DNA of 64,000 bases. It comes from Saccharopolyspora erythraea NRRL 2338. GTDB taxonomy: Bacteria; Actinomycetota; Actinomycetes; Mycobacteriales; Pseudonocardiaceae. The notes beneath the pieces are model-generated. The model saw only the letters and a list, made by a program, of their open reading frames with translations. It searched no databases and was not told the origin of the DNA. The stretch spans positions 3,275,584 to 3,339,583 of the forward strand of contig NC_009142.1 in NCBI RefSeq assembly GCF_000062885.1. The letters run 5' to 3'. Positions 1 through 64,000 of the stretch are shown here, in pieces. The translations under genes and the position numbers were made by a program. Position 1 is the first letter of the stretch. Each line of letters starts with the position of its first letter.

Positions 1-516
1 ACCGACCCCGCCTTCGGCGCGGTGTTCCGCGGCGACCTGCTCGGCGTCCCGGTGCTGATCTGGATCTTCGCGGTCGTCTTCGCCGCGGGCTGGGTCCTGC
101 TCAACCGCACCACCTTCGGGCGCCGGACGCTGGCGGTCGGGGGCAACCCGGAGGCCGCGCGGCTGGCCGGGATCAACGTGCGCAGGCACACCGCGCTGGT
201 CTACGCGCTGGCCGGGCTGTGCTGCGCCATCGCGGCGATCATGGTCGTGGCCCGCACGACCTCGGGGGCCTCGACCAACGGCCTGTTCTACGAGCTCGAC
301 GCGATCGCGGCGGTGGTCATCGGCGGCACCCTGCTCTCCGGGGGTCGCGGCAGCATGACCGGCACCCTGCTCGGCGTGCTCATCTTCACGACGCTGAGCA
401 ACGTCTTCACCCTCAACAACTTCGAGACCGACATCCAGAACATCGCCAAGGGCGCGATCATCGTGCTCGCCGTCCTGGTCCAGGCCAGGTTCCGCCGCCG
501 AGCCCGCGCGGTGTGA
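1..516 (+). CDS. Sugar ABC transporter permease, C-terminal part (RbsC-type)
   Basis: The reading frame is open from the first base of the window, so the N-terminus is missing. About 171 residues remain. They carry the late part of the BPD_transp_2 / RbsC-XylH-type permease: the GRRTLAVGGNPEAARLAGI segment that faces the ATPase, then hydrophobic helices including AIAAVVIGGTLLSGGRG, which is very typical of ribose/xylose/inositol importers. It would form the membrane channel of a high-affinity sugar or cyclitol importer. The next gene, 51 bases downstream on the same strand, encodes a matching periplasmic-type binding protein, so the two belong to one transport operon whose ATPase lies upstream of the window. 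The substrate cannot be told from sequence. The family call is firm; the partial state is due only to the window edge. Confidence 0.9.
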   Translation, partial: TDPAFGAVFRGDLLGVPVLIWIFAVVFAAGWVLLNRTTFGRRTLAVGGNPEAARLAGINVRRHTALVYALAGLCCAIAAIMVVARTTSGASTNGLFYELDAIAAVVIGGTLLSGGRGSMTGTLLGVLIFTTLSNVFTLNNFETDIQNIAKGAIIVLAVLVQARFRRRARAV

Positions 517-567
517 ACCGCCCTCCCGCATCCCGCTCCCGCCCACCACTCGCGTTCGGAGACTGCC

Positions 568-1623
568 ATGTCCGCGTTACCCGACCACGCCCGCCGCCGG
601 TTCCTGCTCGGCACCGGAGCCCTCGGCGCCACCGCCCTGCTCGCCGGCTGCGTCTCCAACACCCCGCCGACGCAGGCGAACCCGGCGCCGGTCGCGGCCG
701 GGGGAGACAACGTCGCCCCGGGACCACCGGTGACCATCGGGTTCTCCGCGCCCGCCGCCGACCACGGCTGGATGGCGGCGATGACCACCAACGCCCGCGC
801 GCAGGCCGAGCTGCTGCCGGACGTGACCTTCCGGCCCACCGAGGGCAGCGCCGACGTCAACCAGCAGATCGCCCAGGTCGAGACGCTGATCAACGAGAAG
901 GTCGACGTCCTGGTGATCCTGCCCGCCGACGGCAAGGCGCTGACCGCGGTGGGGCGCAAGGCGATGGACGCGGGAATCCCGGTGGTCAACATCGACCGCG
1001 TCTTCGACTCGCCGGAGGCCTACCGGGTGTGGATCGGCGGGGACAACTACGGGATGGGGGTCAACGCCGCGAACCACATCGCCGCCGAGCTGGGCAGGCG
1101 CGGCGTCACCAACCCGGTCATCGCCGAGATCGCCGGCACCGACTCCCTGCCGCTGACCCAGGAGCGCAGCGCCGGGTTCCGCGCCGGACTGGCCAAGCAC
1201 GGCCTGAGCGTGAGCAGGCGGGTGGCGGCGGAGTTCACCGTCGAGACCGGCGAGCGCCAGGCGACCAACCTGCTGCAGGCCGCGTCCCGGCTGGACGCGG
1301 TGTGGAACCACGACGACGACCAGGGAATCGGTGTGCTCGCGGCGGTGGAGTCCGCCGGGCGCAACGAGTTCTTCCTCGTCGGCGGGGCCGGGTCGAGGCC
1401 GATGATGGAGCGGATCAAGGCGGGCGGCAGCGTCGTGCAGGCGACGGTGCTCTACAGCCCGTCGATGTGCTCGTCGGCGATCTCGCTGGCCCGCCTGCTC
1501 GGCCAGTCCCGGGGCATGTCCGACCTGGCCGAGCACGAGATCCCGCGCTCCATCACCACCTACTCCGCGGTCGTCACCCGGGACAACGTCGACCAGTACC
1601 TCGACGTCGGTTTCGCCTCCTAG
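568..1623 (+). CDS. Sugar ABC transporter substrate-binding lipoprotein (RbsB-like)
   Basis: The protein is 351 residues long, normal for periplasmic-binding-protein-like domain 4 sugar binders. The N-terminus carries a twin-arginine-like signal (RRRF at about 9-12), a hydrophobic stretch and a lipobox LLAGC with the lipidated Cys at 28, so it should be a surface lipoprotein. The mature part shows the family pattern: TIGFSAPAADHGWMAAM, then QVETLINEKVDVLVILPAD, then GIPVVNIDR. It follows the permease fragment on the same strand and should deliver the sugar or cyclitol to it. The late region (residues about 230-260) has WNHDDDQGIGVLAAV, the usual place for ligand-contacting acids. The ATG start is supported by the signal peptide. 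The exact ligand is unknown; the ThuA, sugar dehydrogenase and inositol-phosphate-synthase-like genes downstream favour a sugar or inositol-type compound. Confidence 0.88.
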   Translation: MSALPDHARRRFLLGTGALGATALLAGCVSNTPPTQANPAPVAAGGDNVAPGPPVTIGFSAPAADHGWMAAMTTNARAQAELLPDVTFRPTEGSADVNQQIAQVETLINEKVDVLVILPADGKALTAVGRKAMDAGIPVVNIDRVFDSPEAYRVWIGGDNYGMGVNAANHIAAELGRRGVTNPVIAEIAGTDSLPLTQERSAGFRAGLAKHGLSVSRRVAAEFTVETGERQATNLLQAASRLDAVWNHDDDQGIGVLAAVESAGRNEFFLVGGAGSRPMMERIKAGGSVVQATVLYSPSMCSSAISLARLLGQSRGMSDLAEHEIPRSITTYSAVVTRDNVDQYLDVGFAS

Positions 1624-1730
1624 GGAGTCCTGCGGAAGTGGTGTGCACAGCGGTGCGAGCCGGGGCCCGCGCCGCGAGCGGCCGACGCCGCTCATGAACC
1701 AGGCATTGGCGCCGAGGAAGGAGCGTCTGC

Positions 1731-2474
1731 ATGCGTGCGATCTGCCTGACCCTGGCCCTGCTGACCGCCGCGGCGGTGGTCACCGGAACCGCCGCGGCCG
1801 AGCCCGACGAGCCGCGCGTGCTGGTGTTCTCCAAGACCGCCGGATACCGGCACGAGTCGATCCCGGACGGCGTCGACGCCGTCCGGCGGCTCGGCGCCGA
1901 GCACGGCTTCGCAGTGGAGTCCACTGAGGACTCGAAAGTGTTCCACGATGGCAACCTGGCGCGGTTCGACGCGGTGGTGTGGCTATCAACCACCGGCGAC
2001 GTGCTCGACGACGCGCAACAGCGCGCGTTCGAGCGCTACGTCAGGGGTGGTGGCGGCTACCTCGGGGTGCACGCCGCCGCCGACACCGAGTACGACTGGC
2101 CGTTCTACGGGCGGCTGGTCGGTGCGTACTTCGCGTCGCACCCCGAGATCCAGCCCGCGACCGTGCGGGTGGAGGGCGCCCGCCACGACTCCACCGCGCA
2201 CCTGCCGCGGCGCTGGGAACGCACCGACGAGTGGTACAACTTCCGGACCAATCCCCGGGAGAGCTCGCACGTGTTGCTCTCCCTGGACGAGTCGAGCTAC
2301 CAGCCCGGCGACGGCGCGATGGGCGACCACCCGATCGCCTGGTGCCACCGCGTCGGCGACGGCCGGGCCTTCTACACCGGCGGTGGGCACACCGCGCAGT
2401 CCTTCGCCGATCCCGACTTCCGCCGCCACCTGCTGGGCGGCATCCGGACCGCCATCGGCGAGTCCGCCTGCTGA
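1731..2474 (+). CDS. Secreted ThuA-like (trehalose utilization domain) protein
   Basis: The protein has 247 residues with an N-terminal Sec-type signal peptide (about residues 1-23, ending TAAAEP). The rest is a ThuA domain with a glutamine-amidotransferase-like fold: VLVFSKTAGYRHESI at the start, GGGYLGVHAAADTEYDW in the centre, and GRAFYTGGGHT near the end. ThuA-domain proteins are linked to oxidation and keto-sugar metabolism of disaccharides and are often next to PQQ-type sugar dehydrogenases and DUF1080 proteins, exactly as here. An AAGGAG ribosome site lies at 1718-1723, well placed for the ATG. The gene is 33 bases upstream of the sugar dehydrogenase and likely in one operon with it. 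The biochemical reaction is not established for this subfamily. Confidence 0.85.
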   Translation: MRAICLTLALLTAAAVVTGTAAAEPDEPRVLVFSKTAGYRHESIPDGVDAVRRLGAEHGFAVESTEDSKVFHDGNLARFDAVVWLSTTGDVLDDAQQRAFERYVRGGGGYLGVHAAADTEYDWPFYGRLVGAYFASHPEIQPATVRVEGARHDSTAHLPRRWERTDEWYNFRTNPRESSHVLLSLDESSYQPGDGAMGDHPIAWCHRVGDGRAFYTGGGHTAQSFADPDFRRHLLGGIRTAIGESAC

Positions 2475-2507
2475 TCCGGCGCCCGGTTCCGAGTGACAAG
2501 GAGCGCA

Positions 2508-5027
2508 ATGGTGCGAACCCCAAGACGATTACGCCTGCGCACGGTGGCCGCGGCCGTGCTGGCCACCACCGCGATGACCGCCGCGACCGCGGTCGCCGCT
2601 CCACCCCCGCCGGCTCCGCCGGACACCGCGTTCGACCAGATCACCCTGGCCAAGGGTGAGTCGAAGGTCGGTGAGCCGATGGCGCTGGCGGTGCTGCCGG
2701 ACCGCCGCGTGCTGCACAGCTCCCGCGACGGCGCGGTGTTCCTGACCACCCCCGACGCCACGACGGTCCGCGCGGGCACGATCCCGGTCTACAACCACGA
2801 CGAGGACGGGTTGCAGGGCATCGCCGTGGACCCGGACTTCGTCCGCAACCGCTGGGTGTACGTCTACTACGCCCCGCCGCTGGACACGCCCGCCGGCGAC
2901 GCGCCGGAAGAGGGAACGCCGCAGGACTTCGCCCCATTCGAAGGCCACAACCTGCTGTCGCGGTTCAAGCTCACCGACGCCGGCACGCTCGACATGGCCA
3001 GCGAGCAGGCCATCCTGCGGGTGCCGACGCAGCGCGGGACGTGCTGCCACGCGGGCGGCGAAATCGACTTCGACGCACGGGGAAACCTGCTGCTGTCCAC
3101 AGGGGACGACACCAACCCGTTCTCCTCCGACGGCTACGCGCCGATCGACGAGCGGCCCGACCGCAACCCCGCCTTCGACGCGCAGCGGTCCTCGGCCAAC
3201 ACCAACGACCTGCGCGGCAAGATCCTGCGCATCGACGTCCAGGACGACGGTACCTACCGGATCCCCCAGGGCAACCTGTTCCCCGCCGGCACGGACAAGA
3301 CGCGGCCCGAGATCTACGCGATGGGCTTCCGCAACCCGTTCCGGTTCACCGTGGACCGCGAGACCGGCTGGATCCACCTCGGCGAGTACGGCCCCGACGC
3401 GGGCTCGGCCGACCCGGCCCGCGGACCCGGCGGCCTGGTCGAGTACAACGTGATCAAGGGGCCGGGCAACTACGGCTGGCCGTACTGCATCGGTGACAAC
3501 CAGCCCTTCGTGGACTACGACTTCGCCACCGGCCAGTCCGGGCAGCCGTTCGACTGCGCGGCGCCGAAGAACCTCAGCCCGCACAACACCGGCCTGGTCG
3601 ACCTCCCGCCGGTGCAGCCCGCGTGGCTGCCCTACGACGACGACTCGGTGCCCGAGCTGGGTTCGGGTCCGGAGTCGCCCATGGGCGGGCCGGTCTACCG
3701 CTTCGACCCGAGCCTGAAGTCGCCCGTCAAGTTCCCCAGGTACTTCGACGGCAAGGTGCTGAACTACGAGTGGGACCGCGGCTGGATCAAGGAGTTCACC
3801 CTCGGGCGCGAGGGCGAGCTGCAGGGCATCCGCCCGTTCTTCGAGTCGATGGAACTGGTCCGGCCGATGAACATCGAGTTCGGTCCCGACGGCGCCCTCT
3901 ACGTCCTGGACTACGGCTCCAGCTACTTCGGCGGCGCCCCCGACTCCGCTCTGTACCGCATCGACCAAAACCCCGGTTCCAAGACGCCGAAGGTCCAGGT
4001 CAGCGCGGACAAGGTGTCTTCGGGCCAGGCGCCGCTGACGGTGAACTTCGACCCCGCCGGGACAGAGGACCCCGAGGGCGGGCAGCTCAGCTACGCGTGG
4101 GACTTCAACAACGACGGCACGGTGGACTCCACCGAGGCCGGGCCGGTGAGCTTCACCTACGACCAGCGCGGCGCGCACACGGCCAAGCTCGCCGTCACCG
4201 ACCCCGACGGCCGCACCGGCTACGCCAGCGTGCAGATCGTGGTGGGCAACACGCCGCCGCAGGTCGAGATCGAGCTGCCGCCGGACGGCGGGGTGTTCGC
4301 CTTCGGCGAGCAGGTGCCGTTCCGGGTGCGGGCCACCGACGCCGAGGACGGCGAGATCGACTGCTCGCGCATGGAGCTGAGCTACGCGCTCGGCCACGAC
4401 TCGCACGCGCATCCGCTCAGCGAGGAGTCCGGGTGTGAGGGCGTGATCGAGACGCCCGCCGACGAGGGGCACGGGCTGGACGCCGACGTCTTCGGCGTCA
4501 TCACCGCCAGCTACACCGACAACGGCGCCGAAGGACTGCCGCCGGTGGAGGGCAGCGGCCGGGTCACCCTGCAGCCGAAGCACAAGCAGGCCGAGTTCTT
4601 CACCGAGTCCCAGGGCGTCGAGGTCGTCGAGGAAGCCGGTGCGGAAGGCGGGAGCAAGGTAGGCGCCGTCGACGACAGTGACTGGATCTCCTTCTCCCCG
4701 GTCAACCTGACCGGTATCGACGGCATCGGCTACCGCGTCTCGGCCGCCGGGCCGGGCGGCACCATCGAGGTCCGCGCCGGCGCACCGGACGGCGAGCTGC
4801 TGCACACCGCGCAGGTGCCCACCACCGGCGGCGGGGACCGCTACGTCGACATCGAGCCGGTCGCGGTGACCGCCCCGGGCACGCCGGGACCGCTGTTCCT
4901 GGTGTTCCGTGGTGGCGGAACGGGGCTGTTCGAACTCGACGCGGTGAAGTTCCACGGTGCCGGTGTCTCGCAGCCGGTTCCGCCCGACGACGCGGCAGCC
5001 CGGGCGCAGGGCGACCTGCCGCGCTGA
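2508..5027 (+). CDS. Secreted PQQ-type glucose/sorbosone dehydrogenase with PKD domain
   Basis: About 839 residues. I place the start at ATG 2508 because AAGGAG at 2498-2503 precedes it; a GTG at 2493 is in frame but overlaps that site. A signal peptide covers roughly residues 1-30. Residues about 35-485 form the GSDH six-bladed propeller of the soluble glucose/sorbosone dehydrogenase family (GLQGIAVDPDF, GNLLLSTGDDTNPF, LRGKILRIDV, YAMGFRNPFRF, LYVLDYGSSYFGG). Residues about 494-581 are a PKD domain (YAWDFNNDGTVDS, FTYDQRGAHTAKLAVTD). The C-terminal 120 residues look like a carbohydrate-binding jelly roll of the CBM6 type (DWISFSPVNLTGIDGIGYRV). It probably oxidises a polymeric or surface sugar outside the cell. 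The PQQ source is not visible here. It fits with the ThuA gene upstream and the DUF1080 gene downstream. Confidence 0.88.
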   Translation: MVRTPRRLRLRTVAAAVLATTAMTAATAVAAPPPPAPPDTAFDQITLAKGESKVGEPMALAVLPDRRVLHSSRDGAVFLTTPDATTVRAGTIPVYNHDEDGLQGIAVDPDFVRNRWVYVYYAPPLDTPAGDAPEEGTPQDFAPFEGHNLLSRFKLTDAGTLDMASEQAILRVPTQRGTCCHAGGEIDFDARGNLLLSTGDDTNPFSSDGYAPIDERPDRNPAFDAQRSSANTNDLRGKILRIDVQDDGTYRIPQGNLFPAGTDKTRPEIYAMGFRNPFRFTVDRETGWIHLGEYGPDAGSADPARGPGGLVEYNVIKGPGNYGWPYCIGDNQPFVDYDFATGQSGQPFDCAAPKNLSPHNTGLVDLPPVQPAWLPYDDDSVPELGSGPESPMGGPVYRFDPSLKSPVKFPRYFDGKVLNYEWDRGWIKEFTLGREGELQGIRPFFESMELVRPMNIEFGPDGALYVLDYGSSYFGGAPDSALYRIDQNPGSKTPKVQVSADKVSSGQAPLTVNFDPAGTEDPEGGQLSYAWDFNNDGTVDSTEAGPVSFTYDQRGAHTAKLAVTDPDGRTGYASVQIVVGNTPPQVEIELPPDGGVFAFGEQVPFRVRATDAEDGEIDCSRMELSYALGHDSHAHPLSEESGCEGVIETPADEGHGLDADVFGVITASYTDNGAEGLPPVEGSGRVTLQPKHKQAEFFTESQGVEVVEEAGAEGGSKVGAVDDSDWISFSPVNLTGIDGIGYRVSAAGPGGTIEVRAGAPDGELLHTAQVPTTGGGDRYVDIEPVAVTAPGTPGPLFLVFRGGGTGLFELDAVKFHGAGVSQPVPPDDAAARAQGDLPR

Positions 5028-5031
5028 GCAA

Positions 5032-5070
5032 CCGCGGTGGTGGCCCGGAAACCGCGGGCCACCACCGCGG
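5032..5070 (+). terminator. Strong hairpin between sugar dehydrogenase and cyclase genes
   Basis: Two perfectly complementary 16-base arms, CCGCGGTGGTGGCCCG at 5032-5047 and CGGGCCACCACCGCGG at 5055-5070, are separated by a 7-base loop. It begins five bases after the dehydrogenase stop and ends just before the ribosome site of the next gene. No T-run follows, as is usual for actinomycete terminators. It may end or attenuate transcription, or protect the upstream mRNA 3' end, separating the transport/oxidation genes from the Ebo-type operon. Confidence 0.7.
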
Positions 5071-5089
5071 CCACCAGGAGGTGACCACG

Positions 5090-6295
5090 GTGACCGACAC
5101 ATCCCACCGACACGTTCCGTCGCCGGGCCGCACCGGCCTCTGGCTCTTCGGGGCCCGCGGCTCGGTGGCCACCACGGCGATCGCCGGCCTGGCCGCGCTT
5201 CGGGCGGGTGTTGCCGATGCGACCGGCTGCGTGACCGAACTGCCCGGGCTGCGCGAGGCGCCCCTGCCGGCGTGGGGCGACATCGTCGTCGGAGGCCACG
5301 ACATCAGCGACGCGCCCCTGCACAAAAGCGCCGAGCAGCTCGCGGAGGCGGGAGTGCTCCCCACCAGAGTTCTCGGTGCGGTCGCACCGCAACTGTCCGA
5401 TGTGGAATCCGAGCTGCGTACCGGATATGACCCGATGAGCTGCGGGGGATCCCAGGCGGCGGCTGTGCGGCAGCTCTCGTCCGACATCGTGAGCTTCCGG
5501 CGGCGCAACCGGTTGCGCAGGGTCGTCGCGATCAACGTGGCCTCGACCGAGGCGCCCGCGCCGGACTCGCCGGAACAGCACGACCTCGCGGCACTGGAAG
5601 AGCGGCTGGACGACGAGCGACCCCGCCTGCCCGCCGGCGTCGTGAACACCTGCGCGGCGCTGAGCGCGGGATGCCCCTACGTCGAGTTCACCCCGTCGCC
5701 GGGCATCGGCTGGGCCTCCCTGCGGCAGCTCGCCGAACGCCTGGGCCTGCCCTTCGCCGGATGCGACGGCAAGACCGGCGAGACGCTGCTGCGCAGCGTG
5801 CTGGCGCCGATGTTCGCCGAACGCGGGCTCTCGGTGCTCTCGTGGTCGGGCACCAACCTGCTCGGTGGCGGCGACGGGGCGACGCTGGCGGACCCGGTCA
5901 CCGCCGCGGGCAAGCTGGAGTCCAAGTCCCGTGGACTGGCCGAACTGCTCGGGCCCGGTGTCTCCGCGCCGCTGCACATCGACCACGTGGCCGACCTCGG
6001 CCAGACCAAGATCGCGTGGGACAACGTGCACGCCCGGGGCTTCCTGGGCGCACCGGTGACCCTGCAACTGACGTGGACCGGCTACGACTCCGCTCTTGCC
6101 GCCCCGCTGGTGCTCGACCTCACCAGGCTGGTGGCGATGGCCCACCACGCCGGTCAGCGGGGAGCGCTCGGTGCGCTGGGCTGCTTCTTCAAGGATCCGC
6201 TCGGCGACTCCGGGCACCGCTTCGACCACCAGGTCCGGCGGTTGCGCGAGTGGGTCCGGGACACCGCGGCCGACCTGGAAGGCCGCGAGTCGTGA
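5090..6295 (+). CDS. Inositol-3-phosphate synthase-like NAD-dependent cyclase
   Basis: 401 residues. AGGAGG at 5076-5081 favours the GTG at 5090; an in-frame GTG at 5081 overlaps that site. The N-terminus has a Rossmann nucleotide loop (GLWLFGARGSVATTAIAGL). The body matches the myo-inositol-1-phosphate synthase family: VVAINVAST, FAGCDGKTGETLLRSVLAPMF, NLLGGGDG and a C-terminal dimer region. Classical enzymes turn glucose 6-phosphate into inositol 3-phosphate. This member is divergent and lies in an Ebo-type operon where other organisms carry EboD, a dehydroquinate-synthase-like sugar-phosphate cyclase. I infer that it supplies the cyclised polyol for this pathway. Its stop overlaps the start of the next gene (GTGA), so the two are translationally coupled. 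The family call is good; the exact product is inference. Confidence 0.82.
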   Translation: MTDTSHRHVPSPGRTGLWLFGARGSVATTAIAGLAALRAGVADATGCVTELPGLREAPLPAWGDIVVGGHDISDAPLHKSAEQLAEAGVLPTRVLGAVAPQLSDVESELRTGYDPMSCGGSQAAAVRQLSSDIVSFRRRNRLRRVVAINVASTEAPAPDSPEQHDLAALEERLDDERPRLPAGVVNTCAALSAGCPYVEFTPSPGIGWASLRQLAERLGLPFAGCDGKTGETLLRSVLAPMFAERGLSVLSWSGTNLLGGGDGATLADPVTAAGKLESKSRGLAELLGPGVSAPLHIDHVADLGQTKIAWDNVHARGFLGAPVTLQLTWTGYDSALAAPLVLDLTRLVAMAHHAGQRGALGALGCFFKDPLGDSGHRFDHQVRRLREWVRDTAADLEGRES

Positions 6296-7143
6296 GCCGC
6301 CTGCGCACGCTGGTCGAGCTCACCCGCGCGCCCGCGGCGCTGACCGTGCTCGGCGACACGCTCGTCGGGGCGGCGGCCGCCGGGCGGCCGCTGCGGGGCC
6401 GCCGGCTGCTGCTGCCGCTGTCGTCGGCGGCGTTGTACTGCGCGGGCATGGCCCTCAACGACTGGGCCGACCGGGAGCTCGACGCCGTCGAACGCCCGGA
6501 ACGGCCGATCTCGTCCGGCCGGATCACGCCCGGTGCGGCGTTGGGCGTGGCCGCCGGGCTGGGCGCGTGCGGTGTCGCCGTCGCGGCGGTCGCCGGGCGC
6601 GGAGCGCGGCGCACCGCCCTCGGGCTCGCCGCCGCGATCACCGCCTACGACGTGGTGCTCAAGTCCGGACCCGCCGGGCCGGCCGGGATGGCGCTGTGCC
6701 GGGGACTCGACGTGCTGCTCGGCGCCGGCGGCTGCCGCCGAGCCTGGCCCGCGGCGGCAGTGCTGGCGGCCCACACCTCCGCCGTGACGGCGCTGTCGCG
6801 CGGCGAGGTCCACGGCGCCCGCCGGAGCACCGCGCGGGCCGCGGCGGCGACCACCGCGCTGGCCGCCGCGGTGTCGGCCGCGGGGCCGCGCCGGTCGCCG
6901 GGCCACCGCGCCGCGGCGCTCGCCGCGTCCGCCGCCTACGCCGCTCAGGTGGGTCGCGCGCAGGCGCGCGCGGCCCGCACGCCCACGGCCCCGCTCGTGC
7001 GGGCCGCGACCCGGGCCGGCATCCACGGGATGGTGCCGTTGCAGGTCGCGCTGGTCGCCCGGCACCGCCTGACCTCCGCCGCCGCACTGGCCGCGGTCGT
7101 ACCCGCGGTGCACCACTTCGGCAGGAAGGTGTCGGCCACGTGA
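6292..7143 (+). CDS. eboC: UbiA-family prenyltransferase, EboC-like
   Basis: 283 residues starting at the GTG that overlaps the previous stop. The protein is almost entirely hydrophobic with about seven to nine membrane segments. The first UbiA aspartate motif is clear: LNDWADRELDAVERPERPISSGRI, i.e. the NDxxDxxxD Mg-diphosphate site. The second site is weak (ITAYDVVLKSGP). UbiA enzymes move a prenyl chain onto an acceptor in the membrane; EboC is the UbiA member of the Ebo gene set, which is associated with export or trafficking of metabolites to the periplasm in cyanobacteria and proteobacteria. The placement after a cyclitol synthase and before EboA/B/E/F genes supports the EboC assignment. 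The lipid donor and acceptor are unknown. Alternatively it could be a generic UbiA protein. Confidence 0.8.
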   Translation: MSRLRTLVELTRAPAALTVLGDTLVGAAAAGRPLRGRRLLLPLSSAALYCAGMALNDWADRELDAVERPERPISSGRITPGAALGVAAGLGACGVAVAAVAGRGARRTALGLAAAITAYDVVLKSGPAGPAGMALCRGLDVLLGAGGCRRAWPAAAVLAAHTSAVTALSRGEVHGARRSTARAAAATTALAAAVSAAGPRRSPGHRAAALAASAAYAAQVGRAQARAARTPTAPLVRAATRAGIHGMVPLQVALVARHRLTSAAALAAVVPAVHHFGRKVSAT

Positions 7144-8168
7144 TTCCCCGTTCCACGAAGAGAATCCTGCCGCTGGCGTGCGCTGTCCTGGCTGCGAGCC
7201 TGGTGACCGCGCCGCCGGCGCCCGCCGCGAGCGCCGAGTGCCCTGCGCCCGACTCGCGGGCGACCGTCCGCTTCCTCGATCTGGACAGCGGGGTGGCCAA
7301 CCGCGCCGCGGCGGGCGGGTGCACGATCAACGACCTCGTCGACGACGAACGGCGGTGGAGCGACCAAGGGCACTTCGTCCGCCACGTCCGGGAGGTGGCC
7401 GACGGGTTGCGCCGGACCGGCGTGATCGACGGCAGGGAGCGGTCGGCGCTGGTCGACGCGGCGGCGCGGTCGGGCATCGGCCGCCCGGGCGGGCCCGGCC
7501 CTTACGAGGTGATCTTCGACGGCACGCCGGAGTCCTTCGCCGCCTGGGAGCACGTCGGCGGCCGGGGCTTCGCGCTCACCGGAGACGGCTCGATGGTCAC
7601 CACCGCGGAACCCGCGGGTGACGGCCTGGGACTGCTGCACTTCCGGGAAGGCCGCTTCGCGGACTTCTCGCTGCGCCTGCAGTTCCGCGACGACCGGCCG
7701 GGCGAGGGCCGCTCCAACAGCGGGGTGTTCGTCCGGTACCCGGGCGTCGATCCGGAGACGTTCCCGGAGTGCCGCACGAGCGAACCGGCGTGGGTCGCGG
7801 TGAACTGCGGCCACGAGATCCAGATCAACGACTCGCCGGAGGAGCCGGGCAACGACCCGCGCAAGACCGGGTCGGTCTACGGCTTCGCCGACCTGGACCT
7901 CGCGGCGGCCAGGCCGACCGGCAAGGGGGTCTGGAACGACCTGGAGATCCGCGTGGTCGGGCAGCACTACACCGTGCTGCGCAACGGCGAGGTGGTCAAC
8001 GAGTTCGACAACGTGCCGGGCATCCCGTTCCCGGGGCGGCCCGACGATCCCGGAACGAGCGGCCGCCAGTACTCCGAGGGCGGGGTCGGGGTGCAGAACC
8101 ACGACGCGGACTCGGTGATCGCGTTCCGCAACATCCGGGTGCGGGAACTGCCCGCCGACGCCAGGTAG
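7140..8168 (+). CDS. Secreted DUF1080 (3-keto-disaccharide hydrolase domain) protein
   Basis: 342 residues, starting at a GTG overlapping the UbiA stop. Residues 1-30 are a Sec signal peptide ending APAASA. A short Cys-containing segment (ECPAP, GGCTINDLV; residues about 33-65) precedes a DUF1080 / 3-keto-disaccharide hydrolase jelly roll from about 120 to the end: RSNSGVFVRYPG, GHEIQINDSPE, TGSVYGF, GVWNDLEIRVVGQHYTVLRNGEVVNEFD. Members of this domain act on 3-keto-glycosides made by sugar oxidases. With the ThuA and GSDH proteins it suggests a surface sugar oxidation-hydrolysis route. It is unusual to find it translated inside the Ebo-type operon, between EboC and EboA. Confidence 0.85.
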   Translation: MIPRSTKRILPLACAVLAASLVTAPPAPAASAECPAPDSRATVRFLDLDSGVANRAAAGGCTINDLVDDERRWSDQGHFVRHVREVADGLRRTGVIDGRERSALVDAAARSGIGRPGGPGPYEVIFDGTPESFAAWEHVGGRGFALTGDGSMVTTAEPAGDGLGLLHFREGRFADFSLRLQFRDDRPGEGRSNSGVFVRYPGVDPETFPECRTSEPAWVAVNCGHEIQINDSPEEPGNDPRKTGSVYGFADLDLAAARPTGKGVWNDLEIRVVGQHYTVLRNGEVVNEFDNVPGIPFPGRPDDPGTSGRQYSEGGVGVQNHDADSVIAFRNIRVRELPADAR

Positions 8169-8182
8169 GGGAGGGCCGCCAG

Positions 8183-9589
8183 GTGCGCATCGCCTACGGG
8201 ACCAACGGATTCGCCAACCACCGGCTCGAGGACGCCCTGGAGGTGATCGCAGAGCTGGGCTACGACGGGGTGGCGCTGACCCTCGACCACCACCACCTCG
8301 ATCCCTTCGCGGGCGACCTGCCGCGCCGCGTCGCCGAGGTGCGCGGGCGGCTGGAGCGGCTCGGACTGTCGGTGGCCGTCGAGACCGGGGCGCGCTACCT
8401 GCTCGATCCCCGCCGCAAGCACCACCCCACGCTGGTCAGCGACGACGTCGAGCGCCGGGTGGACTTCCTGGAGCGCGCCGTGCGGGTGGCCGCCGGACTG
8501 GGAGCCGAGGTGGTCTCCTTCTGGTCGGGCATCCGTCCGTCCGATGTGGACTCGGAGCTGGCCTGGCGGCGCATGACCGACGGCCTGGCGCGGGTGCTGG
8601 AGGAGGCCGCCCGGTGCGGCGTGCTCCTGGGGCTGGAACCGGAGCCGGGCATGTTCGTCGAACGGGTCGACGACGCGCTCGCGGTGCGTGCCGCGCTGGG
8701 GAACCCGCGGAACCTGGGCGTCACCCTCGACGTCGGCCACTGCGTCGCGGTGGAAACCGAGTCGGCGGCCGACTGCGCGCGCCGCCTCGGTGAGCTGCTG
8801 GTGCACGTCCAGCTCGACGACATGCGACCCGGAGTCCACGAGCACCTGGAGTTCGGCCAGGGCGAGCTGGACCTGCCCGGCACCCTCGCCGCGCTGTCCG
8901 AGGCCGGCTACACCGGGCAGGCCGCCGTCGAACTGCCCCGGCACAGCCACGCGGCGCCCGAGGTCGCGCGCCGGGCGAGGACGGCGATCGGTGCGGCGGG
9001 CTGGCTGGCCGACGCGCTCGCCGCCATCGCCGAGGACCCCGCCCGCGTCGCCGCGTTGTTCCCCGCCGCCGGGCGCCACGTCGGCCGCGGTCCGCTGCGC
9101 GCGGACGACCCGCTGGGCCTGGTGCACGGGACGGCCGACGACCGGGCGCGGGGGCGGATGCTCGCGGTGCTCGCTCGGACGGTGAAACCCGCCGCGCTGG
9201 CCGAGGAGGTGTCCGCGCTGTACCGCTACGGCGACGACGCCGAACGCCGCGCGGTGCTGCGATCTCTGTCCGAACTGGACGGTTCGGGCCCGGGGGGGAG
9301 CGACCTGGTCGAAACGGGGCTGGAGCTGGTCGGCGACGCCCTGCGCACCAACGACGTCCGGCTGGTGGCGGCCGCGCTGGGCCCGTTCGCCGCCCGCCAC
9401 CTCGACGAGCACACCTGGCGCCACGGCGTGCTCAAGTGCCTGTTCACCGAGGTGCCGCTGGCGGCGGTGGCCGGCTGGCGGCGGCGCCGCGACGCCGAGC
9501 TGCGCCGGATGGTCGGTGCCTTCGCCGACGAACGACGGGCCGCCGGACGGCCGGTACCCGAGGACGCACGAGCACTGCTGGAGAGCTGA
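8183..9589 (+). CDS. eboA: Xylose-isomerase-like TIM barrel fused to an EboA domain
   Basis: 468 residues; GTG start with GGGGAGGG at 8168-8175 upstream. Residues 1 to about 270 are an AP-endonuclease-2/xylose-isomerase-like TIM barrel: RIAYGTNGFANHRLEDALEV, GLEPEPGMFV (metal-binding Glu), VTLDVGHCVAV (Asp, His), HVQLDDMRPGVHEHL, and AAVELPRHSH. Residues about 275-468 match the EboA family: VAALFPAAGRHVGR, LYRYGDDAERRAVLRSL, DALRTNDVRLVAAALGPF, HGVLKCLFTEVPL. EboA has no known chemistry but is one of the six Ebo genes. Here it is joined to a sugar-phosphate isomerase/epimerase-like barrel, which hints that EboA works directly on a sugar-derived intermediate. It overlaps the next gene by one base. 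Confidence 0.85.
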   Translation: MRIAYGTNGFANHRLEDALEVIAELGYDGVALTLDHHHLDPFAGDLPRRVAEVRGRLERLGLSVAVETGARYLLDPRRKHHPTLVSDDVERRVDFLERAVRVAAGLGAEVVSFWSGIRPSDVDSELAWRRMTDGLARVLEEAARCGVLLGLEPEPGMFVERVDDALAVRAALGNPRNLGVTLDVGHCVAVETESAADCARRLGELLVHVQLDDMRPGVHEHLEFGQGELDLPGTLAALSEAGYTGQAAVELPRHSHAAPEVARRARTAIGAAGWLADALAAIAEDPARVAALFPAAGRHVGRGPLRADDPLGLVHGTADDRARGRMLAVLARTVKPAALAEEVSALYRYGDDAERRAVLRSLSELDGSGPGGSDLVETGLELVGDALRTNDVRLVAAALGPFAARHLDEHTWRHGVLKCLFTEVPLAAVAGWRRRRDAELRRMVGAFADERRAAGRPVPEDARALLES

Positions 9590-10455
9590 TGCGCATATTC
9601 GACCCGCACATCCACATGACCTCCCGCACCACCGACGACTACGAGGCCATGTACGCCGCAGGCGTCCGAGCGGTCACCGAACCGGCCTTCTGGCTGGGCC
9701 AGCCGCGCACCGGCACCGCCTCCTTCACCGACTACTTCGACTCGCTGATCGGCTGGGAGCGGTTCCGCGCGGCGCGCTTCGGCATCCGCCACCACGCCAC
9801 CATCGCGCTCAACCCCAAGGAGGCCAACGACCCGCGGTGCCGCGAGGTGCTCGGCGTCCTGCCGCGCTACCTGGCCAAGGACGGCGTGGTCGCCGTCGGC
9901 GAGGTCGGCTACGACTCGATGACGGCCGACGAGGACGACGTCTTCGCCCACCAGCTCGCACTCGCCGCCGACGCCGGCCTGCCCGCCCTCGTGCACACCC
10001 CGCACCGGGACAAGCTGTCCGGAACCCGCCGCAGCCTGGACGTCGTGCGCGAGTCCGGGCTCGCCCCGGAGCGGGTCCTCGTCGACCACCTCAACGAGGT
10101 GACCGTCGACCTCGTGGCCGACTCCGGTTGCTGGATGGGGTTCTCGATCTACCCCGACACCAAGATGGACGAGCGGCGGATGGTGGAGGTGCTGCGCCGC
10201 CACGGCACCGACCGGATGCTGGTGAACTCGGCGGCCGACTGGGGCCGCTCGGACCCGCTCAAGACGCGGGCGACCGGCGAGGAGATGCTGCGCGCCGGGT
10301 TCACCGAAGCCGACGTCGAAAAGGTGCTGTGGCACAACCCGGTCGCCTTCTACGGCCAGAGCGGCCGGCTCAACCTGGACGAGCTGCCCGGGTTCACCGC
10401 CGAGGCGACCACCTTCGCGGGCAACTCCGTGCTGCGCGGCGGATCGGGGGAGTGA
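9589..10455 (+). CDS. eboB: TatD-like metal-dependent hydrolase, EboB
   Basis: 288 residues, starting at the ATG that shares one base with the previous stop (TGATG). The amidohydrolase metal ligands are readable: HxH in DPHIHM (residues 7 and 9), Glu in VAVGEVGYD, His in ALVHTPH, His in VLVDHLNE, and Asp in NSAADWGRSD near the end. This is the full TatD set, so the enzyme should be active. Family length and order match EboB, the TatD member of Ebo clusters, a presumed hydrolase of a small metabolite or its phosphodiester. A GTGA overlap couples it to eboE. Confidence 0.88.
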   Translation: MRIFDPHIHMTSRTTDDYEAMYAAGVRAVTEPAFWLGQPRTGTASFTDYFDSLIGWERFRAARFGIRHHATIALNPKEANDPRCREVLGVLPRYLAKDGVVAVGEVGYDSMTADEDDVFAHQLALAADAGLPALVHTPHRDKLSGTRRSLDVVRESGLAPERVLVDHLNEVTVDLVADSGCWMGFSIYPDTKMDERRMVEVLRRHGTDRMLVNSAADWGRSDPLKTRATGEEMLRAGFTEADVEKVLWHNPVAFYGQSGRLNLDELPGFTAEATTFAGNSVLRGGSGE

Positions 10456-11555
10456 GCGCGGTGATCTCCTACTGCACCAACGTGCACCCGGCCGAGGACC
10501 TGGACGGCATCCGCGCCCAGCTCGCCCGCTACGCAGAGCCGGTCCGGCGGCGGCTTGGCGCGGGCACCCTCGGCGTCGGCCTGTGGCTGGCCGCCGAGGT
10601 CGCCGCCCACCTGGCGCGCGACCAGGCCGAGCTGGCCCGGCTGCGCGCCGAGCTCGACGACCGGGGGCTGGCGGTCCGCACGCTCAACGCTTTCCCGTAC
10701 CGGGGGTTCCACGACCCGGTGGTCAAGCACCGCGTCTACCGGCCGCGCTGGACCGAGGCCGGGCGCCTCGCCTACACCCTGGACTGCGCCGAGGTCCTGG
10801 CCGGACTGCTGCCCGATGGCGCGGGCGGCAGCATCTCCACGCTCCCGCTGGGGTGGCGCGAGCCGTGGAGCGACACCGACGACACCGCCGCGCGGCACCA
10901 CCTGGACCGGCTCGCCACCGGTCTGCGGCGGCTGGAGCAGCGGTCGGGCCGGCGGGTGCGGGTCGCCGTCGAGCCAGAACCCGGCTGCGTGCTCGACACC
11001 GTCGCCGACGCGCTCGGCTGGCTCAAGGGCACCGACCCGGACTACCTCGGGCTGTGCCTGGACACCTGCCACCTCGCGGTGTCCTTCGCCGACGCGGCCG
11101 AGACGGTGCGGGCCATCCGCGCGGCGTCGGTCGACATCGTCAAGATCCAGGCGTCGGCCGCGCTGCACGTCGACGATCCCGGCGACCGGCAGGTCCGCGC
11201 CGAACTCGCGCGCTACGCCGAACCGCGCTACCTGCACCAGGTCCGCGAGCGCGCCGCGGACGGAGCGCTCACCGCCGCCGACGACCTGCCGGAGGCGCTG
11301 GCGGAGCTGCCCGGCGACGGCCCGTGGCGCGTGCACTTCCACGTCCCGGTCCACTGGGAGGCCCGAGGCGCACTCCGGCCGACCACGGACGTCCTGCGCA
11401 CCGTGCTCGCGGAGGTCGAGGGGCCGCTGCCGCACGTCGAGGTCGAGACCTACACCTGGACCGTGCTGCCCGGGCCGCCCGCCGACCTCGCCGAGGGCAT
11501 CGCCGCGGAGCTCGCCTTCACCCAGGACCTGATCGACCAGCGGGGGTGCGCGTGA
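10452..11555 (+). CDS. eboE: EboE-family metabolite traffic protein (TIM barrel)
   Basis: 367 residues; GTG at 10452 overlaps the eboB stop, and a second GTG at 10461 is possible. The N-terminus ISYCTNVHPAEDLDGI is the EboE signature. The body is a xylose-isomerase-like TIM barrel with VAVEPEPGCVLDT, LGLCLDTCHLAVSF and VDIVKIQASAAL carrying likely metal ligands (Glu, Asp, His). The C-terminal FHVPVHWEARGALRPTTDVL and HVEVETYTWTVLP are also typical. EboE is required with the other Ebo proteins for moving a metabolite to the cell surface in other bacteria, but its reaction is not known. It is coupled to eboF by another GTGA overlap. Confidence 0.88.
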   Translation: MSAVISYCTNVHPAEDLDGIRAQLARYAEPVRRRLGAGTLGVGLWLAAEVAAHLARDQAELARLRAELDDRGLAVRTLNAFPYRGFHDPVVKHRVYRPRWTEAGRLAYTLDCAEVLAGLLPDGAGGSISTLPLGWREPWSDTDDTAARHHLDRLATGLRRLEQRSGRRVRVAVEPEPGCVLDTVADALGWLKGTDPDYLGLCLDTCHLAVSFADAAETVRAIRAASVDIVKIQASAALHVDDPGDRQVRAELARYAEPRYLHQVRERAADGALTAADDLPEALAELPGDGPWRVHFHVPVHWEARGALRPTTDVLRTVLAEVEGPLPHVEVETYTWTVLPGPPADLAEGIAAELAFTQDLIDQRGCA

Positions 11556-12937
11556 AACCCGTCGTACTGCTCGACGTCGTCGGCATGACACCGGAGCTGC
11601 TGGAGCACATGCCCAACCTGCGCGCACTCGCCGCGAGCGGCTGGCAGGCCGAACTGGGCACCGTGCTGCCGGCGGTGACGTGCAGCGCCCAGTCGACGTT
11701 CCTCACCGGGCGGATGCCCGCCGAGCACGGGGTGGTCGGCAACGGCTGGTACTTCCGGGATCTCGGCGAGGTCCACCTGTGGCGCCAGCACAACCGCCTC
11801 GTGCAGGGCGAGAAGCTGTGGGACGCGGCGCGCCGCGGCCGCCCGGGCTACCGCGCCGCCAACATCTGCTGGTGGTACGCGATGGGCGCGGGCACCGACT
11901 GGACGGTGACGCCGCGGCCGGTCTACCACGCCGACGGCCGCAAGTCGCCGGACTGCTACACCCGGCCCCCCGAACTGCACGACGAGCTGACCGGCGCGTT
12001 CGGGCCGTTCCCGCTGTTCCACTACTGGGGCCCGACCGCGGACCTCACCTCCAGCAGGTGGATCGTCTCCGCCGCGTGCCGGGTGCTGCGCAGGCACCGC
12101 CCGGACCTGCTGCTGTGCTACGTCCCGCACCTGGATTACGACCTCCAGCGCCACGGGCCCGGCAGCGCGCAGGCCCGCGTCGCCGCCGCGGACGTCGACG
12201 CGGCGCTGCGGCCGCTGCTCGACGAGGCGCGAGCCGCCGGTGCCGTGGTGATCGCGCTCAGCGAGTACGGCATCACCCCGGTCGAACGGCCGGTGCACCT
12301 CAACCGCGAGCTCCGGCGCGAAGGCCTGCTGGAGGTGCACACCCAGGCCGGGATGGAGTACCTGGACCCGTGGACGTCGCGCGCCTTCGCCGTGGCCGAC
12401 CACCAGGTGGCCCACGTCTACCTCCGCGACGACGCCGACCTGCCCCGCGTCCGGGACCTGCTCGCCGCGACGCCGGGCGTCGACGAGGTGCTGGACCGCG
12501 CGGCCCAGGCGAAGTACGGGCTGGACCACCCCCGCGCGGGCGAACTGGTGGCGGTCGCCGAACCCGACTCCTGGTTCACCTACTACTACTGGCTGCGGGA
12601 GGACCGCACCCCCGACTTCGCGCGGGGCGTGGAGATCCACCGCAAACCCGGCTACGACCCCGCCGAGCTGTTCTTCGACCCCGACGACCGCTGGGCCAAG
12701 GCCAAAGCGGCGCTGAACCTGGTGAAAAAGAAGGCCGGGCTGCGCTACGCCATGAACGTCGTGCCGACCGACGCCCGTTTCGTCCGCGGCTCGCACGGCC
12801 GCCTGCCGGACCGGCCGGCCGAAGGCCCGGTGCTGATCTGCTCGGACCCCGCGGCACCCGCCGAGGTGGAACGCACCGGACGGCTCGCCGCGACCGGCGT
12901 CCACGACCTCGTCCTGACCCTGCAGGGTTTGTCCTAA
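11552..12937 (+). CDS. eboF: Alkaline-phosphatase-superfamily nucleotide pyrophosphatase, EboF
   Basis: 461 residues starting at GTG 11552. It is a phosphodiesterase/nucleotide-pyrophosphatase type member of the alkaline phosphatase superfamily: DVVGMTPELL (first metal Asp), AVTCSAQSTFLTGRMPAEHGV (nucleophile region), HLDYDLQRHG (Asp/His pair) and IALSEYGITPV, where most relatives have an SDHG metal site, so one metal ligand may be altered. No signal peptide is present. It is the last gene of the Ebo set. Its stop TAA is also the target duplication of the IS5-family insertion that follows, so the coding sequence is complete. It might split an activated (nucleotide- or phosphate-linked) intermediate made by the cyclase and prenyltransferase. 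Confidence 0.85.
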   Translation: MKPVVLLDVVGMTPELLEHMPNLRALAASGWQAELGTVLPAVTCSAQSTFLTGRMPAEHGVVGNGWYFRDLGEVHLWRQHNRLVQGEKLWDAARRGRPGYRAANICWWYAMGAGTDWTVTPRPVYHADGRKSPDCYTRPPELHDELTGAFGPFPLFHYWGPTADLTSSRWIVSAACRVLRRHRPDLLLCYVPHLDYDLQRHGPGSAQARVAAADVDAALRPLLDEARAAGAVVIALSEYGITPVERPVHLNRELRREGLLEVHTQAGMEYLDPWTSRAFAVADHQVAHVYLRDDADLPRVRDLLAATPGVDEVLDRAAQAKYGLDHPRAGELVAVAEPDSWFTYYYWLREDRTPDFARGVEIHRKPGYDPAELFFDPDDRWAKAKAALNLVKKKAGLRYAMNVVPTDARFVRGSHGRLPDRPAEGPVLICSDPAAPAEVERTGRLAATGVHDLVLTLQGLS

Positions 12938-13848
12938 GGGGTCCTTGCATAATGATCTTGGTCTGGCATGGTGGTGGCTGGAGTTGATCACGTTTCGATC
13001 GTTGGGAGCGTGGGATGGCTCGCCCGAGGCCGTGGGAGGTCAGCGACGAGTTGTGGGCGTTGATCGAGCCGTTGCTGCCCCGGCACGAGCGTCGGTTTCG
13101 GTATCCGGGTCGGCGTCGGATCGACGATCGCAAGACTCTGCAGGGCATCTTGTTCGTGCTCTACACCGGCATCCAGTGGGAGTTTCTGCCGCAGGAGTTG
13201 GGATTCGGCTCGGGGTCGACGTGCTGGCGGCGGTTGGCCGAGTGGCAGCAGGCCGGAGTATGGGAGCAGTTGCAGCGGGTGCTGCTGGATCGCCTGCGAG
13301 CGGCCGATCAGTTGGACTTCTCCCGAGCGGTCGTGGATTCCTCCCAGATCCAGGCCAAACGGGGACGTGGTTGCCCAAAAGTCGGTCCGAGTCCGGTTGA
13401 CCGTGGTCGGCCGGGCTCGAAGCACCACGTCATCACCGATGCCTGTGGAACCCCGTTGCGGGTGGTGCTGACCGGCAGCAACCGCAACGATGTGACCCAG
13501 CTGGTGCCGCTGGTGGAGGCGATCCCACCGGTGCGCGGACGGCCGGGTCGGCCCCGCCGCAAACCCCGCCGCCTCTACGCAGACCGGGCCTACGACCACG
13601 ACGTCTACCGAGACAAGCTGCGGGCCCGGGGCATCACACCCCGGATCGCTCGCCGAGGTGACGACCACGGTTCCGGCCTCGGCAAGCTGCGGTGGGTGGT
13701 CGAAGCCGCGATCGCCTGGCTGCACGGACCACGCCGCCTACGGATCCGCTGGGAAACCCGCGACGACATCCACGACGGCTTCCTCCAACTCACCCACTGC
13801 ATGATCCTCGCCGCCAAGCTCCCCACACACGCAATCTGAAAGGACCCC
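12938..13848 (+). mobile_element. IS5-family insertion sequence, copy A (911 bp)
   Basis: Ends are GGGGTCCTT at 12938 and AAGGACCCC ending 13848, inverted repeats of at least nine bases. TAA at 12935-12937 and at 13849-13851 are the likely 3-bp target duplication. One transposase gene fills the element. Copy B at 39171-40081 has the same length, the same encoded transposase and the same ends, in the same orientation; a degenerate relative lies at 37647-38270. The base composition is less extreme than that of the surrounding genes. Identity of the copies suggests recent transposition. Confidence 0.93.
13015..13839 (+). CDS. IS5-family transposase (copy A)
   Basis: 274 residues. An N-terminal DUF4096-type domain (PWEVSDELWALIEPLLP, YPGRRRIDDRKTLQGILFVL, GIQWEFLPQELG) is followed by a DDE_Tnp_1 catalytic core. 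The triad can be placed: Asp in AVVDSSQIQ, Asp in LYADRAYDHD, and Glu in WVVEAAIAWLHGPRRLRIRWE. The linker KVGPSPVDRGRPGSKHHVITD is typical of IS427-like members of IS5. It is a single uninterrupted frame, so no frameshift is needed. The element lies between eboF and a Tat-exported barrel protein and could drive or block read-through. The copy B translation is the same. Confidence 0.93.
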   Translation: MARPRPWEVSDELWALIEPLLPRHERRFRYPGRRRIDDRKTLQGILFVLYTGIQWEFLPQELGFGSGSTCWRRLAEWQQAGVWEQLQRVLLDRLRAADQLDFSRAVVDSSQIQAKRGRGCPKVGPSPVDRGRPGSKHHVITDACGTPLRVVLTGSNRNDVTQLVPLVEAIPPVRGRPGRPRRKPRRLYADRAYDHDVYRDKLRARGITPRIARRGDDHGSGLGKLRWVVEAAIAWLHGPRRLRIRWETRDDIHDGFLQLTHCMILAAKLPTHAI

Positions 13849-13955
13849 TAAGAGGACTTGCGCCGACTCTGCCCCGTGAGCTTTTTCGGCTCGCCATAGC
13901 AGTCGAAGACCCACGGGGCGACCGCACCGAGAAACCCGCTCTGGAAGGAGCCGAC

Positions 13956-14795
13956 ATGCATCTCACCCGGCGAAACCTGTTGCGCACCACCGCCGCGTTG
14001 ACCGCCGCGGGACTGGCGAGCACGGCGGGAGTGGCCGGCGCGGCGGGACCGGACGCCGCCGGCCGGCACCGGCGCGCGCGCATCAGCATCCAGCTCTACA
14101 CCCTGCGCAACCAGCTCGACGCCGATGCCGACGGCACGCTCGCGGCGCTGTCGGAGATCGGCTACCGCCACGTCGAGATGGCGGGCACCCACGGCCGGAC
14201 GGCGGCTCAGTTCCGCGCCCTGCTCGACAAGCACGGGCTGCGCGCCACCTCCAGCCACGTCGGCATCGACGGCGACCTGGACGCGCTCATCGCCGACGCC
14301 CGCACGCTGGGCAACCGCAGCCTGGTCGTGCCCTACGCCTCCTTCGCCACCGCTGCCGAATGGCGGAGCTTCGCCGATCGGCTCAACGAAGCGGGGCGCA
14401 GGACCCGACGGGCCGGGCTCGCCTTCGGCTACCACAACCACGACCACGAGTTCGCCCCCGTCGAGGGCGTCCGGCCCTACGACATCCTGGTGCGCCACAC
14501 CGATCCCTCGACCGTCCACTTCGAACTCGACCTGTTCTGGGCCGTGCACGCCGGACAGGACCCGGTGGCTCTCGTCGACGCGCTGCGCCCGCGGATCCGC
14601 CAGCTCCACGTCAAGGACCGCACCGCGCAGGGGCAGATGTGCGACCCGGGGACGGGCACCATCGACTTCCCGACGATCTTCCGGCACGCCCGCGCCGTGG
14701 AGGAGCACATCGTGGAGCACGACGACTCCCCGGACCCGCTGGGCACCGCCAGGGTCGGCCACGACTACCTCCGGGGCCTCCGCGGCGGCGCGTAG
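13956..14795 (+). CDS. Tat-exported sugar phosphate isomerase/epimerase-like TIM barrel protein
   Basis: 279 residues; ATG 13956 with GGAAGGAG at 13942-13949. The N-terminus is a twin-arginine signal (TRRNLLRTTAALTAAGLAS) running to about residue 33. The mature domain is an AP-endonuclease-2-like TIM barrel: ISIQLYTLRNQLDADADG, GYRHVEMAGTHG, FGYHNHDHEF, STVHFELDLFWAVHAG, RQLHVKDR, EEHIVEHDDSPDP. His, Glu, Asp and His metal ligands are all present. Exported members of this family are common in 3-keto-sugar and inositol metabolism and match the DUF1080/ThuA/GSDH theme. It was probably adjacent to eboF before the IS inserted between them. The true substrate is unknown. Confidence 0.87.
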   Translation: MHLTRRNLLRTTAALTAAGLASTAGVAGAAGPDAAGRHRRARISIQLYTLRNQLDADADGTLAALSEIGYRHVEMAGTHGRTAAQFRALLDKHGLRATSSHVGIDGDLDALIADARTLGNRSLVVPYASFATAAEWRSFADRLNEAGRRTRRAGLAFGYHNHDHEFAPVEGVRPYDILVRHTDPSTVHFELDLFWAVHAGQDPVALVDALRPRIRQLHVKDRTAQGQMCDPGTGTIDFPTIFRHARAVEEHIVEHDDSPDPLGTARVGHDYLRGLRGGA

Positions 14796-14855
14796 GCCCC
14801 GGTTTCCGGGCTGCTGACCTGATGGGTTTCGTCGCGAGACTTGTATGCTCGCGGT

Positions 14856-15353
14856 ATGAAGCGCACGTCGTTCGCCCGGTGGCCGTGCTCGATCGCGCGG
14901 ACGATGGACCTGCTCGGCGACTGGTGGACGCCGCTGGTGCTGCGGGAGGCGTTCTACGGCGTGCGGCGCTTCGACGACTTCCAGCAGGAGCTGGGGATCG
15001 CGCGCAACACCCTCTCGGAGCGGCTGCGCCGGCTCGTCGAGGAGGGGCTGCTGGAGAAGCAGCAGTACGACACCGCCCCGGCGCGCTACGAGTACCTGTT
15101 GACCGAGAAGGGGCGGGATTTCTTCGGCGTGCTGGCGGCGATGTCGCGGTGGGGTGACCGGTGGCTCGTGGGCGAGGAGGGGCCGCCGGTGACCCTGCAC
15201 CACGACAGGTGCGGACACGACAGCCACGCCGAGGTGGTGTGCGCGGTCTGCGGCGAACCGCTGCGCGCGGAGGAGACCAGCAAGCGGATGGGGCCGGGCT
15301 ACCCGCCCCGTCTCGCGGACCGCCCCGACGTGCGCAAGCGCTTCGCCCGCTGA
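14856..15353 (+). CDS. HxlR-family winged-helix transcriptional regulator
   Basis: 165 residues from ATG 14856 (an in-frame start at 14841 lacks support). The HxlR winged helix is clear: RWPCSIARTMDLLGDWWTPLVLREAFYGVRRFDDFQ, then GIARNTLSERLRRLVEEGLLEK and YLLTEKGRDFF. The Cys in the first helix is the typical redox/thiol-sensing residue of many HxlR proteins. The C-terminal 50 residues add CGHDSHAEVVCAVCGEPL, a C-H-C-C arrangement that may bind zinc. A TATGCT -10-like box lies at 14844-14849, so the mRNA may be nearly leaderless. Targets are not known; the SRPBCC and LLM genes downstream on the same strand are natural candidates. Confidence 0.9.
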   Translation: MKRTSFARWPCSIARTMDLLGDWWTPLVLREAFYGVRRFDDFQQELGIARNTLSERLRRLVEEGLLEKQQYDTAPARYEYLLTEKGRDFFGVLAAMSRWGDRWLVGEEGPPVTLHHDRCGHDSHAEVVCAVCGEPLRAEETSKRMGPGYPPRLADRPDVRKRFAR

Positions 15354-15652
15354 GTTCCACTCGCGGGCCGGTCTCGGCCCGTTGAGGCGTCCCCCTGTCT
15401 TCCGTTCGCGTTGTGGCCGTAGGCCCATGGGCCGCCAACCCACCCTCGCCGCCGGTGGCTCGTCACCGCCAGCGTGCACCCGGTCGACCCGCGAACCGCT
15501 GGCGTGTGCCGGGATCACCCCCGAACGCCGCCACGTCGGTCCGCGTGCCCCAACGTCGCCGCCTGCTGCCGCCGATCACCTTGACAAGTGAGTCTAGTTA
15601 AGCAACTCTCCTGTTCAAAGCCGTGATTTCGAGCATGGGAGGTCGGCGGTCG
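15354..15652 (+). promoter_or_regulatory. Intergenic region with promoter/operator-like inverted repeat
   Basis: No convincing gene. At 15580-15601 lies CTTGAC followed 10-11 bases later by GTTAAG, an imperfect inverted repeat that includes a good -35 hexamer (TTGACA, 15581-15586). It stands about 70 bases before the SRPBCC gene start and could be its promoter and a binding site for the upstream HxlR regulator. A clear -10 box at 17 bases spacing is not seen. The rest of the region shows only shadow frames. Confidence 0.4.
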
Positions 15653-16171
15653 ATGGAGTGGACAGGCGCGCGGTACGCGGACGGACCGGTCGTGCGGGTG
15701 CAGACCTGGGTCGCCGCGCCACCGAGCCGGGTGTGGGAGTTCGTGTCCGACGTCGAGCGGATGCCGGACCTGAGCGACGAGCTCCAGTCGGTGCGCTGGG
15801 TGGCCCCGTCGACATGCCCGGCGCTGGGTGCCCGGTTCGTCGGCAGCAGCAGGCACGAGTCCTTGGGGGAGTGGTCGACGAGCTCGCGCGTGGTCGAGTT
15901 CGACCCGCCCAGGGTCTTCGCGTGGGAGGTGGAGGGGCCCGACGCCGATCCGAGCGCCACCTGGCGGTTCACGGTCGAACCCGACGGCGGTGGCACGTCG
16001 CTGCGGCAGGAGGTGCGGATGGGGCCGGGCAGGTCGGGTCTGTCGCTTGCGATCGAGCGGATGCCGGAGAAGGAGCAGAAGATCGTCTTCGTCCGGATGA
16101 GGGAGTTCGAGGCGAACATGACCAGGACGCTGGCCGCCGTCAAGGAGCTGGCCGAGGGGAGTGACGCCTGA
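15653..16171 (+). CDS. SRPBCC-family protein (polyketide cyclase/dehydrase-like)
   Basis: 172 residues from ATG 15653, chosen because GGGAGG at 15637-15642 is well placed; in-frame starts at 15623 and 15635 lack a site. The SRPBCC/START-like fold is indicated by VQTWVAAPPSRVWEFVSDVERMPDLSDEL, then ARFVGSSRHESLGEWSTSSRVVEFDPPRVFAWEVEG and WRFTVEPDGGGTSLRQEVRMGPG. Such proteins bind hydrophobic small molecules and some act as cyclases. It overlaps the LLM oxidoreductase by one base (TGATG), so the two are cotranslated and probably act on the same substrate. No more exact function can be given. Confidence 0.85.
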   Translation: MEWTGARYADGPVVRVQTWVAAPPSRVWEFVSDVERMPDLSDELQSVRWVAPSTCPALGARFVGSSRHESLGEWSTSSRVVEFDPPRVFAWEVEGPDADPSATWRFTVEPDGGGTSLRQEVRMGPGRSGLSLAIERMPEKEQKIVFVRMREFEANMTRTLAAVKELAEGSDA

Positions 16172-17232
16172 TGCGCACCGCCACGACGATCGAGGCCTCG
16201 GGCGGGCGCACCTGGTCCGAGCCGATGGAGCTCGCCGTCGAGGCCGAAAAGCTGGGGCTGGACGTCTGCTGGGTCGCCGAGGCGTGGGGTTCCGACGGCC
16301 CGTCGGCGCTGGGGTATCTGGCGGCCCGCACGGACCGGATGCTGCTCGGTTCGGGAATCATGCAGCTCGGCACCCGGACCCCGGTGGCGATCGCGCAGGC
16401 GGCGATCGCCTTGTCGCAGCTGTCCGGGGGACGCTTCCTGCTGGGGCTCGGCCCCTCCGGGCCGCAGGTGGTCGAGGGCCTGCACGGCGTGCCGTTCGCG
16501 CGGCCGCTGGTGCGCATGCGCGAGACCGTGGAGATCGTGCGGCAGGCGATCGCGGGGGAGAAGATCTCGTACTCCGGACGCCATTTCCGGATCCCGCTGC
16601 CCGGCGAGTCCAGGCCGATGCGGCTGTCGATGCGAGCCGAACACGACATCCCGGTCTACCTGGCCACGCTGTCGCCCGCGATGCTGCGCCTGACCGGACG
16701 CGTCGCGGACGGCTGGCTCGGCACCAGCTTCGTCCCGGAGGGGGCGGACGAGGCCTACTTCGCCCACCTCGACTCCGGACTCGCCGACGCCGGGCGGTCG
16801 CGCGCCGACCTCGACGTCTGCCAGGGCGCGGAGGTCGCGTTCGCCGCGGACGAGGACCAGTTGCGCGAGATGGTCGCCGGGCGCAAGAAGGAGCTGGCCT
16901 TCAGCCTGGGCGGGATGGGCTCGGCCACGACGAACTTCTACAACAACGCTTACAGCCGCCAGGGGTGGGTGCAGGTCGCGGCTGAGGTGCGCGAGCGGTG
17001 GCAGGCCGGGGACCGGGACGGCGCCGCGGAGCTCGTCACCGACGAGATGGTGCTCGCCACCACGCTGATCGGCACCGAGGACGGGGTCCGCACGCGGCTG
17101 CGGGTGTGGCGGGACGCCGGGGTGGACACGGTCCGGCTCTACCCGGCGGGCGAGGACCTCGACGCCCGGCTCGCGACGCTCGGGCGCGCGATCGAGCTGG
17201 TGCGGGAGGTCAGTGCGGAACCCGCCCGCTGA
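16171..17232 (+). CDS. LLM-class flavin/F420-dependent oxidoreductase
   Basis: 353 residues, a usual length for luciferase-like monooxygenase family proteins. N-terminal EPMELAVEAEKLGLDVCWVAEAWGSDGPSALGYLAARTDRMLLGSGIMQLGTRTP is the LLM signature; later come LSGGRFLLGLGPSGPQVVEGLHG and VPVYLATLSPAMLRLTGRVADGWLGT-like segments typical of F420-dependent members. The cofactor (F420 or FMN) cannot be settled by eye, but the N-terminal pattern resembles F420 enzymes of actinomycetes. It is translationally coupled to the SRPBCC gene. The role is probably oxidation or reduction of a xenobiotic or secondary metabolite. Confidence 0.87.
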   Translation: MRTATTIEASGGRTWSEPMELAVEAEKLGLDVCWVAEAWGSDGPSALGYLAARTDRMLLGSGIMQLGTRTPVAIAQAAIALSQLSGGRFLLGLGPSGPQVVEGLHGVPFARPLVRMRETVEIVRQAIAGEKISYSGRHFRIPLPGESRPMRLSMRAEHDIPVYLATLSPAMLRLTGRVADGWLGTSFVPEGADEAYFAHLDSGLADAGRSRADLDVCQGAEVAFAADEDQLREMVAGRKKELAFSLGGMGSATTNFYNNAYSRQGWVQVAAEVRERWQAGDRDGAAELVTDEMVLATTLIGTEDGVRTRLRVWRDAGVDTVRLYPAGEDLDARLATLGRAIELVREVSAEPAR

Positions 17233-17309
17233 CCGTTCGGCAACAAGACGCGCTTGCCGCGCCCGCGGCCGGTGTCGTCGCCCTGCGCACGCCGATCCGG
17301 CTGGGAACA

Positions 17310-18039
17310 ATGGCGCACATGGGCGCGGGTGGTGCCGGTACCGGATTCCCCGGCGCCGTCACGGGATGGCACGCCTCGCGGTGCTGGCACGCGCTGCTCG
17401 CCGCGGTCGTGGCGCTCGCACTCGTCGTGCAGGTCGTGGTAGTGCTGACCAGCGGTGCGGACGCGTCGGGCCGCGTCGATCCCGGCCTGGGCCCGGCTGC
17501 CCGTCTCGGCAGGCTGTTCTGCTTCTTCACCATCCAGAGCAACATCCTGGTCCTGGCCACCTCGGTGAGCCTGGCGCTGGACCCCGAACGCGACGGCGCG
17601 CTGTGGCGGGTGCTCCGGCTGGACGGGCTGCTCGGGATCCTCATCGCCGGCGTCGTGTTCACGACCGTGCTGGCGCGCCTGCTGCACCTGACCGGCCCGG
17701 CCTACTGGGCGACCGTGGGGTTCCGCTACGTCGCGCCGTGGATGGCGCTGGCCGGATGGCTGCTGTTCGGCCCGCGGCCGAGGATCGACTGGTCCACCGT
17801 GGTGATCGCGTTCGGGTGGCCGGGGCTGTGGATCGGGGGGCACTTTCCTGCACGGGGCGTTGAGCGGGTGGTACCCGTACCCGTTCCTCGACCCGCGGCG
17901 CGTCGGCTATCCGGCCGCCGTGGGCAACACGGCGCTCGTCCTCGGCCTGGCCGCGCTGGCGGCCGTCGCCCTGAAGCTGCTCGACCAGCGGCTCCCGCGC
18001 ACCGCCGGGCCGCCCGCCGCGGGCGGCCCGGACCGCTGA
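17310..18039 (+). pseudogene. Pr6Pr-family membrane protein gene with a frameshift
   Basis: From ATG 17310 the first frame gives helices ALLAAVVALALVVQVVVVL, then the Pr6Pr hallmark LFCFFTIQSNILVLATSVSLAL, and further membrane spans. After a run of six G at 17835-17840 the frame runs into low-complexity Arg/Pro. If one G is skipped, the frame continues with GTFLHGALSGWYPYPFLDP and two more hydrophobic stretches to a natural TGA at 18037-18039. The family's C-terminal part with HG and YPFLDP fits perfectly in that shifted frame. Either the gene is broken by a +1 indel in the G run or the base count is a sequence error. The function of Pr6Pr proteins (six predicted membrane helices) is unknown. 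Confidence 0.8.
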
Positions 18040-18106
18040 CCGCGGCTATCCTGGGCGCTCCGGCAACCAGGCGGCTCGTCGGCCGCGGCGAATCGGAGGT
18101 CGGATC

Positions 18107-19057
18107 ATGACCGGAGTTCACCACCGCACCGGGCTTTCCGGCGACTGGCCGGCGCTCCCGGTCGTGGAGTGGACGGACACCCGCGACACGCTGCACATGT
18201 GGACGCAGGTCGTGGGCCAGATCCGGCTGGCGTGCGCGCCGATGGTCAACCACTGGTGGCAGGTTCCGCTGTACGTGAGTCCGCGCGGGCTCACCACCTC
18301 GGCCGTCCCGCACGGATCCGCCCTGTTCGACGTCGAGTTCGACTTCTGCGACCACCGGCTGCACATCCGCTCCACCAGCGGCGAGCAACGCCACGTGGCG
18401 CTGGAGCCGAAGCCGGTTGCCGAGTTCCACCGCGAGACGATGGCGGCGCTGCGCGAGCTCGGGCTGGGGGTGTCGATCCGGACCACGCCGAACGAGGTGG
18501 AGGAGGCGATCCCGTTCGAGGAGGACACCAAGCACGCGTCCTACGATCCCGACCACGCCCAGCGCTTCTGGGGCCAGCTCGTGGCGGCGCAGCGGGTGTT
18601 CGGCGAGTTCCGCTCCCGGTTCATCGGCAAGGTCAGCCCGGTGCACTTCTTCTGGGGCGCGATGGACCTCGCGGTCACCCGGTTCTCCGGGCGCCCGGCC
18701 CCGAGGCATCCGGGTGGTGCGCCCCACTGCCCGGACTGGGTCATGGTCGAGGGCTACTCGCACGAGCTCAGCAGCGCCGGCTTCTGGCCCGGCGGCGGCG
18801 CCGAGGGCATGTTCTACTCCTACGCCTACCCGGAACCTCCCGGCTACGCCGAGAGCCCGGTGCGCCCGGAGGCCGCCTCCTACAGCGCCGACTTCGGCGA
18901 GTTCCTGCTTCCCTACAAGGCGGTGCGGACCGCTTCCGACCCCGACGGCACGCTGCTGGAGTTCCTGCAGTTCACCTACGAGGCGGCCGCCGAACGCGGG
19001 AGCTGGGACCGGGAAGCCCTGGAGGACGCGCCCGAGCGGCGCGCCTCCGCGCGCTGA
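18107..19057 (+). CDS. DUF5996-family protein
   Basis: 316 residues; ATG with CGGAGG at 18094-18099. The sequence matches the DUF5996 family along its length: WPALPVVEWTDTRDTLHMWTQVVGQIRLA at the start, HWWQVPLYVSPRGLTTSAVPHG, FDVEFDFCDHRLHIRSTSGE, FHRETMAALRELGLGVSI, and HFFWGAMDLAVTRFSGRPAPRHPGG. These are soluble actinobacterial proteins without an assigned role. Conserved His and Trp residues suggest a cofactor or ligand site, which is inference. It stands alone between a broken Pr6Pr gene and a convergent DinB-like gene. Confidence 0.85.
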   Translation: MTGVHHRTGLSGDWPALPVVEWTDTRDTLHMWTQVVGQIRLACAPMVNHWWQVPLYVSPRGLTTSAVPHGSALFDVEFDFCDHRLHIRSTSGEQRHVALEPKPVAEFHRETMAALRELGLGVSIRTTPNEVEEAIPFEEDTKHASYDPDHAQRFWGQLVAAQRVFGEFRSRFIGKVSPVHFFWGAMDLAVTRFSGRPAPRHPGGAPHCPDWVMVEGYSHELSSAGFWPGGGAEGMFYSYAYPEPPGYAESPVRPEAASYSADFGEFLLPYKAVRTASDPDGTLLEFLQFTYEAAAERGSWDREALEDAPERRASAR

Positions 19058-19074
19058 CCCGCGGCCCCGGCGCG

Positions 19075-19580
19075 TCAGCTCTGGCGTTCGAGGACGCCGC
19101 GGATGTAGGCGGCCTGACCGGCGTGCTCCAGGTCGTCGGCGATCACGCTCACCAGCCGGACGCCGAGCGTGACCGGCGGGTCCCACGCCGAGTCCACCAC
19201 GCGGTCGAGATCGGCGTCGGTGAGGCCCCCGACGTAGCGGGTCGTGCGGTTGTGCACCGCGTCCAGGTAGCCGGTGAGCAGCTTGCCGGAGGAGACCTCG
19301 GTCGCCGCCACGTCCTGCGTGCTGTGGCCGTAACCGGTGTCGAACGGCTCGAACGGCAGCCCGAACCGGCTCACCCAGTCCTGCTCGGTCCAGATCTGCT
19401 CGGCGTGGGCGACCTCGGAGACGTGGTCGTCCTGGACCCGGGTCAGGTGCCACACCAGCCACGCGATGGAGTTCGCCGCCGGATCCGGAAGGCGAGCTGG
19501 TCGGGGGTGAGGCCCTCGACCGTGCCCCGGACGGACTCGCGGATCCGGGCGAACGCATCGGTGAGGAGGTCGGCGCTGGT
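19075..19580 (-). pseudogene. DinB/DUF664-like gene with a frameshift
   Basis: Reading on the minus strand from ATG at 19580: SADLLTDAFARIRESVRG, then TPDQLAFR, after which the frame fails at about 19480-19492 (around GGATCCGG). With one added base it continues as DPAANSIAWLVWHLTRVQDDHV and runs to TGA at 19075-19077. The combined product of about 168 residues is a DinB-fold protein with the metal histidines in WHLTRVQDDH and ADDLEHAGQAAYIRG. DinB-like proteins include thiol-dependent S-transferases (mycothiol). A one-base deletion or a sequencing error explains the break. The downstream frame alone (19075-19455) has ATG-less internal starts only. Confidence 0.75.
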
Positions 19581-19625
19581 CATCCGGCTGGCTCCTTGCT
19601 CGTCAGGGGCGGGGTGCCGGCCGGC

Positions 19626-20012
19626 TCAGGACCCGCTGGCGCTGTAGGGCCGGCCCGGAAGGAAGGGCCACTCCTCGAAGGCGCGGCAGCGGCCGTCCGG
19701 GGCGAACTCGACGATCCACAGGTCGCGGTACTCCTGCCGGACCGGTTCTCCGTACTGGATTTCGACCCGCACGACCGCGGTGCCGCCGTCGACGGCGACC
19801 AGCCCGCTCGTCATGCGGAAGGTCTCGCCGGGGCCCTCGCGTTCGGCCTCCCACATGCGCGAGATGGCGGGCAGGCCCCGCACCGGTTCCATGTACGGCG
19901 ACTGCCGGTAGCTCGCGTCGGGGGTGAACAGCTCGGAGAGGCCGTCGGTGCCCGGGGCCCGCCACGCCCTCTCGTAGGCGGTGACCCACGCGCGTACTCG
20001 GTCCCGGTCCAT
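19626..20012 (-). CDS. SnoaL-like / NTF2-family protein
   Basis: 128 residues from ATG at 20012 (minus strand). Sequence pattern of the SnoaL-like / nuclear-transport-factor-2 fold: VRAWVTAYERAWRAPGTDGLSELFTPDASYRQSPYMEPVRG, with VAVDGGTAVVRVEIQYGEPVRQEYRDLWIVEFAPDGRCRAFEEWPF at the end. These small cone-shaped proteins bind or isomerise small ligands; the substrate here is unknown. It lies 45 bases upstream of the DinB-like gene on the same strand and may share its transcript. An alternative start at 20072 lacks family similarity. Confidence 0.85.
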   Translation of the reverse strand: MDRDRVRAWVTAYERAWRAPGTDGLSELFTPDASYRQSPYMEPVRGLPAISRMWEAEREGPGETFRMTSGLVAVDGGTAVVRVEIQYGEPVRQEYRDLWIVEFAPDGRCRAFEEWPFLPGRPYSASGS

Positions 20013-20321
20013 CGTCTGGAGAGTGTGGCACGCGTCGGCCCGCCGTGCACGGCCCACGGGCCGGACCGGCAACTTCGTGTCCTAGTTGGACAGTCGTCGT
20101 GGGCGGTGATGACGTCGATGAGGTTGGAGGCCGGCACCTGACCGTCTCCCTCGGGGAAACAGGTGCCGGACCTCGTTCACCGCGTTCCGGTCTGTTCCGC
20201 CGAAGCGCTCACCCGGGTGATCGGGAGGCGCGATACTGACGCCTCGCAAGTCGACACCGACGCCGCTCGGGCGCATCGCCGCGCGACGGCTCGGTAACCG
20301 GTCCCCGGAGGTGGATCCGCG
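20013..20321 (+). other. Intergenic region without recognisable gene
   Basis: About 300 bases upstream of both the SnoaL-like gene (minus) and a small membrane protein (plus). Short open frames on both strands have no family-like features and uneven codon use. GGAGGTG at 20307-20313 is a strong ribosome site for the gene that follows. I see no RNA gene or repeat. Confidence 0.4.
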
Positions 20322-20600
20322 ATCATCTGGTATGGCTGGGGCATCCTCGTGGTCCCGCTCATGGCCTTGGGCATCGGGGTCGGCGCGCTGCTCGGCCGGC
20401 TGTTCGGCGGCTCACTGCTCGCCGAGGACATCGGCCTGGTGATCGGGTTCCTGGTCGGCGGCGCCATCGTGCGGGTCGTGGGCAAGGCGCTCAACCGCGA
20501 TCACGACCACCACCGCTTCTTCGGGGTGCCGATGCGGCACTGCGCCTGGGCGGGCGTCGCCCTGGCCTTGGCCGGCGTTGCGATCATCGTCTTCCGCTGA
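20322..20600 (+). CDS. Small two- to three-span membrane protein, possible ATC start
   Basis: A frame of about 92 residues reads IIWYGWGILVVPLMALGIGVGALLG, then LAEDIGLVIGFLVGGAIVRVVG, a charged His-rich link (RDHDHHRFFG) and a last helix AWAGVALALAGVAIIVF. Canonical starts are GTG 20349 or later, but these have no ribosome site and would cut the first helix. GGAGGTG at 20307-20313 is spaced 8 bases from ATC 20322, and the WYGWG start is usual for such proteins. A rare ATC start (or an ATG mutated to ATC) is therefore likely. Function unknown. Confidence 0.6.
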   Translation: MIWYGWGILVVPLMALGIGVGALLGRLFGGSLLAEDIGLVIGFLVGGAIVRVVGKALNRDHDHHRFFGVPMRHCAWAGVALALAGVAIIVFR

Positions 20601-20604
20601 GCCG

Positions 20605-21180
20605 TCAGCGCTGGCGCCCCAGGTACCGGACGGCCGCGGCGGCGACGGCCACCAGGACGACGGCGACCGCGGCGCCGCCGGCCCACCACAGCGCCGCGCT
20701 GCCGTCGTCGGCCGCGGGCTGCGGCGTGCCGGCCGGAGCCGGAGCCGGCGTCGGCGTCGTGCTCGGCAGGGGAGCGTCGACGGTGAACGAGATGGCGCCG
20801 GTGACCGGGTGGCCGTCGGCGGACACGATGCGGTAGGCGAGCGCATAACGGTCGTTGTCCAGGTGCGGAAGCGGTTGCGTCAGCGTGGTGTCGCGCGCGG
20901 TCGGCGCCGGCAGCGGGAGCTGCCGGCCGTCGGCACCGGTCAGCGTCACCGTGACCAGGTTCGGGTCGATCGGGTCGCTCAGCCGCAGCCACGCCTCGGC
21001 GGGAGGTTGCCGGAGCGTGGCGCCGTCGGCGGGCGAGCTTTCCAGGAGCGCGGTGTGCGCGGCGGCCGGCAGCGGGAGCAGGACCACCAGGCCCAGTGCG
21101 GAAAGCACGCACAGCAGCGCAGTGCGCGGCAGGGCCGAAAGTCCCTTTCGGCCGTGTTCCCGGCGAGTGCGCAGGCCCAT
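20605..21180 (-). CDS. copC: Copper-resistance CopC-domain protein, membrane anchored
   Basis: 191 residues from ATG at 21180 on the minus strand. A Sec signal ends at PAAAHTALLESSP, leaving the mature N-terminal His that is the classic CopC copper ligand. The CopC domain (about residues 40-135) reads PADGATLRQPPAEAWLRLSDPIDP, VTVTLTGADGRQLPL, YALAYRIVSADGHPVTGAISFTV with the second His. A Pro/Ala/Thr-rich linker leads to a C-terminal membrane helix and Arg-rich tail, so it is anchored outside the membrane. It is divergent from the CopD gene, with a 145-bp shared intergenic region that should hold both promoters. Likely role: periplasmic copper binding and delivery to CopD or cytochrome oxidase. 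Confidence 0.9.
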   Translation of the reverse strand: MGLRTRREHGRKGLSALPRTALLCVLSALGLVVLLPLPAAAHTALLESSPADGATLRQPPAEAWLRLSDPIDPNLVTVTLTGADGRQLPLPAPTARDTTLTQPLPHLDNDRYALAYRIVSADGHPVTGAISFTVDAPLPSTTPTPAPAPAGTPQPAADDGSAALWWAGGAAVAVVLVAVAAAAVRYLGRQR

Positions 21181-21325
21181 ACCGGCTCCCGTCCGCGGGA
21201 CCGCCCGGTGGGCGCCGTCGCCCCGCTGCGTGCATAGTAGGTCCGCGTCCCGGTCGCGGCATTCTCCTGTCAGGACAACGCGAATCCGATCCCTCGACTC
21301 GTGGTGAGCCGGAGGCGGTGGGGCA

Positions 21326-23290
21326 ATGCCACCAGGCGGGAACAAGGCTTCGAAGCCGCCACCCGAGGACCGCGGGGCATCCGGGCCGCGCACGCCCGGC
21401 CGCGCGGACACCGCCGGTCCGGGGACCCCCGCACTAGTCCTCACCGTGCTGGTGGCGATCGGCGCGGGTCTGGCCGCGCTGCTGGCCGCCGGGTTGGTCG
21501 CGGTGTCCTCCGGGCAGCAGGCCGGGCTGGGACTGCCCGAGCCCGGCGCGCTGACCCGCTACGGCCTGCCGGTGGTGAAGGTCGTCGCCGACGTCGCCGC
21601 GGCGCTGTGCATCGGATTCCTGTGGTTCGCCGGGTTCGCCACCGCGTGGGGGTACGGCCGCGCGCTCGGCGCGGACGGACGCGCCGCGGTGCGGGCCGCC
21701 GGTTGGGCGGCGGTGGTGTGGTTCGCCGCTGCCGCCTCGACGGCACCCCTGCTCGCCGCCGACGTGGTGGGGCGCCCGCCGGGCGAACTGGTTCGCACGG
21801 GTTCGCTCGTCGGTCTCGTGGGCGGGATCGAGCAGTCCCGCGCGTGGGCCGCCACGGCGGCGGTCGCGTTGGTGCTCGCGGCGGGGTGCTGGACGGCCCG
21901 CTCGTGGGGGCGCACCGCATGGCTGCTCGTCCTGGCGATGGGCGGGCTGCTGCCGATCGCGGTGACGGGCCATTCGGCGAGCAGCGGCGCGCATGACATC
22001 GCCACCGCGAGCCTCCTCCAGCACCTGCTCGCGGCGTCGCTGTGGGTGGGCGGGCTCGTCGCGCTGCTGACCCACGCGGCCCGGCGCGGCGGGCACCTCG
22101 CGGCGGCCACGCGCCGGTTCTCCGGCCTGGCACTGGTGTGCTGGGTCGCGCTCGCCGTGACCGGAGCGGTCAACGCGCTGACCAGACTGCCGGCGACCGA
22201 GCTGCTGAGCACCGCCTACGGGCTGCTGGTGCTGGCCAAGACCGCCGCCCTGCTGGTGCTCGGCCTCATCGGATATCTCCAGCGCAGGAGTGTGGTGGCC
22301 GCGGTGGCGGGTGGCCGCTCCGGCGCGCTGTTGCGGCTCGGGGCGGTCGAGGTGCTGCTGATGCTGTGCACGGTCGGCATCGCGGTGTCGCTCGGCCGCA
22401 CGGCCGCGCCCGCACTCGGTGGCGGGACCACGAGGGAGGAGCTGTTGCTCGGGTTCGTCGTCGGCGGACCGCCGACCCCGGTGCGGTTCGCCGTCGACTG
22501 GCGTGTCGACCTGGTCTGCGCGGTGCTCGCCCTGGCGATGGCCGCCGCCTACTGGCTGGGCGTGCGCCGCGTGCGCGCCGTCGGCGGGCGGTGGCCGAAG
22601 GGCAGGACCGCTGCCTTCGCCTGCGGGTGCGGTGTTCTGCTGCTGACGACGTCGTCGGGGTTCGCCCGCTACCTGCCGTCCGTGCCGAGTGCGCTGGCGG
22701 GAGGTCTGCTGCTGCTCGCCGTCGTGGCACCGGCGTTGCTCGCGCTCGGCTGCCCCGTGCGCCTGCTGGAGCGGACGACGATCCCGGGCGGAGCCCTGCC
22801 AGGGCCACGGGAGTGGGGGCGGGCGATCTGGCGCACGCGCACGGTCCGGTTGCTCACCCAACCCCTGGTCGCCGCGCTGGTGCTGGTGCTGGTCTTCTTC
22901 GGCCTGTACTTCTCCGGAGTCTTGGAGGCCGGTCTGTACGAGTACTGGTTGCAGCCCGCCGTGCGGTTGGGGTTCCTGTGCGCGGGTTGGCTGTTCTACT
23001 GGTCCGTGCTGGGTGTCGACCCGGTGCCGGCCGGAGCCGCGGTCGGCACGCGGGTCGCGGCGGTCTTCGTGGCGGGTGGCGGTCTGGCCGCCTTCGGGGT
23101 GTCGCTGACGCGGACCGCGACGCCGATCGGCGAGCGGTTCTACCGCGCCCTGGAACTGCCGTGGATGCCCGAGGTCGTGGCCAGCCAGCACACCGGTGGC
23201 GTGCTCGCGGTGGGCGCGGCGGGCGTGCTCCTCGCGGTCTCGGCGACCGTCCTGCTGCGCGGCGGCGAGGAGCGCGGCGACGCGCGCTGA
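21326..23290 (+). CDS. copD: CopD / cytochrome c oxidase assembly (CtaG-like) fusion membrane protein
   Basis: 654 residues; GGAGG at 21311-21315 precedes the ATG. The first half (about residues 30-330) is CopD-like with eight or so membrane helices and conserved His (AVTGHSASSGAHDIATASLLQHLLAASLWVGGLVAL). The second half (about 380-640) is the cytochrome c oxidase caa3 assembly factor (CtaG) domain: LGCPVRLLERTTIPGG, LFFGLYFSG-like helix, LEAGLYEYWLQPAVRLGFLCAGWLFYWSVLGVDPVPAG and PWMPEVVASQHTGGVLAVG. This fusion is common in actinomycetes and is thought to move copper across the membrane for oxidase assembly. It is divergent from copC and followed by a DUF305 gene. Confidence 0.92.
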   Translation: MPPGGNKASKPPPEDRGASGPRTPGRADTAGPGTPALVLTVLVAIGAGLAALLAAGLVAVSSGQQAGLGLPEPGALTRYGLPVVKVVADVAAALCIGFLWFAGFATAWGYGRALGADGRAAVRAAGWAAVVWFAAAASTAPLLAADVVGRPPGELVRTGSLVGLVGGIEQSRAWAATAAVALVLAAGCWTARSWGRTAWLLVLAMGGLLPIAVTGHSASSGAHDIATASLLQHLLAASLWVGGLVALLTHAARRGGHLAAATRRFSGLALVCWVALAVTGAVNALTRLPATELLSTAYGLLVLAKTAALLVLGLIGYLQRRSVVAAVAGGRSGALLRLGAVEVLLMLCTVGIAVSLGRTAAPALGGGTTREELLLGFVVGGPPTPVRFAVDWRVDLVCAVLALAMAAAYWLGVRRVRAVGGRWPKGRTAAFACGCGVLLLTTSSGFARYLPSVPSALAGGLLLLAVVAPALLALGCPVRLLERTTIPGGALPGPREWGRAIWRTRTVRLLTQPLVAALVLVLVFFGLYFSGVLEAGLYEYWLQPAVRLGFLCAGWLFYWSVLGVDPVPAGAAVGTRVAAVFVAGGGLAAFGVSLTRTATPIGERFYRALELPWMPEVVASQHTGGVLAVGAAGVLLAVSATVLLRGGEERGDAR

Positions 23291-23406
23291 CCGGCTCGAC
23301 GCGCGTGGCGGCCCCGCGGTCCGCGTGGTACCACGGTCAGCGGGCCCCGGAGCGGGCGGACCCGCTCCCACCACAGGTGCCAACAGCCCGGGGAAGTGGT
23401 GTGGTC

Positions 23407-24093
23407 ATGTCGGGGCGCGTTCCCGCGCTGAGGTCGGTCCTCGTGCTCGCCCTGTGCGTCGCGGCGGGACTGCTCGTCGCCGCCGGGGTTATCCTGCTCG
23501 CCACGCCGGACCGCGCCGAGTCTCCGCGACCCGGCCCGGTCGACATCGGCTTCTCCCAGGACATGAGCGCCCACCACGCGCAGGCCGCCGAACTGGCGAG
23601 CCTGGCGCGCGAGCGGAGCGCGGACCCGGCGGTCCGGGCGCTGGCGGTCGAGATCGAGACCTCCGAACTGGTGCAGGCCGGACGGATGCGGGGCTGGCTG
23701 CAGCTGTGGAACCAGCCGGAGACCCCGCCCGGCGGGCACATGGCGTGGATGGCTCCGGGAGGCGGGCACGCCGCTCACGGCCAGGCTCCGGAGTCGTCGC
23801 ACCACGGCGGGACACCGGGAGCGCCCGGGCTGATGCCCGGAATGGCCTCCGCCGAGGACATGGACAAGCTGCGCGCCGCCACTGGCCCCGAGTTCGACAC
23901 GTTCTTCCTGCAACTCATGGTCCGCCACCACCAGAGCGGCCTGCCGATGCTGCGGGAGGCGGTGGACCGGGCCACCACGCCGCAGGTTCGCGAGCTCGCC
24001 CAGCACATGATCCAGCAGCAGGGCGAGGAAACCGCGACCATGGCGCAACTGCTCCAGGAACGCGGAGCCGAGCAACTGCCCACACCGAACTGA
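23407..24093 (+). CDS. DUF305-domain protein, exported, copper-associated
   Basis: 228 residues from ATG 23407; a GTG two codons upstream is also possible. A signal/anchor helix (SVLVLALCVAAGLLVAAGVILLA) is followed by a DUF305 ferritin-like four-helix domain with the paired HH motifs: DMSAHHAQAAELASLA and LMVRHHQSGLPMLREAVDRA. The middle (residues about 110-150) is rich in Met and His (GGHMAWMAPGGGHAAHG, SSHHGG, MPGMASAEDM), as in copper-binding linkers. DUF305 proteins are often found with copper resistance genes, which fits the CopC and CopD genes before it. It ends at a bidirectional terminator. Confidence 0.88.
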   Translation: MSGRVPALRSVLVLALCVAAGLLVAAGVILLATPDRAESPRPGPVDIGFSQDMSAHHAQAAELASLARERSADPAVRALAVEIETSELVQAGRMRGWLQLWNQPETPPGGHMAWMAPGGGHAAHGQAPESSHHGGTPGAPGLMPGMASAEDMDKLRAATGPEFDTFFLQLMVRHHQSGLPMLREAVDRATTPQVRELAQHMIQQQGEETATMAQLLQERGAEQLPTPN

Positions 24094-24104
24094 CCCACGA
24101 CGCG

Positions 24105-24133
24105 GAGACGCCGCCCCGGCGGGGCGGCGTCTC
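24105..24133. terminator. Bidirectional terminator between DUF305 and sbnA
   Basis: Perfect 13-base arms GAGACGCCGCCCC (24105-24117) and GGGGCGGCGTCTC (24121-24133) with a GGC loop. It starts 12 bases after the DUF305 stop and lies 42 bases beyond the stop of sbnA on the other strand, so it can serve both convergent genes. It separates the copper genes from the Dap cluster. Confidence 0.85.
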
Positions 24134-24174
24134 CTGGGTGCGTTACCTGCTGTGCTGTTGTCGGCTGCCCGGCG

Positions 24175-25161
24175 TCAGGCCGCGTGCGAACCGACGCTCA
24201 CCACGTCCTCGTCGAGGATGTCGTCGCCGTAGAGGTCCTGCAGCCAGTTGGTCTGGTACACCGTGTCCAGGTAGCGCTCGCCCAGGTCCGGGGCGATGGC
24301 CACCGTGGTCAGGTCGCGGCCGTCGTGCTCGTCCAGCCACCGCGTCGCTCCGCTGACGACCGTGCCGGTGGAGCCGCCGAACATGAAGCCGCTCCTGGCC
24401 AGCCGGTGGCAGGCGCGGACGGTGTCGGGCTCCTCGACCCGCACCACGTCGTCGACGTAGGACTCGTCGAGCATCGGCGGGCGGACGTTGGTGCCCAGAC
24501 CGGGGATCATCCGGCGGCCGGGAGGGCCGCCGAAGGTCACCGAGCCGACGGCGTCGACCGCCACGATCCGCACCGACGGGTGCCACTCGCGGAAGTAGCG
24601 GGCGCAGCCCATCAGCGTCCCGGTCGTGCCCGCCCCGACGAACAGGACGTCCAGGTGCGGGAACTCGCGGGCGATGGCCGGCGCGGTCGTGCGGTAGTGC
24701 GACCGCCAGTTGGCCGGGTTGCTGTACTGGTTGAGCCACACGTACTTCTCGTCGGAGGCGCACAGCGCGCGGACGTAGTTGATGCGCGCCGCGAGGTAGC
24801 CGCCGGTCGCGTCCGGTTCGGAGACGATGTGGACCCGGCTGCCCAGGGCCTCCATCATCCGGCGGGTCGCCAGGTTGCAGCGGGGGTCGGTCACGCACAC
24901 GAACCGGTACCCCCTGCTCGCCGCGATCATGCTCAGCGCAACGCCCAGGTTCCCGGACGAGGACTCGACCAGGACCGACCCCGGCTTCAGGGTGCCGTCG
25001 CGCTCGGCGGCCTCGACCATCTCGGTCGCGGCCTTCAGCTTGATCGAGCCGGCGAAGTTGAAGCCCTCGCACTTCAGGAAGATGTTGTGCCCGAAGGTCG
25101 CCCGCAGGTCGACGTAGAGCTGCTCCTGGTTGAAGTCCGTGGGACCGGAGATGACTGGCAT
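24175..25161 (-). CDS. sbnA: 2,3-diaminopropionate biosynthesis protein SbnA (PLP-dependent)
   Basis: 328 residues on the minus strand with GAGGGAG before the ATG. It is a cysteine-synthase-fold PLP enzyme: the PLP lysine sits in FAGSIKLKAA, the substrate loop is VESSSGNLGVALSM, and the phosphate loop is VGAGTTGTLMG. The SbnA subgroup joins O-phospho-L-serine and L-glutamate to N-(1-amino-1-carboxyethyl)glutamate, which SbnB then oxidises to L-2,3-diaminopropionate (Dap). SbnB is at 32613-33683, so the pathway is complete. The gene is divergent from the rest of the cluster, over a 524-bp control region. The alternative, a plain cysteine synthase, is unlikely given SbnB nearby. Confidence 0.9.
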   Translation of the reverse strand: MPVISGPTDFNQEQLYVDLRATFGHNIFLKCEGFNFAGSIKLKAATEMVEAAERDGTLKPGSVLVESSSGNLGVALSMIAASRGYRFVCVTDPRCNLATRRMMEALGSRVHIVSEPDATGGYLAARINYVRALCASDEKYVWLNQYSNPANWRSHYRTTAPAIAREFPHLDVLFVGAGTTGTLMGCARYFREWHPSVRIVAVDAVGSVTFGGPPGRRMIPGLGTNVRPPMLDESYVDDVVRVEEPDTVRACHRLARSGFMFGGSTGTVVSGATRWLDEHDGRDLTTVAIAPDLGERYLDTVYQTNWLQDLYGDDILDEDVVSVGSHAA

Positions 25162-25685
25162 GGTGACTCCCTCAGTTTCGGCTACGCACCCGGCCGCTCC
25201 GTCGGTGGCGGTGCGGCGTCATACGAAAAGAGTCCGCATCCGGGCACGCCGGATCGATGGTGTGTTCCCCCGCGCGCCCGGAGCCGGCCCCCGCATCCCG
25301 AGTGGGACTGACCCACCCCGCGGCGGGGGCCAGCCCTACCCGCGTGCGCCCGCGTCTCGCGCGAGCTCCACGTGCGGTGGCGGCGCTCTCCGGTCCCGAG
25401 CGTCGTCCGGCCGTCCGTCCACTGTCGGCAGTGGCCGGAGACCGAAGTGGACCATCACCCGGTTGGGCGACGGAAGCATTTGCGCGTAGCCCTATCGGAC
25501 GAGGGTGCTGTCCCTACTCCGAATCGGGGGCGCGCACCCGTTGACTGTGGGGGCTGCCCGATGGTTCGCGGTGCTGCCCGGAGCGCACGCTTCTAGGCGT
25601 TGGTGAGACCGCCGGGTCGGCGGCCCGACGAACAGCGCCGGAAGCCGGCGATCCCCACCGCACCGCGACAGCGAGGACCTGCCTG
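25162..25685. promoter_or_regulatory. Divergent control region of the Dap cluster
   Basis: No gene is supported here. It separates sbnA (minus) from the Pls-like gene (plus), so it must hold promoters for both. A small hairpin ATCCGG/CCGGAT spans 25238-25254. A TTGACT hexamer lies near 25542. No iron box is visible, in contrast to the siderophore locus at 50.4 kb, so the Dap made here is not obviously iron-controlled. Confidence 0.45.
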
Positions 25686-28205
25686 ATGAGCCCAGCGAGC
25701 CAGACCGCCCGGACAGCCGAGACGACCGAACCCTCGACCACCCGGGATGGCCCGGCAGGCACCGCGGGCCGGCTCGCAGAGGTGCTGGCCGAGGTGGTGG
25801 GCGTCGAGCACGTCTCACCCGACAGCCACTTCTTCGACGACCTGGGCGCGGACTCGATGGTGATGGCCCGCTTCTGCGCCCGGGTCCGCAAGCGCGACGA
25901 CCTGCCGTCGGTGTCGATGAAGGACATCTACGGGCATTCCACGATCGCCAGCCTGACCGCCGCGCTGGTGGACGAGGAACCCGAGCCCATCGAGCCCGCG
26001 GTGCCCGCGCCGGTCGAGGTGGCCGAGCCGGTCGGCACGGTGCAGTACCTGTTCTGCGGCGCCGTGCAGCTGCTGACCTTCCTGGCCTACACCTACCTCG
26101 CCGCGTTCGTCATCGCCCACGGCTACGAGTGGATCTCCGAGGGCACCACGCTGCTGGAGGTCTACCTGCGCTCGCTGCTGTTCGGCACCGCAGGCTTCCT
26201 CGGCATGTGCTGCCTGCCGATCCTGGCCAAGTGGCTGCTCGTGGGCCGCTGGAAGCGGCAGCAGTTCCGCATCTGGAGCCCGGCCTACGTGCGGTTCTGG
26301 ATCGCCAAGACGCTCATCAAGGCGAACCCCGTCGCACTGTTCGCCGGTTCACCGCTGTACGTGCTGTACCTGCGGGCGCTGGGTGCCCGCATCGGCAAGG
26401 GCGTCACGATCCTGACCCGGCACGTCCCGGTGTGCACCGACATGCTCACCATCGGCGCGGGCACGGTCGTGCGCAAGGACGCCTACTTGCTCGGCTACCG
26501 GGCGCACGGCGGGCTGATCCAGACCGGCCCGGTCGCGCTGGGCGATGACGTCTTCGTCGGTGAGGAGGCGGTGCTCGACATCGACACCTCGATGGGCGAC
26601 CACGCCCACCTCGACCGCGCCTCCTCGCTGCACCCGGGCCAGGACGTCCCGGCGGGCGAGCGCTGGCACGGTTCTCCGGCGCGGCCGACAGACGTGGTGT
26701 CGCCCGAGGTCGAACCCGTCGCCTGCGGCACGCTGCGCCGGTTCGTCTACTCAGTCACGCAGCTGGTGAGCCTGCTGGCGCTGTTCCTGCCGCTGTTCGT
26801 GGGCGGCGTGGTCATGCTTCTGCTGGAGGTCCCACAGCTGCGGACGCTGCTGGAGCCCGGATCGCTGGCCTTCGCGAACTGGACGTTCTACGCCGACGCG
26901 CTGGCGGTGTCGTTCATCCTCTTCTTCGGTGCGCTGGTCTTCGGACTGCTGTTCGTCTTCACCGTGCCGCGCCTGATCAACCTGGTCCTGCGACCGGACC
27001 GGACCTACCGGCTCTACGGGTTCCACTACTGGGCCCAGCGGGTGGTCACCCGCATGACCAACGTCAAGCCGTTCAACGAACTCTTCGGCGACAGCTCCTA
27101 CATCGTGCACTACCTGCGTGCCCTCGGCTACGACCTCTCGCACGTCGAGCAGACCGGGTCCAACTTCGGTTCGGCCATCAAGCACGACAACCCGTACCTG
27201 AGCGCGGTGGGCCAGGGCACGATGGTCGCCGACGGCCTCTCGGTCGTCAACACCGAGTACTCCAGCACGTCGTTCCGCCTGTCAAGCACGAGGATCGGTC
27301 CGCACAACTTCCTCGGCAACCACATCGTCTACCCGCCGCAGGGCAGGACCGGCGACAACTGCCTGCTGGCGACCAAGGTTCTGGTACCGGTCGACGGCCC
27401 GGTGCGCACGGGCACCGGCCTGCTGGGCTCGCCCAGCATGCTGATCCCGCGCACGGTCCAGCGCGACAACACCTTCCAGCACCTGGAGGCCGGCGAGGAG
27501 TTCGCCCGCCGCCTCAAGGCCAAGAACAAGCACAACATCGTCTCGATGGCGCTTCGGCTGCTGGTGCGGTGGTTCAACTTCTTCCTGGTCGTGCTGTTCG
27601 CCTCGGCGGCGGCCGAGCTCTACCACTGGCTCGGCTCGGGTGCGCTCGCGCTGGCCACCACGCTGATCCTGGTGTTCAGCACCGCCTACTACGTCGTCGT
27701 GGAACGCGTCCTGGTCGCGTGCCTGCCGCTGCGGCCGATGTTCTGCTCCATCTACGACCGCAGGTTCTGGCGGCACGAACGCTTCTGGAAGGTCCCGGAG
27801 ACCAACCACCTGCCGTTCTTCGACGGCACTCCGTTCAAGGTGCTGATCTGGCGGCTGATGGGCGTGCGGATCGGCAAGCGGGTCTTCGACGACGGCTGCT
27901 TCCTGGCCGAGCGCACGCTGGTGAGCATCGGCGACGACTGCGCGCTCAACGCGGGCAGCAAGATCCAGTGCCACTCGCAGGAGGACGGCACGTTCAAGAT
28001 GGACCGCATCGCGCTGGGGACCGGCTGCACCGTCGGCGTCAACACCCTCGTGCACTACGGCGCGACCATGGGCGACGGTTCGGTGATCGGTGCCGACTCC
28101 TTCCTGATGAAGGGCGAGGAAGTCCCGCACCACCAGCGCTGGGCGGGCAACCCGGCCACGGAGGTTCGAAGTGACCAGCCTGTTCCGGTCCAACGCGGCG
28201 CCTGA
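25686..28205 (+). CDS. Pls/PosA-like polyamino-acid synthetase C-terminal half: T domain plus six-TM, three hexapeptide-like domains
   Basis: 839 residues. Residues about 25-97 are a phosphopantetheine carrier domain; Ser57 in DDLGADSMVMARF is the attachment site. Then come six membrane segments in three pairs (about 117-140/155-180, 350-375/395-430, 620-645/650-675), each pair followed by a soluble domain with left-handed beta-helix style hexapeptide repeats (ALGARIGKGVTI and GDDVFVGEEAVLDI; RIGPHNFLGNHIVYP; MGVRIGKRVFDDGCFL and IALGTGCTVGVNTLVHYGATMGDGSVIGADS). This is the layout of epsilon-poly-lysine synthetase, whose three soluble domains make isopeptide bonds between side-chain and carboxyl groups, but the N-terminal adenylation domain is absent. 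It probably elongates or acylates an amino acid loaded on its T domain by the A domain of the NRPS downstream. Role inferred; architecture seen. Confidence 0.85.
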   Translation: MSPASQTARTAETTEPSTTRDGPAGTAGRLAEVLAEVVGVEHVSPDSHFFDDLGADSMVMARFCARVRKRDDLPSVSMKDIYGHSTIASLTAALVDEEPEPIEPAVPAPVEVAEPVGTVQYLFCGAVQLLTFLAYTYLAAFVIAHGYEWISEGTTLLEVYLRSLLFGTAGFLGMCCLPILAKWLLVGRWKRQQFRIWSPAYVRFWIAKTLIKANPVALFAGSPLYVLYLRALGARIGKGVTILTRHVPVCTDMLTIGAGTVVRKDAYLLGYRAHGGLIQTGPVALGDDVFVGEEAVLDIDTSMGDHAHLDRASSLHPGQDVPAGERWHGSPARPTDVVSPEVEPVACGTLRRFVYSVTQLVSLLALFLPLFVGGVVMLLLEVPQLRTLLEPGSLAFANWTFYADALAVSFILFFGALVFGLLFVFTVPRLINLVLRPDRTYRLYGFHYWAQRVVTRMTNVKPFNELFGDSSYIVHYLRALGYDLSHVEQTGSNFGSAIKHDNPYLSAVGQGTMVADGLSVVNTEYSSTSFRLSSTRIGPHNFLGNHIVYPPQGRTGDNCLLATKVLVPVDGPVRTGTGLLGSPSMLIPRTVQRDNTFQHLEAGEEFARRLKAKNKHNIVSMALRLLVRWFNFFLVVLFASAAAELYHWLGSGALALATTLILVFSTAYYVVVERVLVACLPLRPMFCSIYDRRFWRHERFWKVPETNHLPFFDGTPFKVLIWRLMGVRIGKRVFDDGCFLAERTLVSIGDDCALNAGSKIQCHSQEDGTFKMDRIALGTGCTVGVNTLVHYGATMGDGSVIGADSFLMKGEEVPHHQRWAGNPATEVRSDQPVPVQRGA

Positions 28206-28230
28206 CGACCGCCTCCTCCGCGCGGGCGGG

Positions 28231-28258
28231 CCCCTGGCCACCGCGCCGGGGCCAGGGG
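28231..28258 (+). terminator. Hairpin between Pls-like and NRPS genes
   Basis: Arms CCCCTGGCC (28231-28239) and GGCCAGGGG (28250-28258) pair perfectly over nine bases with a ten-base loop. It begins 25 bases after the Pls-like stop. It may be a partial terminator that lowers NRPS expression, or an mRNA-stabilising element. Confidence 0.55.
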
Positions 28259-28300
28259 TGCCCGGACTCACCGGGACACACGCAATGACAGCACCACCGA

Positions 28301-28318
28301 GCACCGAGATATCGGTGC
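28301..28318. promoter_or_regulatory. Short palindrome just upstream of the NRPS ribosome site
   Basis: GCACCGA (28301-28307) and TCGGTGC (28312-28318) form seven-base arms around GATA. The arm ends two bases before GGAAGGAAG (28321-28329), the ribosome site of the NRPS. It could be an operator for an internal promoter or an RNA hairpin that limits ribosome access. Confidence 0.4.
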
Positions 28319-28337
28319 GTGGAAGGAAGAAGACGCG

Positions 28338-31300
28338 ATGGGAACGCTAACCGAGGCCGGCCGCGAGTTCTGGCGCGGTGTGCTCGCCGCGGGCGGTGCC
28401 ACCACCATCCCGCGGTGGACCCTCCACCCCGCCACCGGGACCGCCGAGCACGGGGTGCCGGTACCCGAGGGCCTCGCGGCCTCGGCGCTGCGGCTGGCCG
28501 AAGAGCTCGGCGTGCCGCTCAGCGCGGTGCTGCTGGCCGCGCACGCCGAGGTCCTCGCAGCGCTCTCCGGTGAGCGCGAGGTCACGACCGGCTACGTCGC
28601 CGAGGAGAAAGGGGACCCGTTGCCCTGCCGGCTGATCGTCGACGGCGGCTCCTGGCGGGACCTCGTGCGGGCGACCCGGCAGGTGGAGTCCGACATCGTG
28701 TCCAACAAGGACTTCCCGCTCGATGAGCTCCGGCGCGAGCTCGGCCTGGGCGAGGCGCCGTTCGAGACCGCGTTCGACCCGGCCGCCGACGGCGAACTCA
28801 CCGGCGGAACCGTGCTGCGGGTGGGGATCGAGCGGCACGGCGACCGGCTCGCGCTGCGCCTGCGGTACCGGACCGACGTCCTCGACGCCGACTGCGCCGC
28901 CAGGATCGCCGGCTACCACCTCACCGCCCTCACGCACCTCACCGCGGAGCCGGACGCCGAGCCCGGCAAGCGGAGCCTGCTCTCCGCCGAGGAGCTCCAC
29001 CACCAGGTCGAGGGGCTCGCCGGGCCGCACCGGGCGCTGCCGGACCAGCGGATGCACGAGCTGTTCGAGCAGCGCGTCCAGTTGCACCCGGGCGCGGTCG
29101 CGGCCGTGCACGGCGACCGAAGCTGGACCTACCGGGAGCTCAACGCGCGCGCCAACCGGCTGGCGCGCGCCCTGCTGGTGCGCGGTCTGGAGCCCGAGGG
29201 CGTCGTCGCGGTGGCCACCGAGCGCGACCTCGACTGGCTGGCCTCCGTGCTCGCGGTCTTCAAGGCCGGTGGCGCGTACCTGCCGATCGAGCCGCACTTC
29301 CCGGCCGACCGCATCGCGACCACCCTCTCCCGCGCCGAGTGCCGCATCGTGCTGACCGAACGCGGCAGCACCACAACGCTGGACCACGCGCTGGAGTCGC
29401 TGCCCGGGGTCCGGGCGCTGCTGGTCGACGACGCCTACGCCGAGGACCACGCCGAGGGCGACCTTGGCACCGAGATCGCCGCCGACCAGCTCGCCTACAT
29501 CTACTTCACCTCCGGCTCGACAGGCGAGCCCAAGGGCGCTATGTGCGAGCACGAGGGCATGCTCAACCACCTGCTGGCCAAGGTCGACGACCTGGGGATC
29601 GGCGAGGGCGGGGCCGTCGCCCAGATCGCCCCGCAGTGCTTCGACATCTCGCTGTGGCAGCTGCTCTCGGCGCTGGTGGTGGGCGGCCGGACGCTGCTGG
29701 TCGAGCAGGACGTGATCCTCGACGTGGAGCGGTTCGTGGACCGCATCGCCGAGGGCCGGGTCGCGGTGCTCCAGGTCGTGCCGTCCTACCTGGAGGTCGT
29801 GCTGTCCTACCTGGAGAACCACCCGCGCGAGCTGCCGGACCTGCAGTGCGTGTCGGTCACCGGCGAAGCCTTGAAGAAGGAGCTCGCCGAACGCTGGTTC
29901 GCCACCATGCCGGGGATTCGGCTGGTCAACGCCTACGGGCTGACCGAGACCTCCGACGACACCAACCACGAGGTCATGGACCGGGTGCCGGAGGGCGAAC
30001 GGGTGCCGCTGGGGCCCGCCATCCCCAACGTGCACGTCTACGTCGTCGACGAGAACCTCGACCCGGTGCCGCTGGGAGCGCCCGGCGAGATCGTCTTCTC
30101 CGGCGTCTGCGTCGGACGCGGCTACGTCAACGACCCCGACCGGACCAGGCTGGCGTTCCTGGCCGACCCGCACCGGCCGGGGCAGCGGCTCTACCGCAGC
30201 GGCGACCACGGGCGCTGGCTGCCGGAGGGCAAGCTGGAGTTCCTCGGCCGCCGGGACAGCCAGGTCAAGATCCGCGGGTTCCGGATCGAGATCGGCGAGA
30301 TCGAGAACACCCTGCTGCGGGTACCCGGCGTGCGCGACGGCGCCGTGGTCGTCGCCGAACGCGCCGATCTCAGCAAGCACCTGGCGGCGTTCTACTCCGC
30401 GCCGGGCGAGCTCGACGCCGGGATGCTGCGCGACACCCTCGCCGAGTCCCTGCCCGAGTACATGGTCCCGCCGGTGTTCCACTGGCGGGAGAGGCTGCCG
30501 CTGACCGCAAACGGCAAGATCGACAAGAAGGCGCTCAAGGCGCTGGCCGAGGAGCTGGAGGTCGTCGAGGAGGACTACCGCGCGCCGAGCACGCCGACCG
30601 AGCAGCGGCTGGCCGCGGCCTGGGCGGGGGTGCTCGGCGTCCCCGAGGACCAGGTCGGCAGGCAGGACCACTTCTTCGACCGCGGCGGCACCTCGCTGTC
30701 GGCGGTCAAGCTGGCCATCGCGCTGGACCGGGCCGTCTCGCTCAAGGAGATCACCGCCAACCCGGTGCTGGCCGACCTGGCCGCGCTGGTCGACGGCAGG
30801 GCGCGGCAGCGCGGCGGCCTGCTGCACCGGCTGTCCGAACCGGACGGCGGGCGCTCGGGCGCGCTCGTGTGCTTCCCCTACGCCGGGGGCAACGCGGTGA
30901 ACTTCCAGCCGATGGCCAGGGCGCTGCGCGGCAGCGGCCTGGAGGTCCACGCGGTCGAGCTGCCCGGCCACGACCTGGCCGCGGAAGCGGAACCGTTCGC
31001 GTCATTGGACCGGGTCGTCGACCAGGTGGCCGACGAGATCACCCGGCGCGGCCTGACCAGGATCATGCTCTGGGGGCACTCCTCGGGCACGGCGTTCGCC
31101 CTGGAGACCGCCCGCAGGCTGCGGGAGCACGGCACCGACGTCCAGCGGGTGTTCCTCGCCGCGCAACTGCCGGGCCGGGCCGCCGACCGCAGGGCCGCCA
31201 TGGCGGAGCTGACCGCGCGCCGCGACGCCGAGATCGCCGCCGACCTGCGCGCGGACACCGGTTACACCGAGCTCGGCGAGCTCGACGCCGAGCGCGCCGC

Positions 31301-31589
31301 GCACGTCGGTGCCGCCTACCGCCACGACTGCGTGTCGGCGCACGGCTACTTCGCCGACGCGCTGGAGCACCCACCGGAGGTCATGCTGTCCGTACCGGTC
31401 ACCGCGGTGCTGGCCGCCGACGACCCCAGCACGGGCGGCTCCGCCGACCGGCACCACGGCTGGCGGCCGCTGGCCGAGCACGTCGAGCTGCAGGAGCTCG
31501 CCGACGGCGGGCACCACTTCCTGCGCACCCGCCCGGCCGAGACGGCGCGGATCGTGCTGCGCGCCGCCGAACTGTTCGCATCCCCCTGA
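28338..31589 (+). CDS. Single-module NRPS: truncated C, A, T, TE (Dap cluster)
   Basis: 1083 residues. Residues 1-220 resemble only the second lobe of a condensation domain and lack HHxxxDG. The A domain (about 225-745) has YIYFTSGSTGEPKGA, the core APQCFDISLWQ, VNAYGLTETSDD, YRSGDHGRW and LPLTANGKIDKKAL. By eye its specificity residues read D-I-W-Q-S-T-A-D-D-K; the two late Asp could bind a side-chain amine such as that of Dap. The T domain carries Ser near 786 (FFDRGGTSLSAVKL). The TE (about 835-1083) has LWGHSSGTA and the catalytic His in GGHHFL, of the type II-like hydrolase fold. It lies between the Pls-like gene and the TauD gene. I infer that it activates Dap for itself or for the Pls-like T domain. 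Not recognised as a named enzyme. Confidence 0.85.
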   Translation: MGTLTEAGREFWRGVLAAGGATTIPRWTLHPATGTAEHGVPVPEGLAASALRLAEELGVPLSAVLLAAHAEVLAALSGEREVTTGYVAEEKGDPLPCRLIVDGGSWRDLVRATRQVESDIVSNKDFPLDELRRELGLGEAPFETAFDPAADGELTGGTVLRVGIERHGDRLALRLRYRTDVLDADCAARIAGYHLTALTHLTAEPDAEPGKRSLLSAEELHHQVEGLAGPHRALPDQRMHELFEQRVQLHPGAVAAVHGDRSWTYRELNARANRLARALLVRGLEPEGVVAVATERDLDWLASVLAVFKAGGAYLPIEPHFPADRIATTLSRAECRIVLTERGSTTTLDHALESLPGVRALLVDDAYAEDHAEGDLGTEIAADQLAYIYFTSGSTGEPKGAMCEHEGMLNHLLAKVDDLGIGEGGAVAQIAPQCFDISLWQLLSALVVGGRTLLVEQDVILDVERFVDRIAEGRVAVLQVVPSYLEVVLSYLENHPRELPDLQCVSVTGEALKKELAERWFATMPGIRLVNAYGLTETSDDTNHEVMDRVPEGERVPLGPAIPNVHVYVVDENLDPVPLGAPGEIVFSGVCVGRGYVNDPDRTRLAFLADPHRPGQRLYRSGDHGRWLPEGKLEFLGRRDSQVKIRGFRIEIGEIENTLLRVPGVRDGAVVVAERADLSKHLAAFYSAPGELDAGMLRDTLAESLPEYMVPPVFHWRERLPLTANGKIDKKALKALAEELEVVEEDYRAPSTPTEQRLAAAWAGVLGVPEDQVGRQDHFFDRGGTSLSAVKLAIALDRAVSLKEITANPVLADLAALVDGRARQRGGLLHRLSEPDGGRSGALVCFPYAGGNAVNFQPMARALRGSGLEVHAVELPGHDLAAEAEPFASLDRVVDQVADEITRRGLTRIMLWGHSSGTAFALETARRLREHGTDVQRVFLAAQLPGRAADRRAAMAELTARRDAEIAADLRADTGYTELGELDAERAAHVGAAYRHDCVSAHGYFADALEHPPEVMLSVPVTAVLAADDPSTGGSADRHHGWRPLAEHVELQELADGGHHFLRTRPAETARIVLRAAELFASP

Positions 31590-31611
31590 GCGGCAACGGA
31601 AAGGAATCGAG

Positions 31612-32616
31612 ATGTCGTCCTCAACTCCAGCGTCGGCGCTCGACGTCGACCTGCGGCCCGGCAAGCCCGCGATGCTGCGAGCGGATGCGGCCGGCGACGC
31701 GCCGAGATGGGCATCGGAACACCGGGACGCGCTGCGCGCCGCGGTGGCCGAGCACGGCTCGCTGTTGGTCCGCGGTCTCGGGGTGCGCGAGATCGCCGAG
31801 GCCGCCGCCGTCTTCCACCGGCTGTCCACCGGCCTGATGACCGAGCGGGAGGCCTTCGCCGCCCGCCAGGACCACGGCGACGGGGTGTACTCCTCGTCGA
31901 AGTGGCCGGCGAACCAGCAGATGTGCATGCACAACGAGCTGAGCTACGCCCTGGAGTTCCCGGGCATGATGCAGTTCGCCTGCCTGACCGCCCCCGAGCA
32001 CGGCGGAGCGACCGCGGTCGCCGACACGCCGACCGTGCTCGACGCGCTGCCCGCCGACCTCGTCGCGCGGTTCGAGCGCGAGGGCTGGCTGCTGGTCCGC
32101 AACTACAACGACGAGATCGGCGCGTCGTTCGCCGAGGCGTTCGGCACCGACGACCGGGCCGAGGTCGAGCGGTACTGCCGCAACAACGCCATCGAGTTCG
32201 AGTGGCAGCCCGACGGAGGGCTGCGCACCAGGCAGCGCCGCAGCGCCGTCGTGCGCCACCCGGCCACCGGGCGGCGCTGCTGGTTCAACCAGATCGCGTT
32301 CCTCAACGAGTGGACGATCGCACCCGAGGTGCGCGAGTTCCTGGTCGAGGTCTACGGCCCCGAGGGGCTGCCGTTCAACACGCTCTTCGGCAACGGGGAA
32401 CCGGTGGGCGAGGACGTCGTGGCGCTGCTCAACGAGGTCTACGAGGCCAACACCGCCCGGGAGCCCTGGCAGGACGGCGACCTGATGCTGGTCGACAACA
32501 TCCGCAACGCCCACAGCCGGGAGGCGTACGAGGGACCGCGCGAGGTCCTCGTCGCGATGGCCGACGCCACGCACCTCGCCGCCTGCTCGCCGACGATCGA
32601 GGTGACCGCCCCATGA
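31612..32616 (+). CDS. TauD/SyrP-like Fe(II)/2-oxoglutarate dioxygenase
   Basis: 334 residues; AAGGAA at 31601-31606 precedes the ATG. The iron site is HxE in MCMHNELSY (His107, Glu109) with the distal His in DNIRNAHSREAY and the 2-oxoglutarate Arg in GPREVLVAM. The surrounding sequence (ATAVADTPTVLDALP, FEWQPDGGLRTRQRR, CWFNQIAFLNEW, PFNTLFGNGEPV) is that of the SyrP-like clavaminate-synthase group, which beta-hydroxylate carrier-bound or free amino acids. In this cluster it may hydroxylate Dap or a peptide-bound residue. Its stop overlaps the sbnB start (ATGA), which ties its action closely to Dap supply. Confidence 0.87.
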   Translation: MSSSTPASALDVDLRPGKPAMLRADAAGDAPRWASEHRDALRAAVAEHGSLLVRGLGVREIAEAAAVFHRLSTGLMTEREAFAARQDHGDGVYSSSKWPANQQMCMHNELSYALEFPGMMQFACLTAPEHGGATAVADTPTVLDALPADLVARFEREGWLLVRNYNDEIGASFAEAFGTDDRAEVERYCRNNAIEFEWQPDGGLRTRQRRSAVVRHPATGRRCWFNQIAFLNEWTIAPEVREFLVEVYGPEGLPFNTLFGNGEPVGEDVVALLNEVYEANTAREPWQDGDLMLVDNIRNAHSREAYEGPREVLVAMADATHLAACSPTIEVTAP

Positions 32617-33683
32617 CCACCATCCACACCGGCCAGGAGAAGACCGCCGAGTCGCAGCAGGCCACCGTGCCACCGTTCGCGGTGATCTCCGGTGCGCAGG
32701 TGCAGAGGACGCTGGAGGGACGCGAGAGCGAGATCGTGGAGCTGACCGAGGAGATCTACCGCGTGCACGCCGCGGGAGACTCGGTGAACCCGCCGTCGTA
32801 CTTCCTGCGCTTCCCGGATCGCCCCAACTCCCGGATCATCGCGCTGCCCGCGTCGATCGGCGGGCGGGTCCGCGTGGACGGGATGAAGTGGATCTCCAGC
32901 TTTCCGGACAACGTGGCGGCGGGCATCCCGCGCGCCTCGGCCGTGCTGATCCTCAACGACCACGACACCGGCTACCCGTTCGCCTGCATGGAGAGCTCCA
33001 TCATCAGCGCCACCAGGACCGCGGCCTCGGCGGCGCTGGCCGCCGACCGGCTCAGCCGGGGTCGTGGGCGTCCGGCGCGCGTCGGGTTCTTCGGGGTGGG
33101 CCTGATCGCCCGCTACATCCACCGGTTCCTGGTCGGCACCGGCTGGTCGTTCGACGACATCGGCGTGTACGACCTGTCGGCCGAGAGCGCGGCCGGTTTC
33201 CGGGGCTACCTGGAGCAGACCGTCGGGACCGGCCGGGTCACCCTGCACGACGACGCCGAGCAGCTCATCCGGTCCAGCGACCTGGTGGTGTTCGCGACCG
33301 TCGCGGGAACTCCGCACGTGCACGACGCGTCGTGGTTCCGGCACAACCCGCTGGTGCTGCACGTGTCGCTGCGCGACCTGGCCCCGGAGATCATCCTCGC
33401 CTCGGCCAACGTCGTCGACGACGTCGAGCACTGCCTGAAGGCCGACACCTCGCCGCACCTGGCCGAGCAGCTCACCGGCGACCGGGAGTTCCTCGACGGC
33501 ACGCTGGAGGACGTGATGTCCGAGCGGATCACGCCGCCCACCGACCGCCCGCTGGTGTTCTCGCCCTTCGGGCTCGGGGTGCTCGACCTCGGCGTGGGCA
33601 AGTACGTCTACGACGAGGTCGCCGCCGCGGGCGAGCTGCAGGTGGTCGACGACTTCTTCCACGAGCTGCGCCGCTACGGCTAG
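32613..33683 (+). CDS. sbnB: 2,3-diaminopropionate biosynthesis protein SbnB (NAD-dependent)
   Basis: 356 residues from the ATG that overlaps the dioxygenase stop. It is an ornithine-cyclodeaminase/mu-crystallin-fold enzyme: VNPPSYFLRFPDRPNSRIIALPA, GMKWISSFPDNVAAGIPRASA, then the Rossmann loop VGFFGVGLIARYIHRFL and HVSLRDLAPEIILASANVVDDVEHCL. The SbnB subgroup oxidatively cleaves the SbnA product to L-Dap, 2-oxoglutarate and NADH. Together with SbnA at 24175-25161 this gives a complete Dap pathway bracketing the synthetase genes. The released 2-oxoglutarate is also a cosubstrate of the coupled dioxygenase. No clear terminator follows. Confidence 0.92.
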   Translation: MTTIHTGQEKTAESQQATVPPFAVISGAQVQRTLEGRESEIVELTEEIYRVHAAGDSVNPPSYFLRFPDRPNSRIIALPASIGGRVRVDGMKWISSFPDNVAAGIPRASAVLILNDHDTGYPFACMESSIISATRTAASAALAADRLSRGRGRPARVGFFGVGLIARYIHRFLVGTGWSFDDIGVYDLSAESAAGFRGYLEQTVGTGRVTLHDDAEQLIRSSDLVVFATVAGTPHVHDASWFRHNPLVLHVSLRDLAPEIILASANVVDDVEHCLKADTSPHLAEQLTGDREFLDGTLEDVMSERITPPTDRPLVFSPFGLGVLDLGVGKYVYDEVAAAGELQVVDDFFHELRRYG

Positions 33684-33854
33684 GGACCCGTGCGTCCCTC
33701 GGGCCGCCCCAACGACCCCGAAGACTCACGGGTGCTCGTGGCGGTGCGCGCAGCGTGGGAGGGTGCTGCGGACGCTGCCGGGGGTAGGGCTCGTGCCCGA
33801 TGTTACCGACCAGTAGTATCGGGTGGTCCCACCGCCGGAAGCAGAGGATCGCCG

Positions 33855-34658
33855 ATGCCGGAACGAGTCTCGGTCGAGATCGACGGGCCGCTGGCCCACG
33901 TCACCATGACGCGGGCGGACCGGCTCAACGGCCTCGACCTCGACATGATGCGCGCGCTGGTCGAGGCCGCCGGACAGGTGCGCGCCGACCGGGACGTCCG
34001 CGCGGTCGTCCTCAGCGGTGCGGGCAAGTCCTTCTGCGCCGGGCTGGACTTCGCCTCCGTGGGCAGGCAGCCCCGGCGGATGATGCTCAACTTCCTGCGG
34101 CCGCCGTGGCGCTCCACCAACCTGTACCAGGAGATGTGCTGGGTGTGGCGCAGACTGCCGGTGCCGGTGCTCGCGGTCATCCGGGGGCACTGCTTCGGCG
34201 GCGGCCTGCAGCTCGCGCTCGGCGCCGACTTCCGCTTCACCACCCCCGACTGCCAGTTCTCGGTGATGGAGGCCAAGTGGGGCCTGGTGCCCGACATGAG
34301 CGGCACCGCCACGCTGCGCGAGCTGCTGCCGGTGGACGTGGCCAAGCGGCTGGCCATGACGGGCGAGACCTTCGACGGAAACCGGGCCCGCGAGCTGGGA
34401 CTGGTCACCGAGGTCTGCGACGACCCGGCCGCGGCGGCGACCGAACTGGCGCACCGGATCGCCGGGCGCTCCCCGGACGCGGTCGCGGCGACCAAACGGC
34501 TGTTCCACCAGGCGTGGCACGCGGCCTCGTGGCGCGCGTTCCGGCTGGAGAGCGCCAACCAGCTCAGGCTGCTGCTCGGGAAGAACCACAAGATCGCGCG
34601 CAGGGCCAACTCCGAGCGGAGTGAGCCCGAGTTCGCCCGCCGAACCTTCGGGCGCTAG
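33855..34658 (+). CDS. Enoyl-CoA hydratase/isomerase (crotonase family)
   Basis: 267 residues from ATG 33855 with AGAGGAT upstream. Crotonase features: VTMTRADRLNGLDLDMMRALVEA, AVVLSGAGKSFCAGLDFASVG (first oxyanion segment), IRGHCFGGGLQLALGADFRFTTP (second) and FSVMEAKWGLVPDMSGTATLREL. The acid positions of true hydratases are not both certain, so isomerase or hydrolase activity is possible. A 171-bp gap separates it from sbnB, with TAGTAT at 33814-33819 as a possible -10 box and a TTACCGACCAGTA stretch that could be a TetR-type half-palindrome. I think it is not part of the Dap cluster. It ends in a strong hairpin. Confidence 0.88.
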   Translation: MPERVSVEIDGPLAHVTMTRADRLNGLDLDMMRALVEAAGQVRADRDVRAVVLSGAGKSFCAGLDFASVGRQPRRMMLNFLRPPWRSTNLYQEMCWVWRRLPVPVLAVIRGHCFGGGLQLALGADFRFTTPDCQFSVMEAKWGLVPDMSGTATLRELLPVDVAKRLAMTGETFDGNRARELGLVTEVCDDPAAAATELAHRIAGRSPDAVAATKRLFHQAWHAASWRAFRLESANQLRLLLGKNHKIARRANSERSEPEFARRTFGR

Positions 34659-34665
34659 ACGGGAA

Positions 34666-34702
34666 CCCGCCGATGGCACGCCCACGACGCGCCATCGGCG
34701 GG
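34666..34702. terminator. Terminator between crotonase gene and Gly-rich peptide A
   Basis: Perfect 12-base arms CCCGCCGATGGC (34666-34677) and GCCATCGGCGGG (34691-34702) with a 13-base loop, eight bases after the crotonase stop. The peptide A gene on the other strand stops at 34760, so the hairpin can act in both directions. Confidence 0.8.
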
Positions 34703-34759
34703 AATCCAGCGGTGTGAAGCGGACGGGTCAGCCTTGATCCGGCCGACCCGCCGGCTCGG

Positions 34760-35089
34760 TCACCACTTGCTGCCGGCGAACGCGTCACCGCCGGGGCCAC
34801 CGATGCCGTTGCCGCCCCAACCGGTGCCGCCGTGGCCGAAGTTGCCGCCGTGGCCGCCGTTGCCGCCATGGCCGAACTGGCCACCCATACCGCCGCGGCC
34901 ACCTTCGCCGCCGCCGTGGCCGCCGCCGTGGCCGCCGCCGTTGCCGCCGTCGCCGGCATGAGCGTTGTTCGTCTCACCGCCCCAGTCCGCTCGCGGACCG
35001 CCAAACGCGAACATCGTCAGGACGGTGCGCGCCGGAAGAAATTCCACCCGCTGGTCCTCCAGCTCGAAAAGGCTGATTTCGTGAGACAC
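34760..35089 (-). CDS. Gly-rich peptide A with conserved LPART leader (RiPP-precursor-like)
   Basis: 109 residues on the minus strand from a GTG at 35089, chosen because AGAGGAGG lies just upstream. Residues 1-24 (SHEISLFELEDQRVEFLPA, then RTVL) match the start of peptide B at 35805, showing a shared leader with RVEFLPARTVLT identical in both. A short linker with Trp (GGPRADWGGETNNAH) is followed by about 60 residues of GGxGG and GHGG repeats rich in Gly, His and Asn, ending DAFAGSKW. No signal peptide or Cys. The leader-like N-terminus with a low-complexity tail resembles precursors of ribosomal peptides or bacteriocin-like products. Divergent partner of peptide B and near a PqqD-like/M50 protease. 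Function unknown. Confidence 0.75.
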   Translation of the reverse strand: MSHEISLFELEDQRVEFLPARTVLTMFAFGGPRADWGGETNNAHAGDGGNGGGHGGGHGGGEGGRGGMGGQFGHGGNGGHGGNFGHGGTGWGGNGIGGPGGDAFAGSKW

Positions 35090-35804
35090 TATTTTCCTCC
35101 TCTTGCGGAAAACGCGGAAACCGGAGGGAACAAGCGAACCCGTTTTTCCCTCGGAGTCCATTTCGGTCTTTATTGAGTTCTGTTGTTGCGGTGGAAATGC
35201 TAAGGGCAGGTGCTTGCGGTCGCAGGGCGATCAACGCTGCTCACGGCGGCCGGGAGTCGCGGCGCTCGTCGATGTTCGCCCCGGTTGTCGCCCTGTGGTC
35301 CGGCGTTGTCAGGTCCCTGTGTCGTCCGCATTTCCGATCATGGCTGACCACGTCGGTTCGAGCCTTGTTCCTCTGTTGACTCGAGCATTGTGATCGCGCC
35401 ACCGCGGAATGTTCTTGCATTGCACGGACTTCCGGCTGGAGAAGTGCTGGACAGCGCGCCGTGGGCCACTGTGGACCAATCTGCGCGGCTGGTGCGTTCG
35501 AGCAGCCGGGACCGGCCGCCGCGTGCGAACGCCAGATCGGATCACGGTGTCAAACTGGCGTACGAAGTGCGTTGCGAGCGGCCGGGCGCGTGCTTGCGTA
35601 TGCGCGGACCAACATCAGTCTTCAGTGGACTCGCGTTACCCGAACGAGTGAGTATGTCGTACTCGTGTCGGCCTGTTCCTGCCCATAGCATCTGCGCGGC
35701 ACCAGCGAGTCTGGAGCTTCGGAAAAGGAGAAGGCCGGCAGGAAACGGGCAGTCGCCCGTGGATTGTTCCGGTCTGCCAACCAACTTCTGTGCAGGAGGT
35801 TACG
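35090..35804. promoter_or_regulatory. 715-bp divergent intergenic region between the two leader peptides
   Basis: This stretch is clearly less GC-rich than its surroundings and no frame in it looks coding. It must hold the promoters of peptide A (minus) and peptide B (plus). Visible candidates are TTGACT near 35376 and a small inverted repeat GAGTA/TACTC at 35650-35664 with a TAGCAT-like -10 box some 20 bases later. The composition and length suggest a regulated or horizontally acquired control region. Confidence 0.5.
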
Positions 35805-36143
35805 TTGCCTCATGAATTGAGCATCGCCGAGCTGGAGAACGAGCGGGTCGAGTTCCTCCCGGCGCGCACCGTCCTTACGACGCTCGCGCTCGGACTCAGC
35901 CCGCGCGGCTGGGACTGGGCGGAGACCACCCCGGCCGACGAGACCAACAGCGCCTCCGGCGGGTCGGGCGGCACCGGTGGCGGCACCGGTGGCGGCCAGG
36001 GCGGCGGCAACGGCGGCAACGGCGGCAACGGCGGTTCCGGCGGCGACGGCGGCGACGGCGGCGACGGCGGCGACGGCATCGGCGGCGACGGCATCGGCGG
36101 CGACGGCCTCGGTGGCGAGGGCGGCACCGCGGTCGCAAAGTAA
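35805..36143 (+). CDS. Gly-rich peptide B with conserved LPART leader (RiPP-precursor-like)
   Basis: 112 residues from TTG 35805; AGGAGG at 35794-35799 is five bases before it, and alignment with peptide A also starts there. Leader: PHELSIAELENERVEFLPA then RTVLTTLALG; the HE, ELE and RVEFLPARTVLT positions are shared with peptide A. The linker has WDWAETTPADETNSA, and the tail is about 60 residues of GGT, GGN, GGDGGDG and GGDGIGG units ending GGTAVAK. Tails of A and B differ (His/Asn versus Asp/Ile) while leaders agree, as expected for a leader read by a common processing enzyme. The PqqD-like/M50 protease follows downstream on the same strand. Confidence 0.78.
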   Translation: MPHELSIAELENERVEFLPARTVLTTLALGLSPRGWDWAETTPADETNSASGGSGGTGGGTGGGQGGGNGGNGGNGGSGGDGGDGGDGGDGIGGDGIGGDGLGGEGGTAVAK

Positions 36144-36336
36144 GTGACAGCGGGTGGCTCGGCGGCGCAGCCGCTGACCCACCACGCTGAAGTCAGGTAC
36201 GGCGGAGCCGGCCGCGGGCAGCAGAACCCCGAGCACATCCTCTGCGCCCGCGGCCTGTTTCGATCTTCGGGAGTTTTCTCGGGAGGGATGCACCATCGTC
36301 GCCGGTTCTGAGACAGGGGAGCACGACCGCGGGGAC

Positions 36337-37647
36337 GTGGCCGAGCTCCCGGTGCCCGACCTGGACCCCACCGTCGAGCTGATCGGCGAGTACCAGGACT
36401 CGGGTTACCAGGAGCCGCCCTACCTCGCGCGCCGTGCGGACGGGCAGGTCGTGCAGCTCACCCGCCTGCTCTACCTCGTCGCGTCCCGGCTCGACGCCCG
36501 ACGCACCCACGCGCAGCTCGCCGAGGAGGTCAGCGGCGAGTTCGGGCGCGGCGTCAGCGCCGACCAGGTGGCCTTCCTCATCGACAACAGGCTTCGACCC
36601 GCCGGGATGGTCGCCAGCACCAGCGAGGCCGAGCGGGCCGAGGTGCGCAGCCGCAGGCATCCCGACCGGCTCCTCGCGCTGCGGTTGCGGGTCGCGCTGG
36701 TGCCCGAGCGCGTCGTCTCGGCCATCGCCGCGGTGTTCCAGCCCCTCTACTGGCCGCCGGTTGTGGTCACCGCGCTCGTCGCGCTGGCCTTCGCCGAGGT
36801 CTGGTTGTTCGCGGCGCACGGCCTCGGCCACGCCGTCTCCAGCGTCAACGCGCTGATCGACGAGCCCACCCAGACGTTGCTGGTGCTGGGACTGCTCTTC
36901 GTGGCCGGTGTCTTCCACGAGTTCGGCCACGTCGCCGCGTGCCGCTACGGCGGCGCCCGGCCCGGTGCCATGGGGGTCGGCATCTACCTCGTGTGGCCGG
37001 CGATGTACAGCACGGTCACCGACGTCTACCGCCTCGGTCGCGGGGCCAGGCTGCGCACCGACCTCGGCGGCGTGTACTTCAACGGGCTGGCTCTGACCGC
37101 CATGATCGCCGCCTACGCGTGGACGGGCGCGCCCTGGCTGCTGGTCGCCATCCTCACCTGGCAGGTCACGACGATCTGGCAGTTCCTGCCGTCCATCCGG
37201 CTCGACGGCTACTACATCCTCAGCGACCTCGTCGGTGTGCCCGACCTGTTCGACCGCATGATGCCGACGCTGCGCAGCCTGATCCCGGGGCGGCCCATGG
37301 ACCCCAGGGTCCGGGAGCTCAAGCCGTGGGCGCGGCGCGTCATCGCGATCTGGGTCGTGCTGGTGATCCCGTGCCTTGCGTACTGGTTGATCGTCTTCCT
37401 GGCCCTCGCCCCGTACGTCCTGCCGACGCTCTGGGACTCGATGGCGCGGATGGGCAGCGGTGTGGCCGGTGCGGCGCAGGCGGGCGAGATCGCCGCGATG
37501 ACCACCGGCGTCATCCAGATCCTGCTGTTGCTGCTGCCCTGGGTGGGCGTGTCCATCATCCTGTACGGACTGACCCGCAGCCTCGTCCTTTGGATCCGCC
37601 GGTTGATCGCACGGCGCCGGCAGTCCAGGGACGCCGCGGAGGCTTAG
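36337..37647 (+). CDS. PqqD-like domain plus M50-type membrane zinc metalloprotease
   Basis: 436 residues from GTG 36337. An ATC at 36295 has a better ribosome site (GGGAGG at 36281-36286) and would add 14 residues. Residues 25-90 resemble a PqqD-type recognition fold (PPYLARRADGQVVQLTRLLYLVASRL, then DQVAFLIDNRLRPAGM). From about 120 there are some eight membrane helices. The zinc site is FHEFGHVAACRYGG (HExxH) and the third ligand lies in SIRLDGYYILSDLVG. This is the family called putative peptide zinc metalloprotease, found with secreted peptides and RiPPs. It should bind the LPART leaders through the PqqD-like part and cut them in the membrane. The stop codon TAG overlaps the end of a degenerate IS, so the original C-terminus might have been slightly different. 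Confidence 0.8.
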   Translation: MAELPVPDLDPTVELIGEYQDSGYQEPPYLARRADGQVVQLTRLLYLVASRLDARRTHAQLAEEVSGEFGRGVSADQVAFLIDNRLRPAGMVASTSEAERAEVRSRRHPDRLLALRLRVALVPERVVSAIAAVFQPLYWPPVVVTALVALAFAEVWLFAAHGLGHAVSSVNALIDEPTQTLLVLGLLFVAGVFHEFGHVAACRYGGARPGAMGVGIYLVWPAMYSTVTDVYRLGRGARLRTDLGGVYFNGLALTAMIAAYAWTGAPWLLVAILTWQVTTIWQFLPSIRLDGYYILSDLVGVPDLFDRMMPTLRSLIPGRPMDPRVRELKPWARRVIAIWVVLVIPCLAYWLIVFLALAPYVLPTLWDSMARMGSGVAGAAQAGEIAAMTTGVIQILLLLLPWVGVSIILYGLTRSLVLWIRRLIARRRQSRDAAEA

Positions 37648-38270
37648 GGGTCCTTTCATTCACCACGACGAGCGAACCGGGGCGTGATGCCCCGGACCCG
37701 GAGCTGGTCTCGATAAACGTCATGGTCATAGGCCCGGTCGGCGTAGAGTTAGCGCTACCCGCAGCGGGGTACCGCCGGCGTCGGTGAGGACGTGGTGTTT
37801 GGAGCTCGGCCGCCCGCGGTCAACCGGACTCGGACCGACTTTTGGGCAACCACGTCCTCGCTTGGCCTTGATCTGGAAGGAATCCACCACCGCTCGGGAG
37901 AAGTCCAACTGATCGGCCGCCCTCAGGCGGGCCAGCAGCATCCGCTGCAACTCGTCCCATACTCCGGCCTGCTGCCACTCGGCCAACCGCCGCCAGCACG
38001 TCGAGCCCGAGCCGTAGCCCAACTCCTGGGGGCAGGAACTCCCACTGGATCCCCGGTGTAGAGCACGAACAGGATGCCCTGCAGGGTCTTGCGGTCATCG
38101 ATCCGACGACGACCCGGATGCCGGAACCGGCTCGGATGCTCCGGCAGTAGCGGCTCGATCAACGCCCACAGCTCGTCGCTGACCTCCCATGGCCGTCGGC
38201 GAGTTATTCACGCTCCCAACCACAAACGTGATCAGTCCACGCCCCTAACCGTGCCAGGCCAAGATCCCCC
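37647..38270 (-). pseudogene. Degenerate IS5-family element related to copies A and B
   Basis: In reverse orientation this stretch follows copies A/B but with deletions. Its left edge starts GGGGTCCTTTCA, equal to their right end. About 170 bases covering the C-terminal part of the transposase, including the catalytic Glu, are gone just inside it. The remaining fragments match at RPGRRRIDDRKTLQGILFVLYTG, GSTCWRRLAEWQQAGVW and KVGPSPVDRGRPSSKHHVLTD, with frameshifts. At the right edge a 12-base gap removes part of the inverted repeat, leaving GATCCCCC before TAA. It cannot encode active transposase. It is an older insertion than A and B. Confidence 0.85.
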
Positions 38271-38273
38271 TAA
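38262..38273 (+). repeat. 12-bp direct repeat, left copy (AGATCCCCCTAA)
   Basis: AGATCCCCCTAA occurs here and again at 39159-39170, exactly flanking the second IS type. It may be a target duplication, or arise because the end of the degenerate IS and the end of this IS are alike. Confidence 0.6.
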
Positions 38274-39158
38274 AGACCACATCTCATTTGGGTGTGCCCT
38301 TGGGCGTGGGATATCGTTGATCAACTGTGAGCGATGTGGAGAAGTGGTGTCCGGAGCCGTTGTGGCTGCTGGCGCGTTCGCTGTTGCCCGAAGCGCCGCA
38401 ACGCCACCAGGGCGGAGGTCGGCGTCGGCTGGACGACCGCGCGGTGCTGGCCGCGATCCTGTACGTGCTGCAAACCGGGTGCGCCTGGTCAGCGCTGCCC
38501 ACCTCGTTCGGAGTCAGCTGCGCCACCGCACACCGCCGGTTCACCGAGTGGTCCCAAGCCGACGTGTTCACCCGGCTGCACCAGGAACTGCTGGACCTGC
38601 TCGGCACCGCTGGAGCGATCGACTGGTCCCGGGCGTCGGTGGACAGCATGCACATCCGGGCGGTCAAAAGGGGGACCTGACCGGCCCCAGCCCGGTGGAT
38701 CGAGGCAAGCCCGGCTCGAAGATCCACGCGATGAGCGACCGCAGTGGCATCCCGCTGGCCGTGGTCATCTCCGCGGCCAACCGCAACGATCACCGGGAAC
38801 TTCAGACGGTGATCGATGCGGTTGCGCCGGTCAGAGGGTCTGCCGGACGGCCTCGACGTCGGCCGCGCAAGCTGCACGCCGACAAGGGCTACGACTATCC
38901 GGTCTGCCGACACGCGTTGCGTCGGAGAGGAATCATCGCCCGGATCGCTCGCCGGGGTATCGAGTCGACCACCCGGCTGGGACGCCACCGCTACGTCATC
39001 GAACGCACCCTGGAGTGGGTTTCCCGGTTCCGTCGGCTGGCTCGCCGCTACGAGCGCAAGGCCGCCCACTACGCGGCATTCGCCAGCCTGGCCTGCGCGG
39101 TGATCTGCTACCGCCGCGCCGCCAAACTGGATCTGCTCACCCATAACAACTCCAAATG
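38274..39158 (+). mobile_element. Second IS5-family element (IS427-like, two-frame transposase)
   Basis: The element lies between two AGATCCCCCTAA repeats. Both ends share the 11-base inverted repeat ATCTCATTTGG (starting 38281 on the left) / CCAAATGAGAT on the right; the outermost bases do not match well. It holds one transposase in two overlapping frames. It sits between the degenerate IS and copy B, so three insertions are stacked end to end here. Confidence 0.8.
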
Positions 39159-39159
39159 A
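38327..39159 (+). CDS. IS5-family transposase read in two frames (-1 shift)
   Basis: Frame one starts at GTG 38327 and stops at 38680 (117 residues): EKWCPEPLWLLARSLLP, DDRAVLAAILYVLQTGCAWSALP, and the first catalytic Asp in ASVDSMHIRAVKRG. The -1 frame continues as GDLTGPSPVDRGKPGSKIHAMSD, with the second Asp in LHADKGYDYP and the Glu in VIERTLEWVSRFRRLARRYE, to the stop at 39159. The switch falls in AAAAGGGGG at 38666-38674. Many IS427-group elements make transposase by such programmed slippage, so it may be functional; a simple inactivating deletion cannot be excluded. Combined length of about 277 residues fits the family. Confidence 0.82.
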
Positions 39160-39170
39160 GATCCCCCTAA
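39159..39170 (+). repeat. 12-bp direct repeat, right copy (AGATCCCCCTAA)
   Basis: Second copy of the 12-base sequence at 38262-38273. Its TAA is also the left target base triplet of IS copy B, so copy B inserted exactly at the edge of the second IS. Confidence 0.6.
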
Positions 39171-40081
39171 GGGGTCCTTGCATAATGATCTTGGTCTGGC
39201 ATGGTGGTGGCTGGAGTTGATCACGTTTCGATCGTTGGGAGCGTGGGATGGCTCGCCCGAGGCCGTGGGAGGTCAGCGACGAGTTGTGGGCGTTGATCGA
39301 GCCGTTGCTGCCCCGGCACGAGCGTCGGTTTCGGTATCCGGGTCGGCGTCGGATCGACGATCGCAAGACTCTGCAGGGCATCTTGTTCGTGCTCTACACC
39401 GGCATCCAGTGGGAGTTTCTGCCGCAGGAGTTGGGATTCGGCTCGGGGTCGACGTGCTGGCGGCGGTTGGCCGAGTGGCAGCAGGCCGGAGTATGGGAGC
39501 AGTTGCAGCGGGTGCTGCTGGATCGCCTGCGAGCGGCCGATCAGTTGGACTTCTCCCGAGCGGTCGTGGATTCCTCCCAGATCCAGGCCAAACGGGGACG
39601 TGGTTGCCCAAAAGTCGGTCCGAGTCCGGTTGACCGTGGTCGGCCGGGCTCGAAGCACCACGTCATCACCGATGCCTGTGGAACCCCGTTGCGGGTGGTG
39701 CTGACCGGCAGCAACCGCAACGATGTGACCCAGCTGGTGCCGCTGGTGGAGGCGATCCCACCGGTGCGCGGACGGCCGGGTCGGCCCCGCCGCAAACCCC
39801 GCCGCCTCTACGCAGACCGGGCCTACGACCACGACGTCTACCGAGACAAGCTGCGGGCCCGGGGCATCACACCCCGGATCGCTCGCCGAGGTGACGACCA
39901 CGGTTCCGGCCTCGGCAAGCTGCGGTGGGTGGTCGAAGCCGCGATCGCCTGGCTGCACGGACCACGCCGCCTACGGATCCGCTGGGAAACCCGCGACGAC
40001 ATCCACGACGGCTTCCTCCAACTCACCCACTGCATGATCCTCGCCGCCAAGCTCCCCACACACGCAATCTGAAAGGACCCC
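39171..40081 (+). mobile_element. IS5-family insertion sequence, copy B (911 bp)
   Basis: Same length, same ends (GGGGTCCTT and AAGGACCCC) and same strand as copy A at 12938-13848. TAA flanks at 39168-39170 and 40082-40084. Copies A and B form 25.3-kb spaced direct repeats. The target CTAAG is the same kind of site as for copy A (CTAA before the element, TAAG after it). Confidence 0.93.
39248..40072 (+). CDS. IS5-family transposase (copy B)
   Basis: 274 residues, the same protein as encoded at 13015-13839, with complete DUF4096-type N-terminus and DDE core (AVVDSSQ, LYADRAYD, WVVEAAIAW). The equality of both copies suggests recent spread and an active enzyme. Its stop lies 9 bases before the element end. 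Confidence 0.93.
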   Translation: MARPRPWEVSDELWALIEPLLPRHERRFRYPGRRRIDDRKTLQGILFVLYTGIQWEFLPQELGFGSGSTCWRRLAEWQQAGVWEQLQRVLLDRLRAADQLDFSRAVVDSSQIQAKRGRGCPKVGPSPVDRGRPGSKHHVITDACGTPLRVVLTGSNRNDVTQLVPLVEAIPPVRGRPGRPRRKPRRLYADRAYDHDVYRDKLRARGITPRIARRGDDHGSGLGKLRWVVEAAIAWLHGPRRLRIRWETRDDIHDGFLQLTHCMILAAKLPTHAI

Positions 40082-40152
40082 TAAGGGCGGTTCAGGCGCC
40101 GCAGACTCCGGTGACGAAGTCCTGCCAATCAAGGGGATTGCTCCGCAACGGA

Positions 40153-40185
40153 AATGGCCCGCCGGAAAGGTTCCGGCGGGCCATT
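40153..40185. terminator. Terminator downstream of the Gly-rich secreted protein
   Basis: Perfect 15-base arms AATGGCCCGCCGGAA (40153-40167) and TTCCGGCGGGCCATT (40171-40185) with AGG loop. It stands 17 bases past the stop of the minus-strand Gly-rich gene, and on the other strand would stop read-through from IS copy B. Confidence 0.85.
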
Positions 40186-40201
40186 CCTGCGCTAGCGGAC
40201 C

Positions 40202-41704
40202 TCAGCCCGCCAGCTTGCATGCGATGACCGCACCGAGAGGCAGCGGGCGCTGTGCGCAAGCCGCCTCGTGGGTGCTGCCGACGCTGTCGGACTTCGCCTC
40301 GGCGGCGGTGCCACCGTTGGCGGGCTGGTCGGTGACCGGGGTGTTCACGGACGTGGTGCCCGGCTCGCCGCTGACCGTGGCGTCCTCGCCGACGCCGCTG
40401 AGCGGGATGCTGGGCAGGATGTCACCGGACACCCGCTGGGTCACCTCTTCGGTGGCGTTGGCGCCGGTCCCCAACGCGCGTCCGGTCGCCCTGTGGTCGG
40501 CAGCGGTGCGCGCGACCCCGTTGTGGCTGCCGTTGTCGCCGACCCCGCCGGACGGGAAGCCGTAGCTGCCGTTGGCGCCGTCACGTCCGGGCAGCGCCCG
40601 CACCGAGGCGGTGCCGTTGCGGTCGACGACCTCACCGGCTCCGCTCTGACCGGCGAGGCCGCCGGCGCCACCGGGTCCGCCGATGCCGCCGCTGCCGTCG
40701 ATACCGCCGATGCCGTCGATACCGCCGTCACCGCCGCGGCCACCCGCACCGCCCTCGATGGTGATCCGGTCGCTGCCCTCGTTGACGATCGTGCCGGCGT
40801 TGCCGACGCCGGCGGGACCGTTGGACGCGGCCCGGCCGCCGCCGCCGTTGCCGCCCGCACCGCCGTGGCCGCTCGCGGTGCCCACGCCGCCGCCACCGCG
40901 ACCGCCGTGCCCACCGTTGCCGTTGGTCCCGCCGGTGACGTTGACCGTGTTGGTGCCCTCGCCGCCGGTGATGCGGCCGAGGTTGCCGGCACCGCCGGTG
41001 CCGCCGTTGCCGCCGGCACCGCCGTTCCCGCCGCCGTAGGCCAGCATCTGCTCCGCGGCGCCACCGCCGCCGTTGCCGCCCTCGCCGCCGTTGCCGCCGG
41101 TGCCACCGGTGACGTTGATCGTGTCGTTGCCGGCACCGCCGTTGATGAGACCGGTCCGCGCCACGGCGTCGCCGCCGGTGCCGCCGTGGCCGCCGCGCCC
41201 GGCGTCCTTGCCGTTCTCGGTCGGGGGCTCGTCACCGTTGGCGGACTGCCCCGTGCCCTGCCGGCCGCTGGCCGACGTTCCGGCGTCACCGCCGTTCGGG
41301 CCGATCTTGCCGTTGCCGCCGTTGCCGCCGTTGCCACCGGAGGAGCCGGTGACGGTGATCGTGTCGTCACCGCCGCCGCCGTCGACGCTGCCGACCACGC
41401 TGCCGACGATGGTGATCCGGTCCTTGCCGGAGGTCCCCTGCAACGTCTGCCCCGCCTGCACCCCTCGCGGGCACTGGATGTCCTGCCCGCCGAGCCCGTT
41501 GGGGGTCCGCGTGCAGCCCGCCGGGTCGGCCAGCGCGGGCGGGGCCGTGAGCAGCCCGAAGCTGGTCATGGCGAGCATGCCGGCGCTGGACAGCGTCAGC
41601 CAGTGCTTGCCGGTCCGCCACGCCGAGGAACCCCTGTCGGAGTCCGCGGGCGCGGAGGAGTCCAGTCCCGAGGTGAGGACTTGGGGATACCGAGGTTGAG
41701 CCAT
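40202..41704 (-). CDS. Secreted Gly-rich protein with RTX-like GGxGxDTI units
   Basis: 500 residues on the minus strand. ATG at 41704 is preferred over ATG 41710 because GGGAG stands about 8 bases upstream of it. A long signal peptide (about residues 1-58: WRTGKHWLTLSSAGMLAMTSFGLLTAPPALADP) is followed by CTRTPNGLGGQDIQCPRG. Then come repeated blocks, each with an RTX-like core (GSVDGGGGDDTITVTG, INGGAGNDTINVTGG, ITGGEGTNTVNVTGG, IVNEGSDRITIEGG) separated by 30-60 residues of GGNGGNGG-type sequence. The C-terminal 130 residues are not repetitive and end with two Cys (HEAACAQ and VIACKLAG). It looks like a calcium-binding or beta-solenoid surface protein. Its Gly-rich tails echo those of peptides A and B just beyond the IS nest. 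Not a recognised family. Confidence 0.78.
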   Translation of the reverse strand: MAQPRYPQVLTSGLDSSAPADSDRGSSAWRTGKHWLTLSSAGMLAMTSFGLLTAPPALADPAGCTRTPNGLGGQDIQCPRGVQAGQTLQGTSGKDRITIVGSVVGSVDGGGGDDTITVTGSSGGNGGNGGNGKIGPNGGDAGTSASGRQGTGQSANGDEPPTENGKDAGRGGHGGTGGDAVARTGLINGGAGNDTINVTGGTGGNGGEGGNGGGGAAEQMLAYGGGNGGAGGNGGTGGAGNLGRITGGEGTNTVNVTGGTNGNGGHGGRGGGGVGTASGHGGAGGNGGGGRAASNGPAGVGNAGTIVNEGSDRITIEGGAGGRGGDGGIDGIGGIDGSGGIGGPGGAGGLAGQSGAGEVVDRNGTASVRALPGRDGANGSYGFPSGGVGDNGSHNGVARTAADHRATGRALGTGANATEEVTQRVSGDILPSIPLSGVGEDATVSGEPGTTSVNTPVTDQPANGGTAAEAKSDSVGSTHEAACAQRPLPLGAVIACKLAG

Positions 41705-42147
41705 TGACATCACTCCCTTGCGAAGTGCGCTCGTACTAGGCTGAACAGCGCAGAACATTAGGCCATAAGGACTATAGTGGTCGGCATTCCCGGTGTTGAT
41801 GTCGGCTTTGCTATTTGGCCGCGCGGGGGAGCCGGAGGTTCGGCGGAGTGGATCTGCGGGTCCGATGTGGACGCTCGGTATCGGGCTCTCGGCCCTGCTG
41901 ATCAGCGCTTTCGGTGCCAGCGGCGTGGTTTTCGGGCTGTGCGGCGGCGCGCACTCGCCAGTCGGGGCTTTTTCTCCAGTGCTGACCCGAGCGGTTCTCT
42001 CGGAATGTTCCAACTGGATCTGCCGAATTGTCGGTATCGCCGCCGCGGCCTCGTGCCGTCGTTCCGGATCGCGCGCAGTTCGGCGATCGGGTTGATTTGG
42101 CCGCGGCCGGATTCGCCGTGGCGGAAAGGGAACCTGACGAGGGGCCA
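41705..42147. promoter_or_regulatory. Intergenic region upstream of the Gly-rich gene
   Basis: About 440 bases between the regulator stop (42148) and the Gly-rich gene start. It is less GC-rich near 41740-41780, where TATAGT and TAATGT hexamers on the minus strand could be promoter parts. A plus-strand frame here (41793-42095) has one hydrophobic stretch but no ribosome site or family-like traits, so I do not call it a gene. Confidence 0.45.
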
Positions 42148-43806
42148 TCAGCTCGACCGCCCGCGGAAGTCGGCCGCCACCCGGCGGAGGAAGTCGAGCG
42201 CGTCCCCGCCGCGCAACGCCCTCTGCCGCAGGTGGTCGAACAGCTCCAGGTGCAACACGACGCTCGCCCGGTCGCGGTGGGCGGTTTCGCGGGCGTGCGT
42301 CCGGACCACGACCAGGCGCTCGTCGTAGACCGCGAAGACGTTGAGAAGGGGGTTGGTGAGCGGGACGTCCTGCGGGAGCACCGCGATGTCGGCGTTGGGC
42401 ATCATGCCGACCGAGACCAGGTGGTCGACCTGCACCGCCATCGCCCTCGGCGAGGTGACCTGGCAGCGGACGGCGGCCTCGGTCAGCAGGAAGTGGAAGT
42501 GCTTGTCGGAGTGGAACAGCGCGCGCTGCTCGTCGAGTTCGCGGTTGCTCGGCTCGGTCCGGCTCCGCCCGCCGGCGCGCGCGAGCGGGCTCTCGGCGTT
42601 GCGGCGGCGGTACTCCGGGATCTGCAGGCAACCCGGCAGCATCGACGTGAGCGCGTGCCTGATCAGCTTGGAGCGCGTGATGAGCTCGGATGGCCGGCTG
42701 GGTTCGTGCCCGCCCTGGCGCGGGCACGTCGCGCGCGGCTCGGCGGTGGCCGGACCGCACAGGCCGAGCAGCTCGGTGACCGTGGCGGGGGAGGCGTCGA
42801 GCGCGAGCAGGAGCCGCTCGACGTCGCCGGGGCTCGCCGGCTGCCTGCCGTTCTCGATCTTGGAGATTTTGGACTGGCTCATCCGGGCCCGCGCCGACAG
42901 CCGCTCGCCGGTCAACCCGGCGGCGATGCGCAGCCTGCGCAGTTCCGCGGCCACGCCGGACGGTGCTCCGGAGGGGACCGCGGGCTGGTCGTCGGCCGAC
43001 CTGCGCTGCTGGGGGACCAGCGCGACAGGCGTGCGGTCCGCGGTGTCCGGGGTGGACCGCGGCGGGGATGTGGCCGGCTTGGAGAGCGTCCGGCCGGCCA
43101 CCGGCAGCTTGTGGCTCTCCGGTTCACCGGTGCACCCCGTCGCGGCGGCCACCTGCCGCGCAGGGACGCCGCTCTCGTTGCCGGAGGCGGAAAGCGCGCG
43201 CTTGAGCCGGCGTTGGAGACGTTCGCGCCCCGGCTCGGCCCGCACCAGCTCGCGCAATTCCGGGACCAGCGGGGTGGGCCTGCCGCATGCGAGCTCGGCC
43301 TCGAAGTGGTCCTCCAGCGCGTCCAGGCGCTCGTGCCGGATCCCGGTCAGCTCGGGCCACGGGAACTCGTCCGCGAGGTCCGCCAGAACCGGTCCGCGCC
43401 ACAGTTCCCGGGCCTCGCGCAGCCGGTCGGCCGGTGCCTCCCAGGCGCCGGCGGCCAGTTCGGCCCGGCCGCGCTCGGCCAGGTCCCGGAAGCGGAGCAG
43501 GTCCACCGCGTCCGGATCGACGCGCAGCAGGTAGCCCGCCAGGTGGGTGCGAAGCGCCGGTCCCGGGGCCGCACCCGATTGCGGGACGAGCACTTCGCGC
43601 AGCTGCGAGATGGTGTTGTGCACGCGCTTCTGCGCGTCGCCGGTGAGGTCGTCGCCTTGAACGGCTTGGGCCAACCGGTCGGTGTGGACGACCTGGTTGG
43701 CGTGCAGCAGCAGGTGTCCGAGCACCGCGCGCCGCCGGCGATCCCCGAGTGGGACCGGACGCCCGTCGCTGACGACTTCCAAGGGCCCCGGTACGTGGAA
43801 TCGCAT
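42148..43806 (-). CDS. SARP-type regulator fused to XRE HTH and DUF5753
   Basis: 552 residues from ATG at 43806 (GGGGAAGG upstream; earlier in-frame starts have no family match). Residues 1-95 are an OmpR-like winged helix as in AfsR/SARP proteins (FHVPGPLEVVSDGRPVPLGDRRRRAVLGHLLLHANQ, VHNTISQLREVL). Residues about 96-250 are the bacterial transcriptional activation domain (DLLRFRDLAERGRAEL, REARELWRGPVLADL, RLDALEDHFEAEL). A Pro/Ser-rich linker leads to an XRE helix-turn-helix (about 315-375: AELRRLRIAAGLTGERLSARARMSQSKISKIENGRQ) and a DUF5753 domain to the end (PGCLQIPEYRRRN, FLLTEAAVRCQV, ADIAVLPQDVPL, HLELFDHLRQRAL). SARPs switch on secondary metabolism; XRE-DUF5753 proteins are usually separate. 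The same strand as the Gly-rich gene suggests control of it. Confidence 0.87.
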   Translation of the reverse strand: MRFHVPGPLEVVSDGRPVPLGDRRRRAVLGHLLLHANQVVHTDRLAQAVQGDDLTGDAQKRVHNTISQLREVLVPQSGAAPGPALRTHLAGYLLRVDPDAVDLLRFRDLAERGRAELAAGAWEAPADRLREARELWRGPVLADLADEFPWPELTGIRHERLDALEDHFEAELACGRPTPLVPELRELVRAEPGRERLQRRLKRALSASGNESGVPARQVAAATGCTGEPESHKLPVAGRTLSKPATSPPRSTPDTADRTPVALVPQQRRSADDQPAVPSGAPSGVAAELRRLRIAAGLTGERLSARARMSQSKISKIENGRQPASPGDVERLLLALDASPATVTELLGLCGPATAEPRATCPRQGGHEPSRPSELITRSKLIRHALTSMLPGCLQIPEYRRRNAESPLARAGGRSRTEPSNRELDEQRALFHSDKHFHFLLTEAAVRCQVTSPRAMAVQVDHLVSVGMMPNADIAVLPQDVPLTNPLLNVFAVYDERLVVVRTHARETAHRDRASVVLHLELFDHLRQRALRGGDALDFLRRVAADFRGRSS

Positions 43807-44151
43807 GCCTTCCCCATTGCCGCGCGCCCCGGATCCGGATGCGCCGGAGGTGCCGACCGCGCGCCGTTGCGACGGTGGACGATGCCGTGGAGCAGCGCAT
43901 TCCGTTGCAGGGGAGCGGAACCGCCTCACGTGTGTCGAAGCTGCGCTGATCCGCGTCCCGACGTTACCGGAGCACCGAGGGCGTTCAGCCTGCGAAGACC
44001 TCGACGTCACTCGGCCGGTTGATCATGATCACCGTATTCGTCGGCAGGGAATTCGACCGCACCGCACCGGAAGTGCCGCGACTGAGACCGAACGCGGGTT
44101 GGCGTGCGAACGGTCGCGAAGCCGGACGCGGTGCGGTGCGGTCGGCCGGGG
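43807..44151. promoter_or_regulatory. Intergenic region with a 12-bp perfect palindrome
   Basis: This lies upstream of the SARP-XRE gene and downstream of the permease gene. TGATCATGATCA at 44020-44031 is a perfect palindrome inside GGT...ACC flanks, some 214 bases before the regulator start. It may be an operator. No gene is supported. Confidence 0.5.
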
Positions 44152-45543
44152 TCAGCCCCGGGTCGGCGCGATCTCCGGTCGCGCGACGGCGGCCCTGCGC
44201 TGGTGGACGACGCCGACGACCACGAGCGCGGCCGCGACCAGCAGCGTCAGCAGCAGCTGCACGCGGGTCTCGCCCTCGAAGGCCATGCCCGCCAGGACGG
44301 CGGCGATCCCGGCGATGGTGATCCAGGTCAGGTACGGGTAACCCCACATCCGCAGCGTCAGCCGGGCGGGGTCGGTGCGCTGGTAGTGGCGGCGCAGGCG
44401 CAGCTGGGAGAAGGCGATCACCAGCCAGACCAGCAACGCCGTCGCCCCGGAGGAGTTCACCAGGAACAGGAACACCGTGTCGGGGGAGAGGTAGTTGAAC
44501 GCGACGGCCACGAACCCGACCACCGTCGAGCCGAGCACCGCGAGCACGGGCGTTCCGCGCCTGCTGACCCGGGCCACCGCGGCCGGGCCCTGGCCGCGCC
44601 GGGACAGCGAGTAGGCCATCCGGGAGGCCGTGTAGAGCCCGGAGTTCAGGCAGGACAGCACGGAGGTGAACACCACGACGTCCATCACCGTCGCCGCCGC
44701 GGGCAGCCCGATCCGGTCGAGCACGGCCACGTACGGGCTCTCGGCGACCTCGGCGCTGTCGTAGGGCAGAAGCGTGACGATGACGGCGATCGAGCCGATG
44801 TAGAAGACCAGGATCCGCCACACCACCGACCGCACCGCGGCGCGGACCGCGCGCCCGGGGTTGTCGGACTCGCCCGCGGCGATCGTGGCGATCTCGGCGC
44901 CGAAGAACGAGAACACGATCACGACCAGCCCGCCGAACACCGGGCTCACGCCGAAGGGCATGAAACCGCCGTGGCCGACCAGGTTGCTGACGCCGGGGCT
45001 CGGCACCGTCGGTAGCAGCCCGAGCACGGCCGCCGCGCCGAGGGCGATGAACCCGACGATGGCGGTCACCTTGATGGCGGCGAACCAGAACTCGAACTCG
45101 CCGAACGAGCGCACCGAGTACAGGTTCGTCGCGGTCAGCACCACCATGATGAGCAGCGCCCACACCCACTGCGGGACACCGGGCACCCACCGGTTGGCGA
45201 TCTCGGCGCCCGCGGTGGCCTCGATGCCCAGCACGACGACCCAGAACCACCAGTACAGCCAGCCGATGGCCAGTCCGGCCCAGCGTCCGAGCGCCTGTTC
45301 GGCGTAGGCGGAGAACGACCCCGTGGCGGGACTGGCCGCCGACATCTCGCCGAGCATCCGCATCACCAGCACGACCAGCACGCCGGCCAGCGCGTAGGAG
45401 ACCAGCGCGGCGGGTCCCGCCTCGCTGATCGCCGCGCCGCTGCCGACGAACAGCCCGGCGCCGATCACTCCGGCGATCGCGATCATGCTCAAGTGCCGCT
45501 GGCGCAGCCCGCTGCTGAGCGAGGACTCCTCCGTGCCTGACAC
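44152..45543 (-). CDS. APC-family amino acid permease (GABA/aromatic permease type)
   Basis: 463 residues from a GTG at 45543 (AAGGGG upstream); ATG at 45585 is an alternative. About twelve membrane helices. The first helix has the APC signature LRQRHLSMIAIAGVIGAGLFVGSGAAISEAGPAALVSY; the consensus continues with SAYAEQALGRWAGLAIGWLYWWFWVVVLGIEATAGAE, FSFFGAEIATIAAGESDNPGRAV and LNSGLYTASRMAYSLSRRGQGPA. This matches AnsP/GabP/CycA-type permeases. The substrate cannot be fixed by eye. It stands alone with no coupled gene. Confidence 0.92.
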   Translation of the reverse strand: MSGTEESSLSSGLRQRHLSMIAIAGVIGAGLFVGSGAAISEAGPAALVSYALAGVLVVLVMRMLGEMSAASPATGSFSAYAEQALGRWAGLAIGWLYWWFWVVVLGIEATAGAEIANRWVPGVPQWVWALLIMVVLTATNLYSVRSFGEFEFWFAAIKVTAIVGFIALGAAAVLGLLPTVPSPGVSNLVGHGGFMPFGVSPVFGGLVVIVFSFFGAEIATIAAGESDNPGRAVRAAVRSVVWRILVFYIGSIAVIVTLLPYDSAEVAESPYVAVLDRIGLPAAATVMDVVVFTSVLSCLNSGLYTASRMAYSLSRRGQGPAAVARVSRRGTPVLAVLGSTVVGFVAVAFNYLSPDTVFLFLVNSSGATALLVWLVIAFSQLRLRRHYQRTDPARLTLRMWGYPYLTWITIAGIAAVLAGMAFEGETRVQLLLTLLVAAALVVVGVVHQRRAAVARPEIAPTRG

Positions 45544-45746
45544 TGCGGCCCCTTCCGTGGTGGTCCGACTGCGGTTGCCGGACATCGTGAGACCCGTCAC
45601 GGCGGGCGGCCAAGGTGTCGATTTGTACAACGGCGGCGACCAACTTCGGCGGATCGTCCACTGTCGCGCACGGCGCCCGTGGTTTACGGAGCGGTCCGGC
45701 GGCGGCGCGGCATCACGGTGTCGCGCTACCGCTTCCGGAGGTCAGG

Positions 45747-46763
45747 TCACCCCGCGTTCATGGGCATGAGCCCGCGGTGTTCAGGAGCAGACCGATCGCA
45801 CGGCGCGTTCGGCGCGGGGCTCGGGTTGCCGCGGAACTGGGCCATCCCGCCGATGGTGCGTCCGTCGGCGCTGACGGTCCGGGGGTAGCGCGCGTGGTCG
45901 TCGCCGAAGCCCGGCAGCTCGACCACGGAGCCGCCCGCCACCAGTGCGCCCCGCTGGTCAACGACCCACCCGGCCGCGTTGACGTCGGTCGCGGTGTGCA
46001 GGCCCGGGACGGGCCCGACCGCTCCGGTGTCGAGGTTCGACAGCAGCGGTCGCCCGTAGCCGCCGCCGACCACCCACGGGCCGTTGACGCGCACCGCCTC
46101 CAGCTCGACCTCCGGCGGGACGTCGGCGGGCCGGGGGAGCACGTGCGCGGTGCCGTCAGGCCGCCAGAGGACAGCGTCGGGGCCAACGGCGCCGACGATC
46201 GTGCCGTCGTCGGCGATGTCGCGAGCTTCGCCCACCCTGTCGCCGGGCCGGGGCAGGTCGACCGGCTCGGCCGAGGCCGACGGCCAGGTGACCGGAACCT
46301 GGACCGGCGGCCCGCTGCCGGTGGGGCCATCCGGGTAGCCGACGATCCGGCCCTCGGAGTTGATGGCGTTCGCCTGGCCCTTGCCGGGGACGAGGTGGAA
46401 GCCGGCGCTGTCGAGCACCCACGACACGATGTCGTTCTCGGCGTCCTCCTTGGTGCCCACGACGACGCCGGCCGCGTTCATGTCGGCCGCCGTCCCGGAG
46501 CCGGGGATGTCGATGGTGTTCACCCGATCGCCGTCCCAGAGCGTGATGTCGGCTTCGACCCCGGTGCCGGTGTGGCGGGTCGTGCTGCCGAGCAGGGGCG
46601 TGCCGCCAGGGGCGGAAGCGCTGACCCCGGCCCCGGCGGTGCCCTGGGGCACCGGGAACGCGGCGAGCAGCACCCCCGGCCGCGACGAGCACGCCGCGGC
46701 GTCCGGAACGCGGTGGGAGTGCGCGAGTGGGGGCACGTAGCCGTCTTCATCGCAGGTGGACAT
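45747..46763 (-). CDS. HAF-repeat (beta-propeller-like) protein
   Basis: 338 residues from ATG at 46763. Five or so repeats of the extracellular HAF type follow one another: AADMNAAGVVVGTKED, ANAINSEGRIVGYPDG, ARDIADDGTIVGAVG with VLWRPDG, ATDVNAAGWVV, and PRTVSADGRTIGGMAQF. Such repeats build secreted propellers. The N-terminal 40 residues (STCDEDGYVPPLAHSH) do not look like a normal signal peptide, so the gene may have lost or changed its 5' end, or the start is elsewhere. Divergent from an NmrA-type gene over 178 bases. Function unknown. Confidence 0.7.
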   Translation of the reverse strand: MSTCDEDGYVPPLAHSHRVPDAAACSSRPGVLLAAFPVPQGTAGAGVSASAPGGTPLLGSTTRHTGTGVEADITLWDGDRVNTIDIPGSGTAADMNAAGVVVGTKEDAENDIVSWVLDSAGFHLVPGKGQANAINSEGRIVGYPDGPTGSGPPVQVPVTWPSASAEPVDLPRPGDRVGEARDIADDGTIVGAVGPDAVLWRPDGTAHVLPRPADVPPEVELEAVRVNGPWVVGGGYGRPLLSNLDTGAVGPVPGLHTATDVNAAGWVVDQRGALVAGGSVVELPGFGDDHARYPRTVSADGRTIGGMAQFRGNPSPAPNAPCDRSAPEHRGLMPMNAG

Positions 46764-46941
46764 GCCCTGCACGACTGACGTCCGCGCGCCTGGCGCGGTT
46801 GCCCCCGGCGCGCCGGAGCGGCCGGACGTCCGGCGGCGTTGCTCCGTTCGGTCGTGCCGCCCGCCGCGGATCGGCGACTCGACCGGAAAAACAGTTCTGC
46901 GAGGACAGGAACTGACCGCCGATGTTCCTAGCGTCGGCGGC

Positions 46942-47778
46942 ATGAACAGCCCCAAGACGATCCTCGTCACCGGAGCCACCGGAAACGTCGGCCGCCACCT
47001 CGTCCGGCAATTGCTCGCCGAGGGACACCAGGTGCGCGCCCTGACCCGCGACCCCGCCCGGGCGGACCTGCCCGCGGGCGCGGAGGTGTTCGCCGGCGAC
47101 CTGACCGACACCGCAAGCCTGGCGCCCGCCTTCGACGGCGTCCGCGCCGCCCACCTGATCACCTTCGACGGCGCGGACTTCTCGCCGCTGGCCAACGGCG
47201 AGGACATCGTCGAGCTCGCGGTGGCGAGCGGGGTGCGCGAGGTGACCGTCCTCAAGGGCGATGGGTCCAAGAGCCCGCTGGAGCTGGCCGTCGAGGCGGG
47301 CGGCCTCGACTGGACGTACCTGGCGCCGGTGGAGTTCATGTGCAACGCCCTGGAGTGGGCCGGCCCGGTGCGGGAGGAGGGCGTCGTCCGCGAGGCGTTC
47401 GCGGAGTCCAGGAGCGCGATGATCCACGAGGCCGACATCGCCGCGGTCGCGGCGACCGCCCTCACCGAGCACGGCCACGCCGGGCAGGAGTACTGGCTGA
47501 CCGGCCCGGAGGCGTTGACGCCACCGCAGAAGGTGCGAACGATCAGCGAGGTCCTGGGACGCGCGGTGCGCTACGTCGAGCTCAGCCGCGACGAAGTCCT
47601 GGCGCAGTGGCGGGCAGAGGGCTACTCGGCCGAGGACATCGACTTCTTCCTCGCCATGCGGACCGACCCGGCCGGGATGGGCGGGACGGTGCTGCCCACG
47701 GTGCGGGAGGTCACCGGGCGGCCAGCGCGCGACTTCGCCGGGTGGGTCCGGGAGAACGCCGCCGCCTTCGGCGGCTGA
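46942..47778 (+). CDS. NAD(P)-binding NmrA-family protein
   Basis: 278 residues from ATG 46942. It is an atypical short-chain dehydrogenase of the NmrA/HSCARG group: ILVTGATGNVGRHLVRQLLAEGHQVRALTRDP is the GxxGxxG dinucleotide loop, GVRAAHLITFDG and VTVLKGDGSKSPLE follow, and WTYLAPVEFMCNALEW replaces the usual Tyr/Lys pair. Members act as redox sensors or as reductases on quinones and small carbonyl compounds. It lies 51 bases upstream of a P-loop gene on the same strand; a shared role is not evident. Confidence 0.88.
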   Translation: MNSPKTILVTGATGNVGRHLVRQLLAEGHQVRALTRDPARADLPAGAEVFAGDLTDTASLAPAFDGVRAAHLITFDGADFSPLANGEDIVELAVASGVREVTVLKGDGSKSPLELAVEAGGLDWTYLAPVEFMCNALEWAGPVREEGVVREAFAESRSAMIHEADIAAVAATALTEHGHAGQEYWLTGPEALTPPQKVRTISEVLGRAVRYVELSRDEVLAQWRAEGYSAEDIDFFLAMRTDPAGMGGTVLPTVREVTGRPARDFAGWVRENAAAFGG

Positions 47779-47829
47779 GCCCGGAACGGCGGTGCCGGAC
47801 CGGTTCGCAGCTTCGGTACGGTCATTTCC

Positions 47830-48375
47830 GTGGCCGATCGGATCGCGCGTCGGATCCTGGTCTACGGCGTCACCGGATCGGGCAAGTCGACCGCGGCCCA
47901 GCGGATCAGCCGGGCGACCGGTGTGCCGTGGCATCCCGTGGACGACCTCACCTGGGAGCCGGGCTGGGTCGAGGTCCCGCCCGAGGAGCAGCGCAGGCGC
48001 ATCGCGCGGATCTGCGCCCAGGACGAGTGGATCCTGGACGCCGCCTACGGCAAGTGGCTGGAGATCCCGCTCGCCCGCGCCGAGCTGGTCGTCGCGCTGG
48101 ACTACCCGCGGTGGCTGTCGTTGTCGCGGCTGCTCCGCCGCACCGCGGGCCGGGTGGTCGACAAGCGGACGGTGTGCAACGGCAACCGGGAGACGCTGCG
48201 CACGGTCCTCTCCCGCGATTCGATCCTCCTCTGGCACTTCCGGTCGTTCGCCCGCAAACGCAGGCGGATGCGGGAGTGGGCCGCCGACCCGTCCGGGCCC
48301 GCGGTTCACCGGTTCGGGCGCCCCCGCGACCTGCGGGCCTGGATCGACGCGCTGGGGGCCACCGAGGCCCGGTAG
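47830..48375 (+). CDS. Adenylate-kinase-like P-loop NTPase
   Basis: 181 residues. The Walker A loop is YGVTGSGKSTAAQRISRATG, followed by PWHPVDDLTWEPGW and WILDAAYGKWLEIPLARAELVVALDYPRWLSLSRLLRR, with a basic C-terminal half (NRETLRTVLSRDSILLWHF). This is the FlaR/topology-modulation-like adenylate kinase family of small kinases without a known substrate. A clear acidic Walker B is the LVVALDYP segment. The stop is 17 bases before a degraded gene. Confidence 0.87.
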   Translation: MADRIARRILVYGVTGSGKSTAAQRISRATGVPWHPVDDLTWEPGWVEVPPEEQRRRIARICAQDEWILDAAYGKWLEIPLARAELVVALDYPRWLSLSRLLRRTAGRVVDKRTVCNGNRETLRTVLSRDSILLWHFRSFARKRRRMREWAADPSGPAVHRFGRPRDLRAWIDALGATEAR

Positions 48376-48392
48376 CCGCGCCGGGTCCACAG

Positions 48393-48699
48393 GTGCCCGA
48401 GGACTGGGAGCTGTCGGGTTCCGGCGGGCCGCGACCGTTCACCTCGTGGGTGCGCTACCGCCTGCCGGACGACTCGCACTACATCGTGGTCGCCAGCGCA
48501 AGGGCTACGGGCCGCGGCGCCGCGCCGAGCGCGAGCAGCCGGACGAGAACCCGTGGCTGCGGTTCTGGGCGCCCGGCCGGCTGGTCTTCCGACCGCGCGG
48601 GACTGGCCCGGCGCGACGGTGGTCAAGGTCGGCTTCCGCTGCGCAGGTGCGGGCCGGGCGGGTCTGCCGGTCTCCGAACCGGGTACCCGAGCGCCGTGA
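48393..48699 (+). pseudogene. Small gene broken by two frameshifts
   Basis: Three consecutive frames join into one sensible protein of about 102 residues. Frame one: PEDWELSGSGGPRPFTSWVRYRL then DDSHYIVVASA (48393 to about 48500). Frame two: RKGYGPRRRAEREQPDENPWLRFWAPGRLVFRP (to about 48600). Frame three: DWPGATVVKVGFRCAG and LPVSEPGTRAP to TGA 48697-48699. Each switch equals one missing base. The parts have the look of one coding sequence and its last bases overlap the next start (GTGA), a sign of former coupling. I do not recognise the family. Confidence 0.6.
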
Positions 48700-49154
48700 C
48701 GGACGACCACGACGACCTCCCCGTGCTGGGCTGCCTCGACCACCTGGCCGAGGCCGTGCGCGGCCACGACGCCGGCCGGGGACTGTACCTGCGGTGGTCG
48801 CGGGGACCGGCCTTCGACGCCGACACCACCAGCCGCGACGCGCTCACCGGCGTCGCGCTGCCCGGCCTGTCGGCCAACCCGCTGCAAGTCGAGTCGTGGT
48901 GGGGCGAGCGCTCGCTGCGGCTGTGGGTGGCGCGCAGGCTCTACGACTACAAGCACCTGCGGGAGCGGCAGCCCGGTCAGGGCGTCCGCGCCTGGCTGCT
49001 GGCGGGGCGCGAGGTCGCCCGCGGGCCGGACAACGAACCCCTGGTCACCCAGGAGCGGGCGATCGCCTTCGTCGCCGAGGAGGCGCTGAGGGAGGCGCGG
49101 CGGCTGGTCACCGAGCAGCACGACCAATGGGGTTCGCTCGACCGCCGCGCCTGA
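48696..49154 (+). CDS. DUF6098-family protein
   Basis: 152 residues from GTG 48696. The sequence matches the DUF6098 family of actinobacteria: LPVLGCLDHLAEAVRGHDAGRGLYLRWSRGPAFD, LSANPLQVESWWGERSLRLWVARRLYDYKHLRE, RAWLLAGREVARGPDNEPLV and an Arg-rich terminal helix. No catalytic residues can be named. Its start overlaps the stop of the preceding broken gene. Confidence 0.8.
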   Translation: MTDDHDDLPVLGCLDHLAEAVRGHDAGRGLYLRWSRGPAFDADTTSRDALTGVALPGLSANPLQVESWWGERSLRLWVARRLYDYKHLRERQPGQGVRAWLLAGREVARGPDNEPLVTQERAIAFVAEEALREARRLVTEQHDQWGSLDRRA

Positions 49155-49264
49155 CCGCGCACCGGCCGGCGGACCCGAGCACCCGGCACCGGCGGCCTTC
49201 CACGCAGTGGACGCGGGCTCGCGGTCGTGCGGCGCTCGCCGCGCGGCACCTATGCTTGCCGGTC

Positions 49265-50158
49265 ATGAATGTCGAGCTGCGGCATCTGCGCGCGCTCGCC
49301 GCGATCGGCGACGAGGGGACCATCACCGGCGCGGCGCAGGCGTTGCACGTCAGCCAGCCCGCGCTGTCCCGCACCCTCGACCAGCTCGAAGGCAGGCTCG
49401 GGACGCGGCTGGTGGAGCGCACCACCCGGCACCTGGTGCTGACCGAAGCCGGTCAGCGGCTATGGGAGCACTCCCACCGGTTGCTCAACCAGCTCGCGGA
49501 CGCGCTCGCCGAGACCACTTCGGGACCCCGTGAGCTGCGGGTCGGGTTCGCGTGGGCGACGCTCGGCCACCACACGGTGCCGCTGCTGCGCGGCTGGCGC
49601 GAACGGCACCCCGGCACCGCGGTCCGGGTGCGGCGCCACGACGACCCCGAGGCCGCGCTCCGCCGCGGCGAGGTCGACGTGGCGTTCCTGCGCGCCGTGT
49701 CCCCGGCCGCGAGCGCGTTGCGGACCCTCCCGCTGTATGAAGAGCGCCGGCTGGCCGCCGTGGCCGAGGGCGACCCGCTCGCCTCCGCGGGCGCCGTGCG
49801 GCTCGCCGACCTCGCCGACCGGCCGGTCGCGCTCTGCGCGACGGCCGCCACCACCAGCGCGGCCCTGTGGCCCGAGGAGCGGCGACCGCGAACCTTCGAG
49901 GTCGGCGGCGTGGACGAGTGGCTCACCGCTATCGCCACCGGTGACGCGGTCGGCGTGACCACCGAGGGCACCGGGCACAGCCACCCGTACCCGGGCGTCC
50001 GCTACCTGCCGATCGCCGACGCGGCGCCCGTGACCGTCCACCTGGCGTGGCCGAGCGTCGCCGCGCACGCCGCGACGGAAGCGTTCCGCGAGCACGTGCG
50101 GATTTCACTCGCCGCCGGTTCCGGGTCTCGGCGGCCGAACGCGGTGCTGGCCGGGTAG
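49265..50158 (+). CDS. LysR-family transcriptional regulator
   Basis: 297 residues from ATG 49265. The N-terminal winged helix reads NVELRHLRALAAIGDEGTITGAAQALHVSQPALSRTLDQLEGRLGTRLVERTTRHLVLTEAG, a classic LysR DNA-binding domain. Residues about 90-290 form the periplasmic-binding-like effector domain (ELRVGFAWATLGHHTVPLL, LRRGEVDVAFLRA, EERRLAAVAEGDPLA, WLTAIATGDAVGVTTEG). LysR regulators often control a neighbouring gene; here no divergent partner exists, as DUF6098 runs in the same direction. The target is not known. Confidence 0.92.
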   Translation: MNVELRHLRALAAIGDEGTITGAAQALHVSQPALSRTLDQLEGRLGTRLVERTTRHLVLTEAGQRLWEHSHRLLNQLADALAETTSGPRELRVGFAWATLGHHTVPLLRGWRERHPGTAVRVRRHDDPEAALRRGEVDVAFLRAVSPAASALRTLPLYEERRLAAVAEGDPLASAGAVRLADLADRPVALCATAATTSAALWPEERRPRTFEVGGVDEWLTAIATGDAVGVTTEGTGHSHPYPGVRYLPIADAAPVTVHLAWPSVAAHAATEAFREHVRISLAAGSGSRRPNAVLAG

Positions 50159-50437
50159 CGGTCGCATAGGACCAGGGCGTCCGATTTGTTCTTTTTGTCC
50201 TCGGTTGCCGCCGTGCGGGCGCCCACCGTCTTGTTAGGACGGCGAACGGTGGGATCAGCCTGCCGGGTCGCGACATTGCGTCGCGTGAGGATCGCTCGGC
50301 GCTTGATCGCCTGGTCAGGCGTGGCCAGGCGGTTGCTGCGTCCGGCGCTGCGGTGTTGCGACGTCGGGTGTAGACGGGCGGGCGTCGGCTGATCGAGGGA
50401 TGGATCACACAAACGGGCTAAGTTAGTCATGCCTAAA
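50159..50437 (+). other. Intergenic region upstream of the siderophore locus, no clear gene
   Basis: The stretch shows frames on both strands without family-like traits. Its composition is slightly lower in GC than its surroundings, and an inverted repeat formed by CCACCGTCTTGTTAGGAC and the following CGAACGGTGG is visible near 50225-50255. I see no tRNA or other RNA gene. Remnants of an old gene are possible. Confidence 0.35.
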
Positions 50438-50456
50438 TAAAGGTAGGCTCACCTTC
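50438..50456. promoter_or_regulatory. IdeR/DmdR-type iron box
   Basis: TAAAGGTAGGCTCACCTTC resembles the 19-base iron box TTAGGTTAGGCTCACCTAA, with the central AGGCTCACCT intact. A second, overlapping half-match (TTAGTCATGCCTAA, 50423-50436) lies just before it. The site is 120 bases upstream of the ornithine monooxygenase gene, so the locus should be off under iron-replete conditions. Confidence 0.8.
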
Positions 50457-50577
50457 ACCGCCGACCGGCGGAGGTCGCGTCGCGCCCTGCGCGGGGTTCG
50501 CCACCGCCGGCCGCCGCGGAGTCCGCGCGTGGACGACCAAACCTGAAATCGCAGCTCCGCCGCATGATGGGACAGGT

Positions 50578-51903
50578 ATGACGCGGTATGACGACTCGAA
50601 TCCGGTTCGTGATCTCGTGGGCGTCGGCTTCGGGCCGTCGAACCTCGCGCTCGCGATCGCCGTGCGCGAGCACAACGCGCAGGTCGGAGCCGGGGACCAG
50701 GTGGACGCGCGCTTCCTGGAGAGCAAGCCCGCCTTCGGCTGGCACCGGGGGATGCTCATCGACGACGCCACGATGCAGGTGTCGTTCCTCAAGGACCTGG
50801 TGACCCAGCGCAACCCGGCCAGCGAGTTCAGCTTCCTGTCGTACCTGCACAGCAAGGGCAGGCTGGTCGACTTCATCAACCACAAGAGCCTGTTCCCGCT
50901 GCGGGTGGAGTTCCACGACTACTTCGAGTGGGCGGCCTCCCACCTGGACGACTCGGTGGACTACGGCGTCGAGGTCGTCGGCGTCGAACCGGTGGTGCGC
51001 GACGGAGTGGTGGAGCACTTCGACGTCGTGGGCAGGACCGCGTCCGGCCAGGAGATGACCTACCCGGCGCGCAACGTGGTCCTGGCGACGGGGCTGGAAC
51101 CGAACCTGCCGGAGGGGATCACCTCCGGCGACCGCGTTTGGCACAACTCCGAGCTGCTGCACCGCATCGAGTCGCTGCCCCAGCGGGGCGACGAGCGGTT
51201 CGTGGTGGTGGGAGCGGGGCAGAGCGCGGCCGAGGTCGTCGCCCACCTGCACGGCCGGTTCCAGGACGCGCAGGTCTCCGCGGTGTTCTCACGTTACGGC
51301 TACAGCCCTTCCGACGACAGCCCGTTCGCCAACCGCATCTTCGACCCGTCCGCTGTGGACGACTTCTACACCGCGCCGGAACAGGTCAAGCAGAAGCTGC
51401 TGGGATATCACGCCAACACCAACTACTCGGTGGTCGACCTCGACCTCATCAACGACCTCTACCGGCGGGTCTACCAGGAGAAGGTGCTCGGCCGCGAACG
51501 CCTGCGGGTGCTCAACACCTCCCGGGTGCTGGAGGTCGTCGAGACCGACACCGGCGTGCGGGTCGCGGTGGAGTCGCTCACCACGGGGGAGAAGGCGCTG
51601 CTGGAGTCCGATGTGGTCGTCTACGCCACCGGCTACCGGCCGTCGGACCCCACCGCGCTTCTCGGTGAGCTGGCCGAGCACTGCGAACGCGACGACCAGG
51701 GGCGCTACCGCGTCGCCCGGGACTACCGGCTGATGACCGGATCCGCCGTGCGCGGCGGGATCTACCTGCAGGGCGGGACGGAGCACACCCACGGCATCAC
51801 CTCGTCGCTGCTGTCCAACACCGCGGTGCGCGGTGGCGAGATCCTGCGCTCGATCGTCGACGACCGCGGCACCGGAATGCCGCGGCTGCGCGTGGCGCAG
51901 TAG
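50578..51903 (+). CDS. L-ornithine N5-monooxygenase (siderophore hydroxamate formation)
   Basis: 441 residues of the SidA/IucD/PvdA family. Motifs: FAD loop DLVGVGFGPSNLALAIAV, substrate-side FGWHRGMLIDDATMQVSFLKDLVTQRNP, NADPH loop FVVVGAGQSAAEVVAHLHG, and VVYATGYRPSDP near the C-terminus. It converts L-ornithine to N5-hydroxyornithine with NADPH and oxygen, the first step towards hydroxamate iron ligands. An iron box precedes it and a siderophore-binding protein and NRPS follow on the same strand. In erythrochelin biosynthesis the same gene supplies hydroxyornithine for three of four positions. Lysine as substrate is possible but less likely given the NRPS. Confidence 0.93.
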   Translation: MTRYDDSNPVRDLVGVGFGPSNLALAIAVREHNAQVGAGDQVDARFLESKPAFGWHRGMLIDDATMQVSFLKDLVTQRNPASEFSFLSYLHSKGRLVDFINHKSLFPLRVEFHDYFEWAASHLDDSVDYGVEVVGVEPVVRDGVVEHFDVVGRTASGQEMTYPARNVVLATGLEPNLPEGITSGDRVWHNSELLHRIESLPQRGDERFVVVGAGQSAAEVVAHLHGRFQDAQVSAVFSRYGYSPSDDSPFANRIFDPSAVDDFYTAPEQVKQKLLGYHANTNYSVVDLDLINDLYRRVYQEKVLGRERLRVLNTSRVLEVVETDTGVRVAVESLTTGEKALLESDVVVYATGYRPSDPTALLGELAEHCERDDQGRYRVARDYRLMTGSAVRGGIYLQGGTEHTHGITSSLLSNTAVRGGEILRSIVDDRGTGMPRLRVAQ

Positions 51904-52047
51904 GCCGGCGGCAGCTCGGAATCCGGAACCCGCCTCCCGAAAACCGGAACCGGAGCCCGGAACCCGGCAACGCGGCGATCCGGCAACTCAGCCCGGCAGT
52001 GCAGTCGGCCGGATTCGTACAACACCCCTTCCCCAGGAGAAAACCCG

Positions 52048-53034
52048 ATGCGGACAAGAAGTGCGGCGCTCGGCGCCCTGCTGCTCATCGTGGCCATGGT
52101 GGCCGCCGCCTGCGGGGGCGGCGCGTCCTCCGGCGAGAACCAGGCGGGCAACGGCCCCGTGGTGCAACACAGGTACGGCTCGACCCAGGTTCCCGCGCAG
52201 CCCAAGCGGGTCGTGACCCTCGGGATGACCGACCACGAGACCGTGCTGGCCTTCGGCATCAAGCCGGTCGGTGTCGTCGACTGGTTCGGTGAGCGCCCCT
52301 TCGGCAACTGGCCGTGGAGCCAGCAGCTCTGGGGCGGCCGGCAGCCGGACGTCGTCGGCCAGCGCGACGAGTACAACATGGAGAAGATCGCCGCGCTCAA
52401 ACCGGACCTGATCATCGCCGAGTACTCCGGGATGCGCCGCGACCAGTACGACAAGCTGGCGGCGATCGCGCCGACCGTGGCGCAGTCGCCCCGCTTCCCC
52501 GAGTACGGCGCCCCCTGGCAGGAGATGACCAGGATGATCGGCCAGGCGCTCAACCAGCCCGCCAAGGCCGAGGAACTGGTGGCCCGGACCGAGGGCCGTT
52601 TCGCCGAGGTCCGCAAGCAGCACCCGGAGTTCGCGCGGCAGACCCTCGCGCTGGTCGACACCTACCGGCAGGGCGCCTTCGGCGCGTTCCCGCCCACCGA
52701 CGCCAAGTCGCTGTTCATGCAGGAGCTCGGTTTCAAGTCGCCGCCGCAGCTGAGCGCCGCGGTCGGGGACAAGGCGGTGGCCGAGTTCGGCTTCGAGCAG
52801 ATGGGCATGCTCGACGTCGACCGCCTGGTGTGGATGACCTCCGACGAGGTCGCCGCCAACGCCGTGCGGAACAACGGCATCTACCGGTCGCTGAACGTGG
52901 TCAAGGACGGGCGGGACCTGTTCCTGAGCTACCAGAACCCGCCGGTCGGTGCCGCGATCTCGTTCAACACCGTCCTGAGCATCCCGTACGCCATCGACCA
53001 GGTCGTCCCGCAGCTCGCGCGACCGGCCCGGTAG
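52048..53034 (+). CDS. Iron-siderophore ABC transporter substrate-binding lipoprotein
   Basis: 328 residues; AGGAGA at 52035-52040 precedes the ATG. A lipoprotein signal ends in the lipobox VAAACGGG (Cys about 23). The mature protein is a FepB/FhuD-like class III binding protein: KRVVTLGMTDHETVLAFGIKPVGVVDWFGERPFGNWPW, EKIAALKPDLIIAEYSGM, and IYRSLNVVKDGRDLFL. It should capture the ferric hydroxamate outside the cell; the permease and ATPase are not in the window. A 144-base gap after the monooxygenase contains short CCGGAACC repeats only. It is followed 57 bases later by the NRPS. Confidence 0.92.
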   Translation: MRTRSAALGALLLIVAMVAAACGGGASSGENQAGNGPVVQHRYGSTQVPAQPKRVVTLGMTDHETVLAFGIKPVGVVDWFGERPFGNWPWSQQLWGGRQPDVVGQRDEYNMEKIAALKPDLIIAEYSGMRRDQYDKLAAIAPTVAQSPRFPEYGAPWQEMTRMIGQALNQPAKAEELVARTEGRFAEVRKQHPEFARQTLALVDTYRQGAFGAFPPTDAKSLFMQELGFKSPPQLSAAVGDKAVAEFGFEQMGMLDVDRLVWMTSDEVAANAVRNNGIYRSLNVVKDGRDLFLSYQNPPVGAAISFNTVLSIPYAIDQVVPQLARPAR

Positions 53035-53091
53035 CGGCGACACCGGCTCCGCCCAGAGCGAGAGAAGCAACACCCAGTGGGAGGAAGAGAC

Positions 53092-56000
53092 ATGGCCCGC
53101 CCCGGGCTGGCACTCACCGCAGCGCAAGACGGCATCTGGCTTTCCCAGCAGATCGATCCGGAGACCTCGGCGTACAACATCGCCTGGTACCACGAGATCC
53201 GGGGCGAGCTGGAGGTCGACCGGATGACCGAGGCCGTGGGGCGGGCCGTGCGCGAGGCGGAATGCCTGCACGTCCGGTTCCGCGACGCGGGCGGCGGGCC
53301 GGAGCAGATCGCGCACCCCGCGTCCGGCTGGCGGCTGCCGGTGCACGACCTGCGCGCCGAGGCCGATCCGCTGGGTACGGCCGAGGAGTGGATGCGGGCG
53401 GACCTGTCCCGTCCGGCCGACCTCGGCGGCGGGCCGCTGTTCACCCACGCGCTGCTGCGCGTGGGTGACCGGCACTTCCTCTGGTACCAGCGGTACCACC
53501 ACCTCGTCATGGACGCCTACGGCTTCTCGGTGCTCTCGCGCCGGGTGGGCGAGCTGTACCGGGGTGAGGGCGCCGCGCGGGAGTGGCCGGTGGCCGCTCT
53601 CGTCGAGTCCGACGCCCGGTACCGGGCATCGGACTCCTGGGCGGCGGACCGCGAGCACTGGCTCGCCCGCATGGCCGACCGGCCGGACCCGGCTCGGCTG
53701 GTGACCGCCGCGGGCACGCCCTCGCGCACGTCGGTCGAGTTGCCCGAGGACCGCGTCGCGGCCCTGTGCGGCAGCGGGCACCGGCTCTCCCGGTTGGCGA
53801 TCGCCGCGGTCGCCGCCTACACCCACCGCCTCACCGGCGAGACCGACGTCGTGCTCGGCCTGCCGGTGACCGCCCGGACCGCCGAGCACCGGGACGTGCC
53901 CGGCATGGTGTCCAACGTGCTCCCGCTGCGGCTGCGGGTGCGTCCGGACATGACGACCGCGGAGCTGGTGGCAGCGGTGGACCGCGAGGTGCGCGAGGTG
54001 CGCGCGCACGAGCGCTTCCGGGGCGAGGAGCTGGCCAGGGAGCTCGGCGTGCCGGGCGGGATCGCCGAGCTCGTCGGGCCGACGGTCAACTCCATGTCCT
54101 TCGAGGACGGTCTGGAGCTGCCGGGCCTGGACGTCCGCGCGCACAACCTCTCGCTCGGCCCGGTGAACGACCTGTCGGTCGCCGTGCACGACGGTCCGCG
54201 CGGGGTCCGGGTCGACTTCGACGCGGCCGAGCTCGGCGAGCACCCGGCCCGCTTCCTGCGGGTGCTGGAGGCCATCACCGACGACCGGCCGCTGCACACC
54301 ATCGACCCCGTACCGCCGGAGGAGCGCAGGCTGGTCCTCGACCGGTTCGGGCGCGACGACCGCGCGGTGCGCGAGCTGTCCTGGCCGGCGGCGTTCGAGC
54401 GGCAGGTTCGCGAGACGCCCGACGCGGTGGCCGTGGTGTGCGAGGACCAGCAGCGGACCTACGGCGAGCTCAACGCCGAGGCCAACCGGCTCGCGCACCT
54501 GTTGCTGGCCGAGGGCGTCGGCGCGGAGCAGGTCGTCGCGGTCGCGGTGCCGCGTTCGGTCGAGATGGTCGCGGCGCTGCTGGCGGTGCTCAAGACCGGC
54601 GCCGCCTACCTGCCGCTGGACCTGGACCACCCGCCCGACCGGATCGCCTTCATGCTGCGCGAGGCCAGTCGTGTCGTGACGGTGCCCGAGCTGGCCGGTG
54701 AGCTCCCGCCCGGACCGCCGCAGGTGCTCGTCGGCGACGCGGCCGGTCGGCCGGCGCAGGACCCCGGCGTCGAGGTGCGGCTGGACCAGGCCGCCTACGT
54801 CATCTTCACCTCCGGTTCGACCGGGCGGCCCAAGGGCGTGGTCGTCACCCACGACGGCATCGGCAGCCTGGTCGCCACCGCCGTGGACCGGCTCGGCGTC
54901 GACGCGGGCAGCCGGGTGCTGCAGTTCGCGTCGGTCGGCTTCGACGTAGCGGTGTGGGAGCTGTCCATGGCGCTGTGCACCGGCGGGCGGCTGGTGGTCG
55001 TCCCCGAGCAGCGGCGGGTCGCCGGCCGCGATCTGACCGACTACGCCGTGGAGCACGGCGTCACCCACCTCGCGCTGCCGCCGTCGCTGGTGTCGGCGCT
55101 GCCCGCCGACTGCGAGCTGCCCGAGGACGCGGTCCTGCTGGTCGGCACCGAGGTGGTGCCCGCCGAGCTGATCGAGCGCTGGGCCAAGCGGCTGCGCGTC
55201 GTCGTGGCCTACGGGCTGACCGAGGCCACGGTGAACTCCACGCTGTGGATGGCCGAGCAGGGCCGGCGCGGTTCGGTGCCGATCGGGCGTCCCGACCCCA
55301 ACACCCGGATCCACGTGCTGGACTCGGCGTTGCGGCCGGTGGGCGTGGGCGTGACCGGCGAGATCTACGTCGCCGGACGCGGCCTGGCCCGCGGCTACCT
55401 GGGGCGTCGCGGGCTGAGCGCGGAGCGCTTCGTCGCCGACCCGTTCGGCGAGCCGGGCGAGCGCATGTACCGCACCGGCGACCGGGCGCGGTGGCGGCCC
55501 GACGGCACGCTGTCGTTCCTGGGCAGGTCCGACGACCAGATCAAGATCCGGGGCCACCGGATCGAGCCGGGCGAGGTCGAGAGCGCGCTGATGGGCCATC
55601 CCGACGTCGTGCAGGCCGCCGTGCTGGCCAGGCAGGACCACCGGGGCGCGACCCGGCTGGTGGCCTACGTGCACGGCGAGGCCGACGGCGCCGCGGTGCG
55701 CGCCTTCGCCGAGACCCTGCTGCCGGACTACATGGTGCCCAACCCGGTGGTGGTCCTGGCCGAGCCGCTGCCGCTGACCCCCAACGGCAAGACCGACACC
55801 GCCGCGCTGCCCGTGCCGGACTGGGCCGCGCTGGCCGGCGCCGACCGGCCGACCACGGCCGCCGAGCACCACTTCGCCGAGCTGTTCGCCGAAGTCCTCG
55901 ACCTCCCCTCGGTGGGGGTGCACGACAGCTTCTTCGAGCTGGGCGGCGACAGCATCGTCGCGATCGAGCTGGTGAGCAGGGCGCGGCGGGCCGGCTACGC

Positions 56001-59000
56001 GATCACGCCGAGGCAGGTCTTCCGGCAGCGCACCGCCGCCGCACTGGCCGCGGTCGCGCAGGAGCGAGGGATCGCCGCGCAGCGCGCGGATTCCGGTGTG
56101 GGCACGGTGGAACCGACGCCGATCGTGCACTGGCTGCGCGAGCTCGGAGGTGAGATCGAGCGCTTCCACCAGTGGACGCTGCTGACCACGCCCGCCGAGC
56201 TCGACCACGAACGCCTGCTCGAGATGGTGCAGGCGCTCGTGGACCGGCACGACGTGCTGCGGGCGCGGCTCCGGCCGGACTGGACTCTGGAGGTGCCCGA
56301 AGCCCCGGCGGTCCGGGCCGGTGACGTCGTCGAGACGGCGGACGGACCGGTGACCGACGAGCACCGCTCGTGGGCGGTTTCCGGGCTGGCGCCCCGAGAA
56401 GGCCGGGTGCTGCGGGTCGTGTGGTTCCCCGACGCGCAGCGGCTGCTGATGGTCGCGCACCACCTCGTCATCGACGGCGTGTCGTGGCGGATCCTGGCCT
56501 CCGACCTGGAACTGGCCTGGCAGCAGCTCAGCGCGGGCGAGCGCGTCGAGCTGCCGCCGGTCGGCACGTCGCTGCGCACGTGGTCGCGACTCCTGCGCGA
56601 GCACGCCGACGATCGCCGCGGAGAGTCGGCGCGCTGGCGCCATCCCGCCGACCGCGGACTGGGCAGCCGCCCGCTCGACGAGCAAGACACCGCGGCGACG
56701 CTGCGTTCGCTCACCGTGCAGGTGCCCGCGGAGCAGACCGAACCGCTGCTGAGCTCGGTGCCCGCCGCTTTCCACGGCAACGTCGACGACGTGCTGCTCA
56801 CCGCGCTCGCGGTGGCCGTCGGGCGGTGGCGCGGCGGCGGGGATCTGCTGGTCGACCTGGAGGGCCACGGCCGCGAGGAGCACGTCTTCGGCGACGTGGA
56901 CCTGACGCGCACGGTCGGCTGGTTCACCAGCCTGTTCCCGGTCCGGCTGAACCCCGGTGATCCCGCGGAGTTCGCCGCCGGATCGGTCGACCAGGCCGTC
57001 AAGCGGGTCAAGGAACAACTGCGCGTGCCCGACGGCGGACTCGGCTACGGGCAGCTGCGCCACCTGGCCGCCGAACCGGGTCTGGCCGGCGGCGCGCCGG
57101 TGCTGTTCAACTACCTGGGGCGGTTCTCGGTGCGCGGCGGGCGCGACTGGGCTCCCGCGCCCGAGGCGGACCCGCTGGGCGCCGGACGCGACCCCCGCAT
57201 GCCGGTGGACCACGAGCTGGAGATCAACGCCGTGGTGCGCGACGACGACGGCGGTCCGCGCCTCAGCGCGACCCTGACCTGGCCGGAGGGCGTGCTCGCC
57301 GAGTCCGATGCGGCCGAGCTGGGCCGCGGCTGGGTCGAGGCGCTGGATTCCCTCGTGCGGCACGCCCGCGGTGGCCGCACGCCGTCGGACTTCCCGCTGG
57401 TGCGGCTCACGCAGGAGGAGACCGACGAGCTGCCCGCCGAGGTCGAGGACGTCCTGCCGGTGACCCCGTTGCAGGAAGGGCTGTTCTTCCACGCCTCCTT
57501 CGACGAGTCCGAGGCCGACGACTACCTCGTGCAGCAGGTGGTCGAGCTGCGCGGTCAGGTCGACGGCGAGTCGATGCGCCGCGCGGTGCGGGGGCTGGCC
57601 GAGCGGCACGCCCCGCTGCGCGCCGGCTTCCGGCAGCGCGCCGACGGCCGGGTCGTGCAGCTCGTCGACCGCCGGGTCGAGGTGCCGTGGCGGGAGGTCT
57701 CCGGTGACGTCGAGCAGGTCGCGGCCGAGGAGCGGTCGCGGCGCTTCGACCTGTCCGAGGCCCCGCTGATGCGCTGCGCGCTCGTGCGCGGCGACGGCAG
57801 GCACTGGCTCGTGCTGACGCTGCACCACATCGTCGCCGACGGCTGGTCGTCGCCGGTGATGGTGCGGGAACTGCTCGCCCTGCACACCCCTGGCGAGGAA
57901 CTGCCCCCGGTCACCGCCTACCGCGACTACCTCGGCTGGCTGGCCGAGCGGGACGACGAGGCCGCCCGGCGCGCGTGGCGCGACGCGCTGCGCGGACTGG
58001 ACGAACCGACGTTGCTGGCCACCGGGGACCGGGGTCCGCTCCGCCAGTGCACTGTGGACATCCCGGAGCAGGTGACGGCCGGGCTCGCCGCACGCGCCCG
58101 CGAGCTGGGCGTCACGCTGAGCACCGTCGTGCAGGGAGCGTGGGGCCTGCTGCTCGGAAGGCTCACCGGGCGCTGCGACGTCGTGTTCGGCACGACGGTC
58201 TCCGGTCGCGCCGCCGAGGTCGCCGGGGTCGAGTCGATGGTCGGCCTGCTGGCCAACACGGTGCCGGTGCGGATGCGCTGGCAGCCGGGCGCGTCGATCG
58301 CCGACGAACTGACCAGGTTGCAGTCCGAGCAGTCCGACCTGCTCGACCACCAGCACCTCGGCCTCGGCGAGATCCAGCGGCTGGCGGGCGCCGGCGAGCT
58401 GTTCGACACGTTGCTGGTCTTCGAGAACTACCCGTCCGAGGAACGCCTGACCGACGCGAGCGGGACGGTCGAGGTCGCGGGGTCGGAGTTCTTCGGCGCG
58501 GGCCACTACCCGCTCACGCTGGTCGTGATGCCGGGCGAGAAGCTGGAGCTGCAGTTCAAGCACCGGCTCGCCGACGCGGAGGCGCGCTCGATCGCCGAGC
58601 GGATGGCACGCGTGCTTGAAGCGGTGGCCGCCGACCCGGCGCGGCCGGCCGGCAGGATCGAGCTGTTGTCCGAGCGCGAGCACGACCGGCTCCGGGAGCT
58701 CAACGCCACGGCCCGCGAAGTGTCCGGGCGAACCCTGGTGGACGCCTTCGAGGCGCAGGTCGCGAAGACCCCCGACGCGACGGCGGTCGTCTTCGGTGCG
58801 ACCGAGATGTCCTATGTGGACCTGGATGCCGCCGCCGAGCGGCTCGCGGCACGGCTGCGAGCCAGGGGAGCGGGGCCGGAGCAGGTCGTGGCGGTGGCCG
58901 TTGCCCGCTCGGCGGAGCTGGTGGTGGCGCTGCTCGGCGTGCTGAAGTCGGGTGCGGCGTACCTTCCCGTCGACCTGGACTACCCCGAGGACCGCATCGC

Positions 59001-62000
59001 CTACATGCTCTCGGACTCCCGGGCGCGCCTGGTGGTGACCACCCGGGACGCGGCCGGGCTGCCGGAAGGCGCCGAGCGCCTGTTCGTGGAGGACTCCGAC
59101 TCCGACGTCTCCGGCTCCGCTCCCCAGGACGGGCCGCGTCCGGTGCCGGACAACCCCGCGTACCTCATCTACACCTCGGGTTCGACCGGCAGGCCCAAGG
59201 GCGTGGTGGTGACCCACCGGGCGATCGTCAACCGCCTGGAGTGGATGCAGGACCGCTACCGGCTCGGCGCGGACGACCGGGTCCTGCAGAAGACGCCGTC
59301 GAGCTTCGACGTCTCGGTGTGGGAGTTCTTCTGGGCGCTGGGCGTCGGAGCCGCGGTGGTGCTGGCCCGGCCGGACGGCCACCGCGACCCCGCCTACCTC
59401 GCCGGGCTCGTGCGTGCGCAGGGCATCACCACGATGCACTTCGTGCCGTCGATGCTGGCGGCGTTCCTCGGCACCGACGAGGTCACCGCCGACCCGGGCT
59501 GGGCGTCGTCGCTGCGCCGGGTGTTCAGCAGCGGTGAGGCGCTGGGCGGCGACCTGGCCGCGCAGTGGACCGAGCTGACCGGCGTGCGGCTGCACAACCT
59601 CTACGGGCCGACCGAGGCCGCCGTCGACGTCACGTGGTGGCCCTTCGACGGTGCGCCCGACGCGGTCGTGCCGATCGGGTGGCCGGTGTGGAACACCCGG
59701 CTGCACGTGCTGGACCCGTGCCTGCGCCCGGTGCCCGACGGCGTGCCGGGAGAGCTGTACCTGGCCGGTGTCCAGCTCGCCAGGGGATACCACCGGCGCG
59801 CGGAGCTGACGGCGCAGCGCTTCGTCGCCGACCCGTTCGGCGCGCCGGGCGAGCGGATGTACCGCACCGGCGACCTCGTGCGCCGCCGCCCCGACGGTGC
59901 CGTGGAGTACCTGGGCCGCGCGGACCGGCAGGTCAAGATCCGGGGCAACCGGATCGAGCTGGGCGAGATCGAGTCGGCGATGTCGCGGCTTCCCGGTGTC
60001 GCCCACGCCGCCGTCGTCGCCAGGGAGGACGGCCCGTCGGTGCGCCTGGTGGGCTACTTCGTGCCGTCCGCGCCGGTGGACACCGCGGAGCTGGAGGCGA
60101 CGCTGGCGGCCGAGCTGCCCGCGGCGATGGTGCCGACCGCGTTCGTGGAGCTCGACGCGCTGCCGGTGACCCCGAGCGGCAAGCTCGACCGGGACGCGCT
60201 GCCCGCGCCGTCGACGCGGCGGAGCGCGGCGGGCGGCCCCGGTGACCAGCGCAGGCGGCGGCTCTGCGAGATCTTCGCCGACGTCCTCAAGCAGGAGGTC
60301 GGGGTCGACGACGACTTCTTCGCCCTCGGCGGCGACAGCATCCTGTCGATCGCGGTGTCCAGCCGGGCCCGCAAGGCCGGGCTCGACCTCAGCCCGCGCG
60401 ACGTTTTCGAGCACCGCACACCCGCGGCGCTGGCCGCGCTCGGCGGCGAGACTCCCGCCGAGGCCGCGATGGCCGACTCCGACGGCGTCGGGGACGTGGC
60501 GCTGCTGCCCGTCGTGCACTGGCTGCGCGAACGCGGAGGCAGCATCGACCGGTTCAACCTCTCGATGCTGCTGCGGACCCCGGCGGGTGCCCGCGAGCAG
60601 GACCTGACCGCCGCGCTGCAAGCGGTCCTGGATCACCACGACGCGTTGCGGTTGCGCCTCACGCGCGTCGCCGGAGTGCTGTGGTCGCTGGAGACCCGGC
60701 CTGCCGGGGCGGTGTCCGCGCGGGAGGTGCTGCGCCGCGTCGAGTCCGCGGAGCCGGTCCAGGCCGAGGCGGAGTCCGAAGTGGACCGCCTCGAGCCCGA
60801 AGCGGGAACCGTGCTGCGCGCGGTGTGGTTCGACGCGGGTGAGCAGCCCGGGCACCTTTTCCTCGCGCTGCACCACCTCGCCGTCGACGGCGTCTCCTGG
60901 CGGATCCTGTCCGAAGACCTGCGCACCGCGTGGGAAGCCGCGGTCGCCGGCCGCGAACCCGTGCTCGACCCGGTCGGCACGTCGTTGCGCCACTTCGCCC
61001 GCGTCCTCACCGAGCAGGCGCAGACCCCGCGGCGCATGGGTGAGCTCGAGTACTGGACGGAGGTCCTGCGCCCCGGTGCGGAACTGCTGCCGTCGGCGAA
61101 CGCCGGCGGCACCGCGGGATCCGCGCGCCGGACGACGACCCGGCTTTCGGTCGCCGAGACCGAGCCGCTGCTGACCGACGTGCCCGCCGCGGTCCGGGCC
61201 GACGTCACGGAGGTCCTGCTCGCCGCGCTGCGGATCGCGGTCTCGCGCTGGCACGAGCGCCACGGCCGCGACGCCGGAGCCGACCTGCTCGTGGACGTCG
61301 AACGGCACGGCCGCGAGGAGATCACCGACGGGATCGACCTGTCCCGCACGGTCGGGTGGTTCACCAGCATCCAGCCCGTCCGCCTGTCCGGCGCCGCGGA
61401 GCCGCTGGAGGTCCTCAGGTCGGTCAAGGACGGGGTGCGGTCGGCACCCGACCGCGGCATCGGCCACGGCATGCTGCGCGGCCTGAACCCGCAGACGGCA
61501 CCGATCCTGGCCGGGGCCGCCTCGGCGCAGGTGCTGTTCAACTACCTGGGCCGCCTGCCCGCCTCCGGCGGTGACTGGACGCCCACCGGCGCGCTGACCG
61601 TCGAGCCCGACGACGACCTGGGCACGCCCTACGCGCTGCAGGTCGACGCGGTCTGCGACGACACGCCGGAGGGCCCGCGGCTGAGCCTGCACTGGACCTG
61701 GCAGGACAACGCGCTGTCGGCCGAGGACGTCGACGAGCTCGCCGCGGGGTGGGCCGAGGCGGTGCGAGCACTCGCGCGCGGCGGACCGGCGGGGCTCACG
61801 CCCTCGGACCTGGCCACGGTGTCGCTGGAGCAGGCCGAGATCGACCGCGTGGAGCGGGTCAGCCCGGTGCCGGTGGAGGACATCTGGCCGCTTTCCCCGT
61901 TGCAGGAAGGGCTTTTCTTCCACTCCAGCTACGACCAGTCGGCCCTCGACGTCTACACCGCGCAGGACGCGCTGGACTTCGACCACCGCATCGACCTGGA

Positions 62001-64000
62001 GCGTCTGCGGGCGGCGTGCGCGCGGCTGCTGCACCGCAACCCGAGCCTGCGCGCGGGCTTCACCAGCGACGGCCTGAGCCGCCCGGTGCAGTTCATCGGC
62101 ACCGAACCGGCGATGCCGCTGGAGGTGGTCGACCTCGGCGACCTGCCCGAGGACGAGCGGGCGCGACGCGTCGGCGAACTGATGTCGGCCGACCGCAGGA
62201 GCAGGTTCGACCTCGCCCGCCCGCCGCTGTGCAGGCTGCTGCTGATCCGGATGGGACCGGACCGGGACCGACTGGTCATCACCCACCACCTGGTGCTGTG
62301 GGACGGTTGGTCGGAGGGGCTGTTCCTGCGGGAGCTGTTCACCCTCTACGACCGGCCGGACGCCGAGCTGCCGGCGCCCGGCTCCTACCGCGACTACCTC
62401 GCCTGGCTCGGGCGGCAGGACAACGACCTGGCGGTCCGCGCCTGGCGGCACGCGCTGTCCGGACTGGACGAGCCCACATTGCTGGGGCCGTCGAGCAGCG
62501 AGCCCGCCATTCCCGAACAACTGCGGGTCCAGTTGCCGGAGGAGCTGTGCGAGCGCCTGCGGCGCACCGCGCGGGAGCACGGGCTGACGCTCAACACCGT
62601 GCTCAACGCGGTGTGGGGATTGGTGTTCTCCAGCGCCGTCGGCCGCAACGATGTCGTGTTCGGCAGCACCGTGTCGGGCAGGCCCGCCGACATCCCGGAC
62701 GTGGAGAACATCATCGGGATGTTCCTCAACACGGTCCCGGTGCGCGTCACCCTCGACCCGACGGAGTCGCTGCTGGAGCTGTTGCGCCGCATCCAGTCGC
62801 AGCGCGCCGAGCTGATGCCGCACGACTACGTGGGACTCGGTGTCCTGCAACGGGAAACCGGCCACGCGCGGCTGTTCGACTCGCTCTACGTGCTGCAGAA
62901 CTTCGCCGACGAGAGCGGTTTCGAGCGGCTCCGGGAGAAGTTCGGCATCAGCTCGGTGGGCAGCGTCGACGCCACCCACTACCCGCTGACGCTGGTGGTG
63001 ACCCCGGCCGCGCGGCTGGGCGTGATGCTGGCCTACCGGCCCGACGTCATCGCGCACGGCGACGCCCAGGCCATGCTGGAGCGGTTCACCTCCCTGCTGG
63101 AGCGGCTGGACCTCTCGGCCGAGGTGGGCACCCTGGACCTGCTGCTGCCGGAGGAACGGCGCGAGCTGGAGCGGGACTGGGACGCCGGCCGCAACCCGAT
63201 GTCTGAGGAGACCGTCGCCGACATGCTCGCGGCCCAGGCGGCCCGCACACCCGACGAGGTGGCGCTGGTCTTCGGCGAGCAGCGGCTCACCTACGCCGAG
63301 CTGGACGCGCGCATCAACCGCCTCGCGCGGCTGCTGCTCGCGCGCGGCGCGGGCCCGGAACGCGTTGTGGCGCTGGGACTTCCGCGTTCGACGGAGATGG
63401 TCGTCGCGCTGTTCGCGGTGCTGCGCACCGGCGCGGCGTACCTGCCGCTGGACCTCGACCACCCGGCCGACCGGCTGCGGATGATGATCGAGGACACCGA
63501 GCCGGTGTGCCTGGTGTCGACGACCTCGGTCGCCCCGTCGCTGCACGGGGCCCCGGCCGAGCACCGGGTCCTGGTCGACGACCCGGCGGTGGCCGAGGAA
63601 CTGGCCGGGCTCTCCGGCGCCGGTCTCGCCGACGCCGAGCGCCCCGGCTTCGCGCCCGGCACGCCGGACCGCATGGAGCACCCGGCCTACGTCATCTACA
63701 CCTCCGGGTCCACCGGCAAGCCCAAGGGCGTGGTCACCCCGTACCGGGGGCTGACCAACATGCAGCTCAACCACCAGGAAGCGGTCTTCGGCCCGGCCAT
63801 CGCCTCGGCCGGTGGACGGCGGCTGCGCATCGCCCACACCGTGTCGTTCGCCTTCGACATGTCGTGGGAGGAGCTGCTCTGGCTGGTCGAGGGCCACGAG
63901 GTGCACGTCTGCGACGAGGAGCTGCGCCGGGACGCCGAGGCGCTGGTGTCCTACTGCGACGAGCACGGCATCGACGTGGTCAACGTGACCCCGACCTACG
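53092..64000 (+). CDS. Erythrochelin-type NRPS, partial (C-A-T-E-C-A-T-E-C-A...)
   Basis: The frame is open from ATG 53092 to the window end (over 3636 residues). GGAGGAAG lies just upstream of the ATG. Domain order with key motifs: C1 (HHLVMDA near residue 135), A1 ([13 protein letters not shown]), T1 (LGGDSIVAI, Ser about 954), E1 ([10 protein letters not shown]), C2 (HHIVADGWS), A2 ([11 protein letters not shown]), T2 (LGGDSILSI), E2 ([10 protein letters not shown]), C3 ([10 protein letters not shown]), A3 ([11 protein letters not shown], cut by the edge). By eye the specificity codes are A1 D-V-W-A-L-G-A-V-N-K, A2 D-V-W-H-F-S-L-V-D-K (the serine code) and A3 beginning D-M-E. Two epimerised residues followed by Ser and hydroxyornithine fit erythrochelin, a tetrapeptide of acetyl-hydroxyornithine, D-Ser and two further hydroxyornithines. 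The fourth module and release domain lie beyond the window. Confidence 0.9.

Follow-up and report, generated by a model that had tools for sequence, protein, structure and literature searches.

Gene organization of the locus

How could a poly(amino acid) synthetase of the Pls/PosA type operate if the A domain is missing from its own chain? The question is raised by five genes at positions 24175-33683 of the window, as we call the whole 64,000-nucleotide stretch of Saccharopolyspora erythraea NRRL 2338 analyzed here. They encode SbnA, a Pls-type synthetase devoid of the A domain, an A-T-TE NRPS, a TauD-family dioxygenase and SbnB (Table 1); all five start with ATG, contain no internal stops and have GC3 of 0.94-0.97. 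In the first-pass annotation, SbnA and SbnB were described as flanking a T-only Pls-like protein, a separate A-T-TE NRPS and a dioxygenase, the NRPS A domain being proposed to act in trans on the Pls T domain. The layout was confirmed by the reading frames and profile matches. The dioxygenase may also be called coupled to sbnB, as had been suggested, because its TGA overlaps the sbnB ATG (ATGA). A consensus scan of positions 25000-25800 recovered neither a sigma-70-like site nor a terminator, and an Rfam search of positions 23000-35000 gave no match. Below, "cassette" denotes SbnA, Pls, NRPS, dioxygenase and SbnB together, and "quartet" the same set without Pls.

Table 1. Coordinates of the genes, domains and intergenic region of the locus, numbered within the window.
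Feature	Position	Strand	Basis or remark
SbnA-type PLP enzyme, putative first half of L-Dap supply	24175..25161	-	TIGR03945 equivalog, 417.3 bits, cut-off 349.95
Divergent intergenic region (sbnA / Pls-like gene)	25162..25685	.	Presumed promoter region
Pls/PosA-type synthetase without A (T + NRPS_term_dom)	25686..28205	+	TIGR02353, 768.5 bits, residues 124-824, cut-off 423
Pls carrier (T) domain, motif GADSM	25770..25967	+	PF00550, 6.8e-10, residues 29-94
Predicted Pls membrane/hexapeptide polymerising region	26055..28157	+	TIGR02353, hydrophobic segments, low-confidence model
Stand-alone NRPS (condensation remnant, A, T, TE)	28338..31589	+	Pfam/TIGR profiles: AMP-binding, AMP-binding_C, PP-binding, Thioesterase
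Putative condensation-domain remnant (N-terminal extension)	28338..29033	+	PF00668, weak, below cut-off, residues 7-89
NRPS A domain, pocket code DIWQSTADDK	29064..30539	+	PF00501, 1.7e-78; A3/A5/A7/A8 intact, A10 lysine
NRPS T domain	30603..30791	+	PF00550
TE (alpha/beta hydrolase) domain	30864..31556	+	PF00975, 5.6e-20; not conserved across cassettes
TauD-family Fe(II)/2-oxoglutarate dioxygenase	31612..32616	+	PF02668, 4.6e-43
SbnB-type dehydrogenase, putative second half of L-Dap supply	32613..33683	+	TIGR03944 equivalog, 418.0 bits, cut-off 327

Sequence analysis of the encoded proteins

Both SbnA and SbnB exceed their equivalog cut-offs, which assigns them to the enzymes of L-Dap synthesis. 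The solved structures closest to SbnA of the window are SbnA and CmnB. The SbnA/SbnB pair of staphyloferrin B and CmnB/CmnK of capreomycin, which are among the closest solved structures or relatives, feed a siderophore and a tuberactinomycin, respectively, whereas the pair considered here lies beside a Pls gene.

The Pls-like protein matches TIGR02353 over the full length of the profile, as is characteristic of the C-terminal part of Pls/PosA synthetases, and bears a carrier domain with its serine on the same chain, while a Pfam search detected no AMP-binding domain in it. The T serine was conserved in all 119 Pls-type T matches of at least 45 bits. Six hydrophobic stretches were found near residues 122-144, 163-187, 353-385, 399-436, 618-643 and 648-680 (segments merged by hand), and the AlphaFold model, of low confidence (mean pLDDT 49.8), places long helices in three pairs. 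A cassette copy from the same genus is intact, its Pls being 86% identical.

The NRPS of the window is a stand-alone A-T protein with intact core motifs, as in the SyrB1/SyrB2 type, and its T serine is conserved in 61/61 matches of at least 80 bits. The first-pass annotation did not report the weak N-terminal match to a condensation domain; two homologues from Streptomyces, L051 and L056, have a shorter version of this extension. The pocket code is almost invariant across 58 NRPS homologues. It had no match, in the forms tried, in the literature searched, so the specificity of the NRPS rests on context. The pocket resembles serine pockets (D-x-W, D331) with one extra acidic residue; two acidic pocket residues would fit a diamino acid, and Dap is the likely substrate and monomer. 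As for the TE domain, it is present in 10 and missing in 29 of the 39 complete cassettes described below, and a TE shuttle was therefore rejected as a general mechanism.

In the dioxygenase, the His-x-Glu motif, the distal His and the Arg, whose roles we take from the TauD family, conform to the pattern of TauD Fe/2OG dioxygenases (His-x-Asp/Glu...His and the 2OG-binding Arg) and are conserved in 67 of 68 sequences, the remaining one (L149) being cut by a contig end. A PDB sequence search with this protein gave strong matches only to At3g21360 and to a TauD protein with no assigned function, besides three weak ones; the predicted structure (mean pLDDT 38.2, three sequences) was too poor for fold comparison. 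Simple beta-hydroxylation of Dap, if this were the reaction, would yield an unstable hemiaminal, a point that was counted against the mechanism proposed below.

Distribution of the cassette

The first-pass annotation had named separation of the Pls-like gene from SbnA/SbnB and the NRPS in other genomes as the observation that would count against its reading. In 60 stretches fetched solely for holding the dioxygenase, with neighbours counted within 9 kb, all five genes were present in 39, so that Pls is kept together with these partners there; six further stretches contain four genes including Pls and NRPS, and the Pls core occurs in 49 of the 60. Since the five-gene set recurs in many genomes, it is more than a chance arrangement, and its retention as a cassette is well supported by this comparison. 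T domains were doubled or tripled in 12 of the 39 complete cassettes; that only these 12 have more than one T domain was counted against the trans-loading reading, as were six cases of an A-less Pls alone, with the cassette genes not found in the stretch. In one locus (L069) a frame break lies within the Pls core, and in another (L124) Pls stands at the stretch edge, with its N-terminus outside the data. Rows of fewer than 550 residues, L069 among them, were excluded from the tree, as was the window's own copy (L006), a duplicate.

The association was also apparent from the Pls side. Among the matches listed in an order-wide TIGR02353 scan, seven of nine short Pls frames (<1200 residues) lie in the cassette, in one of them the contig ending before the dioxygenase; of the remaining two, one is a fragment at the edge of a contig and one a split A/Pls pair. 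Among the genomes listed, the dioxygenase was found in 47/47 with a short Pls frame versus 32/67 with long frames only.

A quartet-type A domain was found in 54 of the dioxygenase-selected stretches, with SbnA or SbnB within 9 kb in 52 and an SbnA-family enzyme plus an ArgH-type lyase in the remaining two. Two relatives of the quartet (L126 and L129), each accompanied by these latter two enzymes, have the identical pocket code and no SbnB nearby, which was counted against Dap as the residue supplied in trans; SbnB was represented by one sub-cut-off match in one of their genomes (G474) and had no match in the other (G118).

Decay of the cis A domain

Loss or decay of the cis A domain in cassette Pls proteins is well supported by the alignments. 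Damage to the A3 (P-loop) motif was seen in all 12 examined cassette Pls proteins that retain an A domain at the N-terminus, and the motif is intact in 20/20 compared Pls proteins with no cassette seen alongside; among the twelve damaged domains, the first ten have also lost the A10 lysine column. L001-L030 include 13 plus-strand loci, of which six entered the alignment; an intact A3 motif is present in the other seven. The pocket letters DFE still come first in six of ten damaged cassette A domains, as they do in PDAP-like fused relatives; according to the consulted part of PMC10522769, Phe occupies pocket position 2 in PDAP/PDAB synthetases and Glu position 3 family-wide. Six fused Pls proteins with an intact A3 motif have a dioxygenase match elsewhere in the genome (five stretches: L152, L153, L155, L156 twice, and L158), and hence the decay follows the local cassette and not genome-wide presence.

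Acceptor carriers without a working A domain are not confined to Pls. In six of seven clusters that have the quartet but no Pls, A-less modules occur in the adjacent NRPSs; among the six is the source genome's second quartet cluster, at 4.75-4.81 Mb, with four such modules (Pfam check). The exception, in which no A-less module was seen (G333), was counted against trans loading. Genome comparison gives good support for a link between the quartet and A-less carriers.

Taken together, the joint retention of Pls, SbnA, SbnB and NRPS, the damaged cis A domains, the A-less modules in the Pls-free clusters and the distribution of the dioxygenase among short and long Pls frames support the earlier proposal that the Pls T domain is served in trans by the A domain of the NRPS; as far as genome comparison goes, such a supply of the monomer to Pls may be regarded as well supported.

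Comparison with known systems

Precedents for trans loading are SyrB1/SyrB2/SyrC and the trans-complemented albicidin, ramoplanin and enduracidin modules, as given in the part of PMC8949500 consulted. Syringomycin biosynthesis likewise combines a stand-alone A-T protein, an enzyme modifying the carrier-bound residue and an A-less acceptor module; however, the modifying enzyme there, SyrB2, is a halogenase, and an NRPS module serves as acceptor, whereas the enzyme of the window has His-x-Glu and the acceptor would be Pls (PMC8949500, in part). The window offers a TE domain as a possible dedicated acyl-transfer protein, a domain found in only 10 of the 39 complete cassettes. The ramoplanin and enduracidin A-T modules share an N-terminal extension and complementation of an inactive A domain in trans (PMC8949500, same part), but the extension in the window weakly matches a condensation domain and, as noted, has a shorter version in L051 and L056.

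Among polymer-forming enzymes, the PDAP synthetase of Streptomyces albulus PD-1 is alike in its C-terminal membrane architecture and carrier domain, and the organism has an SbnA/SbnB-like Dap supply; unlike in the window, A and T are on one chain and the Dap genes are distant from the synthetase gene, and the consulted text of PMC4668381 describes neither a dioxygenase nor a separate NRPS for it. The TIGR02353-type region, membrane helices and carrier domain recur in PosA and epsilon-poly-lysine synthetase, whose A domain, however, is fused and active (PMC10522769, in part); the window Pls lacks this domain, which is damaged in the examined cassette relatives that retain it. Streptothricin ORF18/ORF19 also build an isopeptide oligomer of a diamino acid (beta-lysine) with the A domain standing alone and the carrier separate from it, yet the Pls-type membrane region is absent and chain elongation is the task of the A domain itself, as described in the part of PMC9606270 consulted. 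A literature search covering few subscription journals found no description of an A-less Pls or of a trans-fed Pls-type synthetase.

Possible mechanism and alternative explanations

We consider it fairly probable that activation has been transferred away from the synthetase: the A-T protein would load Dap, the dioxygenase would oxidise it on the carrier, and the A-less Pls would polymerise it. L-Dap would be made by SbnA and SbnB, activated by the NRPS and bound to its T domain; after oxidation, the membrane-bound Pls would receive the residue on its T domain, transfer being brought about by the A domain, by the TE or by direct docking. Without a cis A domain, direct loading of unmodified Dap would be prevented. 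Oxidation at the stage of the carrier-bound monomer and not of the finished product, the hand-over route and a polymer as the product are the parts that we infer.

Trans loading might proceed without oxidation of the monomer, plain Dap giving ordinary poly-Dap and the dioxygenase decorating the finished polymer or acting separately. The decayed A domains suggest descent from a cis-A form whose pocket was PDAP-like, the TE is often missing, and the product of the known poly-Dap synthetase is unmodified PDAP (PMC4668381, in part); this version nevertheless appears unlikely to us, as it leaves unexplained why functional cis A domains have been lost repeatedly and why the NRPS has a T domain of its own, and the dioxygenase adjoins the A-T gene in both Pls and lipopeptide-type contexts (in dioxygenase-selected stretches). 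Even more doubtful is that the NRPS activates another small amino acid, with Dap only an acceptor or co-monomer of a mixed or branched oligomer. The pocket, which is like serine pockets but for the additional acidic residue, and its occurrence in L126 and L129 without SbnB agree with such an activity, and a branched polymer of Dap has been described (cited in the consulted part of PMC10522769); against it stand SbnA or SbnB near 52 of the 54 quartet-type A domains, the SbnA-family enzyme and ArgH-type lyase near the other two, and the acidic pair suited to a diamino acid. That the A-less Pls is dead or non-polymerising and the quartet serves another pathway seems very improbable: the six solitary A-less proteins and the L069 frame break are outweighed by the full-length TIGR02353 match, the invariant T serine, the amplified T domains and the intact same-genus copy.

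Starting from activation off the synthetase, one may go further and suppose, although here our doubts slightly prevail, that Pls fed from the separate A-T/dioxygenase pair makes a homopolymer of oxidised Dap (hydroxylated, dehydrogenated or N-oxidised), which would be a new class of natural polymer, and that this pair acts as a portable unit for trans loading, through which Pls and modular NRPSs alike have repeatedly lost their cis A domains.

The Pls-type synthetases in the parts of the papers compared carry their own A domain, whereas the cassette of the window, by genomic signs, is a polymerising half with an imported monomer. Such import would let on-carrier tailoring reach the monomer and open polymer chemistry to modified residues. 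The series of intact, damaged and absent cis A domains, along with the A-less NRPS modules, opens the idea to direct test and points to a rule, taken from nature, by which such synthetases may be rewired.

Gene Content of the Cassette

All five genes of the first-pass annotation were borne out as real and intact, in a genome that consists of a single 8.2-Mb contig, and the stop codon of the dioxygenase gene overlaps the start of sbnB. The domain search found no adenylation (A) domain in the Pls-like protein (Pls, poly(amino acid) synthetase of the epsilon-poly-lysine/PosA type); lacking an A domain on its own chain (cis A), the protein is not a strict Pls/PosA synthetase. A second Pls of the same genome, at 3.567 Mb (locus L105, 3.558-3.577 Mb), has a fused and intact A domain with the pocket DFEYLGTVTK; therefore, two kinds of Pls are present in this genome.

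Genes of the cassette in the window
Product	Position	Strand	Assignment
SbnA	24175-25161	minus	above NCBIfam equivalog cut-off
Pls-like protein	25686-28205		carrier (T) domain and complete NRPS_term_dom model TIGR02353
NRPS	28338-31589		weak condensation remnant, A, T and thioesterase (TE) domains (domain search)
Dioxygenase	31612-32616		TauD family
SbnB	32613-33683		above NCBIfam equivalog cut-off

Conservation of the Cassette

The dioxygenase protein, used as query against 390 family genomes, found a match in 204 of them at a cut-off of 1e-30. Sixty stretches no longer than 20 kb that surround listed matches (L058-L097 and L110-L129) were chosen by hand from the top hits and lower list tiers, not drawn at random, and a gene was scored as present if it lay within 9 kb of the dioxygenase. 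The first-pass annotation had called for a search for the gene set in other genomes; by this rule the Pls core, NRPS A domain, dioxygenase, SbnB and SbnA occurred together in 39 of the 60 stretches. Four were without SbnA, which in L069, L072 and L117 lies just past 9 kb, upstream of Pls, and two were without SbnB, one of which (L112) stops at a contig end. The remainder comprised the quartet, i.e., the set without Pls (seven stretches), Pls and dioxygenase without NRPS, SbnA or SbnB (four: L060, L079, L085, L110), NRPS and dioxygenase (two: L126, L129), dioxygenase and SbnB (one) and dioxygenase alone (one). The full set was also found in Streptomyces fulvoviolaceus (L051) and S. fumigatiscleroticus (L056), where three genes of ~544, 380 and 290 residues follow sbnA downstream, the first resembling, by eye, an acyl-CoA dehydrogenase and the last being truncated at the stretch end. 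Seven cassette stretches (L064, L066, L067, L068, L069, L074, L083) encode a further PLP-type enzyme, threonine-synthase-like by eye.

A separate arrangement was observed in L060, L079, L085, L110 and L075: an A-less Pls with two to three tandem T domains, the dioxygenase and a stand-alone acyl ligase, identified as TIGR03098 in L075, the one of these five loci covered by the scan. All but L110 have a small carrier-like protein, and SbnA, SbnB and the NRPS are present in L075 only, which is complete. The ligase perhaps supplies the polymer with an acyl cap.

Loss of the cis A Domain

An order-wide TIGR02353 scan (298 genomes, at most three candidates scored per genome) gave nine Pls with frames below 1200 residues among the matches listed. 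Seven belong to the cassette (the window genome, G103, G212, G182, G186, G198 and G281), which in G182 is interrupted by a contig end ahead of the dioxygenase; of the remaining two, one is a fragment at a contig edge (G068, L109) and one a Pls of low identity whose A domain occupies its own frame (G090, L104).

In some cassette Pls an N-terminal A domain persists. In ten of them (L062, L069, L072, L112, L116, L117, L118, L120, L121, L122) the A3 P-loop is damaged, as in ITYSAGADGRPTG, which differs from the A3 of intact relatives; most of the ten also have a damaged A8 motif or none, and the A10 lysine column is occupied by another residue in all ten and by Lys in seven intact fused domains aligned alongside. 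The pocket start DFE is retained in six of the ten, near DFECLSVVTK of the intact relatives L052 and L055; the PosA paper (PMC10522769) gives Phe at pocket position 2 for PDAP/PDAB synthetases and a conserved Glu at position 3. The A3 motif is intact in eleven Pls without an adjoining cassette, including the second Pls of the window genome, the absence of a cassette being weakly tested for seven (L001, L004, L008, L011, L016, L022, L057) with flanks of ~1.5 kb or less. Together with two more damaged motifs (L151, in a cassette, and L150, whose NRPS leaves the contig end with its N-terminal part visible) and nine more intact ones (L152-L159, two of them in L156; the flank of L152 is short on one side), A3 was damaged in 12 of 12 cassette Pls examined and intact in 20 of 20 compared Pls with no cassette beside them, counts that cover these Pls and not the other long-frame Pls of the family-wide search.

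In a tree of 81 Pls cores (quick method, SH-aLRT branch support only), the cassette Pls fall within one supported group of 60, alongside five fused relatives. Damaged and absent A domains are interspersed in this group, and the supported branches require at least two changes for each label, many inner forks being weak.

The Pls protein was likewise searched family-wide, and 150 listed matches from 114 genomes were cross-tabulated against the dioxygenase search. Among the matches listed, all 47 genomes with a Pls frame below 1150 residues also matched the dioxygenase at 1e-100 or below, versus 32 of the 67 with longer frames only; this comparison ignores relatedness, its Fisher value being a guide only, and frame length is a proxy for A loss, as the 1283-residue frame of L149 yet has no A match. 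Nine short-frame Pls, picked as lying away from any listed dioxygenase, stood alone (six), with SbnA only (two) or with NRPS A and T domains and SbnA (one), and each of the nine genomes matches the dioxygenase query at another site. Counter to a simple rule, the same holds for the genomes of six fused Pls whose A3 is intact (L152, L153, L155, L156 twice, L158), among which G554 (L156) also has the cassette (L122).

The Quartet Beside A-less NRPS Modules

The window genome contains a second quartet, without Pls, at 4.76 Mb (cluster 4.752-4.806 Mb; L078, L098, L099). Pfam assigned condensation and carrier domains to four A-less modules of its 7270-residue NRPS, AMP-binding being absent except for a short stretch where one of them ends; another retains an AMP-binding_C remnant, and an adjacent module has a full A domain. 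One further A remnant was judged by eye. A sub-cut-off clavaminate synthase/GntD/VioC-like hydroxylase adjoins this cluster. Custom HMMs, each based on two to six sequences, indicated A-less modules in G592 (four), G359 (four), G484 (at least one), G593 (two) and G341 (one) and none in the quartet cluster of G333. With the same HMMs an A domain was found in all four complete modules of the window's large NRPS, which occupies the window from ~54.4 kb on and extends past its end as a 5448-residue frame. As both A-less Pls and A-less NRPS modules occur near the quartet, two distinct kinds of acceptor without A stand beside the same quartet.

Substrate and Dioxygenase Chemistry

The NRPS pocket code, located by motif with GrsA numbering, is DIWQSTADDK, and 58 homologues of at least 60% identity have DIWQSTADDK (37), DIWQSTTDDK (13), DIWQCTTDDK (4), DIWQATADDK (2) or DIWQSTVDDK (2). 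We take this pocket to be serine-pocket-like with one acidic residue added. L126 and L129 share the code and are without SbnB; genome-wide at 1e-40, SbnB gave one sub-cut-off match in G474 and none in G118, their respective genomes. Both have an ATP-grasp-like domain and, as in L125, an SbnA-family enzyme and an ArgH-type lyase near the dioxygenase, all below equivalog cut-offs; possibly, these enzymes constitute an alternative, aspartate-fed route to L-diaminopropionate (Dap) replacing SbnB. The evidence favours, rather than proves, Dap as the NRPS substrate.

Of 68 dioxygenase sequences, 67 retain the residues for metal and 2-oxoglutarate, and the remaining one is truncated. The His-x-Glu motif presumably points to hydroxylation or desaturation, not halogenation. 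Since the product of beta-hydroxylating free-amine Dap would be an unstable hemiaminal, desaturation, N-oxidation or a reaction after acylation may take place instead. Precedents are TauD enzymes that act on carrier-bound aspartate beside A domains, and the SyrB1/SyrB2/SyrC system, whose acceptor is A-less (PMC8949500).

Proposed Mechanism

In the proposed scheme, SbnA and SbnB would make Dap, the A-T protein would activate it, and the residue would be oxidised on the T domain of that protein before moving to the T domain of the A-less Pls, which would join residues by iterative isopeptide formation in the membrane. The 39 complete cassettes have one (26), two (11) or three (1) T copies, none being seen in one; the extra copies are consistent with a carrier awaiting outside loading. 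As TE is present in only 10 of the 39, hand-over may proceed via the A domain or docking. Rival explanations overlap partly with this best one, and the odds assigned sum to other than one.

The cassette would work like a Pls/PosA synthetase combined with SyrB1-type trans loading. A and T are fused in the S. albulus PDAP synthetase, and the Dap genes of that organism lie away from the synthetase gene (PMC4668381). A cassette of the kind described here was not found in the accessible portions of the open-access papers searched. A cis A domain whose pocket accepts Dap would charge the carrier with the unmodified residue, and loss of such a domain would route every monomer through oxidation; we infer that this forced oxidation is the reason for the loss of the cis A domain.
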